A DNA stretch of 64,000 nt from Prevotella sp. (lineage in GTDB: Bacteria; Bacteroidota; Bacteroidia; Bacteroidales; Bacteroidaceae). The notes below the pieces were generated by a model. The model worked only from the letters and a program-made list of their open reading frames with translations, had not been told where the DNA came from and ran no database searches. The translations under genes and the position numbers were made by a program. Positions 1 to 64,000 of the stretch are shown here, piece after piece; the first letter of the stretch is position 1; each line of letters begins with the position of its first letter. Location: contig JAFZSL010000056.1 in NCBI GenBank assembly GCA_017619375.1, positions 1-64,000 of the forward strand. Direction: 5' to 3'.

Positions 1-310
1 AAAGGGAAGTTAAAAGGTAGTTAAAAGGAAGTTAAAGGGACATTAGTCCGCTTCGTAACCATTTTGGGGTATTATTTTCCCTATCTGAATAACTTAAACC
101 CTATTGTTTTCCTTAGACATCCCCACTTGCGAAAGTTGAGTTACTTAAAAATATCAAAAAAAGAGAGACGAAATGACAGAAATCCCCATAAAAGGGGTAT
201 CTTTGCAAAAGGAAAGGCCCATTTTCCGCCACCTTATATTATTATACATAATGATTTGGCATGGAATTTGAAGCGAGGCCTTATGTAACAACAACCAAAA
301 CGAAACGAAA
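1..310. other. Intergenic region with dispersed repeat
   Basis: No gene is visible here. Positions 1-40 contain short direct repeats of the type AGTTAAAAGG. Further on is the 19-mer ACTTGCGAAAGTTGAGTTA (125-143), which recurs exactly at 27906-27924 and in altered form at 58450-58468. A -7 box (TATCTTTG, 198-205) lies before the first gene. The order GTTAAAGGGACA ... ACTTGCGAAAGTTGAGTTA is the same at 27.7-27.9 kb, so this is a dispersed intergenic repeat. Confidence 0.6.
198..205 (+). promoter_or_regulatory. Bacteroidetes -7 box (TATCTTTG)
   Basis: It matches TAnnTTTG and lies about 105 bp before the Bax-inhibitor-like gene. No TTTG -33 box is present at the expected 19-21 bp spacing, so support is partial. 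Confidence 0.5.
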
Positions 311-1051
311 ATGAACGAAAAAGATTTCGCCTCAATGTTAAGGCAACAAGAATCAAGCATCGATGTCCAGGGTCGCAATAGGACCATAACAGGAATGGCT
401 TTCGGCACCCTGATGCGCAAGGTGTATACATGGATGACCCTCGCGCTGGCCATCACCGCCGGTGCCGCCTATTATGTCGCTAAAAGCGGTTTGGTCTACT
501 CGCTCTTCAACAGTGGCTTGATATGGGGACTCATCATCGCCGAACTTGTGCTTGTCATTGCACTCTCAGCCGCCATCAGAAAACTGTCGTTGACCGTGGC
601 CACCATCATGTTCGTCATCTATTCCCTGATCAACGGCGTCACGTTGTCGTCCATCTTCATGGCATATGAGATAAAGACCATCGGCACCGTATTCCTCATC
701 ACGGCAGCCACCTTCGGCGCCATGGCCGTGTTAGGCTACACCACGAAGAAAGACCTTTCGGGGATGGGCAGATTCATGCTCATAGCCCTCATCGGCGTCA
801 TCATCGCCACGCTGGTCAACATCTTCTTACTCAAGAGTGCAGGCTTCGACCTGCTATTGAGCTACGCCGGCGTCCTCATCTTCGCCGGTCTCACCGCCTA
901 CGACACGCAGAAAATCAAGGAGATGTGCAACAGTTTCGAGTATGCCGACGCCAGCGCACAGAAACTCGCCTTGCTCGGAGCCCTCTCCCTGTATCTCGAC
1001 TTCATCAACCTCTTCATCTATCTGCTCCGCATATTCGGAAGGAGGAATTGA
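311..1051 (+). CDS. Bax inhibitor-1/YccA family membrane protein
   Basis: 246 residues. A short polar N-terminus (about 45 residues) is followed by about seven hydrophobic segments, the layout of the BI-1/YccA (UPF0005, TMBIM) family. The family signature is visible near the C-terminus: YAGVLIFAGLTAYDTQKIKE, then a final helix with an acidic residue (LYLDFINLFIYLLRIFG). Bacterial members are inner-membrane proteins; some are linked to FtsH or act as pH-sensitive calcium channels, but the role here is unknown. The start follows a purine-rich stretch (AACGAAACGAAA). The gene stands alone between the left repeat and argR, with a terminator-like hairpin directly after it. Confidence 0.9.
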   Translation: MNEKDFASMLRQQESSIDVQGRNRTITGMAFGTLMRKVYTWMTLALAITAGAAYYVAKSGLVYSLFNSGLIWGLIIAELVLVIALSAAIRKLSLTVATIMFVIYSLINGVTLSSIFMAYEIKTIGTVFLITAATFGAMAVLGYTTKKDLSGMGRFMLIALIGVIIATLVNIFLLKSAGFDLLLSYAGVLIFAGLTAYDTQKIKEMCNSFEYADASAQKLALLGALSLYLDFINLFIYLLRIFGRRN

Positions 1052-1069
1052 CATCCACACCCACCATAC

Positions 1070-1096
1070 AAGGGGAGGCTTTACCGCCTCCCCTTT
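1070..1096 (+). terminator. Hairpin terminator after the BI-1 gene
   Basis: AAGGGGAGGC (1070-1079) and GCCTCCCCTT (1086-1095) form a perfect 10-bp stem with a 6-nt loop. The T-run after it is short. Confidence 0.7.
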
Positions 1097-1249
1097 GTCG
1101 TATCGCCATGAAACCCATCCAAGGCTGCCAGGGCATGGCATCGGCCTTGGATACAGAAAACCAGGGAACCTATCCGACAACATTTTTTGCCAGGCATGCG
1201 GACAATCGCCATCTTTTTGACAAAATTGCAACAATATTCGCAAAAATGT

Positions 1250-1280
1250 TTTGTTGTTTGCATAAAAACCAATAATTTTG
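1250..1280 (+). promoter_or_regulatory. argR promoter (-33/-7)
   Basis: The -33 TTTG is at 1250-1253 and the -7 TAATTTTG at 1273-1280, with a spacer of 19 bp, a very good fit to the Bacteroidetes primary promoter. The predicted transcription start is about 1286, giving a leader of only about 20 nt. Confidence 0.8.
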
Positions 1281-1290
1281 CAGCGCAAAA

Positions 1291-1304
1291 AGAATAATTA
1301 TACA
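1291..1304 (+). promoter_or_regulatory. Candidate ARG box (ArgR operator)
   Basis: AGAATAATTATACA fits the ArgR/AhrC half-site pattern TGAAT-wwww-ATTCA in 8 of 10 core positions with exact spacing. It covers the predicted transcription start and ends 3 nt before the argR ATG, which suits autorepression. The consensus used is the enterobacterial/Bacillus one, so the match is suggestive rather than proven for this clade. Confidence 0.55.
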
Positions 1305-1307
1305 TCA

Positions 1308-1784
1308 ATGAAGGTAAAAAACAGCAGGATGGAAGCGCTGAAGATGCTCATTTCCAGTATGGAACTGGGCAGTCAGGAAGAAGTGCTACAAGCATTGGAG
1401 AAAGAAGGCTTCAAGTTGACACAAGCCACTCTCAGTCGCGACCTGAAACAATTGAAGGTGGCCAAAGCCGCCAGTATGAACGGCAAATACGTCTATGTGC
1501 TGCCCAACGACACGATGTACAAGCGTGTGACCACCCCCCGGATGGCCACTGAAATGCTGCAGACCTCCGGTTTCATCTCCATCAGTTTCTCCGGCAACAT
1601 GGGCGTCATCAAGACCCGTCCCGGCTATGCCAGCAGCATCGCCTACAACATAGACAACAGCAACCCACCCAGCATCATAGGGACGATAGCCGGCGACGAC
1701 ACCATCTTCATCGTCATCAAGGAAGGCATATCGAAAGAGTATGTCCTCGACGACCTCACCCCCATCCTGGGACATATCAAATAG
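1308..1784 (+). CDS. argR: Arginine repressor ArgR
   Basis: 158 residues, the usual size for ArgR/AhrC. The N-terminal winged helix-turn-helix is at about residues 8-70, with the recognition-helix motif FKLTQATLSRDLKQL. The C-terminal arginine-binding, hexamer-forming domain covers about 85-155, ending in GTIAGDDTIFIVIKEG and a short tail. An in-frame TTG 30 nt upstream is rejected because it lies inside the -7 box and because ATG 1308 gives the family N-terminus. It is first in the arginine run; a candidate operator overlaps its own transcription start. It is expected to sense arginine and repress the downstream biosynthetic genes. Confidence 0.93.
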   Translation: MKVKNSRMEALKMLISSMELGSQEEVLQALEKEGFKLTQATLSRDLKQLKVAKAASMNGKYVYVLPNDTMYKRVTTPRMATEMLQTSGFISISFSGNMGVIKTRPGYASSIAYNIDNSNPPSIIGTIAGDDTIFIVIKEGISKEYVLDDLTPILGHIK

Positions 1785-1822
1785 GGTAACATTACAAAAA
1801 CAAAACAGACACACAACAAAAA

Positions 1823-2413
1823 ATGGAAGATATCGTCGTATTGGTGGCAGACAGTTCGCATGAGAAATATGTCGACACCATACTGGAAACCATCGCCGAG
1901 GCTGCCAAGGTGCGCGGCACCGGCATCGCCAAACGAACACACGACTACCTCGTGACCAAGATCAGGGAAGCCAAGGCCGTCATCGCCCTCGACGGCGACA
2001 CCTTCGCCGGGTTCAGTTACATCGAGACATGGGGCAACAAGCACTACGTCACCACCTCGGGACTCATCGTCCATCCCGACTACCGAGGCAGAGGGGTGGC
2101 TCGCCGCATCAAGGAGATGACCTTCTCGCTCGCCCGTACGCGCTGGCCCCACGCGAAAATCTTCAGCCTCACCAGCGGGGCGGCCGTCATGGCCATGAAC
2201 ACCCAATTAGGCTACCAGCCTGTAACCTTCGACGACCTCACCGACGACGAGGCCTTCTGGCGCGGCTGCGAAGGCTGTGTCAACGTAGACATCCTCAAGC
2301 GCACCGGACGCAAATACTGCATCTGCACCGCCATGCTCTACGACCCCGAAGAGCATCTGCCCGCCAAGATTCCCCAGGAAGTCATCGAGCGCATCAAGGA
2401 ATTGGAACAATAG
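1823..2413 (+). CDS. GNAT acyltransferase, candidate N-acylglutamate synthase
   Basis: 196 residues. The GNAT acyl-CoA binding region is at about residues 83-105: TSGLIVHPDYRGRGVARRIK contains the R-G-R-G-V-A pyrophosphate loop. It lies between argR and argG, 39 nt after argR, in an arginine locus that shows no classical ArgA or ArgJ. Bacteroides species make arginine through N-succinylated intermediates. From memory, a GNAT protein beside argR in B. thetaiotaomicron was assigned by mutant fitness data as the N-succinylglutamate synthase. By position and fold this gene is the likely counterpart, catalysing the first step on glutamate. The acyl donor cannot be read from the sequence. Confidence 0.75.
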   Translation: MEDIVVLVADSSHEKYVDTILETIAEAAKVRGTGIAKRTHDYLVTKIREAKAVIALDGDTFAGFSYIETWGNKHYVTTSGLIVHPDYRGRGVARRIKEMTFSLARTRWPHAKIFSLTSGAAVMAMNTQLGYQPVTFDDLTDDEAFWRGCEGCVNVDILKRTGRKYCICTAMLYDPEEHLPAKIPQEVIERIKELEQ

Positions 2414-2488
2414 TTTGCCGCCCTCCTTACGGCAACCCAAGGCAACCAGCCCTCCCCCTCCACAAGACAACAAAACCACATCAAAAAT

Positions 2489-3688
2489 ATGTCAAAGAAG
2501 AAAATAGTAGTCGCATTTTCCGGCGGTCTCGACACCAGTTACACGGTGATGAGGCTGGCCAACGAAGGAAACGAAGTGTATGCCGCCTGCGCCAACACTG
2601 GCGGCTTCAGTCCCGAACAGTTGAAAAAGAACGAAGAGAACGCCTACCGCTTAGGCGCCAAGGAGTATGTCACACTCGACGTGACACAGGAGTATTATGA
2701 GAAGTCGCTCAAATACATGATTTACGGCAACGTGCTGCGCAACAACTGCTACCCCATCTCCGTGTCGTCGGAGCGCATCTTCCAGGCCATCGCCATCGCG
2801 CGCTATGCCCGAGAGATTGGAGCGGACGCCATCGCACACGGCTCCACCGGCGCAGGCAACGACCAGATACGTTTCGACATGACCTTCCTCGTCATGGCAC
2901 CCGGTGTGGAAATCATCACCCTCACACGCGACCAGGCACTCACGCGACAAGAAGAGGTGGACTACCTCAACGCCCATGGGTTCTTTGCCGACTTCACCCG
3001 CCTGAAATACTCCTACAACGTAGGCATCTGGGGCACCAGCATCTGCGGAGGCGAAATCCTCGACTCCACCCAGGGCCTGCCCGAAGAAGCCTATCTCAAG
3101 CATGTCACAAGGGAGGATGAGAGTGAGTTGCGCATCACCTTCGAGAAGGGGGAGATTGTCGCTGTCGACGGAGAAACGTTCACCGACAAAATCGCCGCCA
3201 TCCAGAAGATCGAGGAGCGAGGAGCCGCCTACGGCATCGGTCGCGACTGCAACGTCGGCGACACCATCATCGGCATCAAAGGGCGCGTGGGCTTCGAGGC
3301 CGCCGCACCCAAACTCATCATCGAGGCCCATCGTCTGCTGGAGAAATACACCCTGAGCAAATGGCAGCAGTATTGGAAGGACCAAGTGGCCAACTGGTAT
3401 GGCATGTTCCTCCATGAAAGCCAGTACCTGGAGCCCGTGATGCCCGACATCGAGGCCATGCTCGACAGTTCACAGCGCAACGTCAACGGCACCGTCATCC
3501 TCCGCCTCAGGCCATTAGGTTTCGAGACCGTAGGCGTAGACTCACCCGACGACCTGCTCAAGTCGAAACTCGGCGAATACGGAGAGATGCAGCGCGGCTG
3601 GACCGCCGACGAGGCCAAAGGCTTCATCAAGGTGCTCAGCACCCCGCTCCGCGTCTATTACGGCATACACCCCGAAGAAAAAAGATAA
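2489..3688 (+). CDS. argG: Argininosuccinate synthase
   Basis: 399 residues, normal length for ArgG. The ATP-pyrophosphatase P-loop is at residues 10-16 (SGGLDTS). Conserved later blocks include AHGSTGAGNDQIRF (ATP/citrulline/aspartate region) and GRDCNVGDTIIGIKGR. It joins citrulline and aspartate, using ATP, to give argininosuccinate in the cytoplasm. The start follows an A-rich leader. The next gene begins 3 nt after its stop, so translation is probably coupled. argH, the next enzyme in the pathway, is not in this window. Confidence 0.97.
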   Translation: MSKKKIVVAFSGGLDTSYTVMRLANEGNEVYAACANTGGFSPEQLKKNEENAYRLGAKEYVTLDVTQEYYEKSLKYMIYGNVLRNNCYPISVSSERIFQAIAIARYAREIGADAIAHGSTGAGNDQIRFDMTFLVMAPGVEIITLTRDQALTRQEEVDYLNAHGFFADFTRLKYSYNVGIWGTSICGGEILDSTQGLPEEAYLKHVTREDESELRITFEKGEIVAVDGETFTDKIAAIQKIEERGAAYGIGRDCNVGDTIIGIKGRVGFEAAAPKLIIEAHRLLEKYTLSKWQQYWKDQVANWYGMFLHESQYLEPVMPDIEAMLDSSQRNVNGTVILRLRPLGFETVGVDSPDDLLKSKLGEYGEMQRGWTADEAKGFIKVLSTPLRVYYGIHPEEKR

Positions 3689-3691
3689 GCC

Positions 3692-3886
3692 ATGGAACAA
3701 AAACGATTCTACTTGTCCACTACCGACAAGAAACTGGGAGGCGTCTGCGGAGGCATCGCAGCGTATTTCAACATCGACTCCCTTCTGGTGAGAATAGGAT
3801 TCTTGTTGCTGTTATTCGGCTACGGCTGCGGCCTGTTGCTCTACATCCTGCTATGGCTGCTGGCACCCAAAGACAACAGCATATGA
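3692..3886 (+). CDS. PspC-domain small membrane protein
   Basis: 64 residues, a single PspC domain. The family motif is visible as KLGGVCGGIAAYFNIDSLLVRI, followed by one hydrophobic helix rich in Leu and Gly (FLLLLFGYGCGLLLYILLWLLAP). PspC proteins are membrane proteins of the phage-shock/envelope-stress response, but stand-alone short versions are of unknown role. The gene is wedged between argG and argC: 3 nt after argG and a 4-nt stop/start overlap (ATGA) with argC. That makes co-translation near certain and is an odd place for an envelope protein. Confidence 0.88.
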   Translation: MEQKRFYLSTTDKKLGGVCGGIAAYFNIDSLLVRIGFLLLLFGYGCGLLLYILLWLLAPKDNSI

Positions 3887-4851
3887 CAAGGATAGGAATA
3901 CTTGGAGCCGCCGGCTTCACCGGAGGCGAATTGATCAGAGTCCTGCTCAACCATCCTGATGCGGAAATCGTCTTCGCCAACAGCGAGAGCAATGCCGGGA
4001 ACCCCCTCTCCGACGTACACGAGGGACTCGTCGGCGACACCGACATGAGGTTCACCGACGCCATGCCCTTCGACGAGGTGGACGTCATCTTCCTCTGCTT
4101 CGGACACGGCAAGAGCGAGGCCTTCCTCAAAGAGCACCCCGTGCCCGAGGACGTGGCCATCATCGACCTTGCCCAGGACTTCCGCCTCGCCGCCCCCGGC
4201 AACGACTTCATCTACGGCCTGCCCGAACTCAACCGCGAGCGCATCGCCCAGGCACGGCACATCGCCAACCCCGGCTGTTTCGCCACCTGCATACAACTGG
4301 GCCTGCTGCCAGCAGCACGCATGGGCATCCTCAGCGGCGACATCGCCGTCAACGCCATCACCGGAAGCACCGGAGCCGGCCAGAAGCCCACCGCCACCAC
4401 CCACTTCTCCTGGCGCAACAACAACATCAGCATCTACAAGCCCTTCCAGCACCAGCATGTGCCGGAAATCAGGCAGAGCCTGTTGCAGGAGCAGGGTCAT
4501 CTCGAAGCCAGCATCGACTTCATCCCCTACCGTGGCGATTTCGCACGAGGCATCTTCGCCACCGAGGTGGTGAAGACCGGCGCCGACATCAACGACGTGG
4601 TGGAAGCCTACAAGGCCTACTATGCCGACGCCCCCTTCACCCATTACGTGGACAAGCCCATCGACCTGAAACAGGTGGTGAACACCAACAAAGCCCTCGT
4701 GCACTGCGAGAAATACGGCGACAAACTCCTCATCACCTCCTGCATCGACAACCTGCTCAAGGGAGCCGTGGGACAAGCCGTGCAGAACATGAACATCATG
4801 CGCGGCATCGACGAGACGGCAGGCCTGCGCCTCAAGCCCTCCGCCTTCTGA
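3883..4851 (+). CDS. argC: N-acetyl/N-succinyl-gamma-glutamyl-phosphate reductase
   Basis: 322 residues. The N-terminal Rossmann motif is IGILGAAGFTGGEL (residues 3-16). The catalytic cysteine sits in the family signature ANPGCFATCIQLGL. It reduces N-acyl-glutamyl phosphate to the semialdehyde with NADPH. The start at 3883 overlaps the pspC stop by 4 nt; an upstream in-frame ATG (3853) is rejected because it would overlap pspC deeply and add a non-family tail. Given the succinyl-type transcarbamylase in this locus, the substrate is probably the N-succinyl form. Confidence 0.95.
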   Translation: MTRIGILGAAGFTGGELIRVLLNHPDAEIVFANSESNAGNPLSDVHEGLVGDTDMRFTDAMPFDEVDVIFLCFGHGKSEAFLKEHPVPEDVAIIDLAQDFRLAAPGNDFIYGLPELNRERIAQARHIANPGCFATCIQLGLLPAARMGILSGDIAVNAITGSTGAGQKPTATTHFSWRNNNISIYKPFQHQHVPEIRQSLLQEQGHLEASIDFIPYRGDFARGIFATEVVKTGADINDVVEAYKAYYADAPFTHYVDKPIDLKQVVNTNKALVHCEKYGDKLLITSCIDNLLKGAVGQAVQNMNIMRGIDETAGLRLKPSAF

Positions 4852-4894
4852 AACCACGCCGAAAGCCATCAAACACCAGACCTCAGAAGAAACA

Positions 4895-6028
4895 ATGAAA
4901 ACATACGACGTCTACCCCCTCTTGAATGTCAACATCGTGCGCGGCAAGGGATGCACGGTGTGGGACGAGAAAGGCACCCCATACCTCGACTTCTATGGCG
5001 GACATGCCGTCATCAGCGTAGGACACGGCCATCCCGATTACGTGAAGGCCATACATCAGCAACTTGCCAACCTCGGTTTCTACTCCAACTCCGTCATCAA
5101 CACCCTGCAACAGGAACTGGCCGAACGTCTCGGCAAGGCCAGTGACTACGACGACTACCAACTGTTCCTGGTGAACAGCGGCGCGGAAGCCAACGAGAAC
5201 GCGCTGAAACTCGCCTCGTTCCACAACGGGCGCACAAGGGTCCTCGCAGCACAAAAAGCCTTCCACGGGCGCACGTCACTCGCTGTGGAAGTCACCGACA
5301 ACCCCAAGATCATCGCACCCATCAACGCCAACGGACATGTCACCTACCTCCCCCTCAACGACATCGAGGCATGGGAGGCCGAATTGTCCAAAGGCGACGT
5401 CTGCGCCTGCATCCTGGAATGCATCCAAGGCGTCGGAGGCATCCGCATGGCAGAGAAGGACTTCGCCCAGCGACTTGCCAAGGCATGCCGTGACAACGGC
5501 ACGGTGCTCATCTGCGACGAGATACAATGCGGCTACGGACGCAGCGGGAAATTCTTCGCACACCAATGGCTCGACATCAAGCCGGACCTCATCACCGTGG
5601 CTAAAGGCATCGCCAACGGCTTCCCCATGTCAGCCCTCCTCATCTCGCCGCAGTTCACCCCCGTCTACGGACAACTCGGCACCACCTTCGGAGGCAACCA
5701 CCTCGCCTGCGCCGCCGCCATCGCCGTGCTCGACATCATGGAGAAAGAGCAATTGGTGGAGAACGCCAGGCAGACGGGCGACTACCTGATGGAGCGGCTC
5801 CGCGACCTCCAGAAGACACAACCGCACATCACCGACGTGAGGGGACGCGGCCTCATGATCGGCATCGAACTCGACATCCCGCAGAAAGAGGTCCGCAGCA
5901 GAATGGTTTACGAGCAGCACTGCTTCACCGGCTGTTCCGGCACCCATACGCTGAGACTGCTGCCACCGCTCTGCATCACCCGGCAGGACGCCGACCTCTT
6001 CATCACCAAACTCAACAACGCATTATGA
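4895..6028 (+). CDS. argD: N-acetyl/N-succinylornithine aminotransferase
   Basis: 377 residues, class III PLP-dependent aminotransferase. Visible blocks are FLVNSGAEANENALKLA (phosphate-binding region), FHGRT, the cofactor-binding acidic motif LICDEIQCGYGRSGKFF, and the PLP lysine in LITVAKGIANGFPM. It converts N-acyl-glutamate semialdehyde to N-acylornithine with glutamate as amino donor. Its stop overlaps the proC start by 4 nt. Confidence 0.94.
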   Translation: MKTYDVYPLLNVNIVRGKGCTVWDEKGTPYLDFYGGHAVISVGHGHPDYVKAIHQQLANLGFYSNSVINTLQQELAERLGKASDYDDYQLFLVNSGAEANENALKLASFHNGRTRVLAAQKAFHGRTSLAVEVTDNPKIIAPINANGHVTYLPLNDIEAWEAELSKGDVCACILECIQGVGGIRMAEKDFAQRLAKACRDNGTVLICDEIQCGYGRSGKFFAHQWLDIKPDLITVAKGIANGFPMSALLISPQFTPVYGQLGTTFGGNHLACAAAIAVLDIMEKEQLVENARQTGDYLMERLRDLQKTQPHITDVRGRGLMIGIELDIPQKEVRSRMVYEQHCFTGCSGTHTLRLLPPLCITRQDADLFITKLNNAL

Positions 6029-6816
6029 AAACGACCATCATCGGAGTGGGTGCCATGGGAGGCGCCCTCGCAGAGGGCATGCTGAAATGCCCGGACATCA
6101 ACCCGTCGGACATCACCGTCTCCGACCCCAACGAGGCGGCCATCAACCATTTCGTCGACACCGGCGTCGCCCTGACCACCGACAACGTTGTGGCAGTGCA
6201 GGGCGCAGACATCGTATTCGTCGTGGTGAAACCCTGGCTTGTGGAAAAAGTGCTCAGCGGCATCAAGGAAGCTCTTGACCTCAAAGAGCAAATCATCGTG
6301 GTGGTGGCCGCAGGCGTGCCTTCCGAAAGCATCAAGTTATGGCTCGACAAGGAAGACGGTGTCACTCCACGTCTCCTCCTCGCCATCCCCAACACCGCCA
6401 TCGCCGTCAGGGAGTCGATGACCTTCCTCGTTCCCGCCGGTGCATCAGACGAAGACGTCCGGCTCGTGGCATTGCTGTTCGGCCAACTCGGCGAATGCAT
6501 CATCACCGAAGAACGACTGCTCGCGGCAGGCACCACCCTCGCCTCCTGCGGCATCGCCTATGCCATGCGCTACGTGCGCGCCGCCGTGGAAGGCGGTGTG
6601 GAAATCGGTTTCAAGGCCTCCGACGCAGAGCACATCGTGTTGCAGACGGTGAAGGGCGCCGTCTCCCTCCTCCAAGCCACGGGAGAGCACCCGGAAGCCG
6701 CCATCGACAAGGTGACGACCCCGGGAGGCGTCACCATCAAAGGCCTCAACGAGATGGAGCACGCCGGCTTCACATCCGCTGTCATACGCGGCCTCAAAGC
6801 AGGTATCGGAAAATAG
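6025..6816 (+). CDS. proC: Pyrroline-5-carboxylate reductase
   Basis: 263 residues, typical for ProC. The N-terminal NAD(P)-binding motif is IIGVGAMGGALAEGM. The C-terminal dimerisation domain carries the signature VTTPGGVTIKGLNEME (family pattern TsPgGtT..gl..le). It makes the last step to proline. The 4-nt overlap with argD ties proline and arginine synthesis together in one transcript. Confidence 0.95.
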   Translation: MKTTIIGVGAMGGALAEGMLKCPDINPSDITVSDPNEAAINHFVDTGVALTTDNVVAVQGADIVFVVVKPWLVEKVLSGIKEALDLKEQIIVVVAAGVPSESIKLWLDKEDGVTPRLLLAIPNTAIAVRESMTFLVPAGASDEDVRLVALLFGQLGECIITEERLLAAGTTLASCGIAYAMRYVRAAVEGGVEIGFKASDAEHIVLQTVKGAVSLLQATGEHPEAAIDKVTTPGGVTIKGLNEMEHAGFTSAVIRGLKAGIGK

Positions 6817-6897
6817 AGATTTCAGACTTTGGACTTTAGAGACCTTAAGGCCCTTAAGGACCCTGAAGCCCCCAGGACCCACATTACACCTATCAAC

Positions 6898-7452
6898 ATG
6901 GACGAACAACTCAAACAAATAGGCGAACGTCTGCGCGGATTGCGCGACGTGCTCGACATCAAGCCCGAAGACGTGGCCGCCCTCTGCGGCATCACCGTGG
7001 AGCACTATGAACAGATGGAGAAAGGCGAGAGCGAACTCTCCGTCGCCAACCTACAGAAAATCGCCAAGGAATACGGCGTGTCGCTCGACGTCCTCATGTT
7101 TGGCGAAGAGCCGAAGATGAGCAGTTATTTCCTCACCCGCAAAGGCCATGGGATGAACGTGGAGCGCCGCAGCGCCTACAAGTACGAGAGCCTGGCCAGC
7201 GGCTTCAGAGGTCGCAAGGCCGACCCCTTCATCGTCACCGTGGAGCCCAAGCCCATCGACACCCCAAAGGAGATGAACTCCCACAGCGGGCAAGAGTTCA
7301 ACATGGTGCTTGAAGGGACCATGGAACTGACCATCGGCACCAAGGTGCTCACTCTCGACGAAGGCGACTCCGTCTATTTCGACGCCACTCAACCACACGG
7401 CATGCGCACCCTCAACGGGCGCCCTGTGAAATTCCTGGCCATCATCTTCTAA
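6898..7452 (+). CDS. XRE-family regulator with C-terminal cupin domain
   Basis: 184 residues. The helix-turn-helix domain is at about residues 6-62 (IGERLRGLRDVLDIKPEDVA, then GITVEHYEQMEKGE). The cupin_2 domain is at about 105-184, with the metal-type motif HSGQEFNMVLEGTMELTIG and a second block ending QPHGMR. This two-domain layout is that of regulators whose cupin binds a small ligand. The start is ATG 6898; a TTG at 6829 would add a tail encoded by repeated CTTAAGG-like spacer DNA. It lies 97 nt before an acyl-CoA synthetase and likely controls it; the ligand is unknown. Confidence 0.88.
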   Translation: MDEQLKQIGERLRGLRDVLDIKPEDVAALCGITVEHYEQMEKGESELSVANLQKIAKEYGVSLDVLMFGEEPKMSSYFLTRKGHGMNVERRSAYKYESLASGFRGRKADPFIVTVEPKPIDTPKEMNSHSGQEFNMVLEGTMELTIGTKVLTLDEGDSVYFDATQPHGMRTLNGRPVKFLAIIF

Positions 7453-7548
7453 AAAGATAATATAGTTTTTCTATGAGTACTGGATGTCCTAGGAATCCTA
7501 GTGGTACTAGGTATACTAGAAATCATAGGAAAAAGAAAAAGAACAAAA

Positions 7549-9201
7549 ATGGTAGAAAGATTTTTGACGCAGACCTCCTTCACTTCGGTGGAAGACTTCA
7601 AGGAGAACCTGCATTTCATCATCAAGGAAAACTTCAACTTCGCCTATGACGTGATGGACGAATGGGCGGCCATCGAGCCCGACAAGACAGCCTTGTTGTG
7701 GACCAACGACGAAGGGATGGAGATACGCCTCTCCTTCGGCGACCTGAAGGCACGCAGCGACCAAGCCGCCGCCTACCTTGCCTCGCTTGGCATCAGCCGT
7801 GGCGACATGGTGATGCTCATCCTGAAACGACGGCTGGAGTGGTGGGTTGTCATGCTCGCCCTCTGCAAACTGGGAGCCGTCGCCATCCCCGCCACCCACA
7901 TGCTCACGAAGAAAGACATCGTCTACCGCAACTCCCGTGCGACGGTGAAAGGCATCATCTGCGTGGGAGAGGAATACGTGCTTGGACAGGTGCAAGCCGC
8001 CATGCCCGACAGCCCCTCTGTCGACGTGCTGGTGAGCGTAGGCCCCATCGTGCCCGAGGGCTTCCACGACTGGCAGGCCGAAATCGGCAATGCCCCGCAG
8101 TTCATACGCCCCAAGCACGTGAACACCAACAGCGACACCATGCTGATGTATTTCACCAGCGGCACCAGCGGCGAACCCAAGATGGTGATCCACGACTACC
8201 TCTATGCATTAGGACACCTCACCACCGGCGTGTTCTGGCACAACCTCTCACCCGACAGCATACACCTCACCGTGGCCGACACGGGATGGGGGAAGGCCGT
8301 GTGGGGCAAATTCTACGGACAATGGTTCGCCGGAGCCACCGTCTTCGTCTACGACCACGAGAAATTCGACGCCGGACGGATGCTCCGACAGATGGAGAAA
8401 TACCATGTCACCTCCTTCTGCGCCCCGCCCACCGTCTACCGTTTCATGATACGTGAGGACATCTCCAAATACGACCTCAGCGCGCTGAGATACTGCTGCA
8501 CCGCCGGCGAGGCCCTCAACCCAGCCGTCTATGACAAATTCAAAGAGGCCACCGGCATACGGCTGATGGAAGGTTTCGGACAGACGGAAACCACCATGAC
8601 CCTCGGCACCATGCCCTGGATGACCCCCAAGCCCGGCAGCATGGGAATGCCCAACCCGCAATACGACATCGACCTCATCAAACCCGACGGTACACGCTGC
8701 GAGGATGGCGAGAAGGGCGAGATTGTCATACACGTCGGCGACCGCAAGCCCATCGGACTCTTCAAGGAATACTACCGTGACGAGGAACTCACCCGGGAGG
8801 CCTGGCACGACGGCCTCTACCACACCGGCGACGTGGCCTGGCGCGACGAGGACGGCTATTACTGGTTTGAGGGACGCATCGACGACGTCATCAAGAGCAG
8901 CGGCTACCGCATCGGCCCCTTCGAGGTGGAAAGCGCGCTGATGACCCACCCCGCCGTCGTGGAATGTGCCATCACCGGCGTACCCGACGACATCCGCGGC
9001 ATGGTGGTGAAAGCCACCGTGGTGCTTGGCAAGGAATGGAAAGACAAGGCAGGTCCCGACTTGGTGAAGGAACTGCAAAGCCACGTGAAACGCGTCACCG
9101 CACCTTACAAATACCCCCGCATCATCGATTTCGTGGACGAACTGCCCAAAACCATCAGCGGGAAAATCAGAAGGGTGGAAATCAGACAAAAAGACCAATG
9201 A
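7549..9201 (+). CDS. AMP-forming acyl-CoA synthetase
   Basis: 550 residues, ANL superfamily. The P-loop-like motif is YFTSGTSGEPKMVIHD, the A5 region GFGQTETTMTLG, and the C-terminal hinge and catalytic block GRIDDVIKSSGYRIGPFEVE followed by PKTISGKIRR with the catalytic lysine. The features are closest to medium-chain or acetyl-CoA-type synthetases (Acs/AcsM-like) that activate a carboxylate with ATP and CoA. The substrate cannot be read. The GTG at 7501 is less likely than ATG 7549. The stop overlaps the proB start by 4 nt. Confidence 0.9.
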   Translation: MVERFLTQTSFTSVEDFKENLHFIIKENFNFAYDVMDEWAAIEPDKTALLWTNDEGMEIRLSFGDLKARSDQAAAYLASLGISRGDMVMLILKRRLEWWVVMLALCKLGAVAIPATHMLTKKDIVYRNSRATVKGIICVGEEYVLGQVQAAMPDSPSVDVLVSVGPIVPEGFHDWQAEIGNAPQFIRPKHVNTNSDTMLMYFTSGTSGEPKMVIHDYLYALGHLTTGVFWHNLSPDSIHLTVADTGWGKAVWGKFYGQWFAGATVFVYDHEKFDAGRMLRQMEKYHVTSFCAPPTVYRFMIREDISKYDLSALRYCCTAGEALNPAVYDKFKEATGIRLMEGFGQTETTMTLGTMPWMTPKPGSMGMPNPQYDIDLIKPDGTRCEDGEKGEIVIHVGDRKPIGLFKEYYRDEELTREAWHDGLYHTGDVAWRDEDGYYWFEGRIDDVIKSSGYRIGPFEVESALMTHPAVVECAITGVPDDIRGMVVKATVVLGKEWKDKAGPDLVKELQSHVKRVTAPYKYPRIIDFVDELPKTISGKIRRVEIRQKDQ

Positions 9202-10274
9202 GCAAGAAACGCATCGTGGTGAAGGTGGGCAGCAACGTGCTCACACGCGAGAATGGCAAACTCGACATCACACGCATGTCGGCCCTCGTCGACCAGACGG
9301 CGTGGCTCCACGCCTTGGGCTACGAGGTCATCCTCGTTTCCAGCGGTGCCATGGCCAGCGGGCGCGGGGAGATCAGCGTGTCACGACGACTCGACAGCGT
9401 GGCGCAACGCCAACTCTTCTCCGCCCTGGGACAGGCCAAACTCATCAACCACTACTACAACCTCTTCAAGGAATACCGCCTGCCCGTGGGCCAGGTGCTC
9501 ACGATGAAAGAGAACTTCAACTCGAGAAGGGCCTACCTTAACCAACGGGCATGCATGGAGGTGATGCTGGAGAACGGTGTCATACCCATCGTCAATGAGA
9601 ACGACACCGTCAGCGTCACCGAACTGATGTTCACCGACAACGACGAACTCTCCGGCCTCATCGCCTCGATGATGGGAGCCGACGCCCTCGTCATCCTGAG
9701 CAACATCGACGGCATCTACGACGGACCGCCCGACGACCCCGCCTCAAACCTCATCGGACACGTGAAGCCCGGCAGCGACCTGAGCGCGTACATCCAAAGC
9801 GGACGCAGCGGCTTCGGGCGCGGCGGCATGGTCACAAAATACAACATCGCGAAGAAAGTGGCGGAAGAAGGCATACGCGTCATCATCGCCAACGGCAAGC
9901 GTGACAACATCCTCGTCGACCTCCAGGAACGCCCCGACTCCACCCCGCACACCGAGTTTGAACCCACCGCCGCCGGCGTCACGGGCATCAAGAAATGGAT
10001 AGCCCACAGCGACAGTTTCGCCAAAGGCCGGCTCATCATCAACGAGCGTGCCTGCGAAGCCCTTTGCGGCCGCCATGCCGTCAGCCTGCTCCTCGTCGGC
10101 GTCACACAAGTGGAAGGCGACTTCGAGGAAGGCGACCTCGTAGGCATCTACGACGAAGACGGACGGAAACTGGCCGTCGGCCGCACCTCCTACGACAGCG
10201 AAAGCGCCCGGCGTCTCACGGGATGCCACGACCAGAAGCCCATCGTCCATTACGACTACCTTTATATGGAGTGA
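9198..10274 (+). CDS. proB: Glutamate 5-kinase
   Basis: 358 residues, close to E. coli ProB (367). The N-terminal amino-acid kinase domain starts [11 protein letters not shown] and includes [11 protein letters not shown]. The C-terminal PUA domain covers about 275-355 ([13 protein letters not shown] onward). It phosphorylates glutamate for proline synthesis and is the usual feedback-inhibited step. The start was chosen from the family N-terminus and the 4-nt overlap (ATGA) with the preceding synthetase gene; the longer frame upstream is read-through of that gene. Confidence 0.95.
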
Positions 10275-10302
10275 ACACACTCCCCAACAACAATATGTGA
10301 AA

Positions 10303-11556
10303 ATGGAACCACAACTCACAGCAACATTCAAACGCGCCAAGGCCGCCAGTCGCGAACTGGCCCTCATCGACGAGCAACGGAAGAACGACGTGCTCAACGC
10401 CGTGGCCGACGCCATCGCCACACACAGTGCATCACTACTTGAAGCCAACGCACGAGACCTCGCGCGCATGGACCCCTCCAACCCCCTCTACGACAGGCTG
10501 CTCCTTGACGAGAAACGCCTCGCAGGCATCGCCAGCGACATGCGCCACGTGGCCGCCCTCCCCTCGCCGTTGGGAAGGACTTTGGTGGAGAGGACGCTTG
10601 ACAACGGACTGCACCTGCGACGTGTCAGTGTGCCCTTCGGTGTCATCGGCATGATATACGAGGCCCGTCCCAACGTGAGTTTCGACGTCTTCTCCCTCTG
10701 CTTCAAATGCGGCAACGCCTGTGTGCTGAAGGGTGGACGCGACGCCGACGATTCCAACAAGGCCATCGTGGCGCTGATACAAGAAGTGCTGCGGCAACAC
10801 GACATCACCCCTTCGGCCGTGGAACTCCTGCCCGCCACACACGAAGCGACAGCCGAGATGCTGAACGCTGTGGACTACATCGACCTGTGCATCCCACGCG
10901 GCGGCAAGCGCCTCATCGAATTCGTGCGCGACAACGCACGCGTTCCCGTCATCGAGACGGGCGCCGGCGTGGTGAACACCTATTTCGATGCCGAGGGAGA
11001 CCTGAAAATCGGACGGCTCATCATCAACAACGCCAAGACACGGCGCGTCAGCGTGTGCAATGCGCTCGACTGCCTCATCATCCACCAATCGAGACTGCGA
11101 GACCTGGGCGAACTCTGCGCTCCCCTCATCATCAGCAACGTGGTGATACATGCCGACGAACAAGCCTATGACGCCCTCGTAGGCAACTATCCCGACGAAC
11201 TGCTCCGACACGCCACGCCCGACAGCTTCGGGACGGAATTCATGGACTATGCCATGGCCATCCGCACCGTACCATCCGTGGAAGCCGCCATCAAGCACAT
11301 CAGCCAGTATGGCAGTGGACACAGCGAGTGCATCATCACCGAAAACCGCCAGACAGCAGAAACCTTCGAAGCCCAAGTCGATGCCGCCTGCGTATATGTC
11401 AACGCCCCCACAAGTTTCACCGACGGTGCACAGTTCGGGATGGGCGCAGAAATCGGCATCAGCACGCAGAAACTGGGACCGAGAGGTCCGATGGCCCTTG
11501 AGGAAATCACCACCTACAAATGGCTCATCGAGGGACACGGACAAGTGAGGAAATAA
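10303..11556 (+). CDS. proA: Gamma-glutamyl phosphate reductase
   Basis: 417 residues, the usual length. Family blocks are [20 protein letters not shown] near residue 110, [14 protein letters not shown], and the catalytic-cysteine region [19 protein letters not shown]. The C-terminal block is [20 protein letters not shown]. It reduces glutamyl phosphate to glutamate semialdehyde. It begins 28 nt after proB. The GTG at 10297 is an alternative start two codons upstream. Confidence 0.95.
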
Positions 11557-11736
11557 TTAATAATTAATAATTTACAATTAATAATTGACTTCACTTGGAA
11601 AAGTGGACTTTTAAGAAAATGCGGCGTTAGAGAAGTTAGCGCTGCGTTCGAAATCAGCGACGATGCTTAGCAAGTGGAAAAACTAATGTCGTTAACTCCG
11701 ATAACTCCGTTTACTTCATTAACTTCGAAAAGAAAT

Positions 11737-11750
11737 TGAATATTGAAACA
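11737..11750 (+). promoter_or_regulatory. Weak ARG-box-like site before argF'
   Basis: TGAATATTGAAACA matches the TGAAT-wwww-ATTCA pattern in 8 of 10 half-site positions, with 3 of 4 A/T in the centre. It lies 7 nt before the argF' start. The surrounding spacer is AT-rich, so a chance match is quite possible. Confidence 0.3.
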
Positions 11751-11757
11751 CAATAAG

Positions 11758-12720
11758 ATGAAGACCTTTTTCAACGTAGAAGACCTCGGCGACTTGCAAA
11801 CCGCCCTTGCCGAGGCACAAGAAGTGAAGAAAGACAGATATGCCTTCCAACATCTGGGCAAGAACAAGACGCTGCTGATGATTTTCTTCAACAACAGCCT
11901 GCGCACACGTCTCTCCACACAGAAGGCAGCCACCAACCTGGGCATGAACGTCATCGTGCTCGATGTCAACGCCGGGGCGTGGAAACTGGAGACCGAACGC
12001 GGTGTCATCATGGACGGCGACAAAAGCGAGCACCTGCTCGAGGCCATCCCCGTGATGGGCAGTTACTGCGACATCATCGCCGTGCGCTCCTTCGCCGGAC
12101 TCACCGACAGGGAGTTCGACTATGCCGAGACCATCGTGGGACAGTTCGTGCGCTACAGCGGACGACCCGTCATCGCCATGGAGACCGCCACGGTCCATCC
12201 CTTGCAGGCCTTTGCCGACCTCATCACCATCGAGGAATACAAGCCTGTGGCACGTCCCAAGGTGGTGCTCACCTGGGCACCGCACTGCCGCGCCCTGCCG
12301 CAAGCCGTGCCCAACTCCTTCGCGCAATGGATGAACGCCGCCGACGTGGACCTCGTGGTCACCCACCCGGAGGGTTACGAACTCGACCCCAAATTCGTGG
12401 GAGATGCTCGAGTGGAGTATGACCAGCGCAAGGCCCTCGAAGGCGCACATTTCGTCTATGCGAAGAACTGGAGTTGTCCAGGTGTCACACGACCGGAGGA
12501 TTACGGGAAAATCATCAACCGCGACATGGGATGGACCATCGACAGCGAACACATGTCGTGGACAGACAATGGCTACTTCATGCACTGCCTGCCCGTCAGG
12601 CGCGGACTTATCGTCACCGACGACGTGATAGAGAGCGACCATTCCATCGTCATCCCGGAAGCCGCCAACCGCGAGATTTCCGCAGAAACCGTCATCAAGC
12701 GCGTGCTTGAAGGCCTTTGA
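11758..12720 (+). CDS. argF': N-succinylornithine carbamoyltransferase
   Basis: 320 residues. The carbamoyl-phosphate motif is FFNNSLRTRLSTQKA (residues 43-57). The segment MDGDKSEHLLEAIPVMGSYCD and the C-terminal HCLPVRRGLIVTDDVI follow the Bacteroides fragilis SOTCase closely. Published work showed that the residue aligned with Glu92 of Xanthomonas AOTCase (Pro90 in B. fragilis) decides acetyl versus succinyl substrate. Here that residue is Ser90 (codon 12025-12027), and E92S is one of the changes reported to give succinyl activity. A TTG at 11743 is rejected in favour of ATG 11758. It stands 201 nt after proA and may have its own control. Confidence 0.92.
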   Translation: MKTFFNVEDLGDLQTALAEAQEVKKDRYAFQHLGKNKTLLMIFFNNSLRTRLSTQKAATNLGMNVIVLDVNAGAWKLETERGVIMDGDKSEHLLEAIPVMGSYCDIIAVRSFAGLTDREFDYAETIVGQFVRYSGRPVIAMETATVHPLQAFADLITIEEYKPVARPKVVLTWAPHCRALPQAVPNSFAQWMNAADVDLVVTHPEGYELDPKFVGDARVEYDQRKALEGAHFVYAKNWSCPGVTRPEDYGKIINRDMGWTIDSEHMSWTDNGYFMHCLPVRRGLIVTDDVIESDHSIVIPEAANREISAETVIKRVLEGL

Positions 12721-12730
12721 TAAAACTTTA

Positions 12731-12768
12731 GGTGGTTCTATGAGACCCTGAAATCTCATAGAACCACC
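12731..12768. terminator. Bidirectional hairpin terminator between argF' and glnN
   Basis: A perfect 15-bp inverted repeat (GGTGGTTCTATGAGA at 12731-12745 and its complement at 12754-12768) with an 8-nt loop sits between two convergent genes. Confidence 0.8.
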
Positions 12769-12802
12769 CAAAAACTCCTAAAACCACCTATAATCTAAAA
12801 AA

Positions 12803-14992
12803 TCACCTGATAAACAGCAATTCCCTGTATTTCGGCAACGTCCAGCATTCATCGCTTACGATGAGTTCCAGTTTGTCTATCTGGTATCTTATTTTTTCAA
12901 TGATGGGTTCCACCGTGTCGTGGTAGGCGATAGCCTTCTCCCGTTCGCACTCAAGGACATTGGCCACCTTCCTGGCATTGACAAGGTCTTCCACACCTTT
13001 CTCGATGGCTTGCGAACGCTCCGCTATCTCCTTGATGATCTCCTTGTTGCGAGCGGTTAGCGCATCTGCCTCCTCACGAGAGAACACTTCGTAGAGGTTG
13101 AGCACGTTTTTTGCCAACTGGCTTTGGTATTGTGTGGCGATGGGAATGATGTGGTTCATGCTCAAGTCACCCATCACCCGTGCCTCTATCTGTATCTTCT
13201 TCGTGTAGGTTTCCCATTTCACCTCGTTGCGCGCCGCCAGTTCCTTGGCGTTCATCACACCCATCCTCTCGAACATACGGATGGTGTCCTCACGCAGGTA
13301 GTTGTCGAAAATCAGTGGACAACTCTTCTCAACGTCGAGTCCACGTCTGGCAGCCTCCACCACCCATTCATCACTGTATCCGTTGCCGTCGAAATGGATG
13401 GGCTTGCAAGTCCGTATGTCCTCACGCACCACGTCGATGATGGCGCTTGTCTGGTCCTCTCCATCGGCGATAAGTGCATCGACCCGTTCCTTGAAGTCTG
13501 CCAAGGCCTCCGCCACCGCCGTGTTGAGGGCGATCATCGCCGAGGCGCAGTTGGCCTCGCTGCCCACGGCGCGGAACTCGAACCTGTTTCCCGTGAAAGC
13601 AAATGGCGAGGTACGGTTGCGGTCGGTGTTGTCGATGAGCAACTCCGGGATTTCGGGGATGTCCAACTGCATGCCTTGCTTCCCCTCCATGGTGAAGAGG
13701 TTTTTCTTGTCTGCCCTCTCGATATGGTCGAGCAACTCGCTGAGTTGCTTGCCTAAGAAGGAGGAGATGATGGCAGGCGGAGCCTCGTTGGCTCCCAGGC
13801 GATGGGCGTTGGTGGCACTCATGATGGAAGCCTTGAGCAAGCCGTTGTGTTTGTATACGCCCATGAGCGTCTCCACGATGAAGACGACGAAGCGGAGCGT
13901 GTCCTCCGGTGTCTTCCCCGGGCTATGGAGCAGCACTCCGGTGTCGGTGGAGAGGCTCCAGTTGTTGTGCTTGCCCGAACCATTGATGCCTGCGAAGGGT
14001 TTCTCGTGAAGCAAGACACGGAAACCATGTTTTCGTGCCACACGTTTCATCAGCGACATGAGCAACATGTTGTGGTCCACTGCCAAGTTGGTCTCCTCGT
14101 AGATGGGAGCCAACTCAAACTGGTTGGGAGCCACCTCGTTGTGCCTGGTCTTCAATGGGATGGATAGTTCGAGGGCTTGCACCTCGAGGTCTTTCATGAA
14201 TGCCTGCACTCGGTCGGGGATGATGCCGAAATAATGGTCGTCCATCTGCTGGTTCTTGGCGGAGTCGTGCCCCATGAGTGTGCGGCCGGTGAGCATCAGG
14301 TCGGGTCGTGCGCTATATAGTCCTTCATCGACAAGAAAATATTCCTGTTCCCATCCCAGGTTGCAGGTCACCTTCTTCACTTCGGGATAGAAATAATGGC
14401 AGACGTCGGTGGCGGCGTTCCCCACGGCACGCAAGGCACGTAGGAGAGGGGCCTTGTAGTCGAGTGCCTCACCGGTGTAGGAGATGAAGATGGTGGGTAT
14501 GCAAAGGGTGTCGTCCATGATGAAGACCGGCGACGTGGGATCCCAAGCCGAATAGCCTCGCGCCTCGAAGGTGTTGCGTATGCCTCCGCTGGGGAAGGAA
14601 GAGGCATCAGGCTCCTGTTGGACAAGCAGTTTGCCACTAAACTCTTCCATCATGCCACCCTTGCCATCATGTTCGATGAAGGCGTCGTGCTTCTCGGCGG
14701 TGCCTTCGGTGAGTGGTTGGAACCAATGGGTGTAGTGAGTGACGCCATTCTCATCGGCCCACTGCTTGATGCCCTTGGCCACAGCATCGGCGATGGAGCG
14801 GTCTAAACGCGCACCATTGTCGATGACATCGACCATCTTCATATAGACTTCACGGGGAAGATACTTGAACATCTTCTCTCGCGTAAACACATACTTTCCG
14901 AAAAACTCCGAAGGACGTTCCTTGGGAGAAGCCACCTCCAATGGTTTCTTCTTGAACGCCTCCTCCACTACCTGAAATCTCAAATTGGCCAT
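12803..14992 (-). CDS. glnN: Type III glutamine synthetase
   Basis: 729 residues when started at ATG 14992 (MANLRF...), the same length as I recall for B. fragilis GSIII. GSIII signatures are visible: the N-terminal block SEFFGKYVFTREKMFKYLP, then GWEQEYFLVDE, NEVAPNQFELAPIYEETNLA, and HEKPFAGINGSGKHNNWSL. It forms glutamine from glutamate, ammonia and ATP. ATG 15004 four codons upstream and a TTG at 15025 are alternatives; the TTG lies inside the -7 box, so it is unlikely. Convergent with argF'. Confidence 0.95.
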   Translation of the reverse strand: MANLRFQVVEEAFKKKPLEVASPKERPSEFFGKYVFTREKMFKYLPREVYMKMVDVIDNGARLDRSIADAVAKGIKQWADENGVTHYTHWFQPLTEGTAEKHDAFIEHDGKGGMMEEFSGKLLVQQEPDASSFPSGGIRNTFEARGYSAWDPTSPVFIMDDTLCIPTIFISYTGEALDYKAPLLRALRAVGNAATDVCHYFYPEVKKVTCNLGWEQEYFLVDEGLYSARPDLMLTGRTLMGHDSAKNQQMDDHYFGIIPDRVQAFMKDLEVQALELSIPLKTRHNEVAPNQFELAPIYEETNLAVDHNMLLMSLMKRVARKHGFRVLLHEKPFAGINGSGKHNNWSLSTDTGVLLHSPGKTPEDTLRFVVFIVETLMGVYKHNGLLKASIMSATNAHRLGANEAPPAIISSFLGKQLSELLDHIERADKKNLFTMEGKQGMQLDIPEIPELLIDNTDRNRTSPFAFTGNRFEFRAVGSEANCASAMIALNTAVAEALADFKERVDALIADGEDQTSAIIDVVREDIRTCKPIHFDGNGYSDEWVVEAARRGLDVEKSCPLIFDNYLREDTIRMFERMGVMNAKELAARNEVKWETYTKKIQIEARVMGDLSMNHIIPIATQYQSQLAKNVLNLYEVFSREEADALTARNKEIIKEIAERSQAIEKGVEDLVNARKVANVLECEREKAIAYHDTVEPIIEKIRYQIDKLELIVSDECWTLPKYRELLFIR

Positions 14993-15022
14993 CTCTCTCG
15001 TCATTATTTGCAAATCAGGGTG

Positions 15023-15053
15023 CAAAGGTAGTGAGAATCACGCGCAACACAAA
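15023..15053 (-). promoter_or_regulatory. glnN promoter (-33/-7)
   Basis: On the minus strand, TTTG (15053-15050) and TACCTTTG (15030-15023) are separated by 19 bp. The predicted start of transcription is near 15017, 13-25 nt before the candidate start codons. Confidence 0.8.
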
Positions 15054-15199
15054 ACCTAACAGCGTTTTTTCGAAAAAATATCAATTGATAAAGTTGAATC
15101 CTCTTAGAAAAAGTCTTTAACAACAGTCTTTTGACAAAAGGTCCTTGTAGTCCCAATAGTCCATAAAAACTTCAATATGCAAAAAAGTATGATGACTTT

Positions 15200-17128
15200 A
15201 TGGGAGGAGATAAGAATATTCATGCTAACTCTTCCTATAATCCTATTATAGATAGCCCTAATACAACTTCTTCAGGACAAAATCCTATGTATGACGCTAA
15301 CACTCTAACGCAAAATGAAATTGTTAATCTACAATCGGAAGAGTTGGCTAAATTGAATGCCCAATGGGAATCTCTAATGGCGCAAGAGGCAGAAAGTAAG
15401 AAAGAACAGAATTATAACAATGAATACACACTTGGCCAAGAATTAGCATTAGGTTTATTGGGAAACAGGACTCATAAAAATCAGCAAGAAAAACCCATGA
15501 CTCGTTTGTTTAACGCGCTGACAGGAAGCCTCCTTGGTAGTAACATGGCTGCCTATGGAGGAAACCTATATGATGGGGAGACTAATCCTACTGGACAGAT
15601 GACTACATCCAAACCCGTATATACCAACAATGGTGGAGGCCCAAAAACAAGATATACAACTGATGGTAGGATACTGACTTACAGCACTGTTCCTGCCACA
15701 GGAGAAGTAAGATGGGTTGATTTGGATGATAGTAAAGATTTTAATGGTGTGACAGGCTACAGATTTTATGATGATGCTGGTAACAAGATGCATTATACCC
15801 AATGGCAAGAAGCAGCAAATACACAGAAACCTTTGCCAACTGTGGAAGAAGTTGATAATTACATCAAAGCAAGAGGTTATAACCCTAACTTTATAAGACA
15901 TATGCAAAATGTGGATTGGATGAATAGGAGTAGTGGAGCTGTGAAGCCTGTATATCCAGAGTTTTATTTTCTTTCAGCTGGAAGGGGAGGTATGAATGGC
16001 GCAGTGGATGCTTTAGGTGAAGTTGGTAATACTGTGCTTACCAATCCATGGGTAGATGCAGGACTAACTTCGTATTTTGGGGCACATGGATTTAACCATG
16101 CCATCAATGATGGTATTGATGGGTGGGGTGATGCAGCTTTGACGGCTTTAGAGGTGATGCCCACAATGAGGGTTGGAAAAGCTATCTATGATGCAAGTGA
16201 ACCTTTTGTTACTGCATTATATGACAATGGTACCCTATGGGATAGATATACTACCTTTAGAGGAAGGTTCGGAAATTATGGGGATAATCTTGCTACTAAC
16301 ATTTATGGAACATTAGCTAGGAGATATGGATTTCCTGACAAGGCGAGGATTCCTGCAGACGTTATAAGGAAAATTAAAGATGAAGCAGTGTTTTCTGATG
16401 AATTAGTTGATTTAACAGGTACTAAGGATTATTTAGGCAATCCACATATCAATGCATCATTAGATAGGCCAGTAGTTTCTCATAAATGGGGATGGGATGG
16501 AGCAGACACCTATATCATGCCAACAAAAAGTTTTATTAACCAAACAGGAGAATCATTGAAATCAATAGAACCAAGTGATATATTTTCTAATGGTGTAAGA
16601 GTACAAGAACAACCTCAAAATGTCACTCTAATATCAGGTGATATAGAAGCTTTAAATAACGCAAGGGAAGCAGGAATGCAAACTCTTTCAAGTCCAAGAT
16701 TAAGAAGATTGTATCAAGATGCATATTCAAAGTATAAGCAACTTGGAATATTGGGTAAACATCCTAAAAATGAGGAGCATTGGCTGGACTATGCTACAGA
16801 AGTGCAAAGATTACAGTCAAGAAGGGGTACTCCTACTTTGGCCGATATTAAACTTTTAGAGCATAAAACTGGGCTAAAAGCTGGCGTTGCTCCTAAATCT
16901 GAATACTATAATGCTCTACAACAGATAGAAGCCATGAAGAATGCTAGTATTCAAGATATTATGGATGGTAAAGTAACACAATATGTGTATCCTAATGGCA
17001 GGGTTGTTGAATGGAGTGATGTGTTAAAAGAATTGAATTTGTTAAAAAGGGCAGAATATAATAAAATATTTTATGATCCCGCCAGTTATGTAGAAAGTAA
17101 TTGGAAAACAATAAACGGAGTTGAATAA
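15200..17128 (+). CDS. Unrecognised 642-residue protein in AT-rich island
   Basis: I do not recognise the family with certainty. The N-terminal about 100 residues are rich in Asn, Gln and Ser, with a short coiled-coil-like stretch (IVNLQSEELAKLNAQWESLM). A Gly/Ala-rich middle follows (AGRGGMNGAVDALGEVGNTV, then HGFNHAINDGIDGWGDAALT). The C-terminal half is mostly polar with WGWDGADTYIMPTKSF and SIEPSDIFSNGVRVQ. No signal peptide is seen. The composition, modular look and nearby portal-like fragment suggest a phage virion or internal protein, or a toxin-like cargo protein; this is an inference. Codon use is AT-rich, unlike the neighbours. The next gene starts 1 nt after its stop. Confidence 0.8.
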   Translation: MGGDKNIHANSSYNPIIDSPNTTSSGQNPMYDANTLTQNEIVNLQSEELAKLNAQWESLMAQEAESKKEQNYNNEYTLGQELALGLLGNRTHKNQQEKPMTRLFNALTGSLLGSNMAAYGGNLYDGETNPTGQMTTSKPVYTNNGGGPKTRYTTDGRILTYSTVPATGEVRWVDLDDSKDFNGVTGYRFYDDAGNKMHYTQWQEAANTQKPLPTVEEVDNYIKARGYNPNFIRHMQNVDWMNRSSGAVKPVYPEFYFLSAGRGGMNGAVDALGEVGNTVLTNPWVDAGLTSYFGAHGFNHAINDGIDGWGDAALTALEVMPTMRVGKAIYDASEPFVTALYDNGTLWDRYTTFRGRFGNYGDNLATNIYGTLARRYGFPDKARIPADVIRKIKDEAVFSDELVDLTGTKDYLGNPHINASLDRPVVSHKWGWDGADTYIMPTKSFINQTGESLKSIEPSDIFSNGVRVQEQPQNVTLISGDIEALNNAREAGMQTLSSPRLRRLYQDAYSKYKQLGILGKHPKNEEHWLDYATEVQRLQSRRGTPTLADIKLLEHKTGLKAGVAPKSEYYNALQQIEAMKNASIQDIMDGKVTQYVYPNGRVVEWSDVLKELNLLKRAEYNKIFYDPASYVESNWKTINGVE

Positions 17129-17129
17129 T

Positions 17130-17495
17130 ATGAATACTGAAGATTTATTAGAATTAGCAAACGAAGTGGGAGCTGATAACGCAATGTCGGTTAAAGATTT
17201 GTTGGGATTGCAATTTGAAATACCTGACTTGATTTTTCAAATAAATGTTGGTAAATATAGATTAGCCATTACATACGGAAAAGGCGAGAATGGAGTTATA
17301 AAAAAATATAAAGGCAATATTTTCACGTTAAACATTAGAGATAAGGAACCACATGCTAGTTTTGATTTAAAAAGTGAGTGGGTTAAACACCTAATCAACA
17401 AGCAACTTTCTATTTTTATGCCTATCATCCAAAAATTCATGGTAGATGCGCTCACTGATAATCTTTCCATCATGGAAGATAACAAGCTAAAGTAA
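17130..17495 (+). CDS. Hypothetical 121-residue protein coupled to the 642-residue gene
   Basis: ATG 17130 lies 1 nt after the TAA of the preceding gene, so translation is probably coupled. The protein is small and soluble, starts with an acidic helix (MNTEDLLELANEVGADNAMS) and has no membrane segment. The C-terminal half looks helical (WVKHLINKQLSIFMPIIQKF). No family is recognised. A large polar protein followed at once by a small acidic-start protein is the layout of many toxin-immunity pairs, but also of phage structural genes; neither is shown. Confidence 0.75.
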   Translation: MNTEDLLELANEVGADNAMSVKDLLGLQFEIPDLIFQINVGKYRLAITYGKGENGVIKKYKGNIFTLNIRDKEPHASFDLKSEWVKHLINKQLSIFMPIIQKFMVDALTDNLSIMEDNKLK

Positions 17496-17518
17496 TAATT
17501 CTCGTCATCCCATCATCA

Positions 17519-17543
17519 AAGGCAGGCATCCCCTGCCTTTTTT
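17519..17543 (+). terminator. Rho-independent terminator
   Basis: AAGGCAGG (17519-17526) pairs with CCTGCCTT (17532-17539) across a 5-nt loop and runs into a six-T tract. It closes the two-gene unit. Confidence 0.88.
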
Positions 17544-17647
17544 CATCATCATTTTCTTGAATTTTCTTGACATATTTATCGATTTCTATTTATAAGGTAT
17601 ATATAGGAAGCATTAATAGAAAAATTTTTGAAAAAATGGCTAAAAAG

Positions 17648-17679
17648 TTTGGTGGAATGGAAAAGATGTATTACTTTTG
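17648..17679 (+). promoter_or_regulatory. Promoter of the candidate structured RNA
   Basis: TTTG (17648-17651) and TACTTTTG (17672-17679) are separated by 20 bp, a full match to the Bacteroidetes consensus. No open frame of note begins downstream for more than 600 bp; instead the first transcribed bases enter a 12-bp hairpin stem. Confidence 0.75.
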
Positions 17680-17685
17680 CATAGT

Positions 17686-18150
17686 AATCAATACAGGAGG
17701 AGATTACAGACATCGTTGGTAATTCTGGGAGCAATCCCTAGATTATATCTCCTGCAGCCTCCTCCTGTATCTCGGTTGCAGGATTTTTATTGTCCCTTTT
17801 AGACCCATAGCTGTCACAGAGCTATGAACGTGCTATTAAGGCCCAGTGGGTTTATATAGAGCACCAGAAGTCGGGTTGTAAGAGCAGGTTGTTTTCCAAC
17901 CACATAGCTCTGAGATACAGGATAACACTCAACCCCGATAGGTCAAATATTTCCCTTGATATAAAGCTGTTCCCCACCAAGCTGTGATGAAAAAAAGGTA
18001 GAGGGTAAACGGGGGTTCGGGGTCACGAATAAAGCCTACGGGTTAGGTGGATATGGACCGCGCAGTGGAAATTCAAGAGAAAATGAGTGACTCACAGGTA
18101 AGGAACCATCAAATGTGAGTTGGAGATCCGTTTAGGGAGATATTATGTCT
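17686..18150 (+). ncRNA. Candidate large structured noncoding RNA
   Basis: Gene-free stretch behind a strong promoter with many exact complementary segments. ATACAGGAGGAG (17691-17702) pairs with 17759-17770 (12 bp). GGGA(GCAA)TCCC at 17727-17738 has a GNRA tetraloop. CATAGCT (17806-17812) pairs with 17820-17826. AGAGC (17881-17885) and GGTTG (17887-17891) pair with GCTCT (17907-17911) and CAACC (17897-17901), nested in TCGGGTTG/CAACCCCGA (17871-17878/17930-17938). ACTCACA (18090-18096) pairs with TGTGAGT (18114-18120). It lacks the conserved blocks of tmRNA, RNase P RNA and group II domain V that I know. The 3' end is uncertain. Phage-linked ornate RNAs (GOLLD, ROOL) are a possible relation, not shown. 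Confidence 0.55.
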
Positions 18151-18326
18151 TTTTGGAAAGGGTTCTTTGGAAAATGAAGCTAATTTGCTTTGTTTCAAGA
18201 AAATAAATTCAAGAATGACAATTGTCAAAAGCAATCATCCTTCATCGTTTCTTGATAATTACATCCAGTAAATTAAGCAAACCTAAGCAAATCACTTAGT
18301 TGCTTTTCATTTGTTACTGCATTGTA

Positions 18327-18334
18327 TATCTTTG
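18327..18334 (+). promoter_or_regulatory. -7 box before the portal-like fragment
   Basis: TATCTTTG lies 18 bp before ATG 18352. A well-spaced TTTG -33 is not seen (TTTG at 18310 is too close). Confidence 0.5.
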
Positions 18335-18351
18335 CCAAAAAGATTGTTTTT

Positions 18352-18942
18352 ATGGCGTACAATGCAATAGGAGGATTCCCTCCGCAACAATTGTCATACA
18401 CAAGGAAGAACAAGGCTTGGAGAAAGAAATGCGTTGATTTTGGCGACAATCACAGCTTGATGCATTATCATCTGGCGAGGAAGGACGTGCTTGCCATGGA
18501 AATCAACTATGACCTCATCAGCGGCAAGCTCCACATGGATGACTTGAGGGCGTTGCTCAATCCCTATAACCTTGATGCTTCCTTCATCCCTGAGAAAATA
18601 CAGCACTACTCGGTCATCAATGCCAAATTGAATGTCTTGAGGGGTGAGGAAAGTGATAGATTGTTTGATTTCAGGGTAGTTGTCACTAATCCTAATGCCA
18701 TCTCTGAGTTAGAAGAAGAGAAGAACAGGCAGGCTAATGAGATGCTTCAGCAGTTGATAGCTGATACTGCCAAGAGTGAAGAGGAGTTTAATCAGGAATT
18801 AGAGAAGTTGTCTGATTTCTTTCAATATGAATATCAAGACAAGAGAGAGATAAGAGGCAACATGCTCCTCAATCATTACATCAGGGAGCTTGAAATAGAG
18901 CAATTGTTCAACAAGGGCTTTTTGCTTATTTGTATGATGTAA
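18352..18942 (+). pseudogene. Portal-protein N-terminal fragment (crAss-like phage type)
   Basis: 196 residues from ATG 18352. The segment MEINYDLISGKLHMDDLRAL, then NPYNLDASFIPEKIQHYSVI, INAKLNVLRGEESDRLFDFR and VVTNPNAISELEEEKNRQ, follows the pattern I associate with N-termini of crAss-like phage portal proteins (a clip/wing region, then a long helix). Such portals are several hundred residues long, so about a quarter remains. The frame ends soon after FNKGF; reading -1 across the T-run at about 18,921 continues AYLYDVIDRLTRLL for some 30 codons, so a frameshift or a junction is likely there. It has its own -7 box, so expression as a short protein is possible. Confidence 0.65.
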
Positions 18943-18986
18943 TCGACAGGCTAACAAGACTCTTGCAAAGAATCAAGGTAAATGAT

Positions 18987-19394
18987 TTAATTCGATACCT
19001 CCAAAGGTGGTAATCCGACCTCCTGTCGCCACTCATTTACACGCGACGCATCCAGCAGCGGACATAACTTGCCATCTGGAGCAATCTGGGTTCCGTATTT
19101 CTGTGGGCGGCCTTCACGGACATCGATACGGTCTTTCAACATGGCCAAATAAAAGGGGGCTACGTCACCATTGCGGACGGCTTCTTCCATCTGTGGCAGG
19201 AATATCTGCTGCTGCTCGAGAGAATTATGCTGAAACACCATCCATACGGCCAGCGCAGCCATTTCCCCCACCTGTGACCTACGTGGAAAACCGCCCTCTG
19301 ACAAAATCTTGTTCACTAAGATGAGATTGGTACTATCCGTATCCAAAGCCCGTCTTGCAAGTTTCTCAAGCAATCGCTTGTTCACCTTCTGCAT
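18987..19394 (-). CDS. DUF6624 family protein
   Basis: 135 residues from ATG 19394 (a TTG at 19409 is an alternative). Conserved DUF6624 traits are visible: EMAALAVWMVFQHNSLEQQQ, AMLKDRIDVREGRPQKYGTQ, and a C-terminal VNEWRQEVGLPPL. The function of the family is unknown; it is widespread in Bacteroidetes and often secreted, but this copy shows no signal peptide and may be shortened at the N-terminus. It is convergent with the portal-like fragment and marks the right edge of the AT-rich island. Confidence 0.75.
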   Translation of the reverse strand: MQKVNKRLLEKLARRALDTDSTNLILVNKILSEGGFPRRSQVGEMAALAVWMVFQHNSLEQQQIFLPQMEEAVRNGDVAPFYLAMLKDRIDVREGRPQKYGTQIAPDGKLCPLLDASRVNEWRQEVGLPPLEVSN

Positions 19395-19733
19395 CTTTAG
19401 CAACAGCAAAATTAACTAAAAATTTTAGTTTTCGTTAACGACACATCCTGTTTTTTGCATAATTAAGAAGAATTTGACTGAATTCTTAGTTGTTAACACA
19501 ATTGTCCTTGGAATCTACCACTTCATTCTGACAACGGATTGTGAAAATTTAAATGCCTTGCACTTTGCCCTGAAGGCGAAGATAGGCTGCGGCTCGGAAA
19601 AGAAAATAAAAATTTCATTATTTATTTTGCTTTTCGCTCGCCTTGCACTATCTTTGCAAGTTGGAAGGAAATGTATAATCATTAGATGCCATGGGATGGC
19701 TTTGCCATCCATTCAAAAAACCAACACCACTCC
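19395..19733. other. Intergenic region between divergent genes
   Basis: It holds a -7-like TAATTTTG for the minus-strand DUF6624 gene (19414-19407), only about 13 nt before its ATG, and the plus-strand promoter of the sugar phosphotransferase (19626-19656). Nothing else is seen. Confidence 0.5.
19626..19656 (+). promoter_or_regulatory. Promoter of the sugar phosphotransferase
   Basis: -33 TTTG (19626-19629), 19-bp spacer, -7 TATCTTTG (19649-19656). The spacer contains CGCTCGC and CACTA, which are also found in the promoter at 35117-35147. Confidence 0.8.
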
Positions 19734-21191
19734 ATGGATACGAAGAAATATTCAATGGGTAACGAACTGATCAAAGGTGGCGTCATCATCATAGATTTTG
19801 TCATCCTCAACGTGCTTCTTCTTTTGTGCAAGAAGCACCTTGACACCGTATACCCTCTCTATTTCAGCAAGGAGCCCCGCATCACATTCATCATCGCCAA
19901 CGTGGCGATGGTCATCGCACATTTCTGCATAGGCACCATCATCCACCGAAGGAGAACGCAGGTTGACGAGGTGTTCCTAAGCGTACTCAAGTTGTGCCTT
20001 GTCCATGTCACCATCATGTTTTTCTGCCTGCGCCTATTGGGAGGTAGGGGCAGTGTGCGAATGTTCAAGTTCATGGTCATTTTCCTTGCAGCGGAGTTGG
20101 TCATCATCTTTGTCTGTCGCTTGTTGGAGAAACTCTTCATCAAGTTTTTCAGGCAGTCGGGCCGGAACACGCGCAGCGTGCTCTTCGTGGGCAGCGACCC
20201 AGCCTTGCTCATGCTTTATCGCAACCTCATCTCCGACTCCTCCACCGGCTACAAGATCAGGGGTTACTTTGCCAACGAACTCATGGAAAATTGCCCTAAG
20301 GAAATCACCCACCATGGCACCCTCGACACCCTCAACCAACTCATCGACTCCGAATCATCAGGGGATGTGTCCGCCCCATCGGGCACCCTGACCGACATCG
20401 GCCGTACCGACGAATTGTTCTGCTGCCTCTCCCACGACGAGAACGAGCAAATCATGCGACTGATAAAATTCTGTGACAAAAACCTCATCCATTTCTATTA
20501 TGTCCCCAGGATGTCGGGCAATTTCCTGTTGAACCTCCAACCCGAGCAACTGGGTGAGACGATGGTGTTCACCAACCATCACGAACCCCTCTCCCACCCC
20601 CTCAACAAGTTCATCAAAAGGCTGTTCGACATCGTGGTGAGTACCATTGTATGCCTGGTCATGATTCCCTTCATCCCCCTTATCGCCTACCTAATCAAAA
20701 GGCAGAGTCCAGGCCCCATCTTCTTCAAGCAGCAAAGGACGGGATTCAATGGCAAGACGTTCACTTGCTATAAATTCAGGTCGATGCATGTCAACAAGGA
20801 CGCCGACAAGGTACAGGCCACCAGGGACGACCCGCGTAAATTCCCCTTCGGTGATTTCATACGAAAGACCAACATCGATGAATTCCCTCAATTCTTCAAC
20901 GTGCTCAAGGGCGACATGAGCATCGTAGGACCACGCCCGCACATGCTGGCACACACCGAGCAATATGGCCAAATCATCGACAAGTACATGGTGAGGCATT
21001 TCAGCCTCCCCGGCATCACCGGCTGGGCACAGGTGAGTGGCAGTCGCGGTGAAACGAAAGAGGTGTGGGAGATGGAGGAACGCATACAAAAGGACATCTG
21101 GTATATCGAGAACTGGACCTTCTGGCTCGACATCAGGATCATCCTCCTCACCATCGTCACACTTTTCGTGCCCGACAAGAAAGCGTATTAA
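19734..21191 (+). CDS. Undecaprenyl-phosphate sugar phosphotransferase (WcaJ/WbaP type)
   Basis: 485 residues. Four N-terminal membrane helices (about residues 8-120) are followed by a nucleotide-binding-like middle domain (RNTRSVLFVGSDPALLMLYR) and a fifth hydrophobic segment. The C-terminal phosphoglycosyl-transferase core begins KRLFDIVVSTIVCLV and contains SPGPIFFKQQRTGFNGKTF, YKFRSMHV and the catalytic acidic pair in TNIDEFPQFFNVLKGDMSIV. It transfers a sugar-1-phosphate to undecaprenyl phosphate to start capsule, exopolysaccharide or O-chain synthesis. ATG 19755 is a possible alternative start. It stands alone; no other capsule genes are adjacent. Confidence 0.92.
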   Translation: MDTKKYSMGNELIKGGVIIIDFVILNVLLLLCKKHLDTVYPLYFSKEPRITFIIANVAMVIAHFCIGTIIHRRRTQVDEVFLSVLKLCLVHVTIMFFCLRLLGGRGSVRMFKFMVIFLAAELVIIFVCRLLEKLFIKFFRQSGRNTRSVLFVGSDPALLMLYRNLISDSSTGYKIRGYFANELMENCPKEITHHGTLDTLNQLIDSESSGDVSAPSGTLTDIGRTDELFCCLSHDENEQIMRLIKFCDKNLIHFYYVPRMSGNFLLNLQPEQLGETMVFTNHHEPLSHPLNKFIKRLFDIVVSTIVCLVMIPFIPLIAYLIKRQSPGPIFFKQQRTGFNGKTFTCYKFRSMHVNKDADKVQATRDDPRKFPFGDFIRKTNIDEFPQFFNVLKGDMSIVGPRPHMLAHTEQYGQIIDKYMVRHFSLPGITGWAQVSGSRGETKEVWEMEERIQKDIWYIENWTFWLDIRIILLTIVTLFVPDKKAY

Positions 21192-21352
21192 AGATTGACC
21201 TGCGGTCGAAGTTGCTCATGCTCGGCAGACCTCAAGCAAGCTTGGTCTGCTCTCGCTTAATCGCAACTTTGAAAATTGACCTGCGGTCGAAGTTGCTCAT
21301 GCTCGGCAGACTTCAAGCAAGCTTGGTCTGCTCTCGCTTAATCGCAACTTTG
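21192..21352 (+). repeat. Tandem pair of 81-bp palindromic repeats
   Basis: Two nearly identical units with an 81-bp period (anchor ATTGACC at 21194 and 21275). Each contains nested inverted repeats: AAGTTGC with GCAACTT, GCAGAC with GTCTGC, and AAGC-AA-GCTT at the centre, so each can fold into a long hairpin. A third copy in reverse orientation is at 62161-62243. The array begins at the stop codon of the phosphotransferase gene and could end its transcript. Confidence 0.88.
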
Positions 21353-21538
21353 AAGAATGAAAATTACGCCCATTTCATACCGATTGGCACTCAAACATTC
21401 CAGATGTTAATAAACTATAAATGCGTTTCAAAAAATTTTACTTTTTTCATAGGGAAACGTCATAATAGTAGTTTTAGAAAGATATCATCAACCTTTTCTT
21501 GATTTGGGGCACCCGACCTCAAACTATTTCCTATTTTT

Positions 21539-22540
21539 ATGAAAAAAGACCAATTATTGCGCATCGGTATAGTTGGTGCGGGATGGATTGCCGAGAAGGC
21601 AGCCATCACATTGAACGGACTCGAAACGTGTGAGTGCCACGCCATTGCTTCACGCTCGTTGGAGAAAGCCACGACATTCGCCAAGCAGTGGAATGTGAAA
21701 AAAGCATACGGTTCGTATGGTGAAATCTATACTGACCCCGACATCGACCTCGTATATGTCGCCACACCTCATTCCCATCATTACGAAGTGACCCGTGACG
21801 CCCTGCTTGCCGGCAAGCCGTGCCTGGTGGAAAAGGCTTTCATGGCCAATCATGCACAGTCTGCCGCCATTGTGCAACTTGCACGTGAGCGAGGACTGTT
21901 CCTTGCCGAAGCCATTTGGACACGCTACCAACCTGTCGTCAAGACGGTACGCGACCTGATAGCCAGCGGCCGTATCGGCACCCCCCGGCTCGTCACCGCC
22001 ACATTGGGCTACAGCATGGGCGAGAAGCCACGCATCATGCGCCCCGACCTTTGTGGTGGCGCCCTACTCGACCTTGGCGTCTACGCCCTCAACTTCGTCC
22101 GCATGTTCTTCCCCTCCGACATCGTCAGCATAGAGAGCCAATGTGTGAAGAGTGCCACCGGCATGGACCTCACCAATGCCATCAGCCTCGTCTTGGCTGA
22201 CGGAATGCTCTGCAACCTCCAGTCAAGTGCCGCCTGCGTGGGCGACAACATCGGCGTCATTGCCGGGACCGACGGCCACCTCATCATCGACAACATCAAC
22301 AATCCCCAGAAAGTCACGGTGAACACCCATGACCGTGAGTTTGTGGAAGACATCCATGTGCCTCGACAAATCACAGGCTACGAATACCAATTCCTCGCCT
22401 GTCGTGACGCCCTCCTTGAAGGTTTGCTCGAACCACGCGAAATGCCCCTTGAGGAAACACTTTACGTCATGCAACTCATGGACGACCTGCGAAGGAAATG
22501 GGGCGTGCATTACCCTATGGATGATGTCCAATGGCCTTAA
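21539..22540 (+). CDS. Gfo/Idh/MocA family oxidoreductase
   Basis: 333 residues. The N-terminal Rossmann fold starts RIGIVGAGWIAEKAA (residues 8-22). The family motif normally read as EKP appears as LVEKAFMAN, with Ala in place of Pro. The C-terminal part has the alpha/beta substrate domain (GALLDLGVYALNFVRMFF). Members are NAD(P)-dependent dehydrogenases or glycosidases acting on sugars and related diols; the closest layout is dihydrodiol/trans-1,2-dihydrobenzenediol-type dehydrogenases. The substrate is unknown. It is followed, 97 nt later, by the GH9 gene. Confidence 0.9.
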   Translation: MKKDQLLRIGIVGAGWIAEKAAITLNGLETCECHAIASRSLEKATTFAKQWNVKKAYGSYGEIYTDPDIDLVYVATPHSHHYEVTRDALLAGKPCLVEKAFMANHAQSAAIVQLARERGLFLAEAIWTRYQPVVKTVRDLIASGRIGTPRLVTATLGYSMGEKPRIMRPDLCGGALLDLGVYALNFVRMFFPSDIVSIESQCVKSATGMDLTNAISLVLADGMLCNLQSSAACVGDNIGVIAGTDGHLIIDNINNPQKVTVNTHDREFVEDIHVPRQITGYEYQFLACRDALLEGLLEPREMPLEETLYVMQLMDDLRRKWGVHYPMDDVQWP

Positions 22541-22637
22541 ATCGCTAACATTTTGTCCTCGTCTAAAATCTAAAAATCGCCTCGCCAAAAATAATAGGAT
22601 CCACCTAAAAACACAGCCTTGTAAAAAAACAACAAAT

Positions 22638-25238
22638 ATGATAAGAAAAATAATCATTTTGGCTGGACTGTTAGCATCCATGGCCGTGCATGCCGACGAC
22701 CTGCACCTGAACGACCTTGGCTATTTTGAGCGACAAGGAGTCAACGTGCTCGTGTTCAGCAACAATTTCAATGGCGGTTTCAACGATGAGAAGAATTCCG
22801 GCATCGAAATCATCCATCACGGAGTGCGCACCGTGCAAGGTGGCGCCGTGAGACTCAACAACACCCCGGAGCAATGGGATCTCGTGCCGAAGACCATCAA
22901 CCGCAGAGTGGACCGAGAGAAAGGCAGCATCGAGGTGGCCATGCGCTATGACGACTACGACTTCGACAGCCGCGTCGTGGTGACAGCGAAAGGCCAAGCC
23001 GTGGAAATCGCCGTATGGCTCGACAAGCCCGTCCCCGACGCACTTGCCGGAGAGGCTGGTTTCAACATCGAGTTCCTACCCTCCCAATATTGGCTGAAGA
23101 CATTTTCCGTCGATGGACGACTGGGACGACTGCCCCGCTACGCCACCAGTGAGACCATCACCCGCCCCAACCAGGAGAAGCCCCGTCAGTTCAAAGGTTT
23201 CAAGACTTACGACGACCGCGGCACCGGGCGTTTCATCGACCCCCTTCCCATAGAGAGCGGCCACGTCTTCACATTGGCCACCGACGACCCGGAACGCATG
23301 GTGCGCATCAGCAGCGAGGACTCCGAACTCAGCCTCTACGACGGGAGGATACTCGCCCAGAACGGCTGGTTCGTCTTGCGCAGCGTCCTGCCAAAAGGCA
23401 AGACGGGGAAGGTGGTGACATGGCTCGTGGAACCTCATGCCATCCCCGGATGGAAGCGGCAGCCCAACATCGGCTTCTCCCAAATCGGCTACATCCCCGA
23501 CCAGCCGAAAGTGGCCGTCATTGAACTGGACAAGACCGACACCCCCCTCGCCAATGCCCAACTGATGCGCATCAACAGTGACGGCACGACGACAGAAGCC
23601 TATCGTGGCGGCATCAAGTCCTGGGGAGCCTATTTCAAATACAATTACGTGAAATTCGACTTCTCCGAGGTGAAGCAGCCCGGTGTCTATTACATCCAGT
23701 ATGGCGACACCCGCACCAACGACTTCCTCATCGACGACCACGTGTATGACAAAATCACAGATGCCACCACCGACGTGTGGGTGCCCATCCATATGAACCA
23801 TATGTATGTGAACGAGGGCTACCGCACCTGGCATGGCGAACCCTTCAAGGAAGGCTACCTGCAAGCCCCTCCAAGCAACCACTTCGACCTCCATTCGCAA
23901 GGAGCCACCACCGACACCAAATACAAGCCCTATGAACTCATCCCCGGACTGAACATCGGAGGCTTCTTCGACGCCGGCGACTTCGACATCGAGACCGGGT
24001 CGAACATCAACGTCGTGCAGAACTTCATCCGCACATGGGAGTTGTTCAAACCCCAGCGTGACGAGACCTTCGTCAGCCAGGAGCAACGCTACGTGGACCT
24101 CCACCGTCCCGACGGCGTGCCCGACATCCTGCAATTCATCGAGCATGGCACGCTGAACCTCGTGGCCCAGGCCGAGCAAATCGGGCACATGGCCTCCACG
24201 CTCTCCAACTCCGTCCTCGACAACTACCACCACTTAGGCGACGCCGCCAGCATCACCGATGGCAAGCACTACGACCCCAGCCTCAAGCCCTATGAGGTCT
24301 CCGCCGACGGCAAGCGCAGCGGCACCCCCGACGACATGTGGGCGTTCACCACGCGCAACCCCAACCTTGACTTCCGCGCCGCCACCATGTTCGCCGCCGC
24401 CAGTCGCGCCCTCGAAGGCTACAACGACCAATTGGCCCAGCGTGCACTCACCCAGTCGAAACGACTGATGCAGGAGGCCACCGACCTTGTCAAGCAAAAC
24501 AGCGACCAGGCAAACGCCGACGACAGCAACTGGTTTGCCGACACCGACAATGGCAACAACAACCAGCAACGCCCCAACAGGAACCGCAGGAACCGCCAGC
24601 AACTGGGCGACATGGCCACCAACCTCCAACTCTATGGAGCAACCCGTGAAAAGACATACCTTGACAGTTTCCTGAAACAGATATGGGAGGCCCTCGACCG
24701 CAATGTGGCCAACAACATACAGACCGCCCTCGACGCCATCCCCTACATGGACGAAGCCTACAAAAAACGCCTCCGTCCCTATGTGGAGCAATACGAAGCC
24801 TACATCCAACGCTTCGACGAACAGAACCCCTATGGCGTACCCATCGGTTTAGGCAACTGGGCCGGTGGCAATGCCGTCCTCAATTTCGGCACCACCGTGT
24901 GCTTCGCACACCTCTACTATCCCGACATCGTGCCAAAGGACGAAATCTACCGCGTGTCCAACTGGCTCTATGGCTGCCACCCCTACCACAACTACTCGTT
25001 CGTAGCCGTCGTAGGCGCCACAAGGCCGAAAGCCGTCTTCTACGGCAACAACCGCGCCGACTTCTCCTTCATTCCTGGCAACGTGGCACCGGGACTGCTC
25101 TTCCGCCAACCCGACCATTTCGAGAATTTCGACGACTGGCCCTTCCTTTGGGGACAGAACGAAGGCACCATCGCCGGCAACACGCAATACATCATCTTCA
25201 GCTCCGCCTTGAGAGGCATCATCAACCCAAAACAGTAA
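22638..25238 (+). CDS. Secreted GH9 cellulase-like glycoside hydrolase
   Basis: 866 residues with a signal peptide (MIRKIIILAGLLASMAVHA). A beta-rich N-terminal region is followed by a cellulase N-terminal Ig-like domain (about 275-360, starting NIGFSQIGYIPDQPKVAVIE) and the (alpha/alpha)6 GH9 catalytic domain (about 365-862). The catalytic-base motif is GGFFDAGDFD near residue 440; the acid glutamate is in FLWGQNEGTIAGN near residue 838; the His motif CHPYHNYSFVAVVG lies between. It is expected to cleave beta-1,4-glucans or related glucans outside the cytoplasm. An Asn/Gln/Arg-rich insert (about 614-657) interrupts the catalytic domain. ATG 22638 was chosen because it gives the signal peptide. 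Confidence 0.92.
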   Translation: MIRKIIILAGLLASMAVHADDLHLNDLGYFERQGVNVLVFSNNFNGGFNDEKNSGIEIIHHGVRTVQGGAVRLNNTPEQWDLVPKTINRRVDREKGSIEVAMRYDDYDFDSRVVVTAKGQAVEIAVWLDKPVPDALAGEAGFNIEFLPSQYWLKTFSVDGRLGRLPRYATSETITRPNQEKPRQFKGFKTYDDRGTGRFIDPLPIESGHVFTLATDDPERMVRISSEDSELSLYDGRILAQNGWFVLRSVLPKGKTGKVVTWLVEPHAIPGWKRQPNIGFSQIGYIPDQPKVAVIELDKTDTPLANAQLMRINSDGTTTEAYRGGIKSWGAYFKYNYVKFDFSEVKQPGVYYIQYGDTRTNDFLIDDHVYDKITDATTDVWVPIHMNHMYVNEGYRTWHGEPFKEGYLQAPPSNHFDLHSQGATTDTKYKPYELIPGLNIGGFFDAGDFDIETGSNINVVQNFIRTWELFKPQRDETFVSQEQRYVDLHRPDGVPDILQFIEHGTLNLVAQAEQIGHMASTLSNSVLDNYHHLGDAASITDGKHYDPSLKPYEVSADGKRSGTPDDMWAFTTRNPNLDFRAATMFAAASRALEGYNDQLAQRALTQSKRLMQEATDLVKQNSDQANADDSNWFADTDNGNNNQQRPNRNRRNRQQLGDMATNLQLYGATREKTYLDSFLKQIWEALDRNVANNIQTALDAIPYMDEAYKKRLRPYVEQYEAYIQRFDEQNPYGVPIGLGNWAGGNAVLNFGTTVCFAHLYYPDIVPKDEIYRVSNWLYGCHPYHNYSFVAVVGATRPKAVFYGNNRADFSFIPGNVAPGLLFRQPDHFENFDDWPFLWGQNEGTIAGNTQYIIFSSALRGIINPKQ

Positions 25239-25361
25239 CGCGCTACCGCCTCAACATGTTCGGTGGCAAGGTGGACTCAGAAAGACGCTATGAGAAGAAG
25301 TGGGGCAACAGAGACCGCTGAGCATCAATCACCAAGACTACAACCAACTAAAGAATACGAG

Positions 25362-26546
25362 ATGAAAGACTTTGTTTATTACGCACCGACAGAAGTGGTG
25401 TTTGGAGAAAATGCAGAGGAGCGAGTGGCTTCCCTGACAAAGAAATATGGCGGCACGAAAGTGCTTGTACACTATGGTGGACAGAGTGCCGTGCGTTCAG
25501 GACTATTGGACAAGACATGCAGGCTGCTCCGCGAGGGTGGCATCGACCATGTGACCCTTGGCGGCGTCGTGCCCAACCCCCGGCTTTCGAAAGTGAGGGA
25601 AGGCATCGAACTGTGCAGGAATGAGAATGTCGACTTCATCCTCGCCGTGGGCGGTGGAAGCGTCATCGACTCCGCCAAGGCCATCGCCTACGGTGTGTGC
25701 CATGATGGCGACGTATGGGATTTCTACCTGGGCAAGGCTGAGCCTCGCCAGATGCTCCCCGTCGCCACCATACTGACCATTCCCGCCGCAGGAAGTGAGA
25801 TGAGCGAGGCAAGCGTCATCACCAACGAGGATGGCGACATCAAACTCGGCTACTCCAATGACATGTCACGTCCGAAATACGCCATCATGAACCCACGTCG
25901 CACCTTCACCCTCCCCCCCTACCAGACAGCGGCAGGCGTCACCGACATGATGATGCACACGATGGAGCGCTATTTCAGCAAGGACGACGACATGGACCTC
26001 ACCACCGACTTGGCCGAAGCTGTGCTGCGCCGGATGAAGACCGCCGTCTTCGCCGTGCTGAAGGACCCCGAGGACTACCGCAACCGCGCCCAGATCATGT
26101 GGGGTGGCAGTGTGGCACACAACGGGCTGACAGGCTGTGGCGTCAGCGACGACTGGGCCACCCACCAGTTGGAGCATGAGTTGAGCGGCATGTTCGATGT
26201 GACCCATGGCGCCGGTCTGGCCGCCATCTGGCCCAGTTGGGCCCGTTATGTAATGCACGAGAACCTCAGCCGTTTCGTGCGTTTCGCTGTCAATGTAATG
26301 GATGTCCCCAACGACTTCACCGACCCCGAAGGGACCGCCTTGAAAGGCATCGAGGCCATGGAGCGGTTCTACCATGCCATCGGCATGCCTGTCAACATCA
26401 AGGAATTGATAGGCCGCGACATCACCGACGAGGAGATCAAGGAGATGACTCGCAAATGCAGCCGCGACAACACCGCCACCTGCGGTTGCCTGAAAGTACT
26501 GCATGCAGAAGATATGGAAGAAATCTATAAAATGGCACGAGGATGA
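25362..26546 (+). CDS. Iron-containing alcohol dehydrogenase (butanol dehydrogenase type)
   Basis: 394 residues, type III metal-dependent alcohol dehydrogenase of the YqhD/BdhA group. The NAD(P) motif is AVGGGSVIDSAKAIAYG (GGGS). The metal-binding Asp and His residues lie in TAAGVTDMMMHTMERYF and in HQLEHELSGMFDVTHGAGLA. It probably reduces aldehydes with NADPH during fermentation or detoxification. It overlaps the next gene by 4 nt (ATGA). Confidence 0.92.
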   Translation: MKDFVYYAPTEVVFGENAEERVASLTKKYGGTKVLVHYGGQSAVRSGLLDKTCRLLREGGIDHVTLGGVVPNPRLSKVREGIELCRNENVDFILAVGGGSVIDSAKAIAYGVCHDGDVWDFYLGKAEPRQMLPVATILTIPAAGSEMSEASVITNEDGDIKLGYSNDMSRPKYAIMNPRRTFTLPPYQTAAGVTDMMMHTMERYFSKDDDMDLTTDLAEAVLRRMKTAVFAVLKDPEDYRNRAQIMWGGSVAHNGLTGCGVSDDWATHQLEHELSGMFDVTHGAGLAAIWPSWARYVMHENLSRFVRFAVNVMDVPNDFTDPEGTALKGIEAMERFYHAIGMPVNIKELIGRDITDEEIKEMTRKCSRDNTATCGCLKVLHAEDMEEIYKMARG

Positions 26547-27559
26547 AGATTTTGATGATTGGTGGCACCGGCACCATCAGCAGCGCCATCACAAGGCAGT
26601 TGGCAGCCGCCGGACACGACTTATGGCTGCTGAACCGTGGCAATCGCAAAGACGAAGTGCCAGAGAATGTGAAACAAGTCATCGCAGACATCGACGACGA
26701 GGAAACCGTCATCCGCCAACTTGGCGATGACACGTTTGACGCCGTTTGTGAGTTCATTGGATTCCTTCCGTCGCAGGTGGAGCGTGACATCCGCCTTTTC
26801 TCCAGCCGCACCCGCCAATATGTCTACATTAGTTCGGCTTCCGCCTACAACAAACCGGCACGCAGCCACGTCATCACCGAAGGCACCGCCCTCGCCAACC
26901 CTTATTGGCAGTATTCACGCGACAAGATCAGTTGCGAGGAATTGCTGATGAAGGCCTATCGGGAGAAGGGATTCCCCGTGACCATCGTACGCCCCAGTCA
27001 CACCTATTGCGAGCGAGGCGTCCCCGTGAGTGTCCATGGGCCCAAAGGCAGCTGGCAGGTGCTGAAACGGATGATGGAAGGCAAGCCCGTATTGGTGCAC
27101 GGGGATGGAAGTTCGCTATGGACCTTGACATGGAACGAGGATTTCGCCCGTGGCTTCATCGGCTTGCTGGGCAACCCGAAAGCCATTGGGGAGGCGTTCC
27201 AGATCATGTCGGACGAGCAACTGACCTGGAACCAGGTTTATGAGAGCGTCGCACAAGCCTTAGGCGTGGAATGCCATCTCTACCATGTCTCATCCTCGTT
27301 CCTTGCTGCCGTATGCCCGGATGAATACGACCTCACGGGCAATCTGTTGGGCGACAAGGCAGTGAGCGTGGTTTTCGACTGCACGAAGCTGAAACGTGCC
27401 GTTCCCGGGTTCTGTGCCACCACCCGTTTCGACGAAGGGGTGCGCCGCTGCGTGTCCCACCTGCTTTCACACCCTGAATTACAAGTGGAAGATCCCGACT
27501 TCGACACATGGTGCGACCGTGTCATCGAGGTTCTGGAGGCAGCCAAAAAGGCTTTGTGA
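26543..27559 (+). CDS. NAD-dependent epimerase/dehydratase family protein
   Basis: 338 residues, extended short-chain dehydrogenase fold. The N-terminal motif is MKILMIGGTGTISSAITRQL with a Gly-rich loop. SSASAYN stands near where the catalytic Tyr-x-x-x-Lys is expected; SRDKISCEELL is the probable helix after it, with Tyr preceding (NPYWQYSRDK: Y-x-x-x-K). Substrate unknown, probably a nucleotide sugar or a small carbonyl compound. Coupled to the alcohol dehydrogenase by a 4-nt overlap, so both probably act in one pathway. Confidence 0.88.
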   Translation: MKILMIGGTGTISSAITRQLAAAGHDLWLLNRGNRKDEVPENVKQVIADIDDEETVIRQLGDDTFDAVCEFIGFLPSQVERDIRLFSSRTRQYVYISSASAYNKPARSHVITEGTALANPYWQYSRDKISCEELLMKAYREKGFPVTIVRPSHTYCERGVPVSVHGPKGSWQVLKRMMEGKPVLVHGDGSSLWTLTWNEDFARGFIGLLGNPKAIGEAFQIMSDEQLTWNQVYESVAQALGVECHLYHVSSSFLAAVCPDEYDLTGNLLGDKAVSVVFDCTKLKRAVPGFCATTRFDEGVRRCVSHLLSHPELQVEDPDFDTWCDRVIEVLEAAKKAL

Positions 27560-27582
27560 CAACAGGCAAGTTGTCATCTTGA

Positions 27583-27627
27583 TGTGGCGTCAAGGCGGAT
27601 TTCCCTCTTTGGCGCCACACCATTTTT
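27583..27627 (+). terminator. Terminator after the SDR gene
   Basis: TGTGGCGTCAA (27583-27593) pairs with TTGGCGCCACA (27609-27619) with one mismatch, followed by CCATTTTT. Confidence 0.7.
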
Positions 27628-28277
27628 GAATGAAGAGCATATTGTCCTTTTTTAGTGTATATGTTCAGTGAATACCATTTAAAACATATAAATACGATAT
27701 AATTATTCAAAAATTTTTACTCGGGAGTTAAAGGGGAATTAAAGAGGAGTTAAGGGGGAGTTCTCCCTTGCCCCCGGCCTGCGGCCACCCCCTCTCGGGC
27801 AGAGGGGGAGGAATTAAAGGGACAAACGACCACTTTATGACCATTTCGAGGGCTTTATTCCCACATTTAATGGCTTTTACCCTACTATTTTGCTTCAATT
27901 TACTTACTTGCGAAAGTTGAGTTATAGGATTTTGTTCCATATCCATTTTGTTAAAATTTTTGATAAATATATGAAGATTCGTGTTAAAACTATATTCGCT
28001 GAATGGTTACTTTTCAGCCCTAAAAGGTTAATTTTCATTAAATAAACCCTATTTTTTCAAATTGTCAATAGCATCTAACCAAAAATCAATCTTTTCACTT
28101 GGAAAATTTCCAATAGATTTGTAATTTTGCACCGAATTATGGAAATAGCCACCAATTGGTGGCCAAGACTTATTATGCAATAGGAAAGAGCGTTATCGCC
28201 ATCCAAAGCAAAACAATATCCAAGAAACTGGTCACTTTCACAGACATTCGGTTATTCAATCACTCAGTTAAAAGAAT
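27628..28277. other. Long intergenic region with dispersed repeats
   Basis: No gene is supported. 27720-27820 has AGTTAA-type short repeats with a GC-rich hairpin (CCCCCTCTCGGGCAGAGGGGG). 27906-27924 is the exact 19-mer shared with 125-143. 27935-28045 resembles 44515-44640 (WCCATTTTRTTAA, ATTTTTGAT, then TATTCGCTGAA followed by a GTTAC). The C10 protease promoter lies at 28098-28129. Confidence 0.6.
28098..28129 (+). promoter_or_regulatory. Promoter of the C10 protease gene
   Basis: -7 TAATTTTG (28122-28129) and a 3-of-4 -33 match CTTG (28098-28101) with a 20-bp spacer; the leader would be about 140 nt. Confidence 0.6.
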
Positions 28278-31200
28278 ATGGTACCAAGGCAAAATATGTT
28301 AAGATTATTTTTTAACCTGGCGTTGCTTCTTGCATTTTCGGCAAGTCTTCACGCCGCCCCAGTTGACAAGCAAACTGCATTGTCGAAAGCACAATCTTTT
28401 GTTCAGGATAACGGATACAATCTGGAATTGAGAGAGAGCCAACAGGCAAGGACACGAGCAGGAGTGGAAAATGAGGCACCTTGCTATTACATTTTCAACT
28501 CATCCGACGGACAGGGGTTCGTCATCGTGGCAGGCGACGACTTGCTCTACCCCATCCTCGGATATTCTGACGAAGGAAGCATCGACTTGGACAACATTCC
28601 CGACGGATTGGCTGCGCTTCTTGATAATTACGAAGATGTCACCATCGAACTTAGGGCTCGTGAGAAAGCCGGCCTTATTTCGCCGTCTGACAACCCCAGG
28701 AGGTCCATGACACTCACGAAGAACCCCGTCGAGCCATTCCTCTTCAACTTTTACGGTCAAAGTGCGCCATATTACAACATGAACCCTTGTTACGATTCGA
28801 ATAAACATTCGTCATGTTCGTGCGGCGTTGTGGCCGTGGCCAAAGTCATGTGTTATTACAAATACCCTTTGGTCGTTCCCAAGGCTGCTGGCTACACCAC
28901 GGAAACCCTTGGAATCGAATTGGAGGACCAGATGCCATATGAAGTTGACTGGGACAACATCCTGCCCAATTATGCAGACGTGGAATACACCAAGGCACAG
29001 GAGGACGAAATAGCCCATTTCATGTTCCATTTGGGCCAATACATGCATACAGATTACAATGAAGAAAGCTCCTCGCCAACCCAATACATCTACACTGCAT
29101 TAAAGAATTTCGGTTACCGCTCCACGGAAGCGAGGATGTTTTCATCATACCTGATGCCCGACTTGGAAGACATTTTCTATGACAATTTGACGAAAAGCAT
29201 GCCCATCATAGTCTCTGGCGGCAACATCAGAGTAGGCGGCGCACGTCACGTATTCATTCTTGACGGATACGACCAAGACGGGAAATTTCATATCGACTGG
29301 GGTTGGAACGGATGCTGCCGAGGATACTACAGTTTCACCAATATCAGTCCCTACGAAAACACTGCGAGTTACTCGTATTTCAAGGATTTGAAGTGCATCT
29401 TCAACATTGCGCCCAAGACAAACTCCTCCTCCGTGGACGACGACGACCCGCATGCATGCCTCGATGTCACAGCCATCAACTTGAGCGGCGGCAAAGTCGT
29501 CACCAGCAGGCGCAACTATAGCGGTGTGTCAGGTATCTTCGTCGAAGGCATCGGACTGGTGGATGCGACCAACAAGATTGTGAAGGTGCTCGGAGTGGAC
29601 AGCATCTATCTCAAGGACAACACGGAGACCAGCACAAGGACATGGACCATCGACAACCTTGGCGATGTCAAGAATGGAGAATACTACATCTATGCCATCA
29701 GCCGTCTGTCCAATGGCGATGGTCTCTGGCATTTCGACAAGGTGAGGAACACATCGAAAAACGGCCTTGTGAAAGCAATCATTGAAAGCGGGAAAGCAAC
29801 GTTGTCACTCCTTCCTCCCATCGAATATCATTCTTTGGACATCGGTGATGCCGAAACATTCTACAAAGGAGCAGCAAGGGAATTGAAGCTCAACCTGACC
29901 AACTACACGATGGACATGGTCAACCGAATGCTATACGTCTATGAGGACAGCATCACACCCGTGCAATTCGCCAACATCAACGCCCCTGCTCGTGGCAACA
30001 TAGACTACGACATCATCTACGCCCCTCAAGAAACGGGTCAGCACAAGATATGGGTTTGCACAGACACCTTGCGCAGGAACATCCTTTTCCAAAAGACCAT
30101 CAATGTAAAGAGTTCGGTGAAATACAGCCTCAACCTGGACTCCATCATCATAGAAAACTATGACAAAGCAAACAAATACCTTTATGGCAACGAATTGAGG
30201 TTAAGGATAAAAATCACCAACAATGGCAATAACGACTACAACGACTATTTCCGCTTCTTGGTAAGGAAAGGCACATGGTATGACACGAGGAAACCACTCA
30301 TACACCTGCCGGTGGGCAAGTCGATGTGGCTTGACTACAACAGCATAGAACTGGCATACAATCAGACATTCCCTCTTTTCATCTACTACAAGACAAACAG
30401 CAGTGATTCCCCGAACACATTCTACAACTACTTGTACAATAGGAATTTCGTGCCACTTCCCGCAATAAGGATGTGGAAGTATGACGGAAAGATGTATGCG
30501 ATAGAGCCGACGACCAAGAAATTGGTGGTGCCGGAGGATGTCCTGGCTCTCGACCTGACGACCCCCGGAATAGACTTGCCCTCAAGCATCGTGCCCAACA
30601 GCAACCCCAACACCCTTTACTATGTACCCCAGGCATACGACGAGCTCTCTTCCTACAACCAGATTGTGAATGGCGTTGCCGAAATCATCACGCTGTCCGA
30701 CGACATGCCTTGCTGCGTTCCCATGAATTTCACCGCCGAGCATGCGGAATACACCCGCACCTTCGAAAAAGGCTTCATGGGAAAAATCAACGAGAACAAC
30801 TGGACCACCATCGTGGTTCCCTTCGACGTGGACAAGGTATATAACTCGGTAGACCACGTGAGGGTCAATTGGAACAAGCCAGATGAGGAAGGACAATTCT
30901 GGATGAGGGAATTCTATGGCGAGGACGGCTTCTACACCTATTTCACCGATGCGGAAGAGATGCGTGCCAACGTGCCTTACATCATCACAGTGCCTGGCTC
31001 TGCCTATGGAGAAGCCAACTGTCTGGTGGGCAAGCCCCTGGTGTTCAGTGGCGACGAAACCCATTTCCTCAGCACCAAGGTGGTGGCCGACGGACGAAAC
31101 TTCGATTTCCAAGGTTCTTTTTACCCGGCAAGCACATACGGCAACTATATCTACATGCTAGATGAGGAAAACCGTGGCAACTATTTCGCCTACGTGCCGG

Positions 31201-31493
31201 GAGAGAGCGAGGTCAACCCGTTCAGGGCCTACTTCACCTCCATGGTGAAGCCCCAATCCGGCAGCAGGCTGCATGTGGCATCCTACATCAAGCCAAAGAC
31301 TGAAACGGGCATCCATGGCATCGTGGAAACCACCGAGGACAAGGGCAATGATGCCATCCGCACATCGCTTCCCGGTGTTTACACCATCACCGGAAGAATG
31401 ATTGCCGTCTCACCCGATGCTTCAGCAAGGGAGATTCTCAACACCTTGCCAAAAGGCGTCTACATCATCAATGGAAAGAAATACGTGAAATAA
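28278..31493 (+). CDS. Secreted C10 (streptopain-like) cysteine protease, multidomain
   Basis: 1071 residues. Signal peptide (MLRLFFNLALLLAFSASLHA after a short lead; ATG 28296 is an alternative start). The propeptide region (about 28-130) contains FVIVAGDDLLYPILGYSDEG, typical of C10 pro-domains. In the protease core (about 150-400) the nucleophile is Cys182 in SSCSCGVVAVAKVM and the partner is His324 in ARHVFILDGYDQDGKFHIDW, followed by GWNG. The usual Gly before the Cys is Ser. The long C-terminal part is beta-rich, and the end (TSLPGVYTITGRMI ... LPKGVYIINGKKYVK) resembles the C-terminal tails of many secreted Prevotella proteins, possibly for type IX secretion. It probably degrades extracellular host or dietary protein. 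Confidence 0.92.
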   Translation: MVPRQNMLRLFFNLALLLAFSASLHAAPVDKQTALSKAQSFVQDNGYNLELRESQQARTRAGVENEAPCYYIFNSSDGQGFVIVAGDDLLYPILGYSDEGSIDLDNIPDGLAALLDNYEDVTIELRAREKAGLISPSDNPRRSMTLTKNPVEPFLFNFYGQSAPYYNMNPCYDSNKHSSCSCGVVAVAKVMCYYKYPLVVPKAAGYTTETLGIELEDQMPYEVDWDNILPNYADVEYTKAQEDEIAHFMFHLGQYMHTDYNEESSSPTQYIYTALKNFGYRSTEARMFSSYLMPDLEDIFYDNLTKSMPIIVSGGNIRVGGARHVFILDGYDQDGKFHIDWGWNGCCRGYYSFTNISPYENTASYSYFKDLKCIFNIAPKTNSSSVDDDDPHACLDVTAINLSGGKVVTSRRNYSGVSGIFVEGIGLVDATNKIVKVLGVDSIYLKDNTETSTRTWTIDNLGDVKNGEYYIYAISRLSNGDGLWHFDKVRNTSKNGLVKAIIESGKATLSLLPPIEYHSLDIGDAETFYKGAARELKLNLTNYTMDMVNRMLYVYEDSITPVQFANINAPARGNIDYDIIYAPQETGQHKIWVCTDTLRRNILFQKTINVKSSVKYSLNLDSIIIENYDKANKYLYGNELRLRIKITNNGNNDYNDYFRFLVRKGTWYDTRKPLIHLPVGKSMWLDYNSIELAYNQTFPLFIYYKTNSSDSPNTFYNYLYNRNFVPLPAIRMWKYDGKMYAIEPTTKKLVVPEDVLALDLTTPGIDLPSSIVPNSNPNTLYYVPQAYDELSSYNQIVNGVAEIITLSDDMPCCVPMNFTAEHAEYTRTFEKGFMGKINENNWTTIVVPFDVDKVYNSVDHVRVNWNKPDEEGQFWMREFYGEDGFYTYFTDAEEMRANVPYIITVPGSAYGEANCLVGKPLVFSGDETHFLSTKVVADGRNFDFQGSFYPASTYGNYIYMLDEENRGNYFAYVPGESEVNPFRAYFTSMVKPQSGSRLHVASYIKPKTETGIHGIVETTEDKGNDAIRTSLPGVYTITGRMIAVSPDASAREILNTLPKGVYIINGKKYVK

Positions 31494-31519
31494 GAACGTT
31501 TCCACCAGAACGTTTCACA

Positions 31520-31553
31520 AGCGAGGGGATGAGTTACGACTCATCCCCTCGCT
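31520..31553. terminator. Bidirectional hairpin terminator
   Basis: AGCGAGGGGATGAGT (31520-31534) and its perfect complement (31539-31553) with a TACG loop form a 15-bp stem between convergent genes. The right arm overlaps the last codons and stop of the NUDIX gene. Confidence 0.85.
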
Positions 31554-32068
31554 GCATTGAGCAACTTTTCCACTCCCTGCCTGATGGAACGAAGGCCAAA
31601 GTCGGAAGGGTCCACCTCTTGCAGTGGAATCCAGAAACATTCGGCGGCATCATCGCCGGCACGCAGCGCCGAGGCGTCGGCCACCTCGCAACGGAAGAAA
31701 AGGTCAAGCGTGGGAATCTTCAATCCTGAGAAGAGGTACTCGTTGGGGATGCTGAACATGTATTCCGCCTTCGACACTCGAAGCCCCGTCTCTTCCTGCA
31801 CTTCACGCGCGAGCCCCTCCTCGGCTGTCTCCCCCATGTCGGCGAAGCCACCAGGCAGGTCCAACGTGCCAGCGGCCGGCTCACGCCCACGTCGCTCCAC
31901 CAGCAACCGCCCACGCCCATCGACAACGACAGCCACGTATGCGCTGCTGGGATTCAAATAATACACAAATGAGCAGTCGGCACAACGACGGCTCTTCTCG
32001 TCATTGTCTTCAAAAAACGCACTGCCGCACACCGGGCAATGCGTGAACTTTTTCAAGGGATGCTCCAT
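31541..32068 (-). CDS. NUDIX hydrolase with zinc ribbon
   Basis: 175 residues. An N-terminal zinc ribbon uses Cys11, Cys14, Cys29 and Cys32 (CPVC ... CADC). The Nudix box is at residues 74-96 (GFADMGETAEEGLAREVQEE, then TGL) and fits Gx5Ex7REUxEExGU. The layout is that of NADH-pyrophosphatase-like or ADP-ribose-type Nudix enzymes that hydrolyse nucleoside diphosphates linked to another group; the substrate is not readable. It precedes nothing on the same strand closely; the esterase gene upstream is 18 nt away on the same strand, so they may be co-transcribed. Confidence 0.9.
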   Translation of the reverse strand: MEHPLKKFTHCPVCGSAFFEDNDEKSRRCADCSFVYYLNPSSAYVAVVVDGRGRLLVERRGREPAAGTLDLPGGFADMGETAEEGLAREVQEETGLRVSKAEYMFSIPNEYLFSGLKIPTLDLFFRCEVADASALRAGDDAAECFWIPLQEVDPSDFGLRSIRQGVEKLLNAARG

Positions 32069-32086
32069 GACCTAAGTTGTTGGCTG

Positions 32087-33535
32087 TCACCAATTGTCCG
32101 TCCGGAAGGGGAACAACGGCAGGCCTGCGCCGTTCTTGAGGTTGCCCAACTGGAAGTTCTTGAAGCAATAGCGTATGGCCACCGGATGGTCCACCTCGGG
32201 GCACGTTATCTTGATGGTCTCGTCCCACTCGCCACCACCTGGTTGCCAGAAATGCACGGCCGTGGCAGGATGAAACACACGGTCGGCGCCAGCGACCTCG
32301 AAACCTTGTATGTCCTCAAACCTGTTGATGCTGCCATAGTCGTCTTTCAAGTGAATGTGGACGGTGCTGCCGTCTATCTTCATATCCTTGAACGACGGAC
32401 TCTTGCACCACACGTCTCCCATGCCGTAGGTCTGGTTGAGCGCGAGCAAGGCGAGTCTGCGTCCCACCGGTTTCTTCTGTGCCGGGTGAATCTGCGTGGT
32501 TTCATACGGATAGGCGAGGTCGTTGGTGCAAACGAGTCCGCAATTGGGGATTTTCGTCGATGCAATGAACTGTTGCTCACGCAGCCTTGCCCCGTTGTCG
32601 CCATCCACATTGTCATAATGATAGGGGGCTATCTCCACAAAATAGAACGGTATGTTTCCCAAACCGAACTGCCCTCTCCATTGGTTCACGAGCAGTTGCA
32701 GACGTTCCGAATATTGGTTACCCGGATCGCCCACATTGGAGCATCCCTGATAATAGATGATGCCCTTAACGGTGTAGTTGAGGATGGGATTGAAGGTGCC
32801 GTTCCCCCACACCAGTTGGCGATGGTAGTCCCATTCATGGCCATTGACGATGCCCATGGTGTCGAGAGGCTCCGTGGTGTGTTTCTGCAGGTTTTCCCGT
32901 GTCAGCCAGCTTTCCACGCGCGTACCGCCTTTGTTGGCAATCACCAATCCTATAGGCACGTTGAGGGTGCTGTTCAGCGCCTGTGCGAAGAAATATCCCG
33001 TGGCGGATGCATCACCCACCGTGGCAGGGCCTATCTCGCGCCACTCGCAGTCGGCATCCTCCAAGGGAGTCATGCTCATCACGCTGGGCACCTTCACATA
33101 GTGTATGCCCTTGTATCGTCTTGCTTGCAACACCTCTTCGTTGTAACCTTCGACGGGGCAGTTGCCGAAGCCTTTCACCGGCATTTCCATGTTGCTTTGT
33201 CCGGCACACACCCAGACCTCTCCGGAGAGCACGCCGTTGATGGTGACTATCTCGCCATCATCGAAAGAAATCGACAACGGCGTGTAACTGGCAACAGGAG
33301 TGGCTACTTTCACCATCCATTTTCCGTCTTTCCCGGTTTTGGCCTTGTAGGTCTGCGTGGTCCATGAGACACTGACGGTGACGTCTTTGCCAGGTTCGTC
33401 CCATCCCCATAATCGTGCTTCCGTATTCTGTTGAAGCACCATGTTGTCGCCAATGAGGTGTGGAAGTCTCACTTTGGCTTGTACACATGCCATCACAAGC
33501 ATGGCTACTGCAAGGCAAAAGGTTTTTTTTCGCAT
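32087..33535 (-). CDS. Secreted sialate O-acetylesterase-like SGNH hydrolase
   Basis: 482 residues from ATG 33535, which gives a clean signal peptide (MRKKTFCLAVAMLVMACVQA). A beta-sandwich N-terminal part (LIGDNMVLQQ, a family hallmark) is followed by the SGNH nucleophile block VCAGQSNMEMPV and, near the C-terminal end, the His-containing block ETTQIHPAQKKPVGRRLALL. Family members remove O-acetyl groups from sialic acids, and many Bacteroidetes relatives act on acetylated plant polysaccharides. Expected in the periplasm or at the surface. Confidence 0.9.
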   Translation of the reverse strand: MRKKTFCLAVAMLVMACVQAKVRLPHLIGDNMVLQQNTEARLWGWDEPGKDVTVSVSWTTQTYKAKTGKDGKWMVKVATPVASYTPLSISFDDGEIVTINGVLSGEVWVCAGQSNMEMPVKGFGNCPVEGYNEEVLQARRYKGIHYVKVPSVMSMTPLEDADCEWREIGPATVGDASATGYFFAQALNSTLNVPIGLVIANKGGTRVESWLTRENLQKHTTEPLDTMGIVNGHEWDYHRQLVWGNGTFNPILNYTVKGIIYYQGCSNVGDPGNQYSERLQLLVNQWRGQFGLGNIPFYFVEIAPYHYDNVDGDNGARLREQQFIASTKIPNCGLVCTNDLAYPYETTQIHPAQKKPVGRRLALLALNQTYGMGDVWCKSPSFKDMKIDGSTVHIHLKDDYGSINRFEDIQGFEVAGADRVFHPATAVHFWQPGGGEWDETIKITCPEVDHPVAIRYCFKNFQLGNLKNGAGLPLFPFRTDNW

Positions 33536-33646
33536 TTCTAAGAATGATTTAAGTATGACATGGTATGGTCTGGATATTTGTCCCATAGACCCATAGTGAT
33601 ACTTGAAACACTATAGATACCAGGGATGCCAGAAGTCCCAAAGGTT

Positions 33647-34789
33647 TCAACTGATGTATTCGAGGAATTCCTTCCTCACTCCCCTTCCTGCTCCTTTTTG
33701 CAGCAGCACCATCTGTCCCCAGTTGCCCTCCACCAGCACCCATCCTTTAGCGGTGTGTGCCATGTCGAAGGCCACATAGCGATGACAAGATGGCAATGAG
33801 CGGTGCATTTCCTCGATAAGATGCATCAACGCGTCCCATTCGGGCACCTGCCACCCCATGTATTGCATACCAGAGTCGGGGTGCTTCTCAAAATGATGCC
33901 CGTGTTCGTCAAACCCCTCCGTGCAGATGCGCCCGGTTTTCACGTCAATACCTGCTCCAATTCCTCCGCTGACGCCATTGTCCACGATGGCCCCGTGGCG
34001 TCCTGAGCGGAATAGAGGTGTGAGGTTGTGGTGCACGCCCTCTTTGGTAAGAAACGAAGCCACACGCACGGTGTTGACCGAGGTGGTGTTCCAAGAAGCC
34101 ATTTCCTCCGATTGTATGATAGGCTCCTCCAGAATCCATGAGCCATGGTCGTAGAGTTTTTTGTAGACCTCCTCCGCCTTGGCCGCATCCTTGGGCTTCA
34201 GCATATAGGCGTTTTTTCCAAAACAGCCGGTGAGTTCCTTGACAAAGAAACGCGGATGTCGAGAGAAGAAAGCCATGAAATCCTCTTTGGTTGCATCGGG
34301 TCCCACCTTGCAGGCCTCACGATGGAAAAATGGTTTCATCAACTGATAGAAGCGCCATTTGTCGGCATGGTCATTACGCACTTCAGCCCCGAAAATCTCA
34401 TGGAGCACCCGCCATCTTTCGTGATCGGGAAGATAAGTGGCTCGCTCTTTGAAAGACAAGTGGGGGAAGTCGAACATGAAATATTCCAAAGGAGTGATTT
34501 CCAATGCCAACTTGCTTTGTATCATATCCTTCTCCAACCTTTTCCGTTCTTCTGGCTGGACTCCTTCCGGCAGATTCTCCTGGATGGCTTTATCGATGTA
34601 TTGCTTGAGGTATGGGAACACTTTCCTCCCAAAATAATAGTTATTCCAGCGTAGGAACGCACCTTCTTTGGGCAAAATATGGTTGACGTAAAAATCCCCG
34701 TTGCCATCACTGCCACCCATGGTTCGACGCATGAAATGGTCGGTTTTCTGGATTGCCTTTCCAAGAAGGCGGATAAGTTGATTGATCAT
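33647..34789 (-). CDS. Sugar-transfer-associated ATP-grasp protein
   Basis: 380 residues. It matches the ATP-grasp family found near sugar-transfer and capsule genes (PF14397 type): FFVKELTGCFGKNAYML (ATP-binding strand and loop), NTTSVNTVRVASFLTKEG, GGIGAGIDVKTG, and the acidic metal-binding end WVLVEGNWGQM. It probably ligates an amino acid or similar acid to a glycan or carrier with ATP; the substrate is unknown. It has no signal peptide, so it is cytoplasmic. A -7 box (TATCTTTG on the minus strand) lies 35 nt upstream. Confidence 0.85.
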   Translation of the reverse strand: MINQLIRLLGKAIQKTDHFMRRTMGGSDGNGDFYVNHILPKEGAFLRWNNYYFGRKVFPYLKQYIDKAIQENLPEGVQPEERKRLEKDMIQSKLALEITPLEYFMFDFPHLSFKERATYLPDHERWRVLHEIFGAEVRNDHADKWRFYQLMKPFFHREACKVGPDATKEDFMAFFSRHPRFFVKELTGCFGKNAYMLKPKDAAKAEEVYKKLYDHGSWILEEPIIQSEEMASWNTTSVNTVRVASFLTKEGVHHNLTPLFRSGRHGAIVDNGVSGGIGAGIDVKTGRICTEGFDEHGHHFEKHPDSGMQYMGWQVPEWDALMHLIEEMHRSLPSCHRYVAFDMAHTAKGWVLVEGNWGQMVLLQKGAGRGVRKEFLEYIS

Positions 34790-34823
34790 CAGACAATTGG
34801 ATTAAGATATTTCTTTTGTAATG

Positions 34824-34831
34824 CAAAGATA
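34824..34831 (-). promoter_or_regulatory. -7 box of the ATP-grasp gene
   Basis: TATCTTTG on the minus strand, 35 nt before the start codon. No clear -33 TTTG is present. Confidence 0.5.
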
Positions 34832-35116
34832 ATGATATTATGTGGAATGCGAAATAAAACACCAACTTTTTTATATCCATTCCCTACAACATCCATCACC
34901 CCCAGGGCTCCCCATGCGCGGAAAAGGGTGAAAGATGGTTCAAGATGTGTAAACGCACTTTGAAAAAGCAGGTCATAAATACCATACAAAACTGTATATC
35001 AGTAAATTACAAAACCATCTACCAAATTGGAGCATAACGTAGAAGACACCACCATTGAGCAAAGGCAGTGGTCAAGATGCGCCTCTGCAATGCAAAGCAA
35101 AAAAAAGGTTATTTGC
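34832..35116. other. Intergenic region between divergent genes
   Basis: It lies between the ATP-grasp gene and the esterase gene. Apart from the two outward promoters at its ends, I see no gene or clear structure. Confidence 0.5.
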
Positions 35117-35147
35117 TTTGCATTGCGCTCGCTTTTCACTACCTTTG
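35117..35147 (+). promoter_or_regulatory. Promoter of the esterase gene
   Basis: -33 TTTG (35117-35120), 19-bp spacer, -7 TACCTTTG (35140-35147). The spacer contains CGCTCGC and CACTA, as in 19626-19656. Confidence 0.8.
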
Positions 35148-35237
35148 CAAAAAATTTGCGTGATGACAAGGCGCACGGCATGAAAGCAGGGCCGATGTGC
35201 ACAAGGATTGCCACGCGAGGTAAAAAAGATTGCAACC

Positions 35238-36059
35238 ATGACAAGAAAAATCTTATTGTTGACAGCATTGCTCGCTGTTACGGCCACACTTACGGCCCAA
35301 AAAATCCAAGTAATCAACCTATGGCCCAAGGGAGCCCCCAACCGAAGCGGAATAGCCAATGACACCGCCAAGGTTTGGGCATACCTTCCCGCCGACAAGA
35401 AGGCCACAGGGCGTGCCATCGTCATCTGTCCTGGAGGCGGATATTCCGGACTTGCCATGGACCACGAGGGACACGAATGGGCCAAATTCTTCCAAAACAT
35501 GGGCATCACCGCCTTCGTGCTCAAATACCGAATGCCCAACGGCAATCCCGAAGTGCCCATCTCCGATGCAGAAGAAACCATCAAGATGATAAGGCGCAAC
35601 GCCATGCAATGGCATATCAAATCCAACGAAGTGGGCATCATGGGGTCTTCGGCAGGAGGGCACCTCGCCTCCATCGTGGCCACCCTTTCCGAAAGGAACG
35701 CCAAGCCGAATTTCCAAATCCTCTTCTATCCTGTCATCACCATGATGCAGGGCTATTGCCACCAAGGTTCGCACGACAATTTCCTGGGCAAGGGCAACCA
35801 GAAACGCAAGGAGAAGAATTACAGCAGCGACCTACTCGTAACACGCACCACCCCGCGCGCCTGGATTGCACTCAGCGACGACGACAACGTGGTGGAGCCT
35901 TCCAACGGCACCAACTACTATTTGGAACTTTACCGCCACGACGTGCCAGCCTCGCTGCACGTCTATCCTGACGGAGGACACGGTTGGGGCAGCCGCCTGA
36001 GTTTCAAATACCACATCGAGATGATCATGGAACTGAAAGCCTGGCTCGACAGTTTCTAA
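35238..36059 (+). CDS. Secreted alpha/beta-hydrolase esterase (acetylxylan-esterase-like)
   Basis: 273 residues from ATG 35238, with a signal peptide (MTRKILLLTALLAVTATLTA). The oxyanion-hole block is PGGGYSGLAMDHEG (about 65-78), the nucleophile Ser138 is in GIMGSSAGGHLAS, an acidic residue is in ALSDDDNVVEP, and the His is in YPDGGHGWGSR. This is the BD-FAE/hormone-sensitive-lipase-like esterase group, often acting on acetylated or feruloylated xylan. It stands 99 nt before a secreted beta-galactosidase, which fits combined glycan breakdown. Confidence 0.9.
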   Translation: MTRKILLLTALLAVTATLTAQKIQVINLWPKGAPNRSGIANDTAKVWAYLPADKKATGRAIVICPGGGYSGLAMDHEGHEWAKFFQNMGITAFVLKYRMPNGNPEVPISDAEETIKMIRRNAMQWHIKSNEVGIMGSSAGGHLASIVATLSERNAKPNFQILFYPVITMMQGYCHQGSHDNFLGKGNQKRKEKNYSSDLLVTRTTPRAWIALSDDDNVVEPSNGTNYYLELYRHDVPASLHVYPDGGHGWGSRLSFKYHIEMIMELKAWLDSF

Positions 36060-36158
36060 GCCGCTATTCTTCCTATGGATAATAGTCTTCCTATGATTAC
36101 ATAGGACCACTTATAACCACCTAAAATCACCTATAATCACCTAAAAAAAATTTCCGCC

Positions 36159-38540
36159 ATGAAAACCCTGAAACTGTTGCTGACAGCCATTCTCCTCATG
36201 GCCTTCACCGTCGCAGCGACGGCACAAAAGAGAGAGACCTTCGCCATAGGCGACAAGACGTTCCTGCTCAACGGGAAACCGTTTGTCATCAAAGCAGCCG
36301 AGGTACACTACCCCCGCATCCCACAACCTTATTGGGAGCACCGCATCAAGATGTGCAAGGCCTTGGGTATGAACACCTTGTGCTTATATGTCTTTTGGAA
36401 CATCCACGAACAACAAGAAGGTCAATTCGACTTCACCGGCAACAACGACGTGGCTGCCTTCTGCCGTTTGGCCCAAAAAAACGGCATGTATGTGATAGTC
36501 AGGCCGGGACCATACGTCTGCGCCGAATGGGAAATGGGCGGACTGCCTTGGTGGCTGCTGAAGAAGAAAGACATCAAACTGCGCGAGCAAGACCCATATT
36601 TCATGGAGCGGGTGAAAATCTTCGAGCAGGAGGTGGGCAAGCAACTCGCACCCCTCACCCTCGCCAATGGAGGCCCCATCATCATGATACAGGTGGAGAA
36701 CGAATACGGCTCCTACGGAGAGGACAAACCATACGTTTCGGAAATCCGCGACTGCCTGAGAGGCATCTATGGCAACGACGTGGCACTCTTCCAATGCGAC
36801 TGGTCGAGCAACTTCACCAAGAACGGCCTCGACGACCTCATCTGGACGATGAACTTCGGCACCGGCGCCAACATCGACGACCAATTCCGCCGACTTGGCG
36901 AACTGCGTCCCAACTCCCCGCAGATGTGCTCGGAATTTTGGAGCGGATGGTTCGACAAATGGGGAGCACAACATGAGACACGCCCCGCCAAGGACATGGT
37001 GGCTGGCATGGACGAGATGCTCTCCAAAGGCATCAGTTTTTCCCTTTACATGACCCACGGAGGCACCTCCTTCGGCCATTGGGCTGGAGCCAACAGCCCC
37101 GGTTTCGCACCCGATGTCACCTCTTACGATTACGACGCACCCATCAACGAATGGGGTCTCGCCACACCCAAGTTCTGGGAACTGCGCGAGATGATGACAA
37201 AATACAACAGCGGCAAGAAGATGCCCGCCGTCCCCAAGGCACCGATGGGCATCATCACCGTGCCGAAGTTTGAACTAAAGGAGTTCTCATCCATCTTCAA
37301 CGCCACCGACTATATCGCGAAAGAAGGTGGTCTGAAGACTTTCGAGGAAATGGACATGGGCTGGGGTGCCATATGCTATATCACCACTCTGCCGGCCATC
37401 AGCGAACCAAGTGTGCTCACCGCTGACTTCCACGACTTCGCACAAGTGTTTGTCAATGGCAAGTACATTGGGAAAATCGACCGCGTGAAGAATGAGAAAA
37501 CCCTCACCCTGCCACCCGTGAAACAAGGCGACGAACTGGAAATCCTTGTGGAGGCGATGGGGCGCATCAACTTCGGCAGGGCCATCAAGGATTTCAAGGG
37601 CATCACAAGCGAAGTGACCATCACTTCTGAGATTGCCGGCATCGAGACCACTTGGAAACCACTCCAATGGACAAAAATCACATTGCCCGACACATACGAG
37701 AAAGCCACAGAAGCATTCTTGCACAACAACGACTACACCCAACCCGATAATGCCGTGCGCCTTGGAGGGAAGGTGATGTGGAACCGTGACGGCCTCGACC
37801 TGGTGAGCAAGCGCGGCTACTATCGCGGCTACTTCAACCTCTCGAAGGTGGGCGACACCTTCCTCAACTTCGAAACCTGGGGCAAAGGACAAGTTTGGGT
37901 CAACGGCCATGCCATGGGGCGCATCTGGAGCATCGGTCCGCAGCAGACGCTCTACATACCTGGCTGCTGGCTGAAGAAAGGCAAGAACGAAGTCATCGTG
38001 CTCGACGTGGCGGGACCACGCGAGACCATCGTATGGGGACAGGCAGAACCCGAACTGAACAAGTTGCAGTTGGAGAAGAGCAACAAGCACAACAACATCG
38101 GCGACAAGCCCGACCTCAACTCCGCCACACCGGTATCGACAGGTACCTTCAAGTCTGGCAACGGATGGCAGACCATCAAGTTCGACGGACAGAAGAAAGG
38201 CCGATACCTCGCCATGGAATGTCTCTCTGCGCAAGATGGCAAAGGTCAAGTGGCCATAGCAGAACTTTACCTGCAAGGCGCCGATGGCAAACGACTCAGC
38301 CGCGAGCCCTGGACGACAAAATACGCCACGTCGGAAGAGGAGAACGGCAATCACACCGGTGACAAGGTCTATGACCTGCAAGAGTCCACCTTCTGGCAGA
38401 CGGAGAAAGGCTCAGCCCTGCCCCACCTCCTCGTCATCGACCTCGGTTCGGTGCAGACCATCACCGCCATCGAATATCTCCCACGGGCAGAGCAGGGAGC
38501 ACCCGCCAGCGTAAAGGATTTCAAAATCTACCTCTATTAA
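36159..38540 (+). CDS. Secreted GH35 beta-galactosidase
   Basis: 793 residues with a signal peptide (MKTLKLLLTAILLMAFTVAATA). The GH35 barrel covers about residues 30-350: EVHYPRIPQPYWEHRIKMCK, GGLPWWL, the acid/base Glu182 in QVENEYGSYG and the nucleophile Glu259 in MCSEFWSGWFDKWG. Beta-sandwich domains follow (about 385-650), then a C-terminal discoidin (F5/8 type C)-like domain (about 680-793) that probably binds carbohydrate. It removes terminal beta-galactose from oligo- or polysaccharides outside the cytoplasm. Confidence 0.95.
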   Translation: MKTLKLLLTAILLMAFTVAATAQKRETFAIGDKTFLLNGKPFVIKAAEVHYPRIPQPYWEHRIKMCKALGMNTLCLYVFWNIHEQQEGQFDFTGNNDVAAFCRLAQKNGMYVIVRPGPYVCAEWEMGGLPWWLLKKKDIKLREQDPYFMERVKIFEQEVGKQLAPLTLANGGPIIMIQVENEYGSYGEDKPYVSEIRDCLRGIYGNDVALFQCDWSSNFTKNGLDDLIWTMNFGTGANIDDQFRRLGELRPNSPQMCSEFWSGWFDKWGAQHETRPAKDMVAGMDEMLSKGISFSLYMTHGGTSFGHWAGANSPGFAPDVTSYDYDAPINEWGLATPKFWELREMMTKYNSGKKMPAVPKAPMGIITVPKFELKEFSSIFNATDYIAKEGGLKTFEEMDMGWGAICYITTLPAISEPSVLTADFHDFAQVFVNGKYIGKIDRVKNEKTLTLPPVKQGDELEILVEAMGRINFGRAIKDFKGITSEVTITSEIAGIETTWKPLQWTKITLPDTYEKATEAFLHNNDYTQPDNAVRLGGKVMWNRDGLDLVSKRGYYRGYFNLSKVGDTFLNFETWGKGQVWVNGHAMGRIWSIGPQQTLYIPGCWLKKGKNEVIVLDVAGPRETIVWGQAEPELNKLQLEKSNKHNNIGDKPDLNSATPVSTGTFKSGNGWQTIKFDGQKKGRYLAMECLSAQDGKGQVAIAELYLQGADGKRLSREPWTTKYATSEEENGNHTGDKVYDLQESTFWQTEKGSALPHLLVIDLGSVQTITAIEYLPRAEQGAPASVKDFKIYLY

Positions 38541-38598
38541 AGAATAGGGATATTAGAGACCTTAGGAATATTAGGGTCACTGGAAAAAACAAAAAACC

Positions 38599-39249
38599 AT
38601 GCCCAAGCATTACCTCCAACGGCTTATCGACGAAGGCGAGCACCAGCAGCAAGACTTCAAATACAAAGTCACCGATGCCTGCAAACTCGCCAAGTCGGTG
38701 TCGGCATTCGCCAACACCGATGGCGGCCGCCTGCTTGTCGGCGTGCGCGACGACGGCCACCTCTCCGGAGTCAGGTCTGAGGAAGAGATATACATGCTGC
38801 AGGAAGCCGCCACCCACTATTGCCACCCCGCCTCCGACATCAAGTTCGAGACCTTCGTGGCAGAGGGACGCACCATTGTGGTGGCCACCGTGCCTAAAGC
38901 CCAACACAAGCCCATCAAGGCACTTGGCGACGACGGGAAATGGAAAGCCTACATCCGTGTGGCCGACGAGAACATCGTCGCCTCGCCCGTGCATCTCCGC
39001 ATTTGGCGCGATGAAGAAACCAGCAAAGGCATTCTGGTGAACATCGGCGATGAAGAGCAACAAGTGATGCAAGCCCTCAAAGGTCCTCCGGGCATCACCC
39101 TCCGGCAGGTGGAGCGCACATCGGGTGTGGGACATCACCGCACCGTCAACATATTGGCAAAACTTGTGAGATTCGAACTGGTCCAATGCCAGTTCTATAA
39201 GCAACATTTCGCCTTTTATACCAATTATTATGAAAATGGGAAAACATGA
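38599..39249 (+). CDS. AlbA_2 (Schlafen-like) ATP-binding domain protein
   Basis: 216 residues. The AlbA_2 domain is at about 8-130: QQDFKYKVTDACKLAKSVSA, FANTDGGRLLVGVRDDG, then the HKPIKALGDDGKW region. A C-terminal winged-helix-like part (about 155-200, TLRQVERTSGVGHHRTVNIL) follows. Proteins of this group are often called putative DNA-binding or transcriptional regulators; the true activity is unknown. It leads a three-gene run with the DUF4105 protein 7 nt later. Confidence 0.87.
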   Translation: MPKHYLQRLIDEGEHQQQDFKYKVTDACKLAKSVSAFANTDGGRLLVGVRDDGHLSGVRSEEEIYMLQEAATHYCHPASDIKFETFVAEGRTIVVATVPKAQHKPIKALGDDGKWKAYIRVADENIVASPVHLRIWRDEETSKGILVNIGDEEQQVMQALKGPPGITLRQVERTSGVGHHRTVNILAKLVRFELVQCQFYKQHFAFYTNYYENGKT

Positions 39250-39256
39250 CCTTCTT

Positions 39257-40543
39257 ATGAAGAAAAGCAAACAGCGTCTGTGTCTGACAGCCCTCATCCT
39301 GACCCTTGCCTCCCTCACAACACCCTTCGTGACCGCTGCGCAAGACACCACGGGAACATCCCCAGCCAAGGTGACACCTGTCGACACCGCCAAGGTGGAA
39401 CTGCTACCCGACAGCAGCAACCTGGCCGTTGTCAGCCTGCTCATCGCCTCACCAGGCAAGGAGGGTTTTTATGCTTTGGGGCATAGCGCCTTACGATTGA
39501 AAAGTCCCGTTCATCACCTCGACTATTGTTATTCCTACAACACCATAGAGGAACCTGGCCCGCTCTTCAACATCCTGTTGCTTATGGGACAGATGAAAGC
39601 CGCCTACGAACCCGTGCCTTATGAGACCTACATGGAGCGTTATCGCAACGAGCAACGAGGAGTGACGGAATACACGCTCAACCTCACCCTTCACGAAAAA
39701 CAGGAACTGTGGCGACTGATGGACAACCAAGTGAAGAAAGGCTACACACTGCCTTTCGACTTCATGTTCAACAACTGCACTTCCACCATCTTCCGCAGTG
39801 TCAGCACGGTGATGTACAAGGAGGACTTCGACTTCCCACAGGTGGAGCCGCTCACCCTCAGCACACGCGACTGCTTCGAACACATCTACCGACAGACGCC
39901 ATGGCTCGACTTCATGGGAATCACCTTCCTCACCGCATACGCCCGTGAGCAACAGCCCATCGACATCATGATCAATCCCTCGCTATGGGCGCAACTCCTG
40001 CCCCAAACCGACATCGTGGGACTGGATGGCGCCCGTCGTCCGGCACTGGCAGAACAGCCAATAGCGCTTCTGCCCAACAAACTACAGGTCAAGCCATCCA
40101 TATGGACGCCCACGCTGGTCTTCTCCATCCTCTTGTTGCTGACCTTACTGGTGACCGCCGGCCAATGGTTCCTACATTGGAGAAGGCTGCCCCGGACGTT
40201 CGACAGCATCCTCTTCATCGTCCACGCCCTTGTCTCGGCCTATCTGCTTTTTGCATCGTGTACATTGATGTTCGGCACCTTCTGGAATTGGATGCTCCTG
40301 GTATTCAACCTCATCCCCTTGCTCCTGTGGCTTTTCGGCAGGAAAAAGCCATGGCACCGACGCGTATGGCTCCCCTATGCCGCCGTCATCCTCGCCACGA
40401 TGATTCTTCTGCCTTTCGTGACGGGGAACATAGAAATCCCACACCAACTTATCTTCGCCACCCTCCTCACGCGCTGCGTCAGCAAGCATTTCGAACCGAG
40501 GTTGACGCCCCAACCACAGCCAAAAGCAACCAGAAAGTCATGA
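39257..40543 (+). CDS. DUF4105 membrane protein (Lnb-like lipoprotein N-acyltransferase candidate)
   Basis: 428 residues from ATG 39257; ATG 39230 would overlap the preceding gene. A signal-anchor (MKKSKQRLCLTALILTLASL) is followed by the DUF4105 domain at about residues 58-275, with His76 in GHSALRL and Cys174 in FNNCTSTIF, a likely His/Cys catalytic pair. Four to five hydrophobic helices follow (about 285-410). From memory, a DUF4105 member has been reported as Lnb, the Bacteroides enzyme that N-acylates lipoproteins; whether this copy does so is inferred. The stop overlaps the next start by 4 nt. Confidence 0.82.
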   Translation: MKKSKQRLCLTALILTLASLTTPFVTAAQDTTGTSPAKVTPVDTAKVELLPDSSNLAVVSLLIASPGKEGFYALGHSALRLKSPVHHLDYCYSYNTIEEPGPLFNILLLMGQMKAAYEPVPYETYMERYRNEQRGVTEYTLNLTLHEKQELWRLMDNQVKKGYTLPFDFMFNNCTSTIFRSVSTVMYKEDFDFPQVEPLTLSTRDCFEHIYRQTPWLDFMGITFLTAYAREQQPIDIMINPSLWAQLLPQTDIVGLDGARRPALAEQPIALLPNKLQVKPSIWTPTLVFSILLLLTLLVTAGQWFLHWRRLPRTFDSILFIVHALVSAYLLFASCTLMFGTFWNWMLLVFNLIPLLLWLFGRKKPWHRRVWLPYAAVILATMILLPFVTGNIEIPHQLIFATLLTRCVSKHFEPRLTPQPQPKATRKS

Positions 40544-42240
40544 ACCATGCCGTGAGACTGCCTTCCATAGAACGCCCCTGGCAGAAATACCACCGGCAAA
40601 CCGACATCGACGCACCTTTGCCCGACAGCACGGTCTATGAATTCCTGGTGGAAAACAACCACGACCACCCATCCGACATCGCCCTGCTCTATCTCGACAC
40701 CGCCATCACCTATGGCGAACTCTTCGTGCGCATCGACCAATGCGCAAAGGCACTATTGGCGCAAGGGGTCGGCCGTGACGACATCGTGACCGTGGCCCTG
40801 CCTTGCATGCCCGAAGCCGTCGTGGCTTTCTACGCCATCAACCGTATCGGAGCCATCGCCAACATGACACACCCCTTGGCCAATGCAGAGGACACCTGCC
40901 GGCACCTTAACGAGACCAATAGCAGCGTCCTCCTGATGTTCTCAGGAAACCTTGGCGTGACAAGCCAGGTGCTCGAAAACACCAAGGTGAAGACTATCGT
41001 CGTGGCTGGAGCAATGGTTGGTGGGCGCAATCAGAGTGGTCTAACTAATCCGAAGAACAATCAGACAAGACAATCCGTGCTTTCATGGGAGGACTTCATC
41101 TTGCAAGGCGGCGGCACCCATTTGCCAACGCCCACAAGGGCCTCCAACGACTTCGCGCTCATCTCTCATACCGGTGGCACCACGGGAACACAGAAAGGAG
41201 TGGTCTGCACCAACCTCAACCTGCAGGCAGAGATTTTCCAAGGGTTGGCAGGCATCGATTACCAGCGCCAAGAATGTCTCTTGGCCACCCTGCCCCCCTT
41301 CATCAACTACAGCCTGGTGAGCACCATCCTCAGACATCTTTCCCATGGTCTGAAAGTGGCACTCGTTCCACACTACCAACCAGAGAAATTCGTGGAGTAT
41401 GTCCAGAAATACCACGTCGACCACATCCTCACCATCCCGGCATACTGGAAAGCCATCCTGCACATCCCCCATATCGAACAAGCCGACCTCTCCCAACTGA
41501 AGTTCCTCGCATCGGGAGGCGAACACATGGACTTGAAGACGGAGGAGGAGGTCAACAGCCTGCTGAAACGATGTGGAGCAAAGGGAGGGCTCATCAAAGG
41601 CACGGGAATGACGGAGATGACCTGCGCCACCACCTATTCCCTCCCCTGGCGCAACCCACCCGGCAGCGTGGGAAGTCCGCTGGTGAAGACCAACTGCAAA
41701 ATCGTGGACACCGACACGGGCGAGGAACTCACCTACAACCAAGAGGGAGAGGTGTGCTTCTCCGGACCAACCCTCATGGCGGGCTATTACAACAACCCCG
41801 AAGCCACGCGGCAGGTCATACACACCGACCTGACTGGCACACGCTGGCTGCACACCAGCGACCTCGGATACATTGACGAGGACGGCATCCTCTTCATCAC
41901 GGGGAGAATGAAACGACTCATCCTCATACGCGACGACAAGGGGATGGTGACCAAGATTTCTCCATATCGCATCGAACAATTCATCATCACGTTGCCCGAA
42001 GTGGAGGACTGTTGCGTGGTGGGAGTCGGCGACGAACATCACATTGCACACGCGAAGGCGTTTGTGCAACCCATAGGGGGCGACACCACCTCGTCCCGTC
42101 TCGCCGATGACATCATGCAAGCCTGTCAAGCACACCTGCCCGCCTATATGACACCCCGGGAAGTGGTGTTGCTCCCACAACTCCCCAAGACGGAAAGGGG
42201 GAAGACCGATTTCCGGGCTTTGGAGCAAATGGCGAAATAA
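40540..42240 (+). CDS. AMP-binding (ANL) ligase
   Basis: 566 residues. The ATP motif is ISHTGGTTGTQKGVV (about residues 206-220), A5 is GTGMTEMTCATTYS, the adenylate/hinge block is SDLGYIDEDGILFITGRMKR, and the C-terminal catalytic lysine is probably in PKTERGKTDFRAL. The substrate is unknown; the long family includes fatty-acyl-CoA/AMP ligases. It overlaps the DUF4105 gene by 4 nt, so the two are co-translated. An apparent longer frame upstream is read-through of that gene. Confidence 0.88.
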   Translation: MNHAVRLPSIERPWQKYHRQTDIDAPLPDSTVYEFLVENNHDHPSDIALLYLDTAITYGELFVRIDQCAKALLAQGVGRDDIVTVALPCMPEAVVAFYAINRIGAIANMTHPLANAEDTCRHLNETNSSVLLMFSGNLGVTSQVLENTKVKTIVVAGAMVGGRNQSGLTNPKNNQTRQSVLSWEDFILQGGGTHLPTPTRASNDFALISHTGGTTGTQKGVVCTNLNLQAEIFQGLAGIDYQRQECLLATLPPFINYSLVSTILRHLSHGLKVALVPHYQPEKFVEYVQKYHVDHILTIPAYWKAILHIPHIEQADLSQLKFLASGGEHMDLKTEEEVNSLLKRCGAKGGLIKGTGMTEMTCATTYSLPWRNPPGSVGSPLVKTNCKIVDTDTGEELTYNQEGEVCFSGPTLMAGYYNNPEATRQVIHTDLTGTRWLHTSDLGYIDEDGILFITGRMKRLILIRDDKGMVTKISPYRIEQFIITLPEVEDCCVVGVGDEHHIAHAKAFVQPIGGDTTSSRLADDIMQACQAHLPAYMTPREVVLLPQLPKTERGKTDFRALEQMAK

Positions 42241-42379
42241 AACAACACCAAGGCGCATCCTTCTTCTCTTCTTGACTTCGTAGCCCCTCTTTATCCAAAC
42301 CTGTTTACCTTTTTGTTTTTTCTGTATTAAAGGTTAGAGAGAACAAGAACTGTATGTTGGATTAAAAAAATCGGTATTT

Positions 42380-42817
42380 ATGAAAAATTTTATGTTCATC
42401 GTAGCCCTTGTAGTTTGTACTTGCATAGGTTACTGGGGTGGCCAATCCGCAGAAAACGTGTCAAATGGTAATCATTGGGCAAAAAGCAAAATCGCGAAAC
42501 AAGCAGACGGTCTCCTGGCCTACCAACACTACTATGAGTGTGCCGAGGAACTTTTGAAGGATGTCAAAATCGATGCCAAGAGCAAGATAGGAAAAGATTT
42601 CGCAGAAGCAAAGAAGGAACTTGAAGACTACTCCAACAATGTAATCATGGAATGGCCTGTGATATGCGACCAGAGAGACAAACTTTCTGATGCCATTCGC
42701 GAATTTGCCGACAATCATCCTGAATTTTCAGGCCATCGGGATCACGACATCATGGCTTATGTAGAAAATGCAGGCTTGAATCCCAACGACTTACCCTATT
42801 GGGCTTATGCCTACTGA
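42380..42817 (+). CDS. Small exported or membrane-anchored hypothetical protein
   Basis: 145 residues. An N-terminal hydrophobic segment (FMFIVALVVCTCIGYWGG) acts as a signal peptide or anchor; there is no clear lipobox. The rest is charged and probably helical, with a Lys-rich middle (DVKIDAKSKIGKDFAEAKKE) and an acidic end. I do not recognise the family. A hairpin terminator follows 20 nt after the stop. Confidence 0.7.
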   Translation: MKNFMFIVALVVCTCIGYWGGQSAENVSNGNHWAKSKIAKQADGLLAYQHYYECAEELLKDVKIDAKSKIGKDFAEAKKELEDYSNNVIMEWPVICDQRDKLSDAIREFADNHPEFSGHRDHDIMAYVENAGLNPNDLPYWAYAY

Positions 42818-42836
42818 TAACGACATCACGTTTGGG

Positions 42837-42874
42837 ATGGTTTGGGAATGCCGACGAGGCATTTCCCAAACCAT
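42837..42874 (+). terminator. Hairpin terminator
   Basis: ATGGTTTGGGAATGCC (42837-42852) pairs with 42858-42874 with one bulged T. It lies between convergent genes. Confidence 0.75.
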
Positions 42875-42943
42875 TTATCATCAGGTGGACAAATTGGTGC
42901 AAGGCATACTCCTTGACATTCCCCTATGGTAGCAGCCAATCCA

Positions 42944-43405
42944 CTACAAGAGCAGTGAGATGATGACGGGCGGTATAGGCCCGTCGGTGGTATAGGTGAT
43001 GTTTCCCACATAGGTGGTGTTGCCATTGAACACATGCTTTCCATCCCACGTGCAAAGGATTTCACCAACGTAGGTGGTGTTGCCGCGAAACATGTTCTTG
43101 CCGTTCCACGTGTAGAGGATGTTGCCCACATAGGTGGTGTTGCCCTGATAGATGCATTTGCCGTCCCAGGTGTAGAGGATGTTGCCCACATAGGTGCTGT
43201 TGCCTTGATAGAGATGTTTACCATCCCATGTATAAAGGATGTTGCCCACATAGGTGCTGTTGCCCTGGTAGAGATGTTTACCGTCCCATGTATAGACCAC
43301 GTTCCCCACATAGGTGCTGTTGCCACGGTATATCTTGATGGCGTTTGCTGCGTTGACTGTTGCGATAATAGCCAGCATTGCAAGAATAAAGGAAAGTCTT
43401 TTCAT
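42944..43405 (-). CDS. Secreted protein of tandem 20-residue repeats
   Basis: 153 residues from ATG 43405 (MKRLSFILAMLAIIATVNA is the signal peptide). The rest is about six copies of a 20-residue unit of the form IYxGNSTYVGNxxYTWDGKH, each encoded by exactly 60 bp, ending in a short hydrophobic tail. The Gly, Asn, Tyr and Trp spacing suggests a beta-hairpin or beta-solenoid repeat, perhaps carbohydrate- or surface-binding. Because the repeat length is a multiple of three and lacks stops, other frames across it are open too; this frame was chosen for its signal peptide and conserved repeat. Confidence 0.82.
   Translation of the reverse strand: MKRLSFILAMLAIIATVNAANAIKIYRGNSTYVGNVVYTWDGKHLYQGNSTYVGNILYTWDGKHLYQGNSTYVGNILYTWDGKCIYQGNTTYVGNILYTWNGKNMFRGNTTYVGEILCTWDGKHVFNGNTTYVGNITYTTDGPIPPVIISLLL
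42980..43335 (-). repeat. 60-bp tandem repeat (about 6 units) inside the repeat-protein gene
   Basis: Units are in exact 60-bp register; the core CCCACATAGGTGSTGTTGCC recurs at each step. Units at the gene's 5' end (43141-43320) are the most alike, and those at the 3' end have diverged, as expected from duplication followed by drift. Confidence 0.9.
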
Positions 43406-43475
43406 GATCATGATTCAAAATATGAGAAATTGATTTTACAAAGGTGTGTATCTTGTTGGATTTATCATTTTGTTG

Positions 43476-43483
43476 CAAATATA
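43476..43483 (-). promoter_or_regulatory. -7 box of the repeat-protein gene
   Basis: TATATTTG on the minus strand about 70 nt before the start codon; no properly spaced -33. Confidence 0.4.
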
Positions 43484-43586
43484 ATAAAAAAACAAAGATT
43501 TAGGTCACTTCCGCCACAAAAAAGTCTGTTGCATTCATTTCAATCTATAATTCATCTATTTCTATCTTACCTTGAAGAATACTCAA

Positions 43587-44411
43587 ATGGAAAGGAAATT
43601 GTTTTGTGAAATTTGTCCCTTCTTCTATCGCTTGTCGGTGGAGAAGGGTATCATCAAGCGTCATCTGAAAGACTTTTTCAGCAATACCCTTTTTGCACGA
43701 GAACGGACAGAGACCTCTTTGCCCGTCCTGGTCTTTCAGCACAAATCTCTCATTCGCCGGAGACTCGGCAATGTCGACATGCAATTGCAGGAAAACAAAG
43801 CCACCAACCTTGCTCTGGCTGTTGACCGTATCGACGGCGTAATCATTCGTCAAGGAGAGACATTCTCCATATGGAAACTTATCGGAAGAACCACTGAGCA
43901 AAAAGGCTACAAAGAGGGGCTGACCATAGCAAAAGGTCAGCCGTCAAAAGGTATCGGTGGTGGATTGTGCCAACTATCGAACCTGATTCATTGGATGGTG
44001 CTGCACAGCGAACTTACCATCGTGGAACATCATCATCACGACGGCCTGGACCTCTTTCCCGACAATGGTCGCAAGGTGCCTTTCGGCACAGGAAGCAGCA
44101 TATCTTACAACTATCTCGATTACCGAGTAAAGAACGAGACCACCAACACCTATCAATTCAGGCTTTGGGTGGATGGCGAATATCTGTATGGGGAACTTCG
44201 TGCCAAAGACCCCCAGGCTCACACTTTCCACATCCATGTAGAGGACGAATATTTCACACGTGAAGGCGATGCCGTCTATCGAAATGGCTTGGTCTACCGC
44301 GACACCTTCGACCGTGTCACCGGCACTCAAGTGGATAGTCAACTCATCCGTACCAATCATGCAAAAGTCATGTATGATTGTCCTCCCTCCATCACCATCC
44401 AAGAGCAATGA
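43587..44411 (+). CDS. VanW family protein
   Basis: 274 residues from ATG 43587 (a TTG at 43572 is an alternative). The VanW core is visible: GETFSIWKLIGRTTEQKGYK, GIGGGLCQLSNLIHWMVLHS, and HHHHDGLDLFPDNGRKVPFG. It lacks a signal peptide. VanW was named from a vancomycin-resistance cluster but its activity is not known; no other resistance genes are nearby, so it should not be read as a resistance determinant. Confidence 0.87.
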   Translation: MERKLFCEICPFFYRLSVEKGIIKRHLKDFFSNTLFARERTETSLPVLVFQHKSLIRRRLGNVDMQLQENKATNLALAVDRIDGVIIRQGETFSIWKLIGRTTEQKGYKEGLTIAKGQPSKGIGGGLCQLSNLIHWMVLHSELTIVEHHHHDGLDLFPDNGRKVPFGTGSSISYNYLDYRVKNETTNTYQFRLWVDGEYLYGELRAKDPQAHTFHIHVEDEYFTREGDAVYRNGLVYRDTFDRVTGTQVDSQLIRTNHAKVMYDCPPSITIQEQ

Positions 44412-44722
44412 CTTAAGCAATCCCTCTACTATGTAACTGTTCGGCGAATAGCATGAAACACATCATCATCTAATTATTCAAAATCTTTATTCATAGACCT
44501 ACAAAACTTGGGGCAATTATATGTTCCACACCCATTTTATTAATATTTTTGATTAATTCTTGGACAAGCCAAGCGAGAAAGTCGAACGTGTGTTGAAAAT
44601 ATTCGCTGAAGAGTTACACAATTTCCTTCATTCCTTAAAAAATCAAAATTTTATCTATATAATAAGGTATATCCATAAAGTTTTGCGTACTTTTGCGGCT
44701 CGAATAACATCTAAAGACAGAC
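44412..44722. other. Intergenic region before topA
   Basis: 44515-44640 resembles 27935-28045 (shared TGTTCCAYAYCCATTTT, ATTTTTGAT and TATTCGCTGAA blocks). A -7 box TACTTTTG (44688-44695) precedes topA by 27 nt. No gene is seen. Confidence 0.5.
44688..44695 (+). promoter_or_regulatory. -7 box of topA
   Basis: TACTTTTG, 27 nt before the topA ATG. No -33 TTTG is found at the expected distance. Confidence 0.5.
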
Positions 44723-47050
44723 ATGCAAGAGAATTTAGTGATAGTAGAGAGCCCTGCCAAGGCCAAAACGATAGAGAGATTTCTTGGCAAGGACTACAAG
44801 GTGATGTCAAGTTATGGACACATCCGCGATTTGAAGAAAAAAGAAATCAGCATCGACCTCGACACCCTCGAGCCTGATTACGAAATCCCCGAAGAGAAGA
44901 AAAAACTTGTGAGCGAGTTGCGCAGCAATGCAAAGAAAGCCAAGAAGGTGTGGCTCGCATCCGATGAGGACCGTGAAGGAGAAGCCATCTCCTGGCACCT
45001 ATGCGAAGTGCTCGGCCTCGACGAGGAGAAGACCAACCGCATCGTGTTCCACGAAATCACCAAAAACGCCATCCTTCAAGCCATAGAGCATCCCCGCCAT
45101 ATCGACATGAACCTGGTGAACGCCCAGCAGGCACGCCGCGTGCTCGACCGCCTTGTGGGCTTCCGCCTTTCCCCCGTCCTGTGGCGCAAGGTGAAACCCG
45201 CTCTCTCCGCCGGACGCGTGCAGAGCGTCGCCGTAAGACTCATCGTGGAACGCGAGCGCGAGGCCCAGGCCTTCGTCAGCGAACCTTACTACCGTGTCAG
45301 CGCCATCTTCACACAGGCGACAGATGCCGGCACCCCCGTCGAGGTGAGGGCGGAATACCCCACACGCTTCAAAACCCACGAGGACGCACTCGCCTTCCTC
45401 GAGAAATGCAAGAACGCCACCTTCACCGTGGACGCCGTGAGCAAAAAACCGCTGCGTCGCACACCGGCGCCACCCTTCACCACTTCCACCCTGCAGCAAG
45501 AGGCCTCACGCAAACTCGGCTTCACCGTCTCCCAAACCATGATGGTGGCCCAGCACCTCTATGAGAACGGACAAATCACCTACATGCGTACCGACTCCGT
45601 CAACCTCTCCAGCCTCTGCATCAACGAGAGCAAGGAAGAGATCACCAAACTCTACGGCAAGGAGTACAGCAAACCCCGCAACTACAAGACAAACGCCAAG
45701 GGAGCACAAGAGGCACACGAAGCCATCCGTCCCACCTATATGAGCAACACCGAGGTGGAGGGCAACGCCCAAGAGCGACGCCTCTACGAACTCATCTGGA
45801 AGCGCACCGCCGCTTCACAGATGGCCGATGCACAGATAGAGAAGACCACCATCAACATCAAGGCGACAGGACTCGACGAATGTTTCGTGGCAACAGGAGA
45901 GGTCATCACCTTCGACGGTTTCCTCAAGGCTTACCGCGAATCGACCGACGAGGAGGATTATGAATCAAAGAACGGAACTGACGGACCTATTCACACCCTC
46001 CCGCCGCTGCAACGAGGCGACCAACTCCTCCGTTCCTCCATCACCGCCACGGAACGCTTCACCACAGGACCCACACGATACACGGAAGCAAGCCTCGTGC
46101 ACAAACTCGAGGAACTCGGCATCGGACGCCCCTCCACCTACGCCCCCACCATCAGCACCATACAACAAAGGGAATACGTGCAGAAAGGCGACAAGAAAGG
46201 GGTGGAGCGCACCTACACCATCGACACGCTGCAAGGCGACCGCATCAAGACCACCAACAAGAAAGAAGTGGTGGGCAACGAAAAGGGAAAACTCCTCCCG
46301 TCTGACATCGGCATCGTGGTCAACGACTTCCTCCTCAAATACTTCCCCGACATCATGGACTACGGCTTCACCGCCAACGTGGAGAAGCATTTCGACAAGA
46401 TAGCCGAAGGCAAAGCCAAATGGAGCACCATGATCAAGAAATTCTACAAGGAGTTCGACCCCGTCGTTGAGCGCACGATGAACATCCGTGCAGAGCACAA
46501 GGCAGGAGAGCGCGAACTGGGCGTCGACCCCAAGACCGGAAGGCCCGTCTTCGTGAAAATCGGACGTTTCGGACCCATCGTACAAATCGGTACGGCGGAA
46601 GACACCGAGAAACCTCTCTTCTCACAACTCCCCGCCAACTTGGGAATGGAGACCATCACCCTCGAAGAGGCCCTCGAACTCTTCAAACTGCCACGCACCA
46701 TCGGTGAATACGAAGGCTCACCCGTCGTCATCGGCTCCGGACGATACGGCCCATACATCATGCACGACAAGAAATACGTGTCGCTGCCGAAAACCGAAGA
46801 CCCCCTCACCGTACAACTTGACAAGGCCATCGAACTCATCGACGAAAAACGCCAGCAAGAAGCCAACAGGCACCTGCAACAGTTTGAAGAAGACCCCAAG
46901 ATGGAGGTGATGAATGGCAGGTATGGCGCATACATCTGCTACGACGGCAAAAACTACCGCATGCCCAAAGCGATGCAGAACAAGGTGGGAAAACTCACCT
47001 ACGAGGAATGCATCAATGTGGTGAACAGCGCTGCCAACAAGAAGAAATGA
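44723..47050 (+). CDS. topA: DNA topoisomerase I
   Basis: 775 residues, type IA. The N-terminal TOPRIM begins LVIVESPAKAKTIERFLG and includes the acidic DEDREGEA motif. The active-site tyrosine is about Tyr287 in GQITYMRTDSVNLS. The C-terminus carries repeats of the Toprim_Crpt kind (FGPIVQIG, GRYGPYIMHDKKY, GRYGAYICYDGKNY) and no Cys-pair zinc ribbons, unlike E. coli TopA. It relaxes negative supercoils. First gene of a run with aroK, speA and argB. Confidence 0.96.
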   Translation: MQENLVIVESPAKAKTIERFLGKDYKVMSSYGHIRDLKKKEISIDLDTLEPDYEIPEEKKKLVSELRSNAKKAKKVWLASDEDREGEAISWHLCEVLGLDEEKTNRIVFHEITKNAILQAIEHPRHIDMNLVNAQQARRVLDRLVGFRLSPVLWRKVKPALSAGRVQSVAVRLIVEREREAQAFVSEPYYRVSAIFTQATDAGTPVEVRAEYPTRFKTHEDALAFLEKCKNATFTVDAVSKKPLRRTPAPPFTTSTLQQEASRKLGFTVSQTMMVAQHLYENGQITYMRTDSVNLSSLCINESKEEITKLYGKEYSKPRNYKTNAKGAQEAHEAIRPTYMSNTEVEGNAQERRLYELIWKRTAASQMADAQIEKTTINIKATGLDECFVATGEVITFDGFLKAYRESTDEEDYESKNGTDGPIHTLPPLQRGDQLLRSSITATERFTTGPTRYTEASLVHKLEELGIGRPSTYAPTISTIQQREYVQKGDKKGVERTYTIDTLQGDRIKTTNKKEVVGNEKGKLLPSDIGIVVNDFLLKYFPDIMDYGFTANVEKHFDKIAEGKAKWSTMIKKFYKEFDPVVERTMNIRAEHKAGERELGVDPKTGRPVFVKIGRFGPIVQIGTAEDTEKPLFSQLPANLGMETITLEEALELFKLPRTIGEYEGSPVVIGSGRYGPYIMHDKKYVSLPKTEDPLTVQLDKAIELIDEKRQQEANRHLQQFEEDPKMEVMNGRYGAYICYDGKNYRMPKAMQNKVGKLTYEECINVVNSAANKKK

Positions 47051-47054
47051 CCCC

Positions 47055-47582
47055 ATGGTGAGAATCATCATCATCGGATACATGGGCGCCGGAAAGACCA
47101 CCGTGGGAAAAGCGCTCGCCAAGGAACTTGGCATCCCCTTCTACGACCTCGACTGGTATATCGAAAGCCGGAGAAGAAAGACAGTGCCTCAAATCTTCGC
47201 CGAAGGAGGCGAAGAGCATTTCCGCAAAATCGAGCACGCCATGCTGCATGAAGTGGCAGAGTTCGAGGATGTCATCATCAGTTGCGGAGGCGGCACACCC
47301 TGCTTCTTCGACAATATGGAATACCTCAACCAGCAAGGAGAGACCATCTACCTCAAGGCCACCCCGGAAGTGCTCTACAAACACCTGAAAATGGGGAAGA
47401 CCGTCAGGCCGCTGCTGAAGGACAAGTCGCCGGAAGAGATGATGCTTTTCATCAAGAACCAACTCGAGCAACGCGAACCCTTCTACCAATCGGCAAGGCA
47501 TACGCTCGACGTCAACCTCCTCGACAACTACGAGAAAATCAAAATCTCCGTCGCCAGCATCAGAAAAATGCTTGGCATCTGA
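47055..47582 (+). CDS. aroK: Shikimate kinase
   Basis: 175 residues, standard size. Walker A GYMGAGKTTVGKAL is at residues 8-21; the shikimate-binding Asp is in YDLDWYIE and the GGG motif is in ISCGGGTPCF. It phosphorylates shikimate in aromatic amino-acid synthesis. It begins 4 nt after the topA stop. Confidence 0.95.
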   Translation: MVRIIIIGYMGAGKTTVGKALAKELGIPFYDLDWYIESRRRKTVPQIFAEGGEEHFRKIEHAMLHEVAEFEDVIISCGGGTPCFFDNMEYLNQQGETIYLKATPEVLYKHLKMGKTVRPLLKDKSPEEMMLFIKNQLEQREPFYQSARHTLDVNLLDNYEKIKISVASIRKMLGI

Positions 47583-47605
47583 ACCACCCCTTACATCCCA
47601 CCACA

Positions 47606-49498
47606 ATGAAAAAATGGACCATCGAAGACTCCAAGGAGCTTTACAACATCAATGGATGGGGCACATCCTATTTCGGAGTCAACAACCAAGGCAACGTCTA
47701 TGTGTCGCCATGCAAGGACGAGACACAAATCGACCTGCGTGAGGTCATGGACGAACTCGCACTTCGCAATGTCACGCCTCCCGTCTTGCTACGATTCCCC
47801 GACATCCTCGACAACAGGATTGAGAAAACCGCCAGTTGCTTCAAAAAGGCAGCAGAGGAATACGACTACAAGGGCGAGAACTTCATCATATATCCCATCA
47901 AGGTCAACCAGATGCAACCCGTCGTGGAGGAAATCATCTCCCATGGCAAGAAATTCAACCTCGGACTGGAGGCCGGTTCGAAACCGGAACTCCATGCCGT
48001 CATCGCCGTGCAGTGCCAGAGCGACTCCCTCATCATCTGCAATGGATACAAGGACCAAAATTACATCGAACTCGCACTCCTCGCCCAAAAGATGGGGAAA
48101 CGCATCTTCATCGTCGTAGAGAAACTCAACGAACTGGACATCATTGCCAAGGCGGCCAAGAAACTCAATGTCAAACCCAACCTGGGCATACGCATCAAAC
48201 TGGCCACCTCCGGCTCGGGAAAATGGGAGGAGAGCGGAGGCGACGCCAGCAAGTTCGGACTCACCAGCAGCGAACTGCTCGAAGCCCTCGAACTGCTCGA
48301 CAAGAAAAACATGCGCGACTGCCTCAGGCTCATCCATTTCCACATCGGTTCGCAAATCACAAAAATCCGACGCATACAAGCCGCGCTAAGGGAAGCGTCG
48401 CAATTCTACGTGCAACTGCACAAGATGGGCTACAACGTCGACTTCGTGGACTGTGGCGGCGGACTGGGCGTCGACTACGATGGAACGCGCTCGCCCAGCA
48501 GCGAGAGTTCGGTCAACTACTCCATACAGGAATATGTCAACGACTGCATCTACACTTTCGTGGAGGCATCGAACCAAAACGGCATACAGCATCCCAACCT
48601 CATCACGGAAAGCGGAAGGTCGCTCTCGGCACACCACTCCGTGCTCGTCATCGACGTCCTTGAGACCGCATCGCTGCCTGAGATGGACGAGGAATTCGAA
48701 CCTGCAGAGGACGCCCACCGCCTGGTGAAGGACCTCTACGAGATATGGGACAACCTCAACCCACGCACCATGCTCGAGGACTGGCATGACGCAGAGCAAA
48801 TACGCGAGGAGGCCCTCGACCTCTTCAACCATGGCATCATCGACCTCAAGGCACGCGCCGAGGTGGAAAGCATGTACTGGAGCGTATCGCATGAAATCAA
48901 CATCCTCACCAAGCATCTCAAACACGTGCCAGAAGAACTGAGAGTGCTCGACAAGTTGCTGGCTGACAAATATTTCTGCAACTTCTCCCTCTTCCAGTCG
49001 CTGCCCGACTCATGGGCCATCGACCAACTCTTCCCCATCATGCCCATACAACGCCTCAACGAGAGGCCCACGCGAAGCGCCACGCTGCAGGACATCACTT
49101 GCGACAGCGATGGCAAAATCGCCAACTTCGTCACCAACCGCCATATCTCACACATCCTCCCCGTGCACCCGCTGAAGAAGAACGAGCCCTATTACCTCGG
49201 TGTGTTCCTCGTAGGGGCATACCAGGAAATCCTCGGCGACATGCACAACCTCTTCGGCGACACCAACGCCGTGCACATCTCAGTGAAAGACCACACCTAC
49301 AGCATCGACCAAATCATCGATGGCGAGACAGTGGAGGACGTGCTGGCTTACGTGCAGTACAACCCCAAGAAACTGGTGCGCCAACTCGAGATATGGGTGA
49401 CCAAAAGTGTGAAACAAGGGAAAATCTCGCTCGAAGAGGGCAAGGAATTCCTGTCAAACTATCGTTCCGGACTCTATGGATACACCTATCTTGAATAG
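47606..49498 (+). CDS. speA: Biosynthetic arginine decarboxylase
   Basis: 630 residues, typical for SpeA. The PLP lysine is Lys99 in IIYPIKVNQMQPVVEE. Other blocks are GLEAGSKPELHAVIA, LIHFHIGSQITKIRRI, VDCGGGLGVDYDGTRS and, at the C-terminus, the second-subunit motif of the fold. It converts arginine to agmatine for polyamine synthesis. ATG 47606 follows aroK by 23 nt. Its 3' end overlaps argB by 23 nt. Confidence 0.95.
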   Translation: MKKWTIEDSKELYNINGWGTSYFGVNNQGNVYVSPCKDETQIDLREVMDELALRNVTPPVLLRFPDILDNRIEKTASCFKKAAEEYDYKGENFIIYPIKVNQMQPVVEEIISHGKKFNLGLEAGSKPELHAVIAVQCQSDSLIICNGYKDQNYIELALLAQKMGKRIFIVVEKLNELDIIAKAAKKLNVKPNLGIRIKLATSGSGKWEESGGDASKFGLTSSELLEALELLDKKNMRDCLRLIHFHIGSQITKIRRIQAALREASQFYVQLHKMGYNVDFVDCGGGLGVDYDGTRSPSSESSVNYSIQEYVNDCIYTFVEASNQNGIQHPNLITESGRSLSAHHSVLVIDVLETASLPEMDEEFEPAEDAHRLVKDLYEIWDNLNPRTMLEDWHDAEQIREEALDLFNHGIIDLKARAEVESMYWSVSHEINILTKHLKHVPEELRVLDKLLADKYFCNFSLFQSLPDSWAIDQLFPIMPIQRLNERPTRSATLQDITCDSDGKIANFVTNRHISHILPVHPLKKNEPYYLGVFLVGAYQEILGDMHNLFGDTNAVHISVKDHTYSIDQIIDGETVEDVLAYVQYNPKKLVRQLEIWVTKSVKQGKISLEEGKEFLSNYRSGLYGYTYLE

Positions 49499-50297
49499 CG
49501 CGCGCGAAGCCTGCTTCGTGGTGAAGGTGGGAGGCGCCGTGGTGGAGGACGAGGCACAACTCAACCTCCTGCTGCAACATTTCTCTGCCATTCCGGGTAA
49601 GAAAGTACTCGTCCACGGGGGAGGCAGGAAGGCCACCAAGATGGCCGCCGCCCTGGGTTTGGAAAGCAAGATGGTGAACGGCAGGCGCATCACCGACGCG
49701 CAAACGCTTGAAGTGGTCACCATGGTGTATGGCGGCCTAGTGAACAAGAACCTGGTGGCCAGGCTGCAAGCCTGCGGCGTGAACGCGCTGGGTCTCACCG
49801 GAGCCGACATCAACGTCATCAGAAGCCACAAGCGTCCTGTCAAGGACGGCATAGACTTCGGGTTCGTGGGCAACGTGGAGCAAGTGGACGGAGAAGCCCT
49901 CGCCACACTCATCGACAACGGCATCACGCCGGTCATGGCACCACTCACCCACGACGGGAACGGCCACATGCTCAACACCAACGCCGATACCATAGCGTCG
50001 GAAACGGCAAAGGCGCTCGCCCCTTTCTATGACGTCACCCTCATCTTCTCCTTCGAGAAAAAAGGCGTGCTGTCCAACCCCGACGACGACGACAGCGTCA
50101 TCCCCGTCATCACCAAGAAAGACTTCGAGCGTTACAAAGCCGACGGCACCATCTCAGGAGGAATGCTGCCAAAGATAGAAAACGCCCTGCAAGCCGTCGG
50201 CGCCGGTGTGACACGCGTCATCATCACTCTCGCCACCGCCATCGACGGAAAACACGGCACGGAGATCAAATCATCTAATAATTCACACTTTTCATGA
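49476..50297 (+). CDS. argB: N-acetyl/N-succinylglutamate kinase
   Basis: 273 residues, amino-acid kinase fold. The N-terminal FVVKVGGAVVED and KVLVHGGGRKAT loops bind phosphate; later blocks are ALGLTGADINVI, NTNADTIASETAKAL and GTISGGMLPKIENALQAV. It phosphorylates N-acylglutamate, the second arginine step, and so completes the set argC, argD, argF' found 37-45 kb away. The start lies 23 nt inside speA, so the two are co-translated. With a succinyl-type transcarbamylase, its natural substrate is probably N-succinylglutamate. Confidence 0.93.
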   Translation: MDTPILNSAREACFVVKVGGAVVEDEAQLNLLLQHFSAIPGKKVLVHGGGRKATKMAAALGLESKMVNGRRITDAQTLEVVTMVYGGLVNKNLVARLQACGVNALGLTGADINVIRSHKRPVKDGIDFGFVGNVEQVDGEALATLIDNGITPVMAPLTHDGNGHMLNTNADTIASETAKALAPFYDVTLIFSFEKKGVLSNPDDDDSVIPVITKKDFERYKADGTISGGMLPKIENALQAVGAGVTRVIITLATAIDGKHGTEIKSSNNSHFS

Positions 50298-50796
50298 CAA
50301 AAACAAATTCTTCATCGCCATGCTAACCATCTGCTGCAGGGGCAGGTCTTGTGCTTGACCAGCATGGCGAGAATTGAGGAATTCCACTAATAGGCAGATT
50401 GATTTCTTGGAAGCCCATGGGATTTACTCCATGCGTTGGTCTCGAAAAGTACCAAATGCGGAACTTCTCCTCGCAGATTACCATGACTGCCATCAAAGCC
50501 ATGCTGTACAATCTTCTCTTCACCGTCAGACGTTTATCTAATTACGAAACCATTGGCGGCCTCTTCAATGATGCTGTCTAAAACAGTGTTGAACTTACTC
50601 CCACAGAAAGAATCTGCGATATGATGCTGGACTTGTCCACAAGATAGCAGAGTGCTTCAACATCGAAGATGTACAAATCTTCGATATGCTTGTGAATCGG
50701 TCGGACAAACTCAGTCATTTCAATGAAATTTATCAATTAAAACTGACAAGTTAGGAACTTGCGGAACTTGAATTACATAATCTTTTTTCAATTTGA
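50298..50796. other. Gene-poor region with decayed coding remnant
   Basis: No intact gene is seen. A frame at 50399-50581 gives TMTAIKAMLYNLLFTVRRLS then NYETIGGLFNDA before a stop. A second frame near 50637-50753 gives HKIAECFNIEDVQIFDMLVN followed by RSDKLSHFNEIYQLKLTS and a stop, which looks like the end of a helix-turn-helix or similar protein. The two probably derive from one or two broken genes; no insertion-sequence ends are visible. Confidence 0.35.
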
Positions 50797-50828
50797 ATTG
50801 GTGAATTTTGATTTTTTGCTTATCTTTG
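50797..50828 (+). promoter_or_regulatory. Promoter of the Ig-like/FISUMP protein gene
   Basis: -7 TATCTTTG (50821-50828); a 3-of-4 -33 match ATTG (50797-50800) with a 20-bp spacer. Confidence 0.6.
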
Positions 50829-50889
50829 CGGAAGAAGGAGATTTATTATTGGAAACCAACTCAAGGAAATCTTAAAATACAGAATAAAT

Positions 50890-53178
50890 ATGAAAAAACT
50901 ACTATCCCTTATACTATTAATGCTGGTGAACCTTGCCTCTCCAGCCCAGATTGTCAAACTGGGTGACCTCAACCATGACAACCAAGTGAACATCACCGAC
51001 ATTATGGCGTTGGTGGAAATCGTGTTACAAGGCTATTCACCCTTCTCGGTTTCTCCAACGGAAATAGCCATGCAAGCAGGTGGCACCGCAAAATTGACCA
51101 TCTATGGCGGCTACTATTATTACGAGGTTGAATCTGCCAACCCAAGCATAGTGGAAGCTTCGGTGGACGGTATGACCATCACGCTCTCCGCCATTACAGG
51201 GGGTGAGACCACTGTGACGGTCAAGGATGTGTTGACCTTCAGGAGCATTGACATACCAGTCGTCGTAGAACATAATGCCCTTCAATTGTCAACTACTGAG
51301 TTATCCTTGGTTGTTGGTGAACAAGGAAATGTGGAAATTCCTTCTGGTAGCGGTTACTATAGTGTCCAAAACAGCGACGATGAAGTTGTAAGCGCTGCTG
51401 TTTCGGGCAACACGGTCACAGTCACTGCCGTAGGTGCAGGAACAGCCAACATTACAATTACTGATATTAAGACTGACCTAAAATCGGTTATACATGTAAC
51501 GGTATTATTGCCTCTTTCACTCTCCTCTTCTTCTATATACATTACCATAGGAGAAGAGAAAACTGTAACCATCACTACAGGAAGCGGAAACTACATAGTC
51601 CAAAGCAATGATGTTGATGTAGCAACCGCCACATTGGATGGTGATTTGGTCGTAATCAGTGCAATTGATGAGGGAACTGCCACAATCACAGTCACGGACA
51701 CTATAAGTGGTCAGAGTGCCTTAATTGATGTGATGGTGAGTGAATCCCCCATGTCTTTCCTTACCTGCCCCGATACTCACCATCCTCATATTATTGACCT
51801 AGGTTTGCCTTCAGGCACGAAATGGGCGTGTTGCAACGTCGGGGCATCAGCCCCCCAAGAAACAGGTGGATATTATGCGTGGGGAGAGTCGGAACAAAAG
51901 CCCGAATATGATTATGACAATTACATTCTTTGTGACGGAGCATATGATGCGTGTTACGACATAGGAAGCAGTATAAGTGGCACTCAATACGATACAGCAC
52001 ATAATATTTGGGGTAGCCTCTGGAGAATGCCTACTTATGTTCAAATCAATGAACTTATAAATAATTGTAAGACAAAGGTGATTTCCTCTGATGGAAATAG
52101 GTTAATGCAATTTACGGGGCCTCTTGGAAATAGTATTATCTTACCCTTTTCAGGTTATTTTGGAACTGAATTACACAACACTTCTTCACACAATTCTTTA
52201 TACTGGACTGGTGACGAATTGGGATTTGCGTTAGGTGACGCTTGCTGTTTTTTTTCTCAGAACAATGGATTAGTGATATGTGATGGTTCAGGTCGTGAAA
52301 TAGGCCTCCAAATTCGTCCAGTTTATACAGATACCACTCCTCTTATTATTTCATTAAACTGTATTGAGATCCCTAATGGACACAGTTCTACGATACCTAT
52401 TCTCTCAGGAAGCGGATCATATACGGTAGAACTAAGAAATTCAGATGAAGTTGATGAGGACGATATAGCTACAACTTATTTAAGTGATGACGACATTAAA
52501 ATTATTGCTTTAAAAGAAGGAATAGCTACTATTATTGTGAAAGATTTGAAAAGTGGAGAAAAAGCGTTACTTGAGTTAGTTGTAACTGATGGTGAAAACC
52601 ATCAATCATTAAATTTATGCCCTGACGACAATCATCCCCATATGATTGACCTTGACCTGCCATCTGGCACAAAATGGGCCTGTTGCAATGTGGATGCCGT
52701 ATCTCCAGAGGGGTTTGGCGGCTACTATTCCTGGGGTGAGACAGAGGAGAAATCGGATTATTCTTGGGATACATACGCATATTGTGATGGAATTAAAAAA
52801 TCCTGTTATGATCTTGGTAATAGTATCTCTAATACACAGTACGATGTTGCACATGTGAAATGGGGTGACTCTTGGCGAATGGCAACAAGCGAAGAGGCGG
52901 ATGAACTGACTGCAAAATGCAGTAAAAAGGTTAAAATAATAAATGGTACCAAAGGTATGTTATTTACTGGAACAAATGACAAGAGCATATTTTTACCTTT
53001 TGCTGGCTACCGATTAAACAGGGACTTATACCATCAAGGAGACAGCGGTTACTCTTGGTTAGATTCAATAGGTAAATCCTATAATGCACCCAGTCTATGG
53101 GCTAACCATTTTATGTCTGATTTCATTTTTCTCACTTATCGCTTCATTGGTCGGGCCGTTCGTCCCGTTTCAAAATAA
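50890..53178 (+). CDS. Secreted surface protein: dockerin-like, Ig-like repeats, two FISUMP domains
   Basis: 762 residues. After a signal peptide (MKKLLSLILLMLVNLASPAQ) comes a dockerin-like calcium loop (GDLNHDNQVNITDIMALVEI, about 26-45). Then three Ig-like (BIG2-like) domains of about 80 residues each (about 52-290). Two copies of the FISUMP domain follow, at about 295-480 and 575-762, each starting (H/D)xPHxIDLxLPSGTKWACCNV and containing GGYYxWGE. A fourth Ig-like domain sits between them. Such proteins are surface-exposed in gut Bacteroidetes, possibly adhesins or glycan binders. The second half is more AT-rich than the first. Confidence 0.87.
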   Translation: MKKLLSLILLMLVNLASPAQIVKLGDLNHDNQVNITDIMALVEIVLQGYSPFSVSPTEIAMQAGGTAKLTIYGGYYYYEVESANPSIVEASVDGMTITLSAITGGETTVTVKDVLTFRSIDIPVVVEHNALQLSTTELSLVVGEQGNVEIPSGSGYYSVQNSDDEVVSAAVSGNTVTVTAVGAGTANITITDIKTDLKSVIHVTVLLPLSLSSSSIYITIGEEKTVTITTGSGNYIVQSNDVDVATATLDGDLVVISAIDEGTATITVTDTISGQSALIDVMVSESPMSFLTCPDTHHPHIIDLGLPSGTKWACCNVGASAPQETGGYYAWGESEQKPEYDYDNYILCDGAYDACYDIGSSISGTQYDTAHNIWGSLWRMPTYVQINELINNCKTKVISSDGNRLMQFTGPLGNSIILPFSGYFGTELHNTSSHNSLYWTGDELGFALGDACCFFSQNNGLVICDGSGREIGLQIRPVYTDTTPLIISLNCIEIPNGHSSTIPILSGSGSYTVELRNSDEVDEDDIATTYLSDDDIKIIALKEGIATIIVKDLKSGEKALLELVVTDGENHQSLNLCPDDNHPHMIDLDLPSGTKWACCNVDAVSPEGFGGYYSWGETEEKSDYSWDTYAYCDGIKKSCYDLGNSISNTQYDVAHVKWGDSWRMATSEEADELTAKCSKKVKIINGTKGMLFTGTNDKSIFLPFAGYRLNRDLYHQGDSGYSWLDSIGKSYNAPSLWANHFMSDFIFLTYRFIGRAVRPVSK

Positions 53179-53343
53179 TACTGTAAAATAGTGTGATCAT
53201 ATTTCGAATATACACCTTTCCTTCCTACCATAGGTTTGAAGTAAAAAAATAAAAACTCCTTATTAAAAAATATTAAAACGTCGTTCCCATCTCCGATAAG
53301 TGTAACATCTCCCCCCTCTCATACGTCATAACCACAGACAACG

Positions 53344-53856
53344 ATGAAAAAGATCAGTTTCCGCAATGATGTGCTACCGCTGAAAGACTTGCTCTACAGG
53401 TTGGCATTGCGCATCACCCTCAGACATGAAGAGGCAGAAGACATCGTGCAGGACACGCTGATCAAGGTCTGGAACAAACGCGACGAGTGGGATAAGATTG
53501 ACTCTATCGAAGCCTTCAGCCTTACCATCTGCCGCAACCTGGCCCTCGACAGGCTAAGGATGAAGCAGAACCAAAACGAGTCGCTTGACAATCTACACCT
53601 GGAAACACCCGACCAAGGAGGCACGCCCTACGAGCTCATGCTCCAAAAAGACCGCATCCAACTGGTGAAACAAATGGTGGACGCTCTACCTGAAAAGCAG
53701 CGCAGCTGCATGCAACTGCGAGACTTCGAAGGCAAATCCTACAAGGAAATCGCTCAGATACTCAACATCAGCGAAGACCAAGTGAAAGTGAATATCTTCA
53801 GGGCACGACAAGCCATCAAGAAAAAATACCAAGAGACAGAGGGATATGGACTATAA
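53344..53856 (+). CDS. ECF-type RNA polymerase sigma factor
   Basis: 170 residues, sigma-70 family with regions 2 and 4. Region 2: HEEAEDIVQDTLIKVWNKRD and SLTICRNLALDRLR. Region 4: ALPEKQRSCMQLRDFEGKSY and ISEDQVKVNIFRARQAIK. It overlaps the next gene by 11 nt; that gene is probably its regulator. No target promoters are recognised here. Confidence 0.93.
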   Translation: MKKISFRNDVLPLKDLLYRLALRITLRHEEAEDIVQDTLIKVWNKRDEWDKIDSIEAFSLTICRNLALDRLRMKQNQNESLDNLHLETPDQGGTPYELMLQKDRIQLVKQMVDALPEKQRSCMQLRDFEGKSYKEIAQILNISEDQVKVNIFRARQAIKKKYQETEGYGL

Positions 53857-54343
53857 ATACATCGAGCAACTATTGGAACGCTACTGGTTGTGCGAGACCA
53901 CATTGGAAGAGGAGCAGATTCTGCGCACCTTCTTCAGTCAGGAAAGCGTACCCGTGAGGCTCCTTCCCTACAAAGACTTGTTCACCTATGAGCAAGCCTC
54001 TGTGGAAACCGAAAAACTGGGAGACGACTTCGACCGGCGCATGCTGGAAATGGTCGGGGAAGTGCCACCGGTCAAGGCCAGGAAAATCAGTATGACGCAG
54101 CGACTCAGACCGCTCTTCAAAGCAGCCGCCATCGTAGCCATCATACTCACCCTCGGCAACGCCATACAAGTGGCCATACAATCACGGGAACAAGCCCCGA
54201 TAGCCAACAATGGCGGATACAACACTCCAGGCAACGGCCCATCTGTGGCCATCACCGACACGCTGAAAGGCGACTCGATGAAAATCGCAGAATCCCTCAA
54301 GGGCGACTCGATGAAAATCGCAGAAACCCCCATCATCAAATGA
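53846..54343 (+). CDS. Single-pass membrane protein, probable anti-sigma partner
   Basis: 165 residues. A cytoplasmic acidic N-terminal part (MDYKYIEQLLERYWLCETTL), one transmembrane helix at about 92-112 (FKAAAIVAIILTLGNAIQVA) and an outer tail. The layout and the 11-nt overlap with the sigma-factor gene fit an anti-sigma protein, though no zinc-binding motif is present. The tail contains a direct duplication of the 11-residue unit LKGDSMKIAE(S/T), encoded by a 33-bp repeat at about 54262-54330. Confidence 0.75.
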   Translation: MDYKYIEQLLERYWLCETTLEEEQILRTFFSQESVPVRLLPYKDLFTYEQASVETEKLGDDFDRRMLEMVGEVPPVKARKISMTQRLRPLFKAAAIVAIILTLGNAIQVAIQSREQAPIANNGGYNTPGNGPSVAITDTLKGDSMKIAESLKGDSMKIAETPIIK

Positions 54344-54514
54344 ACATTTCTATGCTTTCTCTATAAACATCTGTTTAGTAAAACAAAAGTGAAACTGTGA
54401 AGTTTCCATTCTCTCAAATTTTTCATAACATACTAACGAAACGACGCCTTTGCCAAAGAGCAAGGGCGTCGTTGGTTGTATATTCTGCTTCACCAGACCC
54501 TTTTCACACCTTGT
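54344..54514. other. Short spacer with hairpin
   Basis: AACGACGCC (54440-54448) pairs with GGCGTCGTT (54465-54473), possibly ending the sigma-factor operon. The T-run after it is weak. Confidence 0.45.
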
Positions 54515-54667
54515 TCAATAGGTGCGCCGCCCGGTGACTATCAAGTATCTTGTCTTGGCTTGCAAATACTCGCTGATGGCAGTATTGCGTTGTGTGAGTG
54601 CTTGCTGCTGTTGACGTTGCGCGTCGAGCAGCACCGTCATGGTTGACAGGCATCCGACCGTATTCAT
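54515..54667 (-). pseudogene. TolC-family outer-membrane efflux protein, C-terminal remnant
   Basis: About 50 codons read STMTVLLDAQRQQQQALTQR then NTAISEYLQAKTRYLIVTGR, the typical end of a TolC/OprM-type outer-membrane channel (VLDAQ..L..A...Y..A...Y). Nothing upstream on this strand continues the protein, so it is a fragment left after deletion. The frame extends to 54793 but the upstream part is not channel-like. Confidence 0.6.
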
Positions 54668-54938
54668 AAATGTCTTCCGCGTGTCATTACTTCTTGTTTC
54701 CCCGAGACAGAAACACCACACTTTCAAATTTATAAAATTAACCATTTTTGTCGGAAAGACGAAATTTTCCCCCTTCTTTTCCTTTTTCGTCATTCTTTTT
54801 ATCTCACAAGGTCAAGACAAATGCCAGGGCAAACCGCTAAAGACTTTATGGCCCCTGACGCCCTTGCTGTTGCGACGCCCGCTCAGAAGAAAAATCAATT
54901 TCTTTATCCCTAATGGCAGATAATTCCTGAATTTTACC
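54668..54938. other. Gene-free spacer before bglX
   Basis: AT-rich, no convincing gene. The -7 box of the next gene is at its right end. Confidence 0.4.
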
Positions 54939-54946
54939 TATATTTG
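54939..54946 (+). promoter_or_regulatory. -7 box of the GH3 gene
   Basis: TATATTTG, 26 nt before the ATG; no clear -33. Confidence 0.5.
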
Positions 54947-54971
54947 TAACCGAAAAAGTCTTACCTGAATT

Positions 54972-57467
54972 ATGAAAACCAACAAAATGACAAAATCAAT
55001 TTTTCTGATGATGCTGGGCGCTTGCACTGCCATAGACATGGCGGCCCAAGCCATCAAACCAGCAATCCCACGTGATGAGGCGTTGGAAGCGAAAATAGAG
55101 ACCACCCTTGCCAAGATGACCCTCGACGAGAAAATCGGCCAGATGCTTGAACTGAACCTCGACGTGATGGGAAAGATGACAATGGAAAATCCAAAGATCG
55201 ACCGCGATAAGGTGCGCCAGGTGCTGCAACAATATGGGACGCCATCGAAAGAGATAGAAGCACTGCTCAAGCAGAGCGACCAACAAATCATGGATCGCTT
55301 TGGAAACTATCCTGTCGACATCTACGATGGTGACACGCGGCGGGTGTGGAAACTCAATGAAAACATGCTCGACACCATCATATCGAAATGGAAGGTAGGG
55401 TCGATACTCAATGCGCCCGGCACACGCGCCTCCACCGTTGAGCAATGGCAACAATGGATAAGGCTGATACAGAAGAAATCGATGAAACACATCGGCATTC
55501 CCGACATCTACGGCCTCGACCACAACCATGGTGTGACATACACACAAGGCGGCACACTCTTCCCACAACCCATCAATATCGCCGCCACTTTCAACACCGA
55601 ACTTGCTTTCATCGGAGCACAAGTCACCGCATACGAGAGCAGGGCTGGCAACTGTCCATGGGTTTACAACCCCGTTGTCGACCTGGGACGCGATGCGCGA
55701 TGGTCACGCATCTGGGAGAGTTTCGGCGAGGACGCCATCGTCAACGCACGGATGGTGGAGGCCGAAATCAAAGGCTACCAAGGCGACGACCCCAACCATC
55801 TGGGGCCATACAACGTGGCCACCTGCACGAAACACTATTTCGCATACGGAGCACCATGGAGTGGCAAGGACCGGACACCGGCATATCTCTCACCGCAGTT
55901 GCTCCGTGAGAAATATTTCGAACCTTTCAAGGCAGCAGCCCAAGCCGGTACGCTGACCATGATGGTGAACTCCGCCTCCGTCAACGGCGTGCCATTGCAT
56001 GCCAGTTACGAATACCTCACCAAATGGCTGAAAGAGGACCTCAACTGGGATGGCATGCTTGTGACAGACTGGGCAGACATCAACAACCTCTTCTCACGTG
56101 AAAAGGTGGCGAAAGACAAGAAAGACGCCATCAGAATCGCCATCAACGCCGGCATTGACATGTCCATGGACCCATACAGCGTGGAATTTTGCATCCTGCT
56201 GAAAGAACTCGTCGAGGAAGGGAAGGTCCCCATGAGCCGCATCGACGATGCCGTGAGACGCATCTTGCGTGTGAAATACAGGCTGAACCTCTTCGACCAG
56301 CCCAACACGGGAGGAAAAGGGTATGAGAAATTCGGCTCTGACGAGTTCGCCGCCCAAGCATTGACGGCTGCAGAAGAGTCGGAAGTGCTGCTCAAGAACA
56401 ACGGAAACATCCTGCCCTTGGCCAAAGGCAAGAAAATCTTGCTCACAGGGCCAAACGCCAACCAGATGCGATGCCTCCATGGAGGGTGGAGCTATACCTG
56501 GCAAGGGTCGATGGCGGAAGACCTGGCAGAGAAATACAACACCATCCATGAAGCTCTCTGCAACAAATTCGGCAAGGAAAGCATCATTCTTGAACAAGGA
56601 GTGACCTACAACGAAAACGGCGCCTATCACGCCGAAAACGAGCCCCAGATTTCAAAAGCCGTGGCGGCAGCGGCGCAGGCAGATATCATCATCGCATGCA
56701 TCGGCGAGAACTCCTATACGGAAACGCCGGGCAACCTCGACGACCTGTGGCTCTCACAAAACCAGAGGAACCTGGTGAAAGAACTTGCCAAGACAGGCAA
56801 ACCCATCGTGCTCGTACTCAACGAAGGCCGCCCGCGACTTATAGCCGACATAGAGCCTCTGGCAGAGGCCGTCGTCGACATCTTCATACCAGGAAACTAC
56901 GGTGGCGACGCTTTGGCCAACCTGCTTGCTGGCGACGCCAACTTCTCAGGCAAGATGCCCTACACATACCCACGTGAAATCAACTCGCTCAACACCTACG
57001 ACTACAAGGTGAGCGAGGAGGTGGGAACCATGGCAGGGGCATACAACTACGATGCGAAAGTGTCGTTGCAATGGCCTTTTGGCTATGGCATGAGCTACAC
57101 CACGTATGAATACAGCAACCTGCGGGTGGACAAGACGGCGTTCAGCGCCGACGACATCCTGACAGTAAGCGTCGACGTGTGCAACAAGGGCGACAAGGCG
57201 GGGAAAGAGGCGGTGCTGCTCTACAGCAGCGACCTCGTTGCATCTGTTGTTCCCGACAACAAACGCCTGCGCGACTTCACCAAGGTCGAGTTGCAACCCG
57301 GAGAGACGAAGACCGTCACCTTCCATCTGCCCGCCAAGAGCCTGGCTTTCGTGGGAGCTGACGGCAAGTGGGTGCTCGAAGAAGGCGAGTTCACGCTGAA
57401 AGCAGGCAACCAGACCACCAACGTGACGTGCAAACAAACCAAGAAGTGGGACATTCCCAACATCTGA
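54972..57467 (+). CDS. Secreted GH3 beta-glucosidase
   Basis: 831 residues with a signal peptide ([22 protein letters not shown] after a five-residue lead). The GH3 N-terminal barrel covers about 35-430: [39 protein letters not shown] (the KH substrate motif), and the nucleophile Asp366 in [10 protein letters not shown]. The GH3 C-terminal domain (about 460-690) and a fibronectin-III-like domain (about 740-815) follow. It hydrolyses terminal beta-glucose from oligosaccharides, and so could act after the GH9 enzyme at 22.6 kb. A perfect hairpin follows the stop. Confidence 0.95.
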
Positions 57468-57477
57468 ATCCAACAAG

Positions 57478-57514
57478 ACTATCAGGGGCGGGCACAAGAC
57501 CCGCCCCTGATAGT
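57478..57514 (+). terminator. Terminator-like palindrome built from a dispersed repeat
   Basis: A perfect 15-bp inverted repeat (ACTATCAGGGGCGGG at 57478-57492, complement at 57500-57514) with loop CACAAGA. The core GGGCGGGCACAAGACCCGCC recurs at 62110-62130, so this is also a dispersed repeat. Confidence 0.78.
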
Positions 57515-57634
57515 TGCATACTCCCAGGGTTGTTGAAAAGCCACCTTGCCCGTCCCTGCGGCATGTAGATAGTTGTATTTTCCGAGATATCTGCAATGGG
57601 GGCAACTATAAAGCCGTTCTCAGGCGAGGGGGCA

Positions 57635-58441
57635 TCATTTTTCCACCTTTCTCATTCGCTGATGTAGTTGCAGGATGGCGGGGACAAAGATGAATAGCGA
57701 GAAGACGATGGCGAGCGACACCTTGAAATAATTGCCTCCGAGAAGGTCTATCACCTTCACATTCTGATACTGCGGGAAAACATTGTAGACGACATACGAC
57801 AAGGTGTTGTTCACCCAATGCAACATGATGCCCGGGATAATGCTCCCCGTGCGGTAGTACATCCATCCCAGCAACAAGCCGATGCAAAAGGCATGAGGCA
57901 TCTGAGCAGGATTGCCATGGACCAAGGTGAACAACACCGCCGAAATGGCAATGGGCACCCAATGGCGGGACGACCCTTCCAGCAAGACTCGGAGGATGGC
58001 ACCCCGAAACACCACCTCCTCTACTATCGGAGCGAAGATGCATATTACCAGATACCCCCAGCGGTTACCTAAGATGTCGCCCAAGGTTCCCTTTGTCAAA
58101 TCGGGAAGTGGCACCAATTCAAGAAACAACTCTGAAGGGATGATCGTGCCCAAGACGGCGACACCTGCCCAAAAGAGCACTCCATAAGGTTTGGAGCGCA
58201 GATAGGCACGCGACACACGGCACCACTTCATCGAAAGGAAGAGCACCAAGGTGATGATGCTCGAAATCACCTGAATCACGATGGTCTGCATGGTGGTGAT
58301 GCCTTCTCCATTCATCAACGAGCGAAGTGAATTGCCAACACCTTCTGCTACCGCCCATACCGCAAACACGACATAAGTGACGATAAACTGTATCAATAAG
58401 AATACTATCGTATAAAGAATAGCATCAAAGTATTTTCTCAT
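57635..58441 (-). CDS. CPBP family intramembrane metalloprotease
   Basis: 268 residues with about seven to eight membrane helices. The CAAX-protease/bacteriocin-processing motif is EEVVFRGAIL (Glu141-Glu142-x-x-x-Arg146), followed by FTLVHGNPAQMPHAFCIGLL (second motif, F-x-x-x-H) and WVNNTLSY (third motif). It is an integral membrane protease of unknown substrate. Confidence 0.9.
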   Translation of the reverse strand: MRKYFDAILYTIVFLLIQFIVTYVVFAVWAVAEGVGNSLRSLMNGEGITTMQTIVIQVISSIITLVLFLSMKWCRVSRAYLRSKPYGVLFWAGVAVLGTIIPSELFLELVPLPDLTKGTLGDILGNRWGYLVICIFAPIVEEVVFRGAILRVLLEGSSRHWVPIAISAVLFTLVHGNPAQMPHAFCIGLLLGWMYYRTGSIIPGIMLHWVNNTLSYVVYNVFPQYQNVKVIDLLGGNYFKVSLAIVFSLFIFVPAILQLHQRMRKVEK

Positions 58442-58489
58442 CTTTCCTTACTTGTGCAAGTTTAGTTATTAATTGTAATTTATAAATTT

Positions 58490-59431
58490 TTAATTATCAA
58501 TTGTGTCGAAGATGGCATTGGCGCATCTCACATCCTCACGCAACTGCGCCACCAGGAGACCGGTACTCTCGAATTTCCTTTCCTCCCGCAGCCGATGGAC
58601 CAATGCCACCAGCATATGTTTGCCATAGAGGTCGCCATCATAGTTGATGACATGGGTCTCGATGGCCATCCCGTGGCCTTGGAAGGTGGGACGCATGCCG
58701 ATGTTGGTCACCGCCCGCTTCATCTCCATCGAACCCTCCAGGCGCACCCTCGCCACATAGGCCCCCGGGGCGGGCAGCATCTTCGCCACATCCTCCAAGA
58801 GGAGGTTAGCGGTGGGGAAGCCCAGTCGCCGTCCCTGCTGGTAGCCCTCCACCACCCTTCCCATGAGGGTGTACTGATGCCCCATGCACTTGGTGGCTGT
58901 CTCCACATCGCCTTGCAGGAGCATCTGCCGAATGGCGGAACTGCTCACCCGAATGCCATCGACAGACAGCGGCGCACCTTGCACCACCTCCATGCCCAAG
59001 GCCGCACCATGGCGCACATAGTCGTCGAAGCCTTCCGCAGAACCTCTGCCGAAACGGTTGTCATACCCCATGACAAGCCGCTTGACCCCCAGTTGCCCGT
59101 GAAGCACCTGGCGCATGAAGTCCTCGGCCGACAATGCCGCCATCTCTGGTGTGAAATGCAGCACCACGCAGTTGTCCACCCCCGTCTTGGCCAGCCTCAC
59201 CAGTTTCTCTTCATAGGAGGTGAGCAATTGTGGTTGGAAGTCGGGGCAGAGCACCTCCCTCGGATGACGGTCAAAGGTGATCACCATCGATTCCATCCCC
59301 CTTTCCTTCGCCTCCTCCAACACTTGGCGGATGAGATGTTGATGCCCGAGGTGAACACCGTCGAAAAAGCCGATGGTGGCCACTGAGACACCCAGGTCGG
59401 AAGGGATGTTGTCGGTAAATATCTTTCTCAT
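58490..59431 (-). CDS. ribF: Bifunctional riboflavin kinase/FAD synthetase
   Basis: 313 residues. The N-terminal FAD synthetase domain (about 10-180) has the nucleotidyl-transferase motif IGFFDGVHLGHQHLI and, at about 155-168, SVDGIRVSSSAIRQ. The C-terminal riboflavin kinase domain (about 185-305) starts GRVVEGYQQGRRLGFPTANL. It makes FMN and then FAD. ATG 59431 is chosen over a TTG at 59437. Confidence 0.95.
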   Translation of the reverse strand: MRKIFTDNIPSDLGVSVATIGFFDGVHLGHQHLIRQVLEEAKERGMESMVITFDRHPREVLCPDFQPQLLTSYEEKLVRLAKTGVDNCVVLHFTPEMAALSAEDFMRQVLHGQLGVKRLVMGYDNRFGRGSAEGFDDYVRHGAALGMEVVQGAPLSVDGIRVSSSAIRQMLLQGDVETATKCMGHQYTLMGRVVEGYQQGRRLGFPTANLLLEDVAKMLPAPGAYVARVRLEGSMEMKRAVTNIGMRPTFQGHGMAIETHVINYDGDLYGKHMLVALVHRLREERKFESTGLLVAQLREDVRCANAIFDTIDN

Positions 59432-59506
59432 TTGCAATGGCCAAATCGTCCCACTTTTTCAAATGGACTCATTATTAATTGTTAATTATTAATTGTTAAT
59501 TATAAA

Positions 59507-60490
59507 TTATTTTGGCGGGTTTTTCCTCAATTCCTCGAGGATGCCCATCAGTTCCTCCATCCGTTCTGCCCTGAGGATGGCGATGCGCGTGGGTCGGAAA
59601 TTGGGAATGCCCTTGAAGATGGGACTTGACGCAAGGTGCCGGCGAGTATGCAGGATGCCCCGGTATTCGTCTATGCGCTCCACATTGATGCGCAACTGCT
59701 CCTCCAACACGTCAAGTTTCCAAGAGAAATCCATTGCGGGGTCGGGTTCCTGACCGTCAAGGAAGCGTCTGATTTCCCGGAATATCCATGGTCTTCCGAA
59801 GGTGGCCCTACCCACCATCACGGCATCCACGCCATACTGTTCGAAGGCGCGCTTCGCCTCTTCCGGCGATGTGATGTCTCCATTCCCGATGATGGGAATG
59901 TGTATGCGGGGGTTGCGTTTCACCTCGGCGATGGGTTCCCAGTCGGCGGTGCCGGTGTACATCTGCGACCGTGTGCGTCCGTGTATGGTGAGGGCGCTGA
60001 TGCCGCAGTCCTGAAGTTGTTCCGCAAGTTCGCCGATGATGATGCTGGAAGCATCCCATCCCAAGCGCGTCTTCACCGTCACCGGCACGTTTACCGCCTT
60101 CACCACCTCGCGTGTGATGTCGAGCATCAAGGGGATGTTGCGCAGCATTCCGGCGCCGGCCCCCTTCCCCGCCACCTTCTTGACGGGGCATCCGAAATTG
60201 AGGTCTATGAGGTCGGGGTGCACCTGCTCCACGATTTTCGCCGCCTCCACCATCGCCTCCACGTCGCGTCCATAGAGTTGTATGCCCACGGGGCGCTCCT
60301 CGTCGCGAATGGCCAATTTGTCGATGGAGCATTTCACCGACCTCACCAGCGCCTCGGCACTGACAAACTCGGTATACACCATCGATGCACCGAAACGTTT
60401 GCATAGCAGTCGGAAACCGATGTCGGTCACGTCTTCCATCGGTGCGAGGAAGACGGGCATGGTGTCGAAAGAGATATTGCCTATTTTCAT
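59507..60490 (-). CDS. dusB: tRNA-dihydrouridine synthase
   Basis: 327 residues from ATG 60490. FMN-dependent TIM barrel: FLAPMEDVTDIGFRLLCKRF, the catalytic Cys in DLNFGCPVKKVAGKGAG, and TIHGRTRSQMYTGTADWEPI with VMVGRATFGRPWIFREI. It reduces uridine in tRNA D-loops. The gene symbol is by subgroup resemblance. A longer frame upstream runs through dprA and is rejected. Confidence 0.93.
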   Translation of the reverse strand: MKIGNISFDTMPVFLAPMEDVTDIGFRLLCKRFGASMVYTEFVSAEALVRSVKCSIDKLAIRDEERPVGIQLYGRDVEAMVEAAKIVEQVHPDLIDLNFGCPVKKVAGKGAGAGMLRNIPLMLDITREVVKAVNVPVTVKTRLGWDASSIIIGELAEQLQDCGISALTIHGRTRSQMYTGTADWEPIAEVKRNPRIHIPIIGNGDITSPEEAKRAFEQYGVDAVMVGRATFGRPWIFREIRRFLDGQEPDPAMDFSWKLDVLEEQLRINVERIDEYRGILHTRRHLASSPIFKGIPNFRPTRIAILRAERMEELMGILEELRKNPPK

Positions 60491-60495
60491 TGGTG

Positions 60496-61629
60496 TCAGA
60501 ATTGCGGCATCAAGTGATACATCCCTCCTGCAAGATTCCTCACCACGCCCTTCATCTCCAGTTCGAAGAGCAAGGCGGTGAGTTGGTTGACTTGCAAGCC
60601 AGAGTTTACTGCGAGCATGTTGAGTTGCATGTCGCCTTTGTCGGCCAGCACATTCACCACCTTCATCTCCTCGGATGACAGTTGCGGGAAGAAAGTGCGC
60701 TCTATCCCCTCGTTGCGAGCCTTGAAGAGCGAGGCATCCCCCTCCCACCCCATAGCCTTCAAGAAGGATGAGGCGTCGGTGAGCAATATGGCGCCGTTGT
60801 CGCGTATGAGGTTGTTGCACCCTTCGGAATAGGGGTCACCCACGCGTCCCGGGAAGGCGAAGACCTCTCTGTCGTAGCCTCGTGAGATGTCGGCGGTGAT
60901 GAGTCCTCCTCCATGGGCTGCACTCTCCACAAGGATGCAGGCGTCGGACATTCCCGCCACGATGCGGTTGCGCCGGACGAAATTGATTTTGTCGGCATTG
61001 GTGCGCGTCATGAATTCCGTGAGCAGTCCACCCTGTCCGAGCATCTTCACCGCCGTCGCCCTATGTGCGTGTGGATAGAGGTCGTCGAGCCCATGGGCGA
61101 GCACGCCGACGGTGTCAAGTCCCCTTTCCAACGCCTGCCTATGGGCGCAGATGTCTACGCCATAGGCGAGTCCGCTCACCACGAGCACGCCGGGGCACGA
61201 TGCAGCAAGGCTGTCCACGAATTTCCGTATGAGGTCCATCCCGTAGGGCGTGCATTTCCTCGTCCCCACGATGTTGACGACCCTGGTGGCATTGAGGTCG
61301 GCGTTGCCCTTGTAGTAGAGCACCAGGGGAGCATCGTCGCACTCGGTGAGTCGACGAGGGTACTCCGGATTCGACATGTCCAGGGCCTTGATGCCATGGG
61401 CCAGGTCGAACTCCAGTTCCTCCTCTGCGCGCTCCCTCATCTTTTGGCAGTCTTTCAACAACTCCACCAAGCGTTGCGAGGCATCGGGGATGATGTCGCG
61501 TATGTTGTTGCTGTTCTCGATGACGGCCGTCGCACTGCCCGCCTGGCGGTAGAGCAGCATGATGCTGGCAAGGTTGTAGAAACTGAGCCTTGCCAAGGTC
61601 ATCGCATTGAGAGTCTCATTATAATCCAT
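60496..61629 (-). CDS. dprA: DNA-processing protein DprA
   Basis: 377 residues. The Rossmann-like DprA core is visible: VVNIVGTRKCTPYGMDLIRK, VSGLAYGVDICAHRQALERG, VLAHGLDDLYPHAHRA, ILVESAAHGGGLITADISRG and VFAFPGRVGDPYSEGCNNLI. A winged helix is at the C-terminus (about 315-372). DprA loads RecA on incoming single-stranded DNA in transformation. ATG 61629 is chosen; it lies 11 nt inside the thioesterase gene. It starts the overlap chain thioesterase-dprA-dus. Confidence 0.94.
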   Translation of the reverse strand: MDYNETLNAMTLARLSFYNLASIMLLYRQAGSATAVIENSNNIRDIIPDASQRLVELLKDCQKMRERAEEELEFDLAHGIKALDMSNPEYPRRLTECDDAPLVLYYKGNADLNATRVVNIVGTRKCTPYGMDLIRKFVDSLAASCPGVLVVSGLAYGVDICAHRQALERGLDTVGVLAHGLDDLYPHAHRATAVKMLGQGGLLTEFMTRTNADKINFVRRNRIVAGMSDACILVESAAHGGGLITADISRGYDREVFAFPGRVGDPYSEGCNNLIRDNGAILLTDASSFLKAMGWEGDASLFKARNEGIERTFFPQLSSEEMKVVNVLADKGDMQLNMLAVNSGLQVNQLTALLFELEMKGVVRNLAGGMYHLMPQF

Positions 61630-62038
61630 TGCCTTCTTCTTGTAACACGTCCTTGAACACCTCGTCATAAGGACTGGCGGCCGCCAGTTGTCCATCCACC
61701 AGACATACCAACTCCACCTTGGCACGGAAAGCCAACTTGCCATCCGCCTCACGATAGAGGTCCTGGAAGAACACATAGCGCACGCCCTCCTTTTTCAAGG
61801 AAAGACACGACCTCATCGTGTCGTCACACCTGAGGGGAACCTTGAACTGCATGTTCATCCTTGCCACGACGGCATCCACTCCCTTGGCGTGCATATCGGC
61901 GAAACTGACACCAAGGCTTTTGAGGAAGAGGTGGCGCGTATGCTCTATATAATGCAGGTAGTTGGCATTGTTGACAATGCCCTCGATGTCGCATTCATAA
62001 TCGCGAACTTCAAGTCGCGTCTCAAAGAGATATTTCAT
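61619..62038 (-). CDS. Hotdog-fold acyl-CoA thioesterase
   Basis: 139 residues, 4HBT/YbgC type: YECDIEGIVNNANYLHYIEH carries the catalytic Asp and the helix of the hotdog fold. It probably hydrolyses short or medium acyl-CoA. It overlaps dprA by 11 nt. Confidence 0.9.
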   Translation of the reverse strand: MKYLFETRLEVRDYECDIEGIVNNANYLHYIEHTRHLFLKSLGVSFADMHAKGVDAVVARMNMQFKVPLRCDDTMRSCLSLKKEGVRYVFFQDLYREADGKLAFRAKVELVCLVDGQLAAASPYDEVFKDVLQEEGNGL

Positions 62039-62061
62039 AGGGTGTTATTATATTCTTTTTT

Positions 62062-62132
62062 CGGGCGGGCACAAGACCCAGAAACGGGCGGAGGCACAGG
62101 ACCCATAAGCGGGCGGGCACAAGACCCGCCCC
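62062..62132 (+). repeat. Degenerate tandem of the GGGCGGGCACAAGACCC repeat
   Basis: Three units of 24-25 bp (62062, 62086, 62110) related to GGGCGGGCACAAGACCC; the last ends as a full palindrome like the one at 57482-57510. Confidence 0.75.
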
Positions 62133-62160
62133 TACGACTTCGGGGGAAGGTGAGCACCAA

Positions 62161-62243
62161 TTTTCAAAGTTGCGATTAAGCGAGAGCAGACCAAGCTGGC
62201 TTGGAGTCTGCCGAGCGTGAGCAACTTCGACCGAAGGTCAATC
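62161..62243 (-). repeat. Third copy of the 81-bp palindromic repeat (inverted)
   Basis: Reverse-oriented copy of the tandem unit at 21192-21352 with a few changes (CTGGCTTGGAGTCTGCC in place of the CTTGCTTGAGGTCTGCC expected from the other copies). It ends at the stop codon end of the DUF2851 gene, just as the first array starts at a stop codon. Confidence 0.88.
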
Positions 62244-63539
62244 TTCAATCTTCTTCAGATACTCATACCCGAATCGGCATCGCAGGCAGTCTTTCTTGTC
62301 GCAGTATTCTTTTTTGAGTTGGATGAGTGCCTGGCTGTCTCCGGCGTTCTCCACCGGCAGGCTGCACTCCTTCCACATCCTCACGATGTTGTTGTCCTCC
62401 GCCTTGAGTTGTTCCAAGAGGTCGAAGGCCCTGTCGCAGAGTTGCTCGTCGCCCTTGTATCGTCCGTAGGCGAAGAGCATGGGTATGGCGGTGTTGATCA
62501 TCAGCAGGTTGAGGGAGACAGCCGACAGTCGCTTCATGTTCTTCGCGCTCTCGCTGCCAAAGACATAATGTGTCTCCCAGTAAGAGGTGACACCGGTGGC
62601 GAATGCCTGCTGCAACTCCTTCACCGTGCGGCACTCCACCAATTGGCTCAGTCCTGCCGTGCGTGAGTGGTAGAGCCGTGCCAGTTGTGCGATGCGGATG
62701 TGGGGGAAGTTCTGCGGCCTCATCTTGAGGAATTTCCATCTCTTGTAATGGATGGGTGTGAGCGAGAACTTATGCTTGAGGTAGGCGTATTCGTTGCTCA
62801 GTCGTGTGAAATAACCTTCCTGGACGGCTGTTTCACGGTAACGTTCGGGCACCGCTTCCATATCGAGCAGTCCCGCCTGCCCCATGAAGATGGCCTCCAC
62901 TTGGAAGAGGTCGTCGCGGTGATGGTCCACGGCGTGCAGCGGTATGCTCTGTGCCCATGCCTCGAAAGCATCGCCGTTGACCCCGAAGCCGTAGTTGCGT
63001 GCCAGGGTGACGAAATAGCCGTCCTCCCACGACCCGTCGCATAGTGCCACCCGTTGTCGGATGGCCTGTGTCTTCTGCTCCAGACGCTCCGTCTGCAAGG
63101 CGCTCATCCAACTGTGCACCTTCAACCTTGAGAGGTTGGGGATGATTTGGTAGCAAGGGGGGTAATGGTCGGTGGTGATCAGTTGCTGGTAGTTGTCCTC
63201 CACCTCCTTGGGGACGCTCAACTGCATCTGTGGCAGTACGAGACCATTGTGGATGGTCACCACGGCGTCGACCACCCCGCAGACGTGGAGCACCACGTTG
63301 TCATAGGCGGCATCGTGGTCATGGCCATGGGCGTACCAGTCGCTTGCCTTATCGTGTATCTCCACATTGCCTACCCACAACGTGCCATCCAACTTCACCT
63401 TGGCGTTGAAGAAGTCGGGACCGGCGTGGTGGTTGTGCAGCCCGGGGTCAAGCACCTCCACCACCTTGTGGTCGGTGGTTTCCAGCGTCCCCAAGGGGAA
63501 CAAGCGGTGTTTCCAGCAGTAGTGCAGCAATGCTTCCAT
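62238..63539 (-). CDS. DUF2851 family protein
   Basis: 433 residues. It begins MEALLHYCWKHRLFPLGTLE and includes LHNHHAGPDFFNAKVKLDGT, WVGNVEIHDKASDWYAHGHD, and near the C-terminus a cluster of Cys (CDKKDCLRCRFGYEYLK). The family is widespread in Bacteroidetes; its function is unknown. The VEIHDKASDWYAHGHD block (Glu, His, Asp, His) suggests metal binding. The gene is monocistronic. Confidence 0.9.
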   Translation of the reverse strand: MEALLHYCWKHRLFPLGTLETTDHKVVEVLDPGLHNHHAGPDFFNAKVKLDGTLWVGNVEIHDKASDWYAHGHDHDAAYDNVVLHVCGVVDAVVTIHNGLVLPQMQLSVPKEVEDNYQQLITTDHYPPCYQIIPNLSRLKVHSWMSALQTERLEQKTQAIRQRVALCDGSWEDGYFVTLARNYGFGVNGDAFEAWAQSIPLHAVDHHRDDLFQVEAIFMGQAGLLDMEAVPERYRETAVQEGYFTRLSNEYAYLKHKFSLTPIHYKRWKFLKMRPQNFPHIRIAQLARLYHSRTAGLSQLVECRTVKELQQAFATGVTSYWETHYVFGSESAKNMKRLSAVSLNLLMINTAIPMLFAYGRYKGDEQLCDRAFDLLEQLKAEDNNIVRMWKECSLPVENAGDSQALIQLKKEYCDKKDCLRCRFGYEYLKKIED

Positions 63540-63609
63540 AAAAAGCCTTTTTGTCTGTTGTCCTTATGCAAATATGGTCGAACCTTTCGGGGTTACACGC
63601 TTTGCAATG

Positions 63610-63617
63610 CAAAGATA
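63610..63617 (-). promoter_or_regulatory. -7 box of the DUF2851 gene
   Basis: TATCTTTG on the minus strand, about 70 nt upstream of the start codon; no good -33. Confidence 0.45.
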
Positions 63618-63718
63618 ACTTGTTATTTTGAATTGAGAAAATCCATAGCCATAAATCTTCCCATACCACCTACAAACCCATAAGCCCCACTAAGCCCATT
63701 AGACCCATTCAAAACCTC

Positions 63719-64000
63719 TCACCTGTTATTCCTCGGATGGTGGTCCAGAATTTGTTGTCTCAATGTGGTCATGTCGATGTGGGTGTATATCTCCGTCGTG
63801 CCTATGCTCTCATGACCGAGCATGGCCTGGATGGCCCTCAGGTCGGCGCCCCCCTCCAGCAATGCAGTAGCGAAGGAATGCCTGAGGGTGTGGGGGCTGA
63901 CTGTCTTCTTGATACCGGCGTCCTCTGCCGTCTTCTTGATGATGATAAGCACCATCGTGCGCGTGAGGTGTGCGCCACGGCGGTTGAGGAAGACATAATC
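63719..64000 (-). CDS. xerD: Tyrosine recombinase XerC/XerD, C-terminal part (cut by window end)
   Basis: The frame is open to the window edge, so only the last 93 codons are here; an internal ATG at 63955 is not the start. Catalytic-domain motifs are visible: [16 protein letters not shown], the box [22 protein letters not shown] (His-x-x-Arg), [20 protein letters not shown] with the catalytic Tyr. It probably resolves chromosome dimers at dif, but an integrase role cannot be excluded from this part. Confidence 0.88.

Follow-up and report, generated by a model that had tools for sequence, protein, structure and literature searches.

A covariation-supported RNA of crAss-like phages and its probable copy in a Prevotella-type chromosome

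The Prevotella locus

The window, i.e. the whole stretch of 64,000 nucleotides that was analysed, carries a candidate structured RNA within a segment of about 3.8 kb, apparently a phage-derived part of a Prevotella-type chromosome. The segment contains the following features.

15200..17128, plus strand: ORF of 642 aa, residues 32-209 of which are 39% identical to a 687-aa ORF of the homologous locus L043
17121..17495, plus strand: small ORF of 121-124 aa (ORF list, profile searches)
17648..17679, plus strand: Bacteroidetes-type promoter, TTTG at 17648-17651, a 20-nt spacer and TACTTTTG at 17672-17679
17686..17800, plus strand: optional 5' domain, a 12-bp hairpin around a GCAA-capped stem
17801..18150, plus strand: conserved core of an RNA family, here named type A, delimited by blastn homologues (L022, L043, L044, L046), covariance-model homologues and covariation
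18352..18942, plus strand: truncated crAss-like portal gene, first ~191 residues (phrog_6547, E 4e-29; 80% to an IMG/VR contig)

A preliminary description of this DNA read the stretch as a promoter-driven structured non-coding RNA tied to crAss-like phages, and sequence comparison partly supports this. The promoter that it proposed was borne out by direct reading and string search, as was the 12-bp hairpin at 17691-17770, where 17691-17702 pairs perfectly with 17759-17770 around the inner stem GGGA-GCAA-TCCC (17727-17738) with a loop of the GNRA type. The absence of a coding frame was confirmed too: no ORF of at least 60 aa exists on either strand between 17496 and 18321. Searches of the stretch for tRNA and tmRNA found none. 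The downstream portal fragment was also correctly recognized and covers the N-terminal ~191 aa. On the other hand, the hairpin, although present, does not belong to the conserved structure. It lies in a local 5' insertion of ~117-120 nt between the promoter and the core, with no counterpart in L043, in the phage contigs G438 and G439 or in phage crAss001. At the same position L022 has a different extra domain of ~142 nt.

The promoter of the window is in no way special, and resembles promoters of host tRNA genes. When the RNA was used as a blastn query, 15 of 100 genomes were matched; outside the genome of the window the matches covered the promoter stretch only (the first ~55 nt, or similar stretches of ~40 nt, in 14 of 99 relatives). 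A tRNA gene lay within ~420 nt at 6 of the 19 promoter-like sites checked. The window sequence folded by itself is only modestly better than shuffled versions of it (z -1.78), of which 2 in 100 do as well, and its helices alone would not prove an RNA.

The segment has the same layout as L043. In both, an ORF that is partly related (39% over 190 aa) is accompanied by a small ORF, the RNA and the start of a portal gene. The C-terminal part of the 642-aa ORF cannot be aligned with the L043 ORF. The 642-aa ORF also weakly matches a protein of phage cr118_1. No PHROGs or Pfam profile matched the window ORFs at 15200-17495. A first ORF with a related part and an unalignable C-terminus, together with a small ORF (15200-17495 in the window, 7986-10049 in L043), is what one would see for a polymorphic effector and its cognate small gene, and the pair may be of this kind.

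Both portal genes (18352-18942 in the window, 6340-6915 in L043) cease to match phage portals a few nucleotides after TTCAACAAGGG. The L043 segment adjoins a tRNA-Glu gene, and its chromosomal site differs from that of the window. Within 15000-19100 the 8-bp direct repeat GTATGATG is confined to two places, 15187 and 18932, each close to an edge of the segment; it may be a target duplication, and it may equally have arisen by chance. An empty site was found for neither segment. In the case of the window, 32 of 40 relatives had a glnA match, eight stretches upstream of glnA were read, and none of the 29 fetched glnA loci had the window flanks. In the case of L043, the PspC-like flank was matched in 6 of 40 relatives, the best other match being 37%. 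Thus insertion of the segment is not proved. A plasmid search with 15100-18960 produced no match. In the third chromosomal locus, L044, the RNA stands alone beside a gene that looks like riboflavin synthase by eye.

Family members and conserved helices

Three of the 397 other genomes among 398 of the genus were matched by the window RNA in blastn searches. Two of them carry copies, G240 (88% over ~297 nt) and G267 (78% over ~190 nt), whereas the 26-nt match in G260 (L045) was discarded as chance. Of 17 related portal loci in viral contigs, one (L022) holds the RNA, with 81% identity over 266 nt. A pattern scan added L046 on the 123-kb contig G438 (74% over 224 nt), which also encodes a portal 73% identical to that of the window. 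In a plain blastn search of 50,697 phage records, the window RNA matched none of crAss-like kind; the link from the window to the phages runs through the IMG/VR contigs and covariance models.

The first covariance model, R1, was built from five training sequences including the window, which accordingly scored 160.4 bits as a training sequence. Among 399 family genomes it found only the copy in the genome of the window; among 28 crAss-like records it found nine at E 0.01 or better, including three new IMG/VR contigs and the named phages cr128_1, cr111_1, cr118_1 and crAss001. The second model, R2, with nine training sequences, scored in 9 of 29 records and added cr112_1. Members outside its training set were scored at 39.4 bits (cr118_1), 38.4 (cr112_1), 38.3 (crAss001) and 26.4 (G445). 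In all, type A RNA was found in 10 of 40 distinct crAss-like records, namely crAss001, cr128_1, cr111_1, cr118_1, cr112_1 and five IMG/VR contigs. Most other records showed no candidate at first look, and the 30 negatives are soft, as many records are fragments and the search filters lose weak matches.

The RNA of crAss001 used as a blastn query matched 31 phage records: 27 of Bacteroides phages at 99-100% (counting crAss001 and its RefSeq copy), two of cr112_1 (98.8%) and two of cr128_1 (79% over 87 nt, E 5e-11). In the crAss001 record the RNA occupies about positions 660-985. In 29 of the 31 the matched stretch is unannotated, and in the two crAss001 rows it overlaps the end of gp2. The copies of cr128_1 and cr111_1 also match each other by plain blastn (E 6e-5). 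The word AGGYWGAGGGTAAA occurs exactly in 7 of 29 records, all of them R2 finds; if one or two changes are allowed it turns up often by chance, and even then cr118_1 has no match.

Several candidates were rejected: L047 and L048 as chance matches of 18-20 nt inside coding-looking repeats, L061 and L062 for lack of a model score, L031 at 17.7 bits, and cr116_1, which at 16.4 bits looks coding by eye and is not a member. R1 matches of at most 20.6 bits (E 0.03 to 0.74) were also discarded, among them G441 and five extra places in cr128_1. In G441, the IMG/VR contig of locus L030, the portal match is crossed by five TAG codons, which suggests TAG recoding in this phage.

The conserved part of type A RNA comprises 264-347 nt, for which seven helices are proposed: P0, PA, P1, P2, P2a, P3-outer and P3-inner. 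In the window the elements of the core are as follows, all on the plus strand.

17807..17825: helix P0, 5' hairpin ATAGCT/AGCTAT (hand-picked strands)
17830..17864: helix PA, GTGC at 17830-17833 with GCAC at 17861-17864 (hand-picked strands)
17871..17938: helix P1, 17871-17875/17934-17938, enclosing P2 and P2a (pair counts, 9 sequences)
17881-17885/17907-17911: helix P2 (pair counts, 9 sequences)
17887-17891/17897-17901: helix P2a (pair counts, 9 sequences)
17972..18014: helix P3, with P3-outer formed by CCCC at 17972-17975 and GGGG at 18011-18014 (anchor-based test)
17976-17978/17997-17999: helix P3-inner, ACC with GGT (pair counts, 9-sequence alignment)
18000-18009: conserved strand AGAGGGTAAA in P3
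18091..18119: 3' hairpin CTCACA/TGTGAG (string positions)
18128..18154: conserved 3'-end motif CCGTTTAGGGAGATATTAT and T-run (member comparison)

With hand-picked strands, P0 can be drawn in all 12 family members by 11 distinct strand pairs, and PA can be assigned in ten (the exceptions being cr118_1 and G445) by eight. When strands were swapped between members, P0, PA, P1 and P2 paired fully within sequences and at 39-66% across them; these strands too were hand-picked, which biases the test towards pairing.

Since MAFFT alignments of diverged members misplace the strands of P1 and P2, a model-based alignment was used. It has nine rows fitted to the covariance model, with crAss001, cr118_1 and G445 left out. 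In this alignment 98.7% of the cells pair, compared with 83.5% in shuffled controls, double changes are seen in 10 of 19 pairs (4.3 in shuffled controls), and the covariation score is 0.418 (0.161 when shuffled). Control structures slid along the alignment pair at 26-54%.

P3-outer lies outside the model. All four of its pairs form in each of the 11 sequences tested, whereas permutations average 32.4 of 44 pairs, and none of 100000 reaches 44. The offsets were taken from conserved flanking motifs and fixed after inspection of the sequences, the permutations being given equal freedom; two sequences were omitted, the non-member cr116_1 and cr118_1, which has a differing P3 without this helix. 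With offsets chosen in this way, cr118_1 omitted and the sequences related to one another, the result is not a formal probability.

The 3' end is marked by GGGA in all 12 members and by TAT shortly downstream in ten (not in L043 and cr118_1). A T-run follows the end motif in the window, L043, L044, G438 and G439. The 3' hairpin is seen by eye also in L043, while other members have different hairpins there.

Folding energies are ordinary: z over the 12 cores ranges from -3.3 to +0.95 and exceeds -0.6 in seven. Therefore the proof of the RNA is comparative and not energetic. Covariation, which the preliminary description had named as its test, was found among homologues both in the pair counts and in the P3-outer permutations, with crAss-like phage members included. 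The window has a core homologous to the phage copies and covarying helices P1, P2 and P3; on these grounds it almost certainly belongs to the type A family.

Position in phage genomes and exchange of the slot

In phage genomes the predicted RNA opens, or lies close to the start of, the gene block leading to terminase and portal. It lies between divergent genes in crAss001, cr128_1, cr118_1 and G442, and in cr111_1 it is flanked by a tRNA-Arg pointing left and a gene pointing right; in all five it precedes the terminase-portal block. In G445 it is followed by a 173-aa ORF. In G438 and G439 it lies between an ORF of 103-109 aa and a 218-aa ORF, which we take to be spanin-like, near an ORF resembling a tyrosine recombinase by eye; in G438 tRNA-Met is also near. 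RNA and portal have the same direction in all nine phage records where both could be placed (crAss001, cr112_1, cr128_1, cr111_1, cr118_1, G438, G439, G442, G445) and are ~7-31 kb apart. The exception is the fragment L022, where the RNA adjoins a full-length portal ORF and points away from it.

In 8 of 12 members, 13-17 nt separate the start of the -7 element from P0, hence the expected transcription start is near the first hairpin; the promoter ends 5-9 nt before that hairpin in 7 of 12. The arrangement is not strict. The -7 element of the window starts 134 nt before P0, the promoter does not directly precede the first hairpin in L022 either, and no promoter was recognized in cr118_1 and L044. 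Downstream, a start codon follows ~14-72 nt after the 3' motif in all six members with a phage gene next (crAss001, cr111_1, cr128_1, cr118_1, G442, G445), and no terminator is visible by eye between the two. In general the downstream neighbours vary: a late gene, tRNA-Met or the spanin-like ORF, a portal fragment, or no co-directional gene at all (L044). tRNA genes lie within ~0.7 kb downstream in crAss001, where they form a long array, G438 and G442, and there are none in the 7 kb around the RNA of cr118_1.

Comparison of relatives shows that the candidate RNA is a module that is exchanged or missing. Phages crAss001 and tikkala both belong to Kehishuvirus. Their identity is 97% over 224-667, a region reaching through the promoter, and 94% from 1027 (inside gp3) onward. 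Between these regions, ~360 nt in crAss001 and ~330 nt in tikkala have nothing detectable in common, and an R2 scan of the tikkala slot with filters off gave at best 5.9 bits. In DAC15 the promoter runs straight into the first gene with nothing in the slot, the best R2 score in the first 3 kb being 7.2 bits. As it is replaced in tikkala and missing in DAC15, type A is an optional, exchangeable module. In DAC15 (L187 1-1842) the annotated terminal repeat ends near the late promoter, the place of the RNA in other crAss-like phages.

A stretch of bajarodcaudo virus 1 is related to the tikkala sequence, named type B, with 81% identity over 91 nt. Type B shares with type A the slot, the promoter, the next gene and GGGATAACTAT near the 3' end, which terminates the tikkala replacement and occurs also in cr128_1 and G445; however, the two types have no detectable homology. 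The type B leader candidates are listed below.

L186 6745-7073: tikkala
L188 about 1930-2020: bajarodcaudo virus 1

A pseudoknot is possible by eye in tikkala; the fold has z -0.58, and there is no Rfam match. A likeness of type B to RNase P words was rejected, as Rfam scans gave no match.

Comparison with known RNAs and possible functions

No Rfam 15 family matched anywhere in the window at the gathering score, in agreement with the earlier statement that the RNA could be matched to none of tmRNA, RNase P RNA, 6S RNA and group II introns. Six sub-threshold matches in 17500-18350 (E 0.33-6.9) are implausible, eight phage loci yielded tRNAs only, and scans at relaxed thresholds turned up chance matches or none in the window stretch, in cr111_1 and in two type B stretches. 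Thus an overlooked known class (RNase P, tmRNA, 6S, group I or II intron, riboswitch), suggested by loose word resemblances only, is very improbable, and for Rfam 15 families it is refuted at the thresholds used. No earlier description of type A RNA was found in the literature searched, including passages of PMC8040213 and PMC12118408.

The preliminary description had also pointed to GOLLD and ROOL, which form RNA-only multimeric cages. Of this comparison the link to crAss-like phages holds, whereas no match to either Rfam model was found in the window and the core is smaller. By sequence, type A RNA is a member of neither family. ROOL and GOLLD are phage-borne, structured and often near tRNA islands, with unknown function, and ROOL is non-essential in one strain, as described in passages of PMC12286853. 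Type A RNA is likewise phage-borne and structured, with tRNAs close by in crAss001, G438 and G442. However, it has no sequence likeness to them, and its core of 264-347 nt compares with 659 nt in ROOL env-120 and more than 800 nt in many GOLLD RNAs.

The reading that we favour, with slightly less confidence than doubt, is a trans-acting accessory RNA that would work like ROOL and GOLLD. Host RNA polymerase would transcribe it from the stable-RNA-like promoter once the late block switches on; it would be freed as a separate folded molecule, through processing or because transcription terminates at the conserved 3' motif GGGA, and would then act in trans as an accessory of infection, as supposed for ROOL and GOLLD. 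The chromosomal copies would be captured phage pieces or small satellite-like elements keeping the RNA with its own promoter. Consistent with this are the conserved covarying helices, the autonomy of the RNA as shown by varied downstream neighbours and T-runs in five members, the nearby tRNAs, the constant direction relative to the portal in the nine phage records, the host-type promoter and the exchange as a module between crAss001 and tikkala. On the other hand, the start codons close behind the 3' motif with no visible terminator suit a cis-acting leader equally well or better. The ordinary folding energies, the presence in only 10 of 40 records (with the reservations given above), the lack of a crAss-like blastn relative of the window RNA, the orientation in L022, the absence of tRNAs around the cr118_1 copy and the lack of likeness to ROOL or GOLLD also speak against a trans-acting RNA.

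As to the window copy, it is a serious possibility, if short of probable, that it is captured, decaying phage DNA with no function in the host, and that the RNA matters only in the phage. This reading overlaps with the others. It would agree with the truncated portal and with the rarity of the copy both in the model search of family genomes and in the blastn search of the genus. However, two genomes agree in architecture; promoter and helices are intact in both, and the C-termini of the first ORF differ.

Somewhat unlikely is a cis-acting leader. As the 5' part of the late-block mRNA, the RNA would act, still attached, on RNA polymerase or on the transcript, by processive antitermination as in HK022 put or EAR, by protection or by translational control. 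EAR-type RNA is an antitermination leader acting in cis, and HK022 put is much shorter than type A RNA. In the abstract of PMC9378689 put is described as a cis RNA of a phage transcription unit that acts on early genes. Type A would likewise be a cis RNA of a phage transcription unit, but it is absent from some relatives. For a leader speak the start at a promoter (not recognized in cr118_1) and the end shortly before a start codon in six members, the tRNA array that follows in crAss001, and the swapping as a unit between promoter and gene, with the shared GGGATAACTAT at the end of the tikkala replacement. Against it, the DAC15 promoter enters the first gene with no such RNA, L044 has a solo copy, and in G438 and G439 the RNA has a promoter to itself and stands behind a different ORF of the block.

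A more speculative and unlikely possibility is that the slot between the late promoter and the first late gene holds exchangeable unrelated RNAs (type A, type B or none) swapped in an arms race, and that the chromosomal 3.8 kb elements are satellites or decoys exploiting the same RNA-dependent step. Other functions seem doubtful.

An RNA or site for packaging, similar to phi29 pRNA or to a pac signal of the helper that a satellite retains, is quite improbable. The phi29 pRNA, also a phage non-coding RNA, binds the portal motor and is needed for packaging. Indeed, type A RNA lies beside the portal in the window, L043 and L022 (a full-length portal ORF in the latter), the window and L043 both keep the RNA and the portal start cut at nearly the same place, and the end of the terminal repeat annotated in DAC15, at 1842, is near the late promoter. 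However, this reading lost weight since RNA and portal lie far from each other in the phages, ~7-31 kb in nine records; moreover, unlike phi29 pRNA, type A RNA is not universal, many crAss-like phages showing none.

The crAss-like phages are among the most abundant gut phages, according to the abstract of PMC12118408. By sequence comparison, an unannotated RNA of the cultured model phage crAss001 appears also as a copy in a Prevotella-type chromosome. This covariation-supported RNA is unannotated in crAss001 and in 25 further near-identical records of isolates from Bacteroides intestinalis, and it can be tested in a cultured phage, with tikkala (closely related, its slot filled by another sequence) and DAC15 (another phage, with nothing there) as natural controls.
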